Source: Acrocarpospora phusangensis
GTDB taxonomy: Bacteria > Actinomycetota > Actinomycetes > Streptosporangiales > Streptosporangiaceae
NCBI RefSeq assembly: GCF_016862995.1
Contig: NZ_BOOA01000085.1
Span: forward strand, 1-34,232
Reading direction: 5' to 3'
DNA: 34,232 nt
Notes under the pieces: generated by a model
What the model was told of the DNA's origin: nothing
Database searches by the model: none
Seen by the model: the letters and a program-made list of their open reading frames with translations, nothing else
Program-made: the position numbers and the translations under genes
Shown here: positions 1 through 34,232 of the stretch, piece after piece
How positions within the stretch are numbered: the first letter of the stretch is position 1
Layout of the letters: each line of letters opens with the position of its first letter

Positions 1-173
1 TACCACGGCAATCCCGAGGCCCTTGAAGTCCAGCAAGGACTGGACAACCGGGCCATCGTCGAAGTCCGCCGGAAGGCGGGTCAGGGGGTGAAGCCTGACC
101 CGGGGTTGGCGGAGCCAGCGATCGGAAGATTGCTGGGCGATTCGGGTTAGTTCGAGTAGAGGTGAAGGCCTGG
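1..173. other. left edge, no gene established
   Basis: Both strands are open across most of this stretch. On plus, a frame enters from the window edge and stops with TAG at 148-150, which would make it a gene tail converging on the LysM gene. On minus, a frame runs leftward from about 171 but has no ATG, GTG or TTG start before the very edge. Third-position GC is only moderately high in both frames and I recognise neither product. In related genomes nrdR often lies beyond the lexA/LysM pair, but no NrdR zinc-finger start is visible here. Confidence 0.3.
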
Positions 174-1145
174 TCAGCCGGCTTGGCCGGTGGGTAAGTA
201 GAGCTTGGTGCCGGGGCGGATCAAGGGGTCGGGAAGGCCGTTGAGGGTCATTATTTGGCGGACCATCGGGCCTGGGTCGTTGCCCTCGCTGATGGCTGTG
301 GCGATCTTCCAGAGGGTGTCGCCCTTTTGGACGGTGACCCAAGGGAGGCCGGCCCGGTCGGGGACACCGGTAGAGGCGGTGACGGCGGAGCGTGTGCCAT
401 ACCAGAGGAAGACGAGGGTGAGCAGCGAGACGAAAGCGATGAGGACGATACGGCCCCGGCGGGTGAGGCGCACGGGCGGGTTGGAACGGCCTCGCACGGG
501 CGGGCGGGAATGACGGACGTACACCGGTAAGCCACCGGGACGACCCTGGACAAAGGGGCCACCAGAACCCTGCACCAGAGACCTACCGGTACGGCCCTGC
601 CCGGGAACGCCGACAAGACGACCCTTCCCGGAGGAACCGACCAGACTCCCATGCGCGAGGAAACCGCTGGAGCGACCGTGCGCGAGGGAGCCACTGGAAG
701 CACCCGGCGTGGACCGGCCCCGTCCGAGCGACTCACTGGCGCGGCTCTGCGCAAAAGAGCCACCGTAACGACCGAGCGAGTCCCCGGTACGGCCCTGTGC
801 GAAAGAGCCACCGGAACGACCGAGCGAGTCGTCGGCGCGGCCTTGTGCGAAAGAGCCACTGGAACGACCGAGAGAGTCCCCGGCGCGGCCCTGTGCGAAA
901 GAGCTACCGGAACGTCCCCGCCCGGAGGAATCACGCGAACGGACTTGCGAGACGGCGGCAGGGTCCTGCGCGGAGGAGTCACCGGAATGAACCTGGGTGA
1001 GGGGATCACCCGGACGAGGTTGCGCGAGGCCACCGGTAGAGGGGGTCTGCCGGGATGAAGGGGAAAGCCGAGCTTGCAGGCGCGGGACGAGATTCAGGAC
1101 GTTCGGCACCTGATCGGTATGCACGGACGGATTCGTGGCTCGCAT
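174..1145 (-). CDS. LysM-domain membrane protein with repeat-rich N-terminus
   Basis: This is a 323-residue protein anchored in the membrane with a C-terminal peptidoglycan-binding LysM domain. About 225 N-terminal residues are low complexity (Gly, Ser, Arg), including four 16-residue repeats built on SFAQGRxxDSLGR. A single hydrophobic segment follows (about residues 230-247, [16 protein letters not shown]). LysM occupies about residues 269-319 ([13 protein letters not shown] ... GTKLYLP). The ATG at 1145 is chosen because GGAGGT lies 6 nt upstream; an upstream in-frame GTG at 1205 has no ribosome site. A short LysM protein divergent from lexA is a familiar actinobacterial arrangement, but those I recall lack the long repeat region. 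The cytoplasmic-repeat, extracellular-LysM topology is inferred. Its promoter region is shared with lexA, so SOS control is possible. Confidence 0.85.
718..917 (-). repeat. four 48-bp coding repeats in the LysM gene
   Basis: Four imperfect in-frame copies of a 48-bp unit encode 16-residue repeats (G-S-F-A-Q-G-R-x-x-D-S-L-G-R plus two variable residues). Degenerate relatives of the unit continue on both sides. The period is an exact multiple of three, so gain or loss of a copy keeps the frame. Confidence 0.8.
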
Positions 1146-1265
1146 TGTTACCTCCAGCCACCGAGGAAGATCAAAACTTGGAAGAAAGATCGCCGAATCG
1201 AACACGATGTCGATCGAACTCCCGTACGATGTTGTACACCACGGGACCGACGTTTTCGAGGACTA

Positions 1266-1281
1266 TCGAACAATTGTTTGA
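1266..1281. promoter_or_regulatory. LexA operator (SOS box)
   Basis: TCGAACAATTGTTTGA is a palindrome with one imperfect position in each arm. It matches the actinobacterial/Gram-positive SOS box CGAAC-N4-GTTCG with a single change (GTTTG). It lies 67 bp before the lexA GTG and 120 bp before the LysM ATG, so it fits lexA autoregulation and could also govern the LysM gene. Confidence 0.85.
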
Positions 1282-1348
1282 TATTGATCTTGAATCGCGG
1301 TACCGTCGCTCTGAGCGACATTGGGAACACGGATTGGGAGGTGCCCGG

Positions 1349-2068
1349 GTGAACAACGACGGTCTGGTGAGCCAGCAGGACGAGAGCGTGAGCGACCTGG
1401 CGGTGCGCCGGCGCGACTCGCTCGGTCTCACCCCACGGCAGCGCAAGATCCTTGAGGTGATCCGCGATTCGGTCCAGCAGCGTGGTTACCCGCCGTCCAT
1501 GCGCGAGATCGGCGAGGCCGTCCAGCTGACCAGCACCTCCAGCGTGTCCCACCAGCTGACCGCCCTCCAGCGCAAGGGTTACCTGCGCCGTGACCCGCAT
1601 CGCCCGCGGGCCTTGGAAGTGCGCCTTCCCGGCGAGCCCGTGCTTTGGGTGGATCCGGATGCGGCCGAGGAGGACTCAGGCTTCAACCGGCCCACCGCCG
1701 CGTATGTGCCTTTGGTCGGCCGAATCGCCGCTGGTGGCCCGATCCTCGCCGAACAGAGCATTGAAGACGTGTTCGCCCTGCCCAAGCAACTGGTCGGCGA
1801 AGGCACCCTCTTCCTGCTCCAGGTCTCCGGCGACTCGATGATCGAGGCCGCCATCGCCGACGGCGACTGGGTCGTGGTCCGCCAGCAGCCGGTGGCCGAC
1901 AACGGCGACATCGTCGCCGCCATGATCGACGGCGAGGCCACCGTCAAGACCTTCAAGCGCAAGGACGGCCACGTCTGGCTGGTCCCCCACAACCCGAATT
2001 ACGAGCCCATCCCCGGCGACGAGGCCACCGTCCTCGGCAAGGTCACCGCCGTCCTCCGCAAACTCTGA
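1349..2068 (+). CDS. lexA: LexA repressor, SOS response
   Basis: LexA represses DNA-damage genes and cleaves itself when RecA filaments form. The 239-residue product has the N-terminal winged helix ([16 protein letters not shown], then REIGEAV and [10 protein letters not shown]) and the C-terminal S24-type peptidase domain. The Ala-Gly cleavage bond is A128-G129 (RIAAGGP). The catalytic Ser is S163 (GDSM) and the Lys is K200 (TVKTFK). The open frame extends upstream to 1055, but the GTG at 1349 is preceded by GGGAGG at proper spacing and gives the usual length. The upstream extension would also run across the operator. Expression is probably self-limited through the SOS box at 1266-1281. All key residues are intact. 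Confidence 0.97.
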
Positions 2069-2409
2069 CGTTCGCGTGAGTGGCGGTCGCGTGAGCTGCG
2101 TCGCCGCGTCAAGGCGGGGTTGCGGTGCGCAGGGCTCGCAGTGAGTGGCGGTCTCGTGAGCTCCGCCGCCTTTACGTGATGGCACCGTCCTCAATCTCGC
2201 CGGGCATGTCGCCAGAAACCTCGACGCTTGAGTGCTGACGGAGGCCGGGTTGGTCGACGTCGCGGCGCGTCCACAGCGGCTGGGTGTCGACCCGAAGGGT
2301 GCTGGGCGAGGCATGCGCGGGCAGGCGGGCGAGGGTGAAACGTCCGTCAGCGTACGGAAACGGGGATGCCGGGTAATGATGTGACTTTTTGGGGGAAATA
2401 TTATGAGTT
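2069..2409. other. 341-bp intergenic region with gene-like minus frame
   Basis: This region separates lexA from the aminotransferase gene. It holds a 22-bp direct repeat (2076-2097 and 2141-2162, one mismatch). On minus, about 2172-2395 is an open frame with high third-position GC and a plausible amino-acid mix (containing FTLARLPAHASPSTLRVDTQ), ending in TAA at 2172-2174, but it has no start codon of its own within the gap. It may be a decayed gene tail. No clear terminator for lexA is visible. Confidence 0.5.
2076..2162. repeat. 22-bp direct repeat pair downstream of lexA
   Basis: The copies GTGAGTGGCGGTCGCGTGAG(CT) at 2076-2097 and GTGAGTGGCGGTCTCGTGAG(CT) at 2141-2162 differ at one base. 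Their start points are 65 bp apart. Each also contains two internal GTGAG words. Confidence 0.7.
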
Positions 2410-3531
2410 GTGATCGGGAAGCTGGATGAACTGACGTTGGCCGATGCGGCCGTCCGGGATGGGCTGAAGTGGACGCAGGTCCGGCCGGGGGTGATTCCGG
2501 CTTGGGTCGCCGACATGGACTTTCCGCCGCCGGAGGCCGTACGGGAGGCTGTCGCGCGGCGGGTGGACACCGACCTGGGGTACCCGAACTGGCTGGATGA
2601 CTCCGTCGGCCCGCTGGCGGAGGCGTTCGCGGAGCGCATGGAGACGCGATACGGGTTCCAGCCGGATCCGGGCCTGGTGCGCACGTTCTCGGAACTGAAC
2701 CAGATTCTCCAGATCGTGCTGCACCTGATGACCAAGCCCGGCGACGGCGTACTCGTCCACACCCCGACCTACAACGCGTTCCTGAACACGCTGCGCGCCA
2801 TGGACCGCCGTCCGGTTCCGATGGAGCTGACGCCAGACGGCGAGACGTGGCACTTCGAACTGCCCTCGGACATCGGAGCGACCAAGGTCCTGCTCCTGGT
2901 CAACCCTCACAACCCGACCGGCCACTGCTTCACCCGCGCCGAACTGTCCAGCCTGGCGGAATTCGCCGAACGACACGACATGATCGTGATCTCGGACGAG
3001 ATCCACGCCGACCTCGCGTTCAGTCCGGACGCGCACATCCCGTTCGGAACCCTGCTCCCAGACCGCACGATCACCCTCACCTCGGCCAGCAAGGCGTTCA
3101 ACATGGCCGGCGTACGCTGCGCGGTCGCCCACCTCGGCCACCCAGCGGTCAGAGCCGCCTTCGACGCACAGCCCCTCGATCTGTACGGCACCCCCAGCGT
3201 GCTCGGAGTGGACGCCACCATCGCCGCCTGGCGGCACGGCGACGCCTGGCTGGCCGAAGTCCTCGCGATCCTCGACCGCAACCGAAAACTGATCGCCGAA
3301 CGTATGCCCGCACACGTCCGCTACCAGCCCCCGGCGGCCACCTACCTGGCCTGGCTCGACTTCGGCATCCCCGACGCGGCCGACTACCTGGAAAGCGGGG
3401 CCGGGGTCCGACTGAACCCCGGCCCGCTCTTCGGCGCTCCAGATGGCTTCGCCCGCCTGAACTTCGGCACCTCCGGCCCGATCCTGGAAGAGATGCTCAC
3501 CAGAATCACCGCCGCACTGCCCACCCCGTAG
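2410..3531 (+). CDS. PatB/MalY-type PLP aminotransferase (C-S lyase)
   Basis: This 373-residue fold-type I PLP enzyme resembles the MalY/PatB group, which cleaves cystathionine or cysteine S-conjugates by beta-elimination. Visible marks are VIPAWVADMDFPPPEAV near the N-terminus (typical of the group), NPHNPTG in the cofactor site, SDEIHADL, and the Schiff-base lysine K228 in SASKAFNMAG. The length is slightly under the usual 380-395. The start is a GTG; an ATG at 2403 is out of frame and closes after eight codons. It stands alone on its strand and converges on the cellulase gene. True aminotransferase activity cannot be excluded. Confidence 0.88.
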   Translation: MIGKLDELTLADAAVRDGLKWTQVRPGVIPAWVADMDFPPPEAVREAVARRVDTDLGYPNWLDDSVGPLAEAFAERMETRYGFQPDPGLVRTFSELNQILQIVLHLMTKPGDGVLVHTPTYNAFLNTLRAMDRRPVPMELTPDGETWHFELPSDIGATKVLLLVNPHNPTGHCFTRAELSSLAEFAERHDMIVISDEIHADLAFSPDAHIPFGTLLPDRTITLTSASKAFNMAGVRCAVAHLGHPAVRAAFDAQPLDLYGTPSVLGVDATIAAWRHGDAWLAEVLAILDRNRKLIAERMPAHVRYQPPAATYLAWLDFGIPDAADYLESGAGVRLNPGPLFGAPDGFARLNFGTSGPILEEMLTRITAALPTP

Positions 3532-3547
3532 GTAACGACACAAAAGC

Positions 3548-3566
3548 CGAGAGCACCTGACTCTCG
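3548..3566. terminator. weak hairpin after the PatB-like gene
   Basis: CGAGAG (3548-3553) pairs with CTCTCG (3561-3566) around a 7-nt loop, 17 bp after the stop codon. There is no T-tract. It may contribute to termination on plus. Confidence 0.3.
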
Positions 3567-3698
3567 CACTTCGGGCGCGGATACACGTGCAGCAAGACCT
3601 CACCCCGCATCCCGCAAGAGGCGCACGGCGAGGACCATCAGGCAGCGGCACCCGCCCTTCCATCAGGACGAGAAGACGCGCGGCGGAAATCGGTCAAG

Positions 3699-3736
3699 GA
3701 GAGGCGAGGGCCGGAGGGCGTCCGGCCCCCGCTCTC
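3699..3736 (-). terminator. hairpin terminator after the cellulase gene
   Basis: An 8-bp perfect stem (GGGCCGGA 3708-3715 with TCCGGCCC 3721-3728) has a 5-nt loop and is extended by a lower arm (GAGAG with CTCTC). It begins 11 bp past the cellulase stop codon in the minus direction and is followed by a weakly T-containing stretch. GC-rich terminators without a U-run are common in actinobacteria. Confidence 0.6.
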
Positions 3737-3746
3737 TGGCGATGGG

Positions 3747-6371
<2,625 letters not shown>

Positions 6372-6487
6372 TCATACGATGTTCGACATGTGTGGCTCGC
6401 CGCAATTTTGAGCGTCGCGCGACACCACGGTCAATGTCGGTGAACGTCCCGGTGCGGCGGGCGGACCCCCCGCACCGGGACGGCGCC

Positions 6488-8944
<2,457 letters not shown>

Positions 8945-8974
8945 GGTCCACTCCTGATTTATCGACACCTGCCC

Positions 8975-9007
8975 ATAAAGAAACCCCCCGGCATACAGCA
9001 CGAGGGG
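8975..9007 (-). terminator. intrinsic terminator (attenuator) in the leuS leader
   Basis: In the minus-strand RNA, CCCCUCG (9007-9001) pairs with CGGGGGG (8990-8984) as seven base pairs including one U-G, with a 10-nt loop. UUUCUUUAU (8983-8975) follows directly. A hairpin with a U-tract is rare in this GC-rich window. It sits before the leuS ribosome site and not after a gene, which is the hallmark of an attenuator. Confidence 0.8.
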
Positions 9008-9010
9008 CAG

Positions 9011-9046
9011 CCGCATCGAGGCTTGAGATCAGCTCACTCGATGCGG
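9011..9046 (-). promoter_or_regulatory. leader hairpin 1:2 of the leuS attenuator
   Basis: CCGCATCGAG (minus, 9046-9037) and CTCGATGCGG (9020-9011) form a perfect 10-bp stem. The 5' arm lies within leader-peptide codons 11-14, directly after the Leu codons. The leader stop codon (9031-9029) lies in the loop. The arrangement matches segments 1 and 2 of classical ribosome-mediated attenuators. Confidence 0.75.
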
Positions 9047-9076
9047 CCCGGTAAGGAGCAGGGTCTCCGCACGCAT
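9029..9076 (-). CDS. leuS leader peptide (three consecutive Leu codons)
   Basis: A 15-codon frame, MRAETLLLTGPHRVS, begins with ATG at 9076 and stops with TGA at 9031-9029. Codons 6-8 are CTG CTC CTT, three consecutive leucines, immediately before leuS. The ATG lies exactly 6 nt after a TAGGCT -10 box, so the transcript probably starts at the ATG and is leaderless. Shortage of charged tRNA-Leu would stall a ribosome over the 5' arm of the following hairpin. The codons, stop position, hairpin and terminator are seen in the sequence; the regulatory role is inferred from known leader-peptide attenuators. Confidence 0.75.
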   Translation of the reverse strand: MRAETLLLTGPHRVS

Positions 9077-9082
9077 AGTTCA

Positions 9083-9088
9083 AGCCTA
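9083..9088 (-). promoter_or_regulatory. -10 box for the leuS leader
   Basis: TAGGCT on minus is a good actinobacterial -10 element, 6 nt before the leader-peptide ATG at 9076. No convincing TTGACA-like -35 is seen at 17-18 bp. Confidence 0.55.
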
Positions 9089-9205
9089 GCGCAGTCGGCA
9101 ACCTGATAGCCGATGTTATTGAGGGAGAGGCGATCTTACACGCGGAGTCAACTGCCGATATGCGATGGTGATAGATCCGTTGTGACCGCTGGTGTCCCGT
9201 TCCTC

Positions 9206-9211
9206 TACCCT
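9206..9211 (+). promoter_or_regulatory. -10 box of a leaderless gene
   Basis: TACCCT, a TANNNT box, ends 6 nt before the GTG at 9218. No Shine-Dalgarno precedes that GTG. The spacing is the usual one for leaderless actinobacterial transcripts. Confidence 0.45.
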
Positions 9212-9217
9212 CGTCTC

Positions 9218-11119
9218 GTGGCGTACTCAGGCGAGCCGGGATCGGGCCCGGAATTCCGGCAGACGGACCTTCCGATGCAGGATCCGCCGACCGACCCCAC
9301 GGGTGAGCAGTTCCGGGGGGCTTTCTCGGGTTTCGCTGCGGTGCCCCCCGGGTCGCATGAGATCATGCCAGGCGCCCCCAATTCGGGCATGATCTCGGGA
9401 GGTCCCATGCCCTCGGAGCAGAACGAGTCGCAGCGAGCCGCTGCTCGTGGCGGCTGGCCGGAAATGCCTCCGGCCTGGCCCGAGGTGCCACCGGCCGCCG
9501 GACCGCCTGGCGGCCGTCCGCCGCACGAGCCGCCTCCTTCCGATCCGTACGGCCAGCGGCCGTACCGCACGGGGGAACATCCGGTCCTCCCGCCGCCGAT
9601 CAACGAGTACGACCAGCAGCCCCGGCCCGGCCGCGGCGGCACCGATCCCTTCGGACGCCCGCTCTACCGGGAGCCGCAGCCGGACCCGCGCGAAGCCCCG
9701 CAGTTCCGGGAGCCCCCGCCGTGGGAGTCCCAGCCGCGTGAACCGCAGTTCCGCGACCAGCAGTTCCCCCAGCAACAACCCCCGCAGCCGCACCAGCAGC
9801 CGCATCAGCAGCCACATCAGCAGCCGCATCAGCAGCCACTGCGCGAACAGCCGCGCGACGCCTGGTCGCGCGACCCGGAACCCCCGCCCCACGAACCCTT
9901 CTCGACCGGACCTTTCGGCGTGCCCTCCTTCGATCAGTACGACCAGAACCAGCACCAGAACCAGCACCAGAACCAGCAGGGCCAGCCCCGTCAGGGCAAC
10001 CGCCCCCCGGAGCCCCAGCAGCCCGGCCCCCGCGACCCGCAGCAGTTCGGCGCGATGAGCCCGCAGCAGTTCGGCACCGGCGAGACCCCCCTCTACCGCG
10101 CGGACGCCCCCACCGCGACGCCGCCCGCCCCCGCCGCCGGGCCGTCCAACTTCGCGGGCCCGCAGACCGGCGAGCACGGCGTCCCCCAGTTCCCGATGGC
10201 CGGCCAGCGCCCGCAGCAGCCACCCCAGCAGCAGCCGGCGCAGCATCCGCAGGGCGACGATCCGTACAAGCCGTTCGTGACGGCGGGACAGATCAGCGGG
10301 CCGAAGACGCCGCCCGCGCACCGCCAGCAGGAGCTCTGGAACACCGTCTTCGGCGAGAACTACCAGGCCATCGAGGAGTACGAGGACGAGGAGCGCGGCC
10401 GTCCGATCTGGCTGTTCGCGCTCGCCGGTTCGGTGCTGATCGCGCTGATCGGGGCCCTGCTGTGGGCGTTCCTGGCCGGTCCGCTGGCCGGGGACGGCGC
10501 CGCCTCCCCCGCCGAGACCCCGGCGGCCAAGCCGTCCCCGTCCAAGAACGCCCAGCCGGCGGCGCAGCCCGGCGTGCTGGACTACGAGGGCACGCCGTCC
10601 CCCGTGCAGGGCCGGATCACCGATCAGGAGGCGAACGTCTCGCTGGCGCAGCTCGGCGGCCAGTGGAAGACCGACCTGGACCACCAGAAGAACCTGTCCA
10701 CCTGGGGTTTCGTGACCCGGCAGTTCGTCAGCGCGGGCATGACCACCAAGGGCAAGCCGCAGTTCGCCCAGGTCATGTCGGGCCCGCTCGCCCAGGACCT
10801 GGCGTCCAAGTACACGACCGCCGACGACCTGCGCCCGGTGCTGAGCGCCGTGGTGTACAAGGCCAGGCAGAGCATGTTCCCCAAGGGCAACAAGGCGACC
10901 AGGGTCGGCGGGCAGAAGCTGCGCGGCGGCGTCGGCCAGCTCGCCGCCTACGAGGTGAGCGACGACGGCGGGAAGACCCTCGTGGTGGTGGCCGCGGTGA
11001 ACACCGGCGCGCCGCTGCCGTCGATCGTCTACATGCAGGTGCCCGACATCAAGGACGACCTGCTCCCCGACGTGGGCACCGTGTTCAAGTCCATCAAGGT
11101 GGCCAAGCCCGCCGGCTAG
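9218..11119 (+). CDS. Pro/Gln-rich single-pass membrane protein
   Basis: Function unknown. The 633-residue product has about 400 N-terminal residues rich in Pro, Gln, Arg and Glu, with coding repeats (PHQQ x4; NQHQ x3). One transmembrane helix follows (PIWLFALAGSVLIALIGALL), then a Ser/Pro/Ala linker and an exported C-terminal domain of about 190 residues (from GVLDYEGTPSPVQGRITDQE to the end) without a motif I recognise. The C-terminal part has normal codon bias and looks conserved. GTG 9218 is preferred because upstream codons (TTA TTG AGG) are atypical and a -10 box sits at leaderless spacing; the frame remains open to an ATG at 9113. It diverges from leuS and converges on the P450 operon. 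Confidence 0.8.
   Translation: MAYSGEPGSGPEFRQTDLPMQDPPTDPTGEQFRGAFSGFAAVPPGSHEIMPGAPNSGMISGGPMPSEQNESQRAAARGGWPEMPPAWPEVPPAAGPPGGRPPHEPPPSDPYGQRPYRTGEHPVLPPPINEYDQQPRPGRGGTDPFGRPLYREPQPDPREAPQFREPPPWESQPREPQFRDQQFPQQQPPQPHQQPHQQPHQQPHQQPLREQPRDAWSRDPEPPPHEPFSTGPFGVPSFDQYDQNQHQNQHQNQQGQPRQGNRPPEPQQPGPRDPQQFGAMSPQQFGTGETPLYRADAPTATPPAPAAGPSNFAGPQTGEHGVPQFPMAGQRPQQPPQQQPAQHPQGDDPYKPFVTAGQISGPKTPPAHRQQELWNTVFGENYQAIEEYEDEERGRPIWLFALAGSVLIALIGALLWAFLAGPLAGDGAASPAETPAAKPSPSKNAQPAAQPGVLDYEGTPSPVQGRITDQEANVSLAQLGGQWKTDLDHQKNLSTWGFVTRQFVSAGMTTKGKPQFAQVMSGPLAQDLASKYTTADDLRPVLSAVVYKARQSMFPKGNKATRVGGQKLRGGVGQLAAYEVSDDGGKTLVVVAAVNTGAPLPSIVYMQVPDIKDDLLPDVGTVFKSIKVAKPAG
9784..9840 (+). repeat. 12-bp tandem repeats encoding PHQQ
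   Basis: About four and a half copies of a 12-bp unit (CAGCAGCCGCAT-like) encode PHQQ repeats. A second set (CAGAACCAGCAC, about three copies, 9943-9979) encodes NQHQ. Both are in-frame length-variable candidates in the cytoplasmic region. Confidence 0.8.
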
Positions 11120-11123
11120 CCCT

Positions 11124-11145
11124 GACCTGCTAGAACGTGCAGGTC
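11124..11145. terminator. hairpin shared by two converging genes
   Basis: GACCTGC (11124-11130) and GCAGGTC (11139-11145) form a perfect 7-bp stem with an 8-nt loop. The two genes end only 10 bp apart, and the hairpin overlaps the P450 stop codon. It may serve as a bidirectional terminator; there is no T-tract. Confidence 0.4.
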
Positions 11146-12401
11146 ATGTGCTTGGTGCCGTTGATGAAGCTGGAGAAGAGCCGTTCCGGCGAGCCGCCCT
11201 CGATCTGGGGGATCCGCCGGAGCAGCTCCCGGAACATGACGGTGATCTCCCGCCGGGCCAGGTGAGCGCCCAGGCAGAAGTGCGGCCCAGGACCGCCGAA
11301 GCCGACGTGCGGGTTCGGGCTGCGCCCGATGTCGAACCGGTACGGCTCCGCGAACACCCGGTCGTCCCGGTTGGCCGACCAGTAGTACATGACGACCTTC
11401 TCGCCCTCGCGGTACAGGTTGCCGTTCATCTCGTAGTCGCGGGTGACCTTGCGCCGCATGTAGTTGACGGGCGCCGCCAGCCGGACGATCTCCTCGACGG
11501 CGCCGGCGGCCCGGCCGTCCAGGTCCTCCAGCCAGAGGGCCTTCTGGTCGGGGTTGACGGTGAGCAGGCGCAGGCCGTACGAGATGGCGTTTCTGGTGGT
11601 CTCGTTGCCGGCGACGACGAGCAGGATGAAGAAGGAGCCGAGTTCCTGGGCGGTCAGCTGCTCGCCGTCGATGTTGGCGTTGACCAGGGACGAGGTGAGG
11701 TCGTCGGTGGGTTTGCCGAGGCGGTGCGCGGCCAGGTCCTGGACCAGTTGCTGGAGTTCCATGCCGGCGGTGAGCAGGGAGGTGGCGATGGCCTCGGGGT
11801 CGCTGACGTACTCGGGGTCGGAGGCGCCGAGGATCATGTTCGAGCGGTCGAAGACGAACTGGTAGTCGCTCTCCGGGATGCCCATCATGTCGCAGATGAT
11901 CTTCAGCGGGAGCCGGGCGGCCACCTCGGTGACGAAGTCGCAGCCGGAGCCCGTGGCGATCAGGTCGGTGACGATCTGCACGGCGGCCGACTCCACGTCG
12001 GCCTCGAACTGCTTGATCATCTTGGGGGTGAAGGCGCGGGAGACGATGCGCCGGAGCCGGGCGTGCCGGGGGTCGTCCATGCTGATCATGGAGCCGAAGT
12101 ACTCGATGAACTCGGCCGGCATGTCGACGATGTTGGTGGCGCCACCCGCGCCGGAGCAGAAGATCTCCGGGTTGCGGCTGGCCTCCAGGATGTCCGCGTG
12201 CCGGACCAGGGCGTGGTAGCCGACCCCTGGCGCGGCGAAGGAGACCTCCGGTTCCGCGTAGAAGGCGGGCTTGTCCAGGTCGCGGAGGAGCTGGAAGGCG
12301 TGCTCCCGCTCGTCCATGGGACGGGCCCAGAAGTCCCAGTCGGACAGGTCGAAGTCGGCTGCCGACCTGATCGGGGCGCGCTCCACCGGGGACGTCGTCA
12401 T
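11130..12401 (-). CDS. cytochrome P450, CYP124-like (distal)
   Basis: This 423-residue soluble bacterial P450 oxidises a substrate with electrons from a ferredoxin system not encoded here. Visible are the I-helix VVAGNETTRNA, the K-helix ExxR (EIVR), and the heme loop FGGPGPHFCLGAHLARRE with ligand C376. The segment SMISMDDPRHARLRRIVSRA, the CDMMGIP motif and the C-terminal FINGTKH recall mycobacterial CYP124, which omega-hydroxylates methyl-branched lipids and sterol side chains. It is third in the minus-strand set, 65 bp after the second P450. ATG 12401 has GGAAGG upstream. A GAAT-N3-GTTCTA site lies just ahead of it and might give separate regulation. Substrate is unknown. Confidence 0.93.
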   Translation of the reverse strand: MTTSPVERAPIRSAADFDLSDWDFWARPMDEREHAFQLLRDLDKPAFYAEPEVSFAAPGVGYHALVRHADILEASRNPEIFCSGAGGATNIVDMPAEFIEYFGSMISMDDPRHARLRRIVSRAFTPKMIKQFEADVESAAVQIVTDLIATGSGCDFVTEVAARLPLKIICDMMGIPESDYQFVFDRSNMILGASDPEYVSDPEAIATSLLTAGMELQQLVQDLAAHRLGKPTDDLTSSLVNANIDGEQLTAQELGSFFILLVVAGNETTRNAISYGLRLLTVNPDQKALWLEDLDGRAAGAVEEIVRLAAPVNYMRRKVTRDYEMNGNLYREGEKVVMYYWSANRDDRVFAEPYRFDIGRSPNPHVGFGGPGPHFCLGAHLARREITVMFRELLRRIPQIEGGSPERLFSSFINGTKHMTCTF

Positions 12402-12414
12402 GCGGCCACCTTCC

Positions 12415-12428
12415 AGAATGACGTTCTA
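12415..12428. promoter_or_regulatory. GAAT-N3-GTTCTA inverted-repeat motif (copy 1)
   Basis: AGAATGACGTTCTA has AGAA/TTCT arms and sits 13 bp before the distal P450 ATG. The same GAAT-N3-GTTCTA pattern occurs before the racemase gene at 25101-25113. It resembles a TetR-family site, near the KstR type (TAGAAC-N2-GTTCTA) but with one extra central base. Confidence 0.4.
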
Positions 12429-12466
12429 ATCCATCCTGCCACAGGCGCCCGAGGCGCGGGAGTGGA

Positions 12467-13735
12467 TCACCAGGTGTAGTCCACGTGCTTGATCCCGTTG
12501 ACGAAGTTGGACAGCAGATAGTCCGGTTCGCCCACGGTACGGATCCCGGGATGCCGGGTGAACAGCTCGCGGAACATGACGGTGATCTCCCGCCGGGCCA
12601 GGTGCGCGCCCAGGCAGTAGTGCGGGCCAGGACCCCCGAAACCGACGTGCGGGTTCGGCGTACGGGTGATGTCGAAGACGTCCGGGTCGGTGAACACGGC
12701 CTCGTCCCGGTTGGCCGAGTTGTAGAACAGCAGCACCTTGTCGCCCGCGTGGTAGTCCTGGCCGTTCATGGTGTGGTCGCGGGTCAGCGTACGGCGGAAC
12801 TGGATGACGGGCGTGGCGTACCTGACGACCTCCTCGACCGCGCCGGGCACGTGCCGCTCGAAATCGCCGAGCAGCAGCTCCCGCTGCTCCGGGTTGTCGG
12901 TGAGCAGCTTGAGCCCGTGGGTGATCGCGTTCCTGGTGGTCTCGCTGCCGGCCACCACGAGCAGGATGAAGAACGAGCCGAGCTCCTGCGAGCTCAGGTG
13001 CTCCTCGCCGTTGACCAGCAGCGAGGTCAGGTCGCCGGTCGGGTTCTTGCGCCGCTCCCGCCCGAGCCGCCGGGCCAGCGCGCTGAGCGCCCGCCCGGCC
13101 GAGATCAGCTTGAGCAGGCCGCGGGCCACCGGCCACCGCTGGAAGGGGGCCTCAGGGTGGGAGAAGTCGACGGGGATGCCGGCGTACTCGGCGTCGGCGT
13201 TGGCCAGGATGATGTTGGTGTGGCGGAGGATCTCGTCGTGCCGGTCGGGCGGGATGCCCATCATGTCGCAGATGACCTGGACGGGCAGGCGGGCGGCGAC
13301 GTCCTGCACGAAGTCGCCCGAGCCTCTGGCCCGGCCGACGATCTCGGCGGCGGCGCGCTGCAGGTCCTCCTCCATCTTGGCGAGGATGCGCGGGGTGAAG
13401 GCGCGGGAGACGATGCGGCGCAGCCGGGCGTGCCGGGGGTCGTCCATGCTGATCATCGAGCCGAAGTAGACGGCCAGCCAGTTCGGCATGTCGGGGATGC
13501 TGTTGGAGGTGGGCTCGCTGCTGAAGATCCCGGCGCTGCGGCTGGCCTCGGTGACGTCGGCGTGCCGTACCAGGGCGTAGTAGCCGGCGCCCTGCTTGAT
13601 GAAGGGGACCTTGTTCTCGTGGCAGAAGAGCGGGCGGTCCAGCTGGCGCAGGCGGCGGAAGGCGTCCGCGCGCTCCTGCTGGGGGCGCGCCCAGAAGGGG
13701 ATGTACGAGAGGTCGATGTCGGTGGTCGTGCTCAT
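12467..13735 (-). CDS. cytochrome P450, CYP124-like (proximal)
   Basis: This 422-residue P450 is paralogous to the one downstream, with the I-helix VVAGSETTRNA, ExxR (EVVR) and heme loop FGGPGPHYCLGAHLARRE (ligand C374). The same MISMDDPRHARLRRIVSRAF and CDMMGIP blocks place it in the CYP124/125/142-like group. The start codon overlaps the GMC oxidoreductase stop (ATGA, 13732-13735), so translation is coupled and ATG 13735 is secure despite a frame open to 15001. It has a short insertion near residues 185-205 (VDFSHPEAPFQRWPVARG) relative to its neighbour. The likely reaction is hydroxylation of a lipid terminal or branched methyl; the substrate is inferred. Confidence 0.94.
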   Translation of the reverse strand: MSTTTDIDLSYIPFWARPQQERADAFRRLRQLDRPLFCHENKVPFIKQGAGYYALVRHADVTEASRSAGIFSSEPTSNSIPDMPNWLAVYFGSMISMDDPRHARLRRIVSRAFTPRILAKMEEDLQRAAAEIVGRARGSGDFVQDVAARLPVQVICDMMGIPPDRHDEILRHTNIILANADAEYAGIPVDFSHPEAPFQRWPVARGLLKLISAGRALSALARRLGRERRKNPTGDLTSLLVNGEEHLSSQELGSFFILLVVAGSETTRNAITHGLKLLTDNPEQRELLLGDFERHVPGAVEEVVRYATPVIQFRRTLTRDHTMNGQDYHAGDKVLLFYNSANRDEAVFTDPDVFDITRTPNPHVGFGGPGPHYCLGAHLARREITVMFRELFTRHPGIRTVGEPDYLLSNFVNGIKHVDYTW

Positions 13736-15276
13736 GGTGCCGCCTTGAGGAGGTCTGCCGCCTTTTCCGCGATCATGACGGTGGGGGCGTGGGTGTGCCC
13801 GCGGTTGAGCGTGGGCATGACCGACGCGTCCACCACGCGTAACCCGGCCACGCCGCGCACCCGCAGCTCCGGGTCGACGACCGAGTCCTCGTCCGCGCCC
13901 ATCCGGCAGGTGCCTGCCGGGTGGTAGAGCGTCTCGGCGCGTTCCCTGATCCAGCGGGCCAGCTCCTCGTCGCTCTCCGGCCCCCAGTAGGGATCCATCG
14001 GCCCCCCGGCGTACGGCCGGAGCGCGCTGGTGCCGGCGATCCGCTTGACCACCTTCAGCCCGGCGACCAGCCGGCGCAGGTCGGCCTCGGCCGTCAGGTA
14101 CGCGGGGTCGATCACCGCCTGCCCGTCGCGTAACGTGATCCGCCCCCGGCTCTCCGGCTGGAGCAGGATGGCGCCCACGGTGATCCCGTGCCCGGACGGC
14201 GGGGTCAGCCCGTGGTCCACGAACAGCCCCGGCGCGAAGATCAGCTCGATGTCGGGCGCGGGCTCCTCCGGGCTGGTACGGATGAACGCGACCGCCTCCC
14301 CCACGTTGGTGGTGAGCATGCCGCGCCGCCGGAACAGGAAGTTCAGCAGGTTGGGCAGCGACTCCGCGCCGCTCAGCGTGATCGGCCGGGGGCACTCGAA
14401 GAAGGCGCCGGTGACCAGGTGGTCCATCAGGTTCGCACCGACCTCCGGGGCCGCCCGCACCACGTCGATCCGGTCGGCGGCGAGCACGTCCGGGTCGCCG
14501 ACGCCGGAGAGCATCAGCAGCTGCGGCGAGCCGATCGCGCCCGCCGACAGGATGACCTCCCGGCTGGCCCTGACCCGCAGGTCGTCGCCGTACTCGACGC
14601 CGACCGCGCGGCCGTCCTCGATCAGCACCCTGCGCACCTGGGCGGCGGTCAGCACGGTGAGATTGCCCCGGTTCATGGCCGGGCGCAGGTACGCGTCGGC
14701 GGCGCTGTGGCGGTGGCCGCGCAGCTGGGTGACCGGGGTGCCGCAGTAGCCCTCGTTGGAGCGGCCGTTCAGCTCGGCCAGCCGGGTCAGGCCGATCTCC
14801 TCGCAGGCCTCCAGGAAGGCGGCCGTGATGACGTTGGGGCTGCGCAGCTCGGAGATCGTGATCGCGCCGTCGGTGCCGTACACGTCGCCGTGGTTGGAGC
14901 CGGATCTGCGCTCCGCCCGCCGGAAGTACGGCAGGACCTCGTCGTAGCTCCACCCGGGCAGGTCCCACTGGTCGTAGTCCAGCGCCGTGCCCCGCACCCA
15001 CATCTGCGCGTTCATCGACGACGACCCGCCGAGCATGCGCCCCCGCGGCCAGTACAGCTCCCTGCCGGACAGCTCGGCCTGCTTGGTGGTGGCGTAGTTC
15101 CAGTCGTACGGCGTCTTGAACAGCTTGGCGAAGCCCGCGGGCATGCGGACCTCCAGCTTGCGGTCGCTGCCACCGGCCTCGATCAGCGCGACCTTGACCT
15201 TCGGGTCCTCACTCAAGCGCGCGGCGAGCACACACCCCGCCGACCCAGCCCCGACGATCACGTAGTCGAATTCCAT
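13732..15276 (-). CDS. GMC-family FAD oxidoreductase (alcohol dehydrogenase/oxidase)
   Basis: This 514-residue flavoprotein has the FAD dinucleotide motif at the start (VIVGAGSAGCVLAARLSE), the GMC signature region (PRGRMLGGSSSMNAQMWVRG), the second signature (SAGAIGSPQLLMLSGVG), and catalytic His residues in YHPAGTCRMG and GHTHAPTVMIAEKAADLL. The family includes choline dehydrogenase, AlkJ-type alcohol dehydrogenase and PEG dehydrogenase. It is first of three minus-strand genes, overlapping the proximal P450 by 4 nt. Coupling to P450s suggests it oxidises the alcohol they make to an aldehyde or acid; this is inference. The promoter region is shared with the acyl-CoA ligase. Confidence 0.92.
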   Translation of the reverse strand: MEFDYVIVGAGSAGCVLAARLSEDPKVKVALIEAGGSDRKLEVRMPAGFAKLFKTPYDWNYATTKQAELSGRELYWPRGRMLGGSSSMNAQMWVRGTALDYDQWDLPGWSYDEVLPYFRRAERRSGSNHGDVYGTDGAITISELRSPNVITAAFLEACEEIGLTRLAELNGRSNEGYCGTPVTQLRGHRHSAADAYLRPAMNRGNLTVLTAAQVRRVLIEDGRAVGVEYGDDLRVRASREVILSAGAIGSPQLLMLSGVGDPDVLAADRIDVVRAAPEVGANLMDHLVTGAFFECPRPITLSGAESLPNLLNFLFRRRGMLTTNVGEAVAFIRTSPEEPAPDIELIFAPGLFVDHGLTPPSGHGITVGAILLQPESRGRITLRDGQAVIDPAYLTAEADLRRLVAGLKVVKRIAGTSALRPYAGGPMDPYWGPESDEELARWIRERAETLYHPAGTCRMGADEDSVVDPELRVRGVAGLRVVDASVMPTLNRGHTHAPTVMIAEKAADLLKAAP

Positions 15277-15328
15277 AACTCCGTACTTACTCCGGTTCCG
15301 GTAATGCGTCCAGTTCGCAACCTCTGGT

Positions 15329-15344
15329 TACCTACCGGTTGGTA
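15329..15344. promoter_or_regulatory. TetR-type palindromic operator between divergent genes
   Basis: TACCTACCGGTTGGTA is a 16-bp palindrome matching its complement at 14 of 16 positions, centred on ACCGGT. It lies 23 bp before the acyl-CoA ligase ATG and 52 bp before the GMC gene. Sites of this form are typical of TetR-family repressors of lipid genes. No regulator gene is present in the window. Confidence 0.6.
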
Positions 15345-15367
15345 TGCCGCGGTGGAACTATGTGGGC

Positions 15368-16891
15368 ATGCTCAATCTGTCCATCGTCCTGGAGGACAGC
15401 GCCCGGGAGACTCCGGACCGCACCGCCGTGGTCTTCGGCGACCTCCGCCTGCCGTACTCGTTCGTCGACTCCGTGGCCTGCCAGGTGGCGAACCTGCTGG
15501 TCTCGCGGGGCATCGGGAAGGGGGACCGGGTCGCGATCGCCTGCCCGAACCTGCCGTACTTCCCGTTCGTCTACTTCGGGATCCTGAAATCCGGCGCGAC
15601 CGTGGTGCCGCTGAACGTGCTGCTCCAGTCCCGGGAGATCGCCTACCATCTGGCGGACTCCGAGGCGAAGGCGCTGTTCTGCTTCGAGGGCACGCCCGAG
15701 CTGCCGCTGGGCGAGCGCGGCCGGGCCGGGTTCGACGAGTCCTCCGCCGAGCATTTCTTCGTGCTGCCCGCGACTCCGCTGGCCACCGAGTCGCCCTACG
15801 GGGAGTCCCTCTGGGCCGCGCTCGACGGCCTGCCCACCACGTTCGAGTCCGCGCGGACCGCGCCCGACGACACCGCGGTGATCCTCTACACCAGCGGCAC
15901 CACGGGACAGCCCAAGGGCGCCGAGCTGAGCCACCAGAACATGCTGGTCAACGCCATGATCAGTGATGAGATGTACCCGCGCCAGCCGCACGACGTCTAC
16001 CTGGGCGCGCTGCCGCTGTTCCACTCCTTCGGCCAGACCGTGATCATGAACGCGGGCTTCCGCCGCCGCGCCACGCTGGTGCTGATGCCGCGGTTCGAGC
16101 CCGTCGAGGCGCTCCGATTAATGAACGCCGAGGGGGTCACGCTGTTCGCCGGCGTGCCCACCATGTACTGGGCGCTGCTCACCACCCTGCACGGCGGCGG
16201 CTCCGAGACGCCGACCGCGCTCGCCACCGCCATCGCCGGCGGCTCCGCGCTCCCGGTCGAAGTGCTCAAGGACTTCGAGAAGACCTTCAACGTCCCCATC
16301 ATGGAGGGGTACGGCCTGTCGGAGACCTCGCCCGTCGCCTCCTTCAACCAGCTCGGCAAGGTGGCCAAGCCCGGCTCGATCGGCACGCCCGTCTGGGGCG
16401 TCGAGATGAAGCTGATCGACAGCGACTGGGGCACGGTGGACGACGTGGGTGAGATCGCCATCCGCGGCCATAACGTCATGAAGGGCTACTACAACCGCCC
16501 GGAGGCCACCGGCGAGGTCATGCGGGACGGCTGGTTCCGGACCGGCGACGTGGCCCGCCGCGACGAGGACGGCTACTACTTCATCATCGACCGGGCCAAG
16601 GACATGATCATCCGGGGTGGCTTCAACGTCTACCCGCGGGAGGTCGAGGAGGTCCTGATGACCCACGAGGCCGTCTCGCTGGCCGCCGTCGTGGGGGTGC
16701 CGCACGACTCCCACGGCGAGGAGGTCAAGGCCTACATCATCCGTACGGCCGGCGTCTCCGTCACCGAGGAGGAGCTGATCGCCTGGAGCCGGGAGGCGAT
16801 GGCGGCCTACAAATATCCCCGGATCGTGGAGTTCCGCGACGAGCTGCCGATGACCGCCACCGGCAAGATCCTCAAGCGCGAGCTCCGGTAA
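15368..16891 (+). CDS. fatty-acyl-CoA ligase (FadD family)
   Basis: This 507-residue ANL-family enzyme activates a carboxylic acid to its CoA thioester through an acyl-AMP intermediate. The P-loop-like motif is YTSGTTGQPKG, A5 is EGYGLSET, A7/A8 is GWFRTGDVARRDEDGYYFI followed by DRAKDMIIRGGFNVYPREVE, and the A10 lysine is in TATGKILKREL. The start MLNLSIVLEDSARETPDRTA matches related actinobacterial ligases; an upstream ATG at 15344 overlaps the operator. The gene is divergent from the GMC/P450 operon, so it probably activates the acid they produce, or the substrate before oxidation. Chain-length preference cannot be read from sequence. Confidence 0.93.
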   Translation: MLNLSIVLEDSARETPDRTAVVFGDLRLPYSFVDSVACQVANLLVSRGIGKGDRVAIACPNLPYFPFVYFGILKSGATVVPLNVLLQSREIAYHLADSEAKALFCFEGTPELPLGERGRAGFDESSAEHFFVLPATPLATESPYGESLWAALDGLPTTFESARTAPDDTAVILYTSGTTGQPKGAELSHQNMLVNAMISDEMYPRQPHDVYLGALPLFHSFGQTVIMNAGFRRRATLVLMPRFEPVEALRLMNAEGVTLFAGVPTMYWALLTTLHGGGSETPTALATAIAGGSALPVEVLKDFEKTFNVPIMEGYGLSETSPVASFNQLGKVAKPGSIGTPVWGVEMKLIDSDWGTVDDVGEIAIRGHNVMKGYYNRPEATGEVMRDGWFRTGDVARRDEDGYYFIIDRAKDMIIRGGFNVYPREVEEVLMTHEAVSLAAVVGVPHDSHGEEVKAYIIRTAGVSVTEEELIAWSREAMAAYKYPRIVEFRDELPMTATGKILKRELR

Positions 16892-16983
16892 CCGTAATTT
16901 CCTGATGCGGTTCCCCGGGGACAAAGGGGGTAGGGGGCGCGGGTACGGTCAGCCTGCAACCGATGTTCCCGGGGAGACACGCC

Positions 16984-19707
16984 ATGCGAGGCCATGCGAT
17001 CACCGGTGCGTTAGTGCTCTTAGCGGGGCTCTTGGTCCCCGCCGCACCGGCTGCGAACGCCAGCGCAGCGACACCGTTCCAGCGAGGCACCAGGTACGAG
17101 GCGGAATCCGCCACGATCGTCCAGGGCCGGGTCGAAAGGGCCCGCCGCGGCTTCACCGGCCGCGGCTACGTCAACGGAGCCAACCGGGCCGGAAGTTACG
17201 TCGAGTGGTCGGTCACGGCCGAGACGGCCGGCGAAGCCAGAATCCTCATCAGGTACGCGAACACGAACGGGCGATCCGCGCGCTCGGACATCTCGGTGAA
17301 CGGGCAGACCGTGGCCGAGGACCAGCGTTTCCCGGGGATCCGGTGGTGGCGCTTCTGGCGGACGGTGTCCTTCCGGACGGCCCTCGTCCAGGGTGAGAAC
17401 ACCATCCGCATCACGGCGACCGGCCGCCGCGGCAATCCGCACCTCGACCACCTGGAAGTCCGTACCCTGACGACTCCCCCGACCGAAACCCCGCCTCCCA
17501 CCGAAACCCCTCCCCCGTCCGAGACACCGCCTCCGACGGAATGCCCGACGGTGACTCCCCCGGCCGAAACACCGCCAGCTGAGACACCCCCAGCCGAAAC
17601 ACCGCCCGCCGAGACACCGCCCGCCGAGACGCCTCCGGGTGAGACGCCGCCGGTGGAGTCGCAGACTCCCTCGCTTCTCGGGTCGGCACCGGCGCAGACC
17701 GCGCCTCCGGTTCCTTCGTCTCCTCCGGCCGGCACCGATCCGGCTCTGACACCGCCAACGGATCCGACGCCAAGCGCGACACCGCCCGTGGACCCGACGC
17801 CGAGCGTGACCCCGCCCAACACGGCTCCTCCGTGCGAACCCCCTCCCTGTACGCCTCCAGCCCCGACACCACCCGGCAGCACTCCCCCGGCCGAGACGCC
17901 CCCGGGCGTGACTCCTCCCGCCGAGACGCCCACCGGTGCGACTCCCCCCGCTGAGACTCCCCCGGCCGAGACGCCTCCGGGCGCGACTCCCCCGGCATCC
18001 ACTCCTCCCGCGGAAACGCCGCCGACCGACACGACTCCCAGCGTGACGCCTCCCGGCGTAACACCTCCGGGCGAAACACCTCCCGGCCAGACTCCTCCGG
18101 GCGAGACCCCGCCGGGCGAGACCCCGCCAGGTGAGACCCCTCCAGGTGAGACGCCGCCGGCTGAGTGCCCGCCGCCCGGGGACGACACCGAGATTCCGAC
18201 CGCGCCCGGTCAGCCCGTCTGCCAGGACATCGGATCCGACCAGCTGGGTCTCGACTGGCCGGTCTCCACGGACAACGTCGAGGTCGTCGGGTACGACATC
18301 TTCGACGGCAGCACCACGATCGCCAACGCTCCCGCGCCCCCGGTGCTGATCGTCGGTCTCACCCCGGCGACCACCTACCAGTTCACCGTCGTCGCGCGGG
18401 ACGCGGCGGGCAACGTCTCCGACAGCAGCCCGATGGTGGAGTGCGCCACCACCGAGGCCGGCGACACCGAGGCGCCGAGCGCACCGGCCGAGCTGACCCA
18501 GGCCAACGTGACGGCCACCACCGTCGACCTGTCCTGGCAGGCGTCCACCGGGGAGCCGACCGCCTACCTGGTCCGGGACGCGGAGGAGAACGTGCTCGCC
18601 ACGACCGCCGGTGACGCGACCAGCGCGACCGTCTCCGGCCTGACCTGCGCCACGCCGTACACCGTGCATGTGGTGGCGCGGGACGCGGCCGGAAACCTGT
18701 CGGAGCCGAGCGGCACCCAGGAGTTCACGACGGCGGCCTGCGCCGAGAGCGGCGTGCCGCAGGAGGCGGCGACGCTGTCGGAGGGCTGGACGATCCCGTG
18801 GGACGTGGCCTGGTCGCCCACCGGAGACTGGTCGCTGGTGACCCAGCGGGACGATTTCAAGGTTTTCAAGGTCACGGCCGCCGGTGAGCGCACCGAGGTG
18901 GGCACGGTCCCCGAGACCGTCACCACCGACGGCGAGGGCGGCCTGATGGGCATCGCCGTCCCCGCCACCTGGAACGGCACCACCGACCGCGACGTCTACG
19001 TCATGCACACGGCCGCCGAGGGCAACCGCGTGGCCAGGATGGCCTTCGACGGCACCGCCCTCAGCGACTACCGCACGGTCCTGACCGGCATCCGCAAGAA
19101 CCGCTTCCACAACGGCGGCCGGATCCGCTTCGGCCCGGACGGCTTCCTGTACGTCACCACCGGGGACGCCCAGCAGCCCAGCCTGGCCCAGGACCCCACC
19201 TCGCTCAACGGCAAGATCCTGCGCATCACCAAGGACGGCGCCGCCGCCCCCGGCAACCCGTCCGGCACGCCCGTCTACTCGCTCGGCCACCGCAACCCGC
19301 AGGGCCTGGCCTGGGACTCGGCCGGACGCCTCTGGTCCAGCGAACTCGGCAACATGTCCTGGGACGAACTCAACCTCATCGAGGCCGGCAAGAACTACGG
19401 CTGGCCCACGTGTGAGGGCGAGTGCGCCACCGAGGGCATGACCAACCCGAAGAAGACCTGGACCCCCGCCATGGCCTCCCCCAGCGGCCTGGCCATCGTC
19501 GGCGACACCGCGTACGTGGCGGCGATGCGCGGCGAACGCCTGTGGCGAGTCCCCCTGAACGGCACCGAGGCGGGCGAGGCGTCCGCCTACTTCCAGGGCG
19601 AGCACGGCAGGCTCAGGGCCGTCGAGAAGGTCCCGGACGCCGACGCCCTCTGGCTCGGCACCACCAACGGCGAAGGGGACAAGCTGCTCCGCGTCCCGCT
19701 CGGATAA
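16984..19707 (+). CDS. secreted CBM35-FnIII2-PQQ-type sugar dehydrogenase
   Basis: This 907-residue exported protein has, in order: signal peptide (about 1-31), a CBM35-like carbohydrate-binding domain (about 32-161; YEAESAT, GYVNG, DISVNG, DHLEV), a long Pro/Thr/Glu linker (about 162-399), two FnIII domains (about 402-588), and a C-terminal six-bladed propeller of the glucose/sorbosone dehydrogenase family (about 593-907; FHNGGRIRFGPDGFLYVTTGD, LNGKILRI, GHRNPQGLAWD, NYGWP). Family members use PQQ to oxidise sugars, with the His in HNGG as general base. ATG 16984 has GGGGAG upstream; an ATG at 16963 has no ribosome site. Its actual sugar and its dependence on PQQ are inferred from the family. 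A strong terminator follows. Confidence 0.9.
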   Translation: MRGHAITGALVLLAGLLVPAAPAANASAATPFQRGTRYEAESATIVQGRVERARRGFTGRGYVNGANRAGSYVEWSVTAETAGEARILIRYANTNGRSARSDISVNGQTVAEDQRFPGIRWWRFWRTVSFRTALVQGENTIRITATGRRGNPHLDHLEVRTLTTPPTETPPPTETPPPSETPPPTECPTVTPPAETPPAETPPAETPPAETPPAETPPGETPPVESQTPSLLGSAPAQTAPPVPSSPPAGTDPALTPPTDPTPSATPPVDPTPSVTPPNTAPPCEPPPCTPPAPTPPGSTPPAETPPGVTPPAETPTGATPPAETPPAETPPGATPPASTPPAETPPTDTTPSVTPPGVTPPGETPPGQTPPGETPPGETPPGETPPGETPPAECPPPGDDTEIPTAPGQPVCQDIGSDQLGLDWPVSTDNVEVVGYDIFDGSTTIANAPAPPVLIVGLTPATTYQFTVVARDAAGNVSDSSPMVECATTEAGDTEAPSAPAELTQANVTATTVDLSWQASTGEPTAYLVRDAEENVLATTAGDATSATVSGLTCATPYTVHVVARDAAGNLSEPSGTQEFTTAACAESGVPQEAATLSEGWTIPWDVAWSPTGDWSLVTQRDDFKVFKVTAAGERTEVGTVPETVTTDGEGGLMGIAVPATWNGTTDRDVYVMHTAAEGNRVARMAFDGTALSDYRTVLTGIRKNRFHNGGRIRFGPDGFLYVTTGDAQQPSLAQDPTSLNGKILRITKDGAAAPGNPSGTPVYSLGHRNPQGLAWDSAGRLWSSELGNMSWDELNLIEAGKNYGWPTCEGECATEGMTNPKKTWTPAMASPSGLAIVGDTAYVAAMRGERLWRVPLNGTEAGEASAYFQGEHGRLRAVEKVPDADALWLGTTNGEGDKLLRVPLG
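17467..18177 (+). repeat. TPPAETPP/TPPGETPP low-complexity coding repeats
   Basis: About 240 codons are dominated by five-residue TPP(A/G)E repeats with interspersed TDPTPS units. Three spots carry Cys (TECPT, CEPPPCTPP, AECPPP). The minus strand of this region is also open and would encode GGV repeats, which I treat as a shadow. Confidence 0.9.
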
Positions 19708-19714
19708 ACAGTGA

Positions 19715-19747
19715 AACGGCTCCCGCGCAGATCGCGCGGGAGCCGTT
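19715..19747. terminator. strong bidirectional hairpin terminator
   Basis: AACGGCTCCCGCGC (19715-19728) pairs perfectly over 14 bp with 19734-19747, loop AGATC. It starts 8 bp after the dehydrogenase stop and lies 48 bp past the converging methyltransferase gene, so it can serve both. Confidence 0.9.
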
Positions 19748-19794
19748 CCATGTATTCCGGGGACGACTCACGCGAGAGCCGTACCGGACGAAGA

Positions 19795-21054
19795 TCAGGG
19801 CCAGTCGAGGGAGGGGCGGAGGGGGACGTGGGAGCGGCCTTCGTCGTCGAGGCGGACGCCGAGGACCTGGTGGAGCTGGATCTTGTTGCGCTCGAAGCCG
19901 ACGATGCAGCCGGCCATGTAGAGGCGCCACACCCGGGCGGTGCCCTGGCCGACCTCGCGGATCGCCTCGTCCCAGTGGTCGTCCAGGTTGTGGCACCAGT
20001 CGCGCAGAGTCAGCGCGTAGTGCTCGCGCAGGTTCTCCTCGTGGCGGATCTCGAAGCCGAGGTCCTCCATCTCCCGGACGATCGTGCCGATCGACTCCAG
20101 CTCGCCGTCGGGGAAGACGTAGCGGTTGATGAAGCCGCCCTTGTTGATGGTGCGCTCTTTGCCGGTCGGGCGGGTGATGCAGTGGTTGAGCAGCCGGCCG
20201 CCGGGCTTGAGCTTGCCGTACAGGAAGGAGAAGTAGGAGGAGAGCTGGTCACGGCCGATGTGCTCGGTGAGGCCGATGGAGCTGATGACGTCGAAGTCGT
20301 TCTCGGCGACGTCGCGGTAGTCGAGGAAGCGCACTTCGGCGAGGTCGCCGAGGCCCTCCTCGGCGATGGCCTTCTGCGCCCATTCGGCCTGCTGGCGGCT
20401 GAGGGTGACGCCGAGGGCCTTCACCCCGTACTCGCGGGCGGCGTGGCGGACCATGCTGCCCCAGCCGCAGCCCACGTCCAGCAGGCGCGTGCCGGGCTTG
20501 AGGTCGAGCTTCTTGGCCACCAGGTCGAACTTGGTGTGCTGGGCCTCTTCCAGCGTGGCGTCCTGGGCCGGGTACGTGGCGCACGTGTACGCCATGGACG
20601 GGCCGAGCACCCACTCGTAGAAGCGGTTGGAGACGTCGTAGTGGTGGTGGATCGCCTCGGCGTCGCGCTGTTTGGCGTGCCGGCTGCCGAGCCGGGCCAT
20701 CGCCGAACGGCGGACCTCCTGGGCGGGCAGCGGCACCCGGGTCAGCAGCGGTTTCACGCCGAGCGCCCGGATGGCGGCCATCTTCTCGCTCAGCGGGATG
20801 TCGTTGATCGTCAGTGACCACATCCGGTCGAGCAGCGTGTACATGTCCCCGTGCACGTCCAGGTGGCCGGAGATGTACGCCCTGGCCATGCCCAGCTCGC
20901 CGGGTGCCTGCGCCAGGTACGAGACCGCGAGCGGCGACTTCACCTCTAGCCGGATGTCCGCGCCGGACGGACCGGCCTTACTGCCGTCGTAGGCGACGAA
21001 TTCGATGCCGGCCCCAGATCCGACGACCCGTTCAAAGATCTCGGCAAGATTCAT
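19795..21054 (-). CDS. tmsB: cyclopropane-fatty-acid-synthase-like methyltransferase (10-methyl fatty acids)
   Basis: This 419-residue SAM-dependent enzyme of the Cfa/UfaA1 family has the SAM motif LLDVGCGWGSMVRHAA, the lipid-methyltransferase segments HHYDVSNRFYEWVLGPSMAYTCA and SIGLTEHIG, and the C-terminal REHYALTLRDW and RLYMAGC blocks. Next to an FAD-linked oxidoreductase this is the known tmsB/bfaB arrangement, in which the enzyme adds a methylene group to oleate-type phospholipid acyl chains before reduction to 10-methyl acids such as tuberculostearate. The ATG at 21054 has GGAAGG upstream and follows the tmsA stop by 4 nt. A plain cyclopropane synthase is the alternative, but the partner gene argues for 10-methyl synthesis. 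Confidence 0.85.
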   Translation of the reverse strand: MNLAEIFERVVGSGAGIEFVAYDGSKAGPSGADIRLEVKSPLAVSYLAQAPGELGMARAYISGHLDVHGDMYTLLDRMWSLTINDIPLSEKMAAIRALGVKPLLTRVPLPAQEVRRSAMARLGSRHAKQRDAEAIHHHYDVSNRFYEWVLGPSMAYTCATYPAQDATLEEAQHTKFDLVAKKLDLKPGTRLLDVGCGWGSMVRHAAREYGVKALGVTLSRQQAEWAQKAIAEEGLGDLAEVRFLDYRDVAENDFDVISSIGLTEHIGRDQLSSYFSFLYGKLKPGGRLLNHCITRPTGKERTINKGGFINRYVFPDGELESIGTIVREMEDLGFEIRHEENLREHYALTLRDWCHNLDDHWDEAIREVGQGTARVWRLYMAGCIVGFERNKIQLHQVLGVRLDDEGRSHVPLRPSLDWP

Positions 21055-21058
21055 GCCA

Positions 21059-22429
21059 TCACCTTCCCCGTACACATTTCTCATACAGGTCGAGCAGACG
21101 TCCACCCGGGTCGTACGCGCGCTTGACCGGCCAGTAGGCGTCTCCGTTGTAGAAGCGCCAGAACTCCTCTCGAGCATAGAAGGAGCTCGAATAGAGAGAC
21201 TTGTGGCCCTCCAGTTCGTGCACGGCGTGCTCGATCAGGCGGTTGTAGTAACCGTCCTGCTGCCCCCGCGGCAGCGCGACCATCCCCCAGAAACCGAAGT
21301 TCACGTACAGCCGGCCGGGCTCCAGCGGGTAGAGGCTCCACTCCCGCGTGGACTTCAGCGGGCACATCCAGAGCGGCGTCATGCCCACCTGGCGGTGAAA
21401 GAAGTCCAGGAACTCGGCGCCCCGCTCGACCGGGACCTCCACGTCCTGGATGACCGACTCGTGGACCGGGTTGTCCCGCCAGCGGTCGATCCTGGCGGTG
21501 ATGCCGTACCGCTGGTCGAGGCCGACGAGCTTGCGGTAGACGTCGGAGCGCAGCCAGCGGCGCGGCGTGATGGAACGCACCAGGGGCTGCTGCACGCCGA
21601 AGGCCCGCGAGCACCAGAACCAGTCGGTGTCCCAGCGCCACAGGTAGTCACGGATGGTGAGCCAGTCGCGCGTACGGTTCCGCATCGACTGGTAGTAGAT
21701 CCGCATCCCCGTGTAGTCCGACACGTACGGCGCGCGCTCCGCGAACCGGCCGAGCGTGATGTACATCTCATCGGGCCCGAAGTACGTGCCGTCGATGAAG
21801 TCGATCGGGTCGCCGTCGTGCTCGCGGGTCTCGCAGATCTCCTGCATGGCCAGCATGCACTTGTCGGCGTCGGTGAACCGCACGTGCGTGAGGCGCACGT
21901 ACGGCTGCACGGGGGCCAGCTTGATCTTGATGCGGAGCGCGTAGCCGAGCGTGCCGTACGAGTTCGGGAAGGCGTTGAACAGGTCGCTGAACTCGTTGTC
22001 GGCGCGGGCGACCACGATCCTGCCGTCGCCGGTGAGGATCTCCAGCTCCTCCACCGACTCGTGCGGCAGGCCGTCCTTGAAGGAGCTGGACTCGATGCCG
22101 AGCCCGGTGACCGCGCCACCCAGCGTGATCGTCTTCAGCTGCGGCACCACGAACGGCATGAGCCCGTGCGGCAGGGTCGCGTCGACCAGGTTCTCGTAGG
22201 TCGTCATGCCCTGCACCTCGGCGGTGCGGGTCACCGGATCCACGTGGATGACCTGGTCGAGGTCGCGGGCGGAGAGCTTGGCCGTCTTGGTGGGCTCACG
22301 GAAGCGGAACAGGTTCGTCGTGGCCTTGGCCAGCCGCGGAGCCGCGTCCTCGGGCATCGCCGCGTAGGACTCGCGGATCTGCTCCACCGCTCTCCGATGG
22401 GTGGTCATACTGGTCGTGCGCTCGGGCAT
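21059..22429 (-). CDS. tmsA: FAD-binding oxidoreductase for 10-methyl fatty acid synthesis
   Basis: This 456-residue flavoprotein has an N-terminal FAD-linked oxidase (PCMH) domain: TTYENLVDATLPHGLMPFVVPQ, then TLGGAVTGLGIESSSFKDG and NSYGTLGYALRIKIKL. The C-terminal half resembles the DHCR24/Rv0449c group (PLWMCPLKS, LYVNFGFWG). In mycobacteria and other actinobacteria the tmsA/bfaA product reduces the 10-methylene intermediate made by TmsB to the 10-methyl group. It is the first gene of a two-gene operon with 4 nt before tmsB. ATG 22429 has GGGGGTGG about 7 nt upstream; a second in-frame ATG at 22408 is possible. The small third gene (tmsC) seen in some operons is absent. The role is supported by the pairing. 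Confidence 0.85.
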   Translation of the reverse strand: MPERTTSMTTHRRAVEQIRESYAAMPEDAAPRLAKATTNLFRFREPTKTAKLSARDLDQVIHVDPVTRTAEVQGMTTYENLVDATLPHGLMPFVVPQLKTITLGGAVTGLGIESSSFKDGLPHESVEELEILTGDGRIVVARADNEFSDLFNAFPNSYGTLGYALRIKIKLAPVQPYVRLTHVRFTDADKCMLAMQEICETREHDGDPIDFIDGTYFGPDEMYITLGRFAERAPYVSDYTGMRIYYQSMRNRTRDWLTIRDYLWRWDTDWFWCSRAFGVQQPLVRSITPRRWLRSDVYRKLVGLDQRYGITARIDRWRDNPVHESVIQDVEVPVERGAEFLDFFHRQVGMTPLWMCPLKSTREWSLYPLEPGRLYVNFGFWGMVALPRGQQDGYYNRLIEHAVHELEGHKSLYSSSFYAREEFWRFYNGDAYWPVKRAYDPGGRLLDLYEKCVRGR

Positions 22430-22445
22430 GACACCACCCCCAGGG

Positions 22446-22451
22446 ATTGTA
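22446..22451 (-). promoter_or_regulatory. candidate -10 box for tmsAB
   Basis: TACAAT on minus lies 16 nt before the tmsA ATG, close to the TATAAT consensus. No good -35 is seen. A transcript from here would have a very short leader. Confidence 0.4.
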
Positions 22452-22513
22452 GAGATCGTCCTAGAGGAACGCTATCCCCCTAAAACACCGCAGACCAGAC
22501 TACACACGTTAAG

Positions 22514-22531
22514 CCCGAGAAAACTGTCGGG
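22514..22531 (-). terminator. weak hairpin after the dehydrogenase gene
   Basis: CCCGA (22514-22518) and TCGGG (22527-22531) pair around an 8-nt loop in the gap between the dehydrogenase stop and the tmsAB promoter. The stem is short and the T-tract poor. Confidence 0.3.
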
Positions 22532-22581
22532 TCGATGGGCGTGCGTTGACGGTTGTTCCCCGCTCTCACATGGGAGAACCC

Positions 22582-23562
22582 TCAATCCCTGCGGCGGATC
22601 ACCGGGGTCACGCCGTTGACCACGTTGGCCACCGGGCGGCCCGTGACGGCGGCCTCCAGATTGCCGAGCACGGCCTGGAGCAGGCGGCCGGTGGACTGCT
22701 GGGTGGCTCCGGCGACGTGCGGGGAGAGCAGCACGCGGTCGCTCTCGCGCAGCGGGTCGCCGGGCGGCAGCGGCTCGGTGGCGTACACGTCCAGGGCGGC
22801 TCCGGCCAGGTGCCCGGAGGCGAGGGCGTCCAGCAGGGCGCGCTCGTCGACGATGCCGCCCCTGGCCGCGTTGACCAGGTACGACCCCTGCGGCATGCGG
22901 GCCAGCCTGGCGGCGTCCAGCAGGCCGCGGGTCTCCTCGGCCAGCGGGAGCACGACCACCAGCACGTCGCTGGTCTCGATCAGCTCGTCCAGTTCGCGGT
23001 AGGGCGCGTGGGCGTCGGGTTTGGGGGTGCGGGACCAGTAGCAGACCTGGCATCCCAGGCCGCTGAACATCTGGGTGCAGAGCGCGCCGATGGCGCCGTG
23101 GCCGAGGACGCCCACCCGGCACGAGGACAGCTCGCCGGGGCGCAGGTCCAGCTGCGGCCATCCCCCGGCGCGGGTCGCCGCGTCACCCTGGACCAGGCGG
23201 CGCACCAGGGCGAAAGCCGCGGCCACGCACCATTCGGCCACGCCCAGCGCGTTGGCTCCCGCCGTGTTGGCGAGCGGGACGCCGACGGCGGCCAGGGCCT
23301 CCAGGTCGTGGCCGTCCACGCCCACCGAGGGCTGCTGGGCGAAGGCCAGCTTGGGCGCGTGCCGGACGGCCTCCGCGTCCAGGACCAGCGTGCCGCTCCA
23401 GTCCCCGATCACGATCTCGGCGTCGGGGAGCGCCTCCAGCAGCGCGGCGCGGTCCCGCCGGGCCGGTACGGAGACCTCCACCCGGTCGCCGAGACCGCCC
23501 AGCATGCCGCGCACGGCGGCCTCGGGCAGCGGCGGAAGGGCGAGCACGTGCCACGGTTTCAT
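22582..23562 (-). CDS. D-isomer-specific 2-hydroxyacid dehydrogenase
   Basis: This 326-residue NAD(P)-dependent dehydrogenase interconverts a 2-hydroxyacid and its 2-ketoacid. The Rossmann motif is GVLGHGAIG. The catalytic triad is visible as Arg in NAARGGIVDE, Glu in YATEP and His in SPHVAGAT. The length is normal. Its ATG overlaps the kinase stop (ATGA, 23559-23562), so it is translated with the upstream kinase gene. The family includes glyoxylate, phosphoglycerate and hydroxypyruvate reductases; the divergent N-terminal domain (ALPPLPEAAVRGML) does not let me choose. The link to the kinase is unusual and may mean the kinase regulates it. Confidence 0.9.
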   Translation of the reverse strand: MKPWHVLALPPLPEAAVRGMLGGLGDRVEVSVPARRDRAALLEALPDAEIVIGDWSGTLVLDAEAVRHAPKLAFAQQPSVGVDGHDLEALAAVGVPLANTAGANALGVAEWCVAAAFALVRRLVQGDAATRAGGWPQLDLRPGELSSCRVGVLGHGAIGALCTQMFSGLGCQVCYWSRTPKPDAHAPYRELDELIETSDVLVVVLPLAEETRGLLDAARLARMPQGSYLVNAARGGIVDERALLDALASGHLAGAALDVYATEPLPPGDPLRESDRVLLSPHVAGATQQSTGRLLQAVLGNLEAAVTGRPVANVVNGVTPVIRRRD

Positions 23563-25019
23563 GATCCCACCCTAGGCCGGAAACTCCCCAGAACCCGGGT
23601 CATCGCGACAGTCTGATTCGCCCAGCGCGTCTGCTCGGACGTCCAGGTCAGGAGGTAGGCGTTCGCGCCCACCGTGATCAGCCGGTTCAGCTCCCGGTAG
23701 CGCACCCCGGAGGTGAGCCAGGGCTGGCTCCGGGTGTCGCCCGCCGTGAAGACGGCCTCCCATTCGATGGCGCTGCCGTACGAGGTGGAGACGCGGTCGG
23801 TCCGCAGGCGACGGTAGTCGCGCAGGTCGCGGGAGCGGGTGACCTCCACATCGGTGATCATCTGGCGCGCGGGCGCGTACGCGGAGGCCTCCTCGACGCC
23901 GAGGTGGCTCGCGCCGTCGCGGCTGAGCCATTCGGTGTACCCCTCGGCGCGGGAGCCGGTCCAGGCGCGGGGGTAGCCGATCGTCCAGCCGGCCGGGGAG
24001 ACGTACCGCTTGAAGACCGAGGTGGGGGTGGGGGACGGGGTCGGGCTGGGGGACGGCGACGGCGAGGCGGTGGCCATCGGCAGCGCGGGCCCGTTGAGCG
24101 ACATCATCGACCAGGCCGCGGTCCCGCTGAGCGCCACCGCCGCCACCGCCGCCACCGCGATCAGCCAGGTACGGCCCCGCCGCCGACGGCCGCGCTCCTT
24201 GGCCGGTTCGCCCTCGACCGGGGCCAACAGGCGCTCGGCCTCCGCCGCCGTGGCCCGCTCGGCGGGATCACGTCTGAGCAGCGCCGACAGGGCCGGGTGC
24301 AGGGCGGGGTGGAGGCGGCCGAAGTCGGGTTCCTCGGTGATCACCGCCGCCACGGTAGCGATCATGGTGCCCCGGTCGAAGGGCGACTTGCCGAGCACGG
24401 CCGCGTACAGGGTGGCGCCGAGCGACCACAGGTCGGAGGGCGGCCCGAAATCGCGGCCCTCGGCCCGCTCGGGCGCGATGAACGCGGGCGAGCCGGTCAG
24501 CGTGCCGACCACGGGCAGCTCAGGGTCGGCCTCGGCGGTGGCGACGCCGAAGTCGGTGAGCACCGCCCGCCCCTCCGGCGTGACCAGGATGTTGGCCGGC
24601 TTGACGTCGCGGTGCAGCACGCCGGCCGCGTGCGCGGTGTCCAGGGCGGCGAGGATCTGCCTGCCGATCGCGGCCACCTCCCGCACCGGCATCGAACCCT
24701 GCTCCCGGACCAGCTGCTCCAGCGAGGGCGCGGCGATCAACTCCATCACGATCCACGGGCGGCCGTCCTCCTCCACCACGTCGTAGATCGCGACGATGTT
24801 GCGGTGGCTGAGGCGGGCGGCGGTCCTGGCCTCCCGGCCGGTCCGCAGCAGCTGGCGTTCCAGCTCATGGACCGGCAGCCCGAGCGGCAGCAGGACCTCC
24901 TTGACCGCGACCGGCCGGTCCAGCAGCGTGTCGTGACCCTCCCACACCACGCCCATGGCGCCCTGGCCCAGCTTGCGCTTGAGCTGGTAGCGCCGCGCGA
25001 CCAGGCGCTCCCCCTCCAT
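23559..25019 (-). CDS. transmembrane Ser/Thr protein kinase (Hanks type)
   Basis: This 486-residue receptor-like kinase has all catalytic motifs: Gly loop GQGAMGVVWEG, Lys in VAVKEV, catalytic loop HRDVKPANI, DFG, and APER. After the kinase domain (about 1-265) and a basic stretch (KERGRRRRGRT) comes one membrane helix (WLIAVAAVAAVALSGTAAW), a Ser/Pro/Thr linker, and an extracellular domain of about 140 residues (FKRYVSPAGWTIGYP ...) of unknown ligand. There are no PASTA repeats. The ATG at 25019 is preceded by AAGGGGG; the frame is open to 25427, but that extension crosses the racemase start region on the other strand. It is the first gene of the operon. Confidence 0.93.
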   Translation of the reverse strand: MEGERLVARRYQLKRKLGQGAMGVVWEGHDTLLDRPVAVKEVLLPLGLPVHELERQLLRTGREARTAARLSHRNIVAIYDVVEEDGRPWIVMELIAAPSLEQLVREQGSMPVREVAAIGRQILAALDTAHAAGVLHRDVKPANILVTPEGRAVLTDFGVATAEADPELPVVGTLTGSPAFIAPERAEGRDFGPPSDLWSLGATLYAAVLGKSPFDRGTMIATVAAVITEEPDFGRLHPALHPALSALLRRDPAERATAAEAERLLAPVEGEPAKERGRRRRGRTWLIAVAAVAAVALSGTAAWSMMSLNGPALPMATASPSPSPSPTPSPTPTSVFKRYVSPAGWTIGYPRAWTGSRAEGYTEWLSRDGASHLGVEEASAYAPARQMITDVEVTRSRDLRDYRRLRTDRVSTSYGSAIEWEAVFTAGDTRSQPWLTSGVRYRELNRLITVGANAYLLTWTSEQTRWANQTVAMTRVLGSFRPRVGS

Positions 25020-25098
25020 CGTGGCCCCCTTGAGCGAACCTAAAGAGCGCCAATTCTCCCATACCGACCACCCCCAGGCGGTGCCACGCGCGCCGGTT

Positions 25099-25114
25099 CC
25101 GAATATTGTTCTAG
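25099..25114. promoter_or_regulatory. GAAT-N3-GTTCTA motif (copy 2) in the racemase promoter
   Basis: CCGAATATTGTTCTAG shares GAAT-N3-GTTCTA, 10 fixed bases, with the site before the distal P450 (12415-12428). It lies 29-45 bp before the racemase ATG, next to a TACTGT -10-like box (25116-25121), in a repressor-like position. Confidence 0.4.
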
Positions 25115-25143
25115 GTACTGTCGCCTGACCGAGGGAGCCGGGA

Positions 25144-26253
25144 ATGAGCGGACCGCTGGCCGGGATTCGCGTGCTGGAACTGGCCGGGCTGGCCCCCGGG
25201 CCGTTCGCGGGCATGATGCTGGCCGACCACGGCGCGGAGGTGCTCCGGGTGGACCGGGTCAAGGCGGTCACCGACGTGCCACGCCGCGACGTGATGGACC
25301 GGGGCAAACGGTCGATCGGCCTGGACCTGAAGTCCCCCGCCGGGGTGGCGGCCCTCAAACAGCTGGCCGCCACCGCGGACGTGGTCATCGAGGTGTTCCG
25401 GCCGGGCGTCGCCGAACGCCTGGGCATCGGCCCCGACGACCTGCTGGCCGTGAACGAGCGCCTGATCTACGGCCGGATGACCGGCTGGGGCCAGGACGGC
25501 CCGCTGGCCCCCACCGCGGGCCACGACATCGACTACATCGCCCTCTCCGGCGTGCTCTCCACGCTGGGCCGGGCCGGGGAGAAGCCCACCCCGCCGATCA
25601 ACATCCTCGGCGACTTCGCCGGCGGCGGCCTCATGCTCGCGTACGGCGTGCTGCTCGCCCTCATCGAACGCGGGCGCACCGGCCGGGGCAGGGTGATCGA
25701 CGCCGCCATGGTGGACGGCGCCGCCCTGCTCTTCTCGATGTTCTTCCAGGCCGCCCAGACCGGCTGGTGGGGCGAACGCGGCACCAACCTGCTGGACTCC
25801 GGCGCCCCCATGTACGACACGTACGAGACGGCCGACGGCAGACACGTCGCCGTGGGCTCGCTGGAACCGCAGTTCTGGGCCGAGATGCTCCGCCTGATGG
25901 GCCTCACCGACCTGCCGGACCGGGACGACCGGGCCAACTGGCCGGCCATCAGGGAACGCCTGACCGCCGCCTTCAAGTCCCGGACCCGGCAGGACTGGGA
26001 GACCGTCTTCGCGGGGTCGGACGCGTGCGTCACGCCCGTACTGGACCTGGCCGAAGCCCCGGACCACCCGCACAACCGCGCCCGGGGCATGTTCGTCGAG
26101 ATCGACGGCGCGACCCAGCCGGCGCCCGCCCCCCGCCTGCTCGGCGCGTCCCGCGGCGACCTCGCGCCCGCGACCCGCCTGGACGACCTGACGTCCTGGG
26201 GGCTGGACGAAGCAACCGCAAAAACCCTCCGCGACCAGGGAGTTCTCGCCTGA
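25144..26253 (+). CDS. alpha-methylacyl-CoA racemase (CaiB/BaiF family III)
   Basis: This 369-residue family III CoA-transferase-fold protein is of the racemase type. It would epimerise 2-methylacyl-CoAs between R and S forms so that methyl-branched chains can enter beta-oxidation. The N-terminal LAGLAPGPFAGMMLADHGAEV and RGKRSIGLDLKS are typical. The catalytic His127 (GHDIDY) and Asp157 (LGDFAGGG) align with His126/Asp156 of mycobacterial MCR. The frame ends in TGATG, overlapping the nitroreductase ATG by 1 nt. The start has a GGGAG site. Its upstream motif is shared with a P450 gene, consistent with a role in branched lipid or sterol side-chain catabolism, which is inference. Confidence 0.92.
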   Translation: MSGPLAGIRVLELAGLAPGPFAGMMLADHGAEVLRVDRVKAVTDVPRRDVMDRGKRSIGLDLKSPAGVAALKQLAATADVVIEVFRPGVAERLGIGPDDLLAVNERLIYGRMTGWGQDGPLAPTAGHDIDYIALSGVLSTLGRAGEKPTPPINILGDFAGGGLMLAYGVLLALIERGRTGRGRVIDAAMVDGAALLFSMFFQAAQTGWWGERGTNLLDSGAPMYDTYETADGRHVAVGSLEPQFWAEMLRLMGLTDLPDRDDRANWPAIRERLTAAFKSRTRQDWETVFAGSDACVTPVLDLAEAPDHPHNRARGMFVEIDGATQPAPAPRLLGASRGDLAPATRLDDLTSWGLDEATAKTLRDQGVLA

Positions 26254-26906
26254 TGGACGTCTTCGAAGCGCTGTACACCACCCGGGCCATGCGCCGCGTC
26301 AAACCGGACCCGATCCCGGCCGAGGTCCAGGAGCGCATCCTGGACGCGGCCGTACGCGGGCCGAGTGGCGGCAACACCCAGAGCTGGCGGTTCCTGCTGC
26401 TGGACGATCCGGCGGTGAAGGCGGAGCTCGGGCCGCTGTACCGGCAGGCGCTCGGGGTGCTGTTCGACACGCACTACAAGCCGATGCGGGAGAAGGGGGA
26501 CGCGCGGGCGCAGAGCGTGCTCAGGTCGGCGCAGCATCTCGCGGACCATTTCGAGGCGTACCCGCTGATGCTCTTCGCGTTCACGCGCAACGACCCGTCC
26601 GGAGGGTCGATCTTCCCGTCGGTCTGGAGCGCGCAGCTGGCCGCCCGCGCCTTCGGGGTCGGCAGCGCGCTGACCACCGTGCTCGGGCTGTTCCACGGCG
26701 AGGAGGCGATGCGCATCCTGGGCGTGCCCGAGGGCAAGGGCTGGACGATGGCGTGCACCGTGACCTTCGGCTACCCGACCGGCCGCTGGGGGGTCGCGCC
26801 GCGGCGTCCGGTCCACGAGGTGAGCTTCCGCAACCGGTGGGGTGAGCCGGTGGGCTTCGAGATCCCCGAGCCGCTGTGGAACTACGAGGCCGGCGCCTCG
26901 GAGTAG
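26253..26906 (+). CDS. nitroreductase-family FMN oxidoreductase
   Basis: This 217-residue protein has the nitroreductase fold: N-terminal YTTRAMRRVKPDPIP (Arg residues that contact FMN phosphate), RGPSGGNTQSWRF, and GVGSALTTVLGLF followed by the C-terminal GYPTGRWGVAPRRPV. Such enzymes reduce nitro groups, quinones or enoates with NAD(P)H. Translation is coupled to the racemase (TGATG). The pairing suggests a redox step on an acyl-CoA or xenobiotic, but no substrate can be assigned. Its last 25 bp overlap the tail of the converging GyrI-like gene. Confidence 0.9.
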   Translation: MDVFEALYTTRAMRRVKPDPIPAEVQERILDAAVRGPSGGNTQSWRFLLLDDPAVKAELGPLYRQALGVLFDTHYKPMREKGDARAQSVLRSAQHLADHFEAYPLMLFAFTRNDPSGGSIFPSVWSAQLAARAFGVGSALTTVLGLFHGEEAMRILGVPEGKGWTMACTVTFGYPTGRWGVAPRRPVHEVSFRNRWGEPVGFEIPEPLWNYEAGASE

Positions 26907-27388
26907 GGCGCCTCGGTGTACTCGGTGTAGGAGGGCAGGACGGCGACGTAGAGGTCCGCGCCGCCCGGGTGGTGGACCTCCAGGTCGGTGGTGAAGGCGC
27001 GGGCCGGGGACGCGCCCGACTCGGTGTGCTTCCAGAGGTACTGCCAGGCCTCGACGAGCGTCTGCGGCAGCGGGCCGCGCACCTCCAGGTGCATGCAGGG
27101 CAGGCCCGGCACGCGGACCGCGACCATGCCCTCCGGCAGCCGGGTGGCGGTGTGCACGGCGACGCCGACGATCTGGGTGTACGCGCCGTTGTGGTCGCTC
27201 TCGTAGTCGGTGAGCACCGCGTAGAGGTTCTCGTCGGAACGTCCGGGGACGTGCGCGAAGGCGCCGGGCGCGCCCGCGCGGGCCCAGAGCCCCGGCAGTT
27301 GCGCGCGCGCCGGGTCGGCCTCGGCCGCGTTCGTGGTCCGCACGACGTGGCCGACGACGAGCAGCTCGGGCCGCTCAACAATGATCAC
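26882..27388 (-). CDS. GyrI-like effector-binding protein
   Basis: This 168-residue protein resembles the stand-alone GyrI-like / AraC effector-binding fold, with two related halves and conserved aromatic and acidic residues (ENLYAVLTDYESDHNGAY; AWQYLWKHTESG; DLEVHHPGGADLYVAVLP). Relatives bind hydrophobic small molecules or hydrolyse them. The start is GTG 27388 with AAGGGGGA upstream. The frame is open much further upstream, through guaB1 in antisense, which I treat as a shadow. It is divergent from guaB1 and overlaps the nitroreductase tail. It has no DNA-binding domain. Confidence 0.8.
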   Translation of the reverse strand: MIIVERPELLVVGHVVRTTNAAEADPARAQLPGLWARAGAPGAFAHVPGRSDENLYAVLTDYESDHNGAYTQIVGVAVHTATRLPEGMVAVRVPGLPCMHLEVRGPLPQTLVEAWQYLWKHTESGASPARAFTTDLEVHHPGGADLYVAVLPSYTEYTEAPYSEAPAS

Positions 27389-27409
27389 AGATCGTCCCCC
27401 TTCGACTGA

Positions 27410-28903
<1,494 letters not shown>

Positions 28904-28916
28904 TTCAAGCCGCGTC

Positions 28917-28948
28917 GGCGGGGTAGTGGGATCGCCCATTTCCCCGCC
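28917..28948 (+). terminator. hairpin terminator after guaB1
   Basis: GGCGGGG (28917-28923) pairs with CCCCGCC (28942-28948), enclosing an inner stem TGGG/CCCA. It begins 14 bp past the guaB1 stop and ends 15 bp before the next ATG, so it could also shape that gene's leader. Confidence 0.6.
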
Positions 28949-28963
28949 AACGCAGAGGCGAGC

Positions 28964-29605
28964 ATGTATCAGACCCGGACCACCGAGGACTCCGACCTGA
29001 CGGCGGACCGCCGCCTGCTGGTCAGCTACAACAACTACACCGCGGCGCAGGGCGTCGTGGACACCCTCTCCGACGCGGGCTTCCCCGTCGAGCACGTCGC
29101 CATCGTGGGCAGCGACCTGCGCCTGGAGGAGAACGTCACCGGCCGCATGACCACCCCCCGCGCCGCGCTCAGAGGGGCCGGCAGCGGCGCCATGTTCGGC
29201 CTGGTCGTCGGCCTGTTCCTGGGACTCTTCACCACGACGAGCACCTCCTTCATCGCCCTGGTGCTCTGGTCCATCCTGTGGGGGGCCATCGCCGGCGCGG
29301 CCTTCGGCGCCACCTCCCACGCCTTCCAGGGCGGCACCCGCGACTTCACCTCCCGCAGCCTGATCGTGGCCGGCCGCTACGACGTCCTGGTCGCCACGTC
29401 CATGATCGAACAGGCCCGGACGGTCCTCCAGGGCGGTCTCGCCCCCGCCGACACCGTCGTCGTCGACCGTCCCCCGGCCGCTCCGGCCCCCGCTCCCCCG
29501 GCGCCGCCCGCCAGCAGCGACGGCGACACGACGGAGCACGACCGCGCCCTCATGGACGACCTCCTCACCGAGGACAGCCCGAAAGGCCGCGGCGGGCGCA
29601 AGTGA
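28964..29605 (+). CDS. general-stress YflT-like membrane protein
   Basis: This 213-residue protein has an N-terminal segment like the general-stress 17M/YflT domain (LLVSYNNYTAAQGVVDTLSDAG ... VEHVAIVGSDLRLEENVTGR), then two hydrophobic glycine-rich helices (about 75-115; GAMFGLVVGLFLGLFTT, FIALVLWSILWGAIAGAAFG), a second soluble part (SLIVAGRYDVLVA), and a Pro-rich, charged C-terminal tail. The family is common in actinobacteria and is linked to stress responses, but its molecular role is unknown. The ATG at 28964 has AGAGGCGAG upstream. It follows guaB1 after a hairpin and is probably a separate unit. Confidence 0.85.
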   Translation: MYQTRTTEDSDLTADRRLLVSYNNYTAAQGVVDTLSDAGFPVEHVAIVGSDLRLEENVTGRMTTPRAALRGAGSGAMFGLVVGLFLGLFTTTSTSFIALVLWSILWGAIAGAAFGATSHAFQGGTRDFTSRSLIVAGRYDVLVATSMIEQARTVLQGGLAPADTVVVDRPPAAPAPAPPAPPASSDGDTTEHDRALMDDLLTEDSPKGRGGRK

Positions 29606-29778
29606 CCCAAGCCTGACCCGTGCGCGACGGCACTCCGATCGACATCGATGTGCGGGCCGTCGACGACCCGTGCGGTCTCGGCGTGGGGGAAGCCGCCGAT
29701 GGTCCGCGTACTCCCGGTAGAGTCGGCAGGTCCGGCCGGAACGCGGCCGGCCGCCGGCACGGGGGGCGCGCCACCTAT

Positions 29779-29807
29779 GCCGGACGCCGGCGGCATCGCC
29801 GTCCGGC
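29779..29807 (+). promoter_or_regulatory. hairpin in the FKBP leader
   Basis: GCCGGACG (29779-29786) pairs perfectly with CGTCCGGC (29800-29807) around a 13-nt loop, 34 bp before the FKBP start. A TAGAGT -10-like box lies further upstream. It could be a leader structure or a residual terminator. Confidence 0.35.
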
Positions 29808-29841
29808 GACCGAGCGGCGCGCTTGAAACAAGGAGACCCAC

Positions 29842-30216
29842 GTGGCACTCGAAAAGCCCGAGATCGACTTCCCCGAGGGCAACCCGCCCTCCGACCTGGA
29901 GATCGTCGACCTGGTCGAGGGCGACGGCGCCGAGGCCAAGCCCGGGCAGACCGTGAGTGTGCATTATGTCGGCGTCGCGTTCTCGACCGGCGAGGAGTTC
30001 GACGCGTCCTGGAACCGCGGCCAGGCCTTCCAGTTCCCGCTGGGCGGCGGCCAGGTCATCGCGGGCTGGGACCAGGGCGTCGCGGGCATGAAGGTCGGCG
30101 GTCGCCGCCGCCTCACCATCCCCCCGCACCTCGGGTACGGCAACCGCGGCGCCGGTCGCGTGATCAAGCCCGGCGAGACCCTCATCTTCGTGGTCGACCT
30201 GCTCGACGTCGGCTGA
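29842..30216 (+). CDS. FKBP-type peptidyl-prolyl cis-trans isomerase
   Basis: This 124-residue single-domain FKBP catalyses proline isomerisation in the cytoplasm; no signal peptide is present. Core residues are visible: [52 protein letters not shown], and the terminal [10 protein letters not shown]. The start is GTG 29842 with AAGGAG at good spacing. A frame-shifted longer frame through this region belongs to the ligB reading frame and is a shadow. A strong terminator follows. Confidence 0.95.
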
Positions 30217-30229
30217 TCCACCATCCCGC

Positions 30230-30257
30230 CAGCCCCCGGCCACGACACCGGGGGCTG
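30230..30257 (+). terminator. hairpin terminator after the FKBP gene
   Basis: CAGCCCCCGG (30230-30239) pairs perfectly with CCGGGGGCTG (30248-30257), loop CCACGACA. It starts 14 bp past the stop codon. No T-run follows, but the stem is very stable. Confidence 0.85.
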
Positions 30258-30258
30258 C

Positions 30259-30294
30259 GGATTCGGTGGTGGATTCGGTGGTGGATTAGGTGGT
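30259..30294. repeat. three 12-bp tandem repeats before ligB
   Basis: GGATTCGGTGGT occurs twice exactly and once as GGATTAGGTGGT, in tandem (30259-30270, 30271-30282, 30283-30294). The array fills the space between the FKBP terminator and the ligB promoter area. Confidence 0.85.
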
Positions 30295-30347
30295 GGCGGG
30301 CGTGGCCACTCTGGCGGCATTACAACGGACTAGGGCAGGATTACCGT

Positions 30348-31865
30348 GTGTTGCTGATCGATCTTGCCCGGACCTCCGCCGCCGTGGCCGCCGAGTCGGC
30401 CCGGCTGGCCAAGATCAGACATCTGGCCGAGCTACTGGGCAGGGTGGGACCGGACGAGGCCGAGATCGCCATCGCGTACCTGTCGGGGGAGCTGCCGCAG
30501 CGGCAGATCGGCGTGGGCTGGCGCTCGCTGCAGGACCTGCCGGAGCCCCGGCTCGCGGCCACCGCCACCCTCACCCAGATCGACGCGCTGCTCGAACGCA
30601 TCAAGGCCCAGTCCGGCCAGGGTTCCCAGGCGGCGCGCAAGCAGCTGGTCGCCGAGCTGTTCGGCGCGGCCACCCGGCCCGAGCAAACCTTCCTCGGCCG
30701 TTTGCTGACCGGTGAACTCCGGCAGGGCGCCCTCGACGGCGTGATGATCGAAGCCATCGCCAAGGCGGCCGACGTCCCCTCCCCCGAGGTACGGCGGGCG
30801 CTCATGATGCGCGGCTGGCTCCCCGCCGTGGGGGCGGCGGCGCTCTCCGGCGGCGTCGAGGCGTTGCGCGGCTTCCACCTGGAGGTCGGCCGGCCGGTCG
30901 CGCCGATGCTGGCGCAGAGCGCCCCGACGGTCACCGCCGCGCTGGAGAAGATCGGCGGAGAGGCCGCCGTGGAGTGGAAGCTCGACGGCGTACGCGTGCA
31001 GGCGCACCGGTCGGGCGACCAGGTCGGCGTGTTCACCCGGACCCTGGACGACATCACCGCGCAGGTGCCCGAACTCGTCACGGCCATGCTCGGGCTGGAG
31101 CGTACGGACGTGGTGCTGGACGGGGAGGTCATCGCGCTGCGGCCGGACGGGAGTCCCGAGCCGTTCCAGGTGACGGCGGCCCGGGTGGCGACGAAGGTCG
31201 GGCCCCGGGAGGTGCCGCTGAGCGTGTTCTTCTTCGACGCGCTCCGGGTGGACGGGGTGGACCTGCTGGATCTGCCCGACGCGGAGCGGCATGCGGCGCT
31301 GGCGGGAGCCGTACCGGCGGAGTTGATCGCGCCCCGGCTGGTGACCGCCGATCCGGAGGAGGGCGAGGCGTTCTTCTCCGACGCGGTACGGCGGGGGCAC
31401 GAAGGGGTGGTCGTGAAGGCCCCCCAGACGGCGTACGCGGCGGGACGGCGGGGCGCCGGGTGGATCAAGGTCAAGCCCCGGCACACGCTGGATCTGGTGG
31501 TGCTGGCGGTCGAATGGGGGCATGGACGGCGGGAGGGCAAGCTGTCCAATCTCCACCTGGGCGCGCTTGATCCGGAGACGGGCGGATACGTCATGCTCGG
31601 GAAGACCTTCAAGGGTCTGACCGATGAGCTGCTCGCGTGGCAGACCGAGCAGTTCCTGCGGCTCGCGGACGGGCCGACGGACGGGTGGACGGTCACCGTG
31701 AAGCCGGAGATGGTGGTGGAGATCGCGTTCGACGGGGTGCAGCGGTCGACGCGGTATCCGGGCGGGATGGCGCTGCGGTTCGCGCGGGTGCTGCGGTATC
31801 GGCCGGACAAGCGCGCGGAGGAAGCGGACACGATCGCCAGCGTGCGATCCCTCCTGCCTCTTTAG
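30348..31865 (+). CDS. ligB: ATP-dependent DNA ligase, LigB type
   Basis: This 505-residue ligase matches mycobacterial LigB in length (about 507). After an N-terminal DNA-binding region (about 1-190), the nucleotidyltransferase domain starts with the adenylated lysine K211 ([10 protein letters not shown], motif I). Motifs III-V appear as [17 protein letters not shown] and GWIKVKP; the OB domain follows ([22 protein letters not shown]). It seals nicks using ATP and is accessory to NAD-dependent LigA; the in vivo role in repair is unclear in this family. GTG 30348 has AGGA upstream; the open frame runs back through the FKBP gene, but that part is a shadow. Confidence 0.93.
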
Positions 31866-31966
31866 AGGTCAGCTTGCCCGGGATTCTCCAGGTTTGCGCT
31901 CTCGGGGTGACTTGGCGATCTATGCGCTTTCGTTATAAGCGGCGGTCAGACGCGTGACGGGCTGCC

Positions 31967-31972
31967 TAGGCT
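31967..31972 (+). promoter_or_regulatory. -10 box for the RlpA-like gene
   Basis: TAGGCT at 31967-31972 would start transcription near 31979, giving an untranslated leader of about 125 nt if the GTG at 32105 is the start. The -35 is not clear. Confidence 0.4.
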
Positions 31973-32006
31973 CCCGTTAGCTGTGAGATGAGCCACACGA
32001 ATACCC

Positions 32007-32064
32007 ATATGGGCGATTTGTCGCATATGTTGCCTATTGCTCTGTGTGACCGGATTGTGTCACA
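32007..32064 (+). promoter_or_regulatory. AT-richer leader with two inverted repeats
   Basis: ATATGGGCGA..TCGCATAT (32007-32028) can form a hairpin with a two-base bulge. TGTGAC-N8-GTCACA (32045-32064) is a 6-bp perfect inverted repeat. The stretch 31866-32104 is clearly less GC-rich than its surroundings. It matches no riboswitch consensus I can recall. Confidence 0.45.
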
Positions 32065-32104
32065 GGCATTTCCTGGCGTCAGTTTCTGCCCCCGATCAAG
32101 GACC

Positions 32105-32704
32105 GTGGTTCCCTTGGGCCAGCATTCCGCCCCTACGAGTTCTGTCGCGCGTCGAATCGTGATCGCCGTGATCGCCACCGGCGGTCTCGCCGCCGCCAGT
32201 GTGACGGGATGGTCGTTGACCAGGGATCCGGAGCTCGGTCCTGTCCCGGTGGCCCGTGAACTGCCTGCCGCGACGCCTTCGGCCGTACCGACGGCGGGCA
32301 GGCCGGTGGCGGCGTCCGACGCAAAGCCGTCCGAGGCGAGTCCCGCCGCCACGCCCACGCCGAGCACGGTGACTCCGACCCCGAACCACGCGGCCGCGGA
32401 GGCGCCGAGCCTCAAGGTGATCTCGACGGGCAAGTGCGGGGCGGCCTACTACGACGAGGAGCAGAACACCGCGAGCGGCGAGCGTTTCAACCCGGACGCG
32501 CTGACCGCCGCCCACCGCTCACTCCCGATGAACAGCAAGATCAGGGTGATCAACCCGGCCAGCGGCGACTCGGTGGTCGTCCGGATCAACGACCGGGGGC
32601 CCTGGCAAGGCAACCTGTGCCTGGATCTTTCGCGGGCGGCCTTCAACGCCATCGGCGACCTGAAGAAGGGCATGATGCGCGTGCACTACGAGGTGCTCGG
32701 CTAG
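32105..32704 (+). CDS. RlpA-like double-psi beta-barrel protein
   Basis: The product (199 residues from this start) has a membrane anchor or signal segment (about 17-40, RRIVIAVIATGGLAAASVTG), an Ala/Pro/Thr linker, and a C-terminal DPBB domain (about 105-199) with ASGERFNPDALTAAH, the acidic VRINDRGPW and LDLSRAAFNAIGD. RlpA proteins bind, and in some species cleave, glycan strands at the cell wall; the conserved Asp is present. The start is uncertain. The frame is open to ATG 31988, but codons before 32105 are atypical and carry inverted repeats, so GTG 32105 or TTG 32114 is more likely. Confidence 0.85.
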   Translation: MVPLGQHSAPTSSVARRIVIAVIATGGLAAASVTGWSLTRDPELGPVPVARELPAATPSAVPTAGRPVAASDAKPSEASPAATPTPSTVTPTPNHAAAEAPSLKVISTGKCGAAYYDEEQNTASGERFNPDALTAAHRSLPMNSKIRVINPASGDSVVVRINDRGPWQGNLCLDLSRAAFNAIGDLKKGMMRVHYEVLG

Positions 32705-32792
32705 CGCTGCTCGTCCGCCGTCACGCCCGACAGCAGTTCGAGACAGCGGTTCGAGACAGCGGCTCGTGCGGGATCGGGTTCTGAGTGTCGGT

Positions 32793-32822
32793 CGCTACCG
32801 CCCGGGGGGCTGGGCGGTAGCG
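32793..32822. terminator. bidirectional hairpin terminator
   Basis: CGCTACCGCCC (32793-32803) pairs perfectly over 11 bp with GGGCGGTAGCG (32812-32822). It lies just beyond the stop codon of the minus gene (32824) and downstream of the RlpA-like gene, so it can end both. Confidence 0.88.
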
Positions 32823-32823
32823 G

Positions 32824-33432
32824 TCACTTGATCAGGCGGAGAGTGAAGGGGTAGCGGAACTCGCTGTCGGACAGGGCCGAGATGCCGCCGACGATGGCGA
32901 GCACGATGCCCGCGACCCAGACGAACGGAACCAGGATCAGGCCGACGACGGTGATCGGGAGCAGGATGCTCGCCCCGAGCACGGTCAGGTGGAAGTTCAG
33001 CGACTCCACGGCATGCTTCCGCACGTACGGCGAGGTTTTGCCGGCCGTGAGGAGCATGATCAGAGGGCCGACGATGAACAGGCCGGTCAGGCTGATCAGG
33101 TGGGCGGCCGAGGCCACCACGCGGTCCGTCGAGTCCCGGGCCAGGGGCTGGGGCATGACGGGGGAGGCCATGCGCTGCAGGGGTGGCGGGGGTGGGATGA
33201 ACGGGGGGCGGGAGCCGTACAGGTCCGTCATGATCGGCATGAGGTCGGCGTGGGTTCTGGCCGTCATGGCGAGGTGGAGGCGCTCGTCCATCTCGTCCTT
33301 GTCGAGGCGCCCCTCCGCGTACGCGACCTTGACGTGCTCGACCACCTGGTCTCGATCATCGTTCGTCACCCGGAGCTGGGGGTGCGGCGCGGGCGCCCCG
33401 CCCGGCCACGGTGGTGTCGCTGCCGCCGGCAT
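32824..33432 (-). CDS. DUF1707 and DUF4870 membrane protein
   Basis: This 202-residue protein has an N-terminal DUF1707 segment (LRVTNDDRDQVVEHVKVAYAEGRLDKDEMDERL ... ARTHADL; listed here in parts), a Pro-rich linker (FIPPPPPLQ), and a DUF4870-type membrane region (SAAHLISLTGLFIVGPLIML; YVRKHAVESLNFHL; helices VLGASILLPITVVGLILVPF and VWVAGIVLAIVGG). DUF1707 is common in actinobacterial membrane proteins of unknown function. ATG 33432 has GGAAGG upstream; the frame is open 18 codons further. It stands alone between two plus genes. Confidence 0.87.
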   Translation of the reverse strand: MPAAATPPWPGGAPAPHPQLRVTNDDRDQVVEHVKVAYAEGRLDKDEMDERLHLAMTARTHADLMPIMTDLYGSRPPFIPPPPPLQRMASPVMPQPLARDSTDRVVASAAHLISLTGLFIVGPLIMLLTAGKTSPYVRKHAVESLNFHLTVLGASILLPITVVGLILVPFVWVAGIVLAIVGGISALSDSEFRYPFTLRLIK

Positions 33433-33633
33433 CGAAAGCCTTACCTTCCGTCGATACGAGCTGCCGCACGAGGGACGCGCGGCCACAGGTTACTTCGAGT
33501 CTGCCTCGCGACCGAGGTGACGTGGCAATCTCACTTCCCATATTCGATCGAGCCATGGCCACGGTCCATCGGGGATGTCCCCCAGCGAACCCCGGGAGCG
33601 CCCTCATTGTCACCGCTGCGGCCTCAGGCCCGG

Positions 33634-33639
33634 TATATA
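33634..33639 (+). promoter_or_regulatory. -10 box of a leaderless gene
   Basis: TATATA ends 6 nt before the ATG at 33646. The purine-rich AGGGGT between them is too close to the ATG to act as a normal ribosome site, so leaderless translation is likely. Confidence 0.45.
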
Positions 33640-33645
33640 AGGGGT

Positions 33646-33987
33646 ATGAGATGGCGTGACCGCTACGGCCTTAGGCGCAATCGCGGCCCCAAGGTCGCCA
33701 AATTCGACCGAGAGGCGACAGATCAGGACATCGAGGCCCTGATCGAGTTCGCCAAGTCGCGAAGAGGCGTCGAGTTCTACGTCGAGCCGGAAACCTTCGC
33801 GACTGACACCACCGCCGTCGCCATCGCGCACGACGGCGAATGGACCCGCCGCCGGGTCGGCTCCCCCGCGGTCATCAAAAAGGTCGCCCGCGACCTGGCC
33901 CTTCCGGTTTACGACGTGCAACTCACGGGGTACCCGGCCCGCATGCGCGCGTACAACGAACGCCGCCGCCAAGCCGAATCCGACTAA
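33646..33987 (+). CDS. small conserved-looking protein of unknown function
   Basis: This 113-residue protein is not recognised. It has a basic start (MRWRDRYGLRRNRGPKVAKF), an acidic helix (REATDQDIEALIEFAKSR), a beta-rich middle (GVEFYVEPETFATDTTAVAIA), then GEWTRRRVGSPAVIKKVARD, VYDVQLTGYPARM, and a basic tail. There is no signal peptide or membrane segment. Codon bias is normal and the fold looks compact, so I take it as real. The -10 box lies at leaderless distance. It is followed by the degenerate repeat array. Confidence 0.8.
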   Translation: MRWRDRYGLRRNRGPKVAKFDREATDQDIEALIEFAKSRRGVEFYVEPETFATDTTAVAIAHDGEWTRRRVGSPAVIKKVARDLALPVYDVQLTGYPARMRAYNERRRQAESD

Positions 33988-34067
33988 CTCCCCCGGGGTT
34001 ACATTTCCCGCCCTCCCGGCCACAGGTTCAGCACTCAACGCCACAGCCACCTCAACCGCGCCCCACC

Positions 34068-34232
34068 GAGGACTCAGTCGATCGGTCCCATCCCAGAACC
34101 GGAAGGACGGTCGACCGCGTCCCGTCCTCGCAACGAACGACGGTCAGGCCGTGTCACGTCCTCGCATACGAAGGGCAGTCGGCTGGCGTCACGTGCTCTC
34201 GAACGAAGGACGGCCGGCTCGCGTCACGTCCA
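34068..34232. repeat. degenerate 33-35 bp tandem repeat array (continues past the edge)
   Basis: Units start at 34102, 34135, 34170 and 34205, with a more decayed one at 34068. The core is GAAGGACGGTCGG followed by GCGTCACGTCCTCGCA with small changes. The periods of 33, 35 and 35 are not multiples of three, so it is not coding. The last unit is cut by the window end. Confidence 0.8.

Follow-up and report, generated by a model that had tools for sequence, protein, structure and literature searches.

The leader of leuS, the leucine--tRNA ligase gene of Acrocarpospora phusangensis, raises the question of whether leucine supply could control this gene through a short leader peptide and, if so, which RNA structure would oppose termination. 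The enterobacterial trp, leu and his attenuators combine a leader peptide containing codons for the amino acid with an intrinsic terminator, and both of these parts are shared by the window (the whole stretch of DNA that was analysed, 34,232 nucleotides). The first-pass annotation had proposed that leuS is preceded by a leaderless leader peptide containing Leu codons, then a hairpin and a terminator. This layout was confirmed, with all of the leader parts present on the minus strand (Table 1), and the arrangement was borne out in relatives, where its helices covary. The first hairpin (hairpin 1) had been described as a perfect 10-bp stem with the stop codon in the loop. The hairpin is there, and the TGA of the leader ORF falls in its loop, but the stem is 11 bp long, with a stability of -22.8 kcal/mol including the loop. 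Only 1 of 200 shuffles of the 141-nt leader folds better than the leader itself (z -2.61).

Table 1. Features of the leuS leader, in window coordinates.
Feature	Position	Strand	Basis and remarks
-10-like box TAGGCT	9088-9083	-	sequence; 6 nt upstream of the ATG
Leader ORF MRAETLLLTGPHRVS, 15 codons and TGA	9076-9029 (ATG at 9076)	-	sequence
Sensing codons CTG CTC CTT	9061-9053	-	CTT starts 8 nt upstream of arm 1
Hairpin 1, 5' arm (arm 1) GCCGCATCGAG	9047-9037	-	fold; covariation
Hairpin 1, 3' arm (arm 2) CTCGATGCGGC	9020-9010	-	fold; covariation; terminator 1 nt downstream
Terminator hairpin, 10 bp and one bulge, -17.2 kcal/mol	9008-8983	-	fold; covariation
U-rich tract TTTCTTTAT	8983-8975	-	sequence
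Possible long-range helix, 5' strand GACCCUGCUC, over Leu codons 1-2	9065-9056	-	minimum-energy fold; class-wide test
Possible long-range helix, 3' strand	8974-8964	-	minimum-energy fold; centroid retains 5 pairs
leuS ribosome site AGGAG	8955-8951	-	sequence
leuS, leucine--tRNA ligase, GTG start	8944-6488	-	TIGR00396 at 945.8 bits (cutoff 548.4)

Because the TAGGCT box sits so close to the leader ATG, the A of this codon or a nucleotide adjacent to it is the predicted start of transcription. The leader ORF should be leaderless, its predicted transcription start lying at its own ATG. A similar spacing between box and ATG is found in the seed leaders described below, for which the search pattern itself required 5-8 nt. 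A simple promoter scan of the window reported no promoter and no -35 box, and a simple terminator scan of the window did not report the leuS-leader terminator, because its bulge and loop lie outside the pattern of the scan. The GTG start of leuS was picked from the position of the ribosome site; the ORF finder starts the gene at an ATG at 9016, within the leader, in which case the terminator would be coding. At around 9160-9190 of the window, the box TCACAACGGATCTATCACCATC lies between the leader and a divergent ORF (9113-11119; this ORF, in the finder's version, includes the box), and many relatives have the same box ahead of leuS.

Conservation was analysed in the leuS upstream regions of named genomes (the best 80 of at least 590) and of further relatives. 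Among the named seeds, the element is carried by, for example, Thermoactinospora rubra, Streptosporangium saharense, Nonomuraea roseoviolacea, Actinomadura, Microlunatus endophyticus and Arthrobacter, together with MAGs called Marmoricola and Actinophytocola. The 77 seed leaders were found via a pattern that demanded Leu-rich ORFs, so that their Leu content is partly circular. After clean-up (L021, L026 and L050 were spurious and dropped, the starts of L004 and L009 were replaced and L146 was shifted), 73 distinct seeds were thinned to 54, from which 39, with L009 trimmed, were chosen for the alignment A1. In this alignment, 93.2% of the cells are paired and both-side changes occur in 11 pairs (66 cells), with covariation measures that were reached by 0 of 500 shuffles; when the partners are slid, the paired cells drop to 41-53%. 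Both helices, hairpin 1 and the terminator, covary over the class in leaders whose sequences are otherwise very different, and GCCGC, in the lower part of hairpin 1, is almost invariant among the leuS leaders. Between the leader ORF and the gene, the covarying stem and the U-rich tract form a predicted intrinsic terminator.

The covariance model R1 was built from the 39 aligned leaders, including that of the window, and it matches the latter at 83.1 bits, with an E value of 4.2e-17 in its own genome that is flattered by this inclusion. R1 matches 232 of the 394 sampled genomes of the class, in 102 of 138 genera (E up to 0.001, with leuS and sister genes pooled). Across the phylum, 24 of 246 genomes are matched, sister-gene matches included, and 13 of them, among which is the window's genome, come from the same class. 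In the family of the window, 90 leuS upstream regions from 200 genomes (the 30 best matches and 60 spread over genera) comprise 52 strong matches, 7 weaker ones and 31 with none. Relatives lacking the Leu codons and the terminator, which the first-pass annotation had named as evidence against the element, are thus found in part of the family, including a genus close to the window (g2), where the element is absent in 14 of 14. At L111, an ATG and one Leu codon are left, with no R1 match. Within the window's own genus, every part is kept in both of the sampled genomes (L082 and L083).

Some further observations concern the surroundings of the element. At the g2 locus L084, a stretch is identical to Microbispora corallina L002, and the window's genome appears close to Microbispora and Nonomuraea. 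In distant orders, the U-tract gives way to a motif resembling AUGUCCGG (e.g., L187, L183, L023 and L013), and in some leaders the long-range helix has its 3' strand at this position.

R1 also matches six genomes of the family f20 (L199-L204), at 70.8-76.6 bits, whose leader peptides read MRAVRLLL, then S or T, E or G, and PR. In the available text of the earlier literature, Seliverstov et al. (2005, PMC1262725) predicted "classical candidate attenuators" ahead of the leuS genes of S. avermitilis and S. coelicolor, and the 2021 RNA-seq re-annotation of S. lividans TK24 described LeuL2 (MRAVRLLLSEPR), a leuS leader peptide that is leaderless and accompanied by a hairpin and a U stretch (PMC8079986). 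Both the kind of element and its gene are therefore already known. The LeuL2 peptide recurs at loci matched by R1, and from this match to the published peptide we infer that f20 is Streptomyces. Judged by its sequence, the putative leuS attenuator of the window belongs to this Streptomyces kind, with the same gene, a three-Leu (LLL) leader peptide, which is leaderless in LeuL2 too, a terminator, and helices that fall under one model with those of f20, as far as f20 is rightly taken for Streptomyces. It differs from the Streptomyces version in coming from another order, in having a longer peptide that stops in the loop, and in the shorter loop of hairpin 1; the comparison with the 2005 prediction covers its text. 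No report of this order's version of the leuS attenuator was found in the literature searched, which covered few subscription papers.

The sensing codons were scored in 138 leaders (124 leuS and 14 cimA), after exclusion of the ilvB and degenerate rows, of rows with a start other than M or V and of rows without a codon at the set distance. The codon nearest to hairpin 1 encodes Leu in all of the 124 leuS leaders (CTT in 108 and CTC in 16), the second-nearest does so in 122 and the third-nearest in 106. The conserved Leu codons and covarying stems that the first-pass annotation had suggested seeking by alignment were both found, in a set whose seeds were Leu-selected. Since CTT accounts for just 2 of the 242 Leu codons of five ORFs in the window, a rare codon seems to be favoured at the position where a stalled ribosome would have its effect. 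The last sensing codon starts 8 nt upstream of arm 1 in 122 of 125 leaders and 5 nt upstream in 3, a spacing that alignment to the model helps to fix, in leuS rows that include two cimA leaders (L282 and L289). The position of the leader stop codon is variable: just before arm 1 (LLLT, then stop), inside arm 1 (PR, then stop) or in the loop.

The effect of ribosome position on folding was computed for 140 leaders, with the leading edge of the ribosome assumed to lie 12 nt from the A-site. In the leuS leaders, the mean probability of hairpin 1 drops from 0.83, when the A-site holds the codon preceding the last Leu, to 0.39 when it holds the last Leu itself and part of the hairpin is covered, and to 0.00 when it holds the stop codon. 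The same three states give 0.53, 0.25 and 0.00 in 12 cimA leaders. On the whole, hairpin 1 would be the structure that reports ribosome position, with the ribosome choosing, in these computations, between two RNA states. The terminator averages 0.89, 0.88 and 0.87 over the three states. Hairpin 1 and the terminator coexist in the folding in all ribosome states, without base-pair exclusion, which counts against the attenuator reading proposed below. The terminator falls below 0.8 at the last Leu or at the stop in 15 of the 140 leaders, and L250, L204 and L274 are among those in which it is lower at the stop, the opposite of what this reading expects; in L136 it is 0.16 without any ribosome. Before the 3' arm of the terminator is made, its 5' arm is paired upstream in 24 of 125 leuS rows with the ribosome at the stop, in 14 at the last Leu and in 1 before it. 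This pairing is commoner at the stop and again counts against the attenuator reading.

A second kind of pairing concerns the Leu codons themselves. In the minimum-energy fold of the window, the segment over Leu codons 1-2 pairs with a strand that lies directly behind the U-rich tract. Such long-range helices were analysed in 138 rows (121 leuS and 14 cimA), thinned to 97 or 78 and to 13 or 12. A gapped test over 110 nt in the 121 leuS leaders gave no excess (-22.8 vs. -22.8). An ungapped test of the 5' part of the leader against the 45 nt behind the terminator, which was chosen after examples had been seen by eye in the same data, gave an average of -10.06 kcal/mol for the own partner in the 97 thinned leuS leaders, against -8.25 kcal/mol (sd 0.27) for permuted partners, and 0 of 2000 permutations were as stable. 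With the downstream stretch reversed, the value is -8.95 kcal/mol, so composition explains part of the excess. Helices reaching -12 kcal/mol occur in 25 of the 97 leuS leaders, compared with 11.7% of non-cognate pairs; examples are the 10 perfect pairs of L030 and the 9 of L006. The cimA leaders show no cognate long-range helix, with 1610 of 2000 permutations as stable. Where present, the helix may provide a second stage, in which the leader or the ribosome site becomes hidden once read-through has occurred.

Taken together, the -10 box at the leader ATG, the three Leu codons, hairpin 1 abutting the terminator and the covarying helices make it probable that this leader is a ribosome-mediated transcription attenuator, which would raise leuS expression when charged tRNA-Leu is short. 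With ample leucine, the first ribosome would reach the stop codon and cover arm 1, so preventing hairpin 1; the terminator would then form and transcription would end before leuS. With scarce leucine, the ribosome would stall at the Leu codons and leave arm 1 largely free, hairpin 1 would form and counter the terminator, and the RNA polymerase would continue into leuS. Hairpin 1 is best read as the antiterminator because a ribosome at the upstream Leu codons permits it and one at the stop blocks it, and it should oppose termination since starvation should raise leuS.

Such a role for hairpin 1 would match the logic published for ilvB1 of M. tuberculosis. According to the available text on that system, the proposal is that the antiterminator is blocked by a ribosome that has reached the stop codon but can form when the ribosome stalls at LVVI, and the change of LVVI to AAAA abolished induction (PMC13236596). 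The likeness to ilvB1NC, drawn from its description in the same source, lies in the two-hairpin logic with a stop-codon ribosome blocking the antiterminator. The gene is another one, the codons are LVVI and the structures are described as mutually exclusive, whereas the hairpins of the leuS leader abut without overlap. As hairpin 1 and the terminator have no common bases, their exclusion would probably be steric. The pooled leaders (34 + 72 + 60 matches, 165 used) comprise 149 distinct elements, in which hairpin 1 and the terminator are separated by 1 nt (132 elements), 2 nt (13) or 3 nt (4). That the two abut so consistently points to a steric block at the RNA exit channel, where hairpin 1 would stop the neighbouring terminator stem from closing, the least certain step of the proposed mechanism.

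The first-pass annotation had given the two hairpins other parts, those of a classical four-arm attenuator in which the stalled ribosome masks arm 1 and the freed arm 2 pairs with a terminator strand through CCTCG. The order of the parts fits such a scheme, and a CCTCG fold does exist in the window, although it is weaker than its competitor (-14.4 vs. -18.0 kcal/mol). The sensing codons, however, precede arm 1 instead of lying within it as in the enterobacterial trp, leu and his attenuators, and they are too far upstream for masking: given the 8-nt spacing and the 12-nt edge, a ribosome at the last sensing codon covers only about 4 nt of arm 1. Furthermore, when arm 1 is masked, a check that the annotation itself had proposed, the terminator stays at 1.00 in the window and at 0.87 or above in 37 of 39 leaders, which argues against competition by the freed arm 2. 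The two exceptions are L016, where the terminator is 0 even unmasked and which is probably misaligned, and L098, where the terminator is 0.00 with arm 1 masked and 0.01 at the last Leu vs. 1.0 at the stop. L098 favours the four-arm scheme, as does the transient pairing of the terminator 5' arm at the last Leu in 14 of 125 rows. Across the 39 masked leaders and the 140 ribosome-position folds, a classical 2:3 antiterminator is clear only in L098 and appears as a minor fold in the window. None is conserved that would share bases with the terminator, in which respect this leader also departs from the enterobacterial attenuators; the hairpins abut and the terminator persists in most leaders. The four-arm scheme is accordingly improbable here. 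The possibility that the Leu codons pair with the G-rich arm of the terminator was considered by eye only and set aside.

Control might instead, or in addition to attenuation, act after read-through, if the Leu-codon segment paired behind the terminator unless a stalled ribosome prevented it. Besides the fold of the window and the cognate excess of the ungapped test, a precedent is found in the LEU element of actinobacterial leuA, in which, in the source text available, the Leu codons pair with the ribosome site in a pseudoknot (PMC1262725), and whose S. lividans version, as far as the available text goes, has no typical terminator (PMC8079986). The likeness to the LEU element comprises a Leu-codon leader ORF, the same phylum and, in part of the leuS leaders, the long-range helix; its pseudoknot and ribosome-site pairing set it apart, as the Leu codons are not paired with the ribosome site in the window fold, where the helix ends 8 nt before that site. 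With the gapped test showing no excess, part of the ungapped excess due to composition, just a quarter or so of the leuS leaders (25 of 97) at -12 kcal/mol and nothing in the cimA leaders, this route is unlikely. A relic or constitutive leader with a leaky terminator, unregulated in this strain, would agree with the weak or missing versions among relatives, but it is very unlikely given the retention of all parts in L082 and L083 and the class-wide covariation of the helices. Finally, the near-invariant GCCGC could be a binding site in hairpin 1 for LeuS, another protein or a ligand, with the ORF incidental. The sensing codons follow the amino acid of the gene in the sister elements and vary at third positions, which indicates translation, and no Rfam family was found at gathering score in the window, L199, L287, L024 or L311; binding of this kind is the most improbable of these explanations. 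A T-box riboswitch was likewise discarded, as no Rfam family reached its gathering score in the window, and a sub-threshold plant microRNA match (E 1.2) was attributed to chance.

The attenuator reading gains a wider frame from the sister elements, since further R1 matches lie upstream of cimA and ilvB, and the window's genome has leaders at all three genes, leuS, cimA and ilvB. Its cimA leader (L287, G000:C132:1669-1770, minus strand) encodes MTFSLLIIGRRAG and a stop, with Ile codons and two abutting hairpins, and the gene behind it is citramalate synthase (TIGR00977 at 593 bits, cutoff 450). Leaders resembling L287 occur in many genomes of the class. Its ilvB leader (L311, G000:C135), which was read by eye and has no R1 match, encodes MHRSGILVVLRRRAA and a stop, with the run ILVVL, upstream of a TIGR00118 match (acetolactate synthase). 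An apparent hairpin and terminator follow the L311 ORF, upstream of ilvB, as seen by eye and without folding. Ile codons stand at the same place in 14 of 14 scored cimA leaders, so that in both leuS (Leu in 124 of 124, with Leu-selected seeds) and cimA the codons are those for the amino acid of the controlled gene. The Leu, Ile and Ile-Leu-Val leaders of one genome look, in their sequences, like a natural codon swap.

A citramalate synthase motif lies downstream in 21 of 22 cimA-type leaders, and L298 has none in the fetched stretch. These 22 leaders show strong covariation on four of five measures (0 of 500 shuffles), with no excess over shuffles in further pair types (360 of 500). The model R2, built from the cimA-type leaders, matches 217 of 296 class genomes, a count that describes the superfamily and not cimA alone, because R2 also picks up leuS elements. 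Among 38 R2 matches that were read, two of which (L332 and L334) are training sequences, 36 have the citramalate synthase motif downstream; L336 and L338 have none of the four gene motifs, which are our own patterns, and L292 has none of the sought gene motifs downstream. Three R1 matches fall outside the class: L366 upstream of leuS, L368 upstream of a leuA-like gene and L367, which is unassigned. L368 (G600:C182) encodes MSQNLLLT and a stop, an LLL leader of the same design, ahead of a gene that is leuA-like by motif only. No cimA leader or Ile-codon attenuator was found in the accessible text of the literature searched, and the S. lividans leader list, in the part available, names eight leaders, with no cimA among them (PMC8079986).

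It is conceivable, if rather less than probable, that all of these leaders represent a distinct actinobacterial attenuator design, which leuS, cimA and ilvB would have in common with the leuA-like gene of one genome that is more distant. Such a design would join a leaderless sensing peptide to a hairpin that abuts the terminator and crowds the RNA polymerase without sharing bases with it; leuS would add the long-range helix as a second stage, and cimA would be an unreported class-wide Ile switch.

The prediction made in two Streptomyces species now becomes a class-wide element with a covariance model, and the analysis corrects which of the hairpins should be the antiterminator. The natural codon swap in one genome makes the sensing step easy to test, and the conserved abutment without shared bases poses a clean question, namely by what means a hairpin in the RNA can counteract an intrinsic terminator. 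Of the by-products, the predicted class-wide Ile-codon leader of cimA is the most interesting, and such leaders would allow isoleucine control of the citramalate route to be tested across many actinobacteria.
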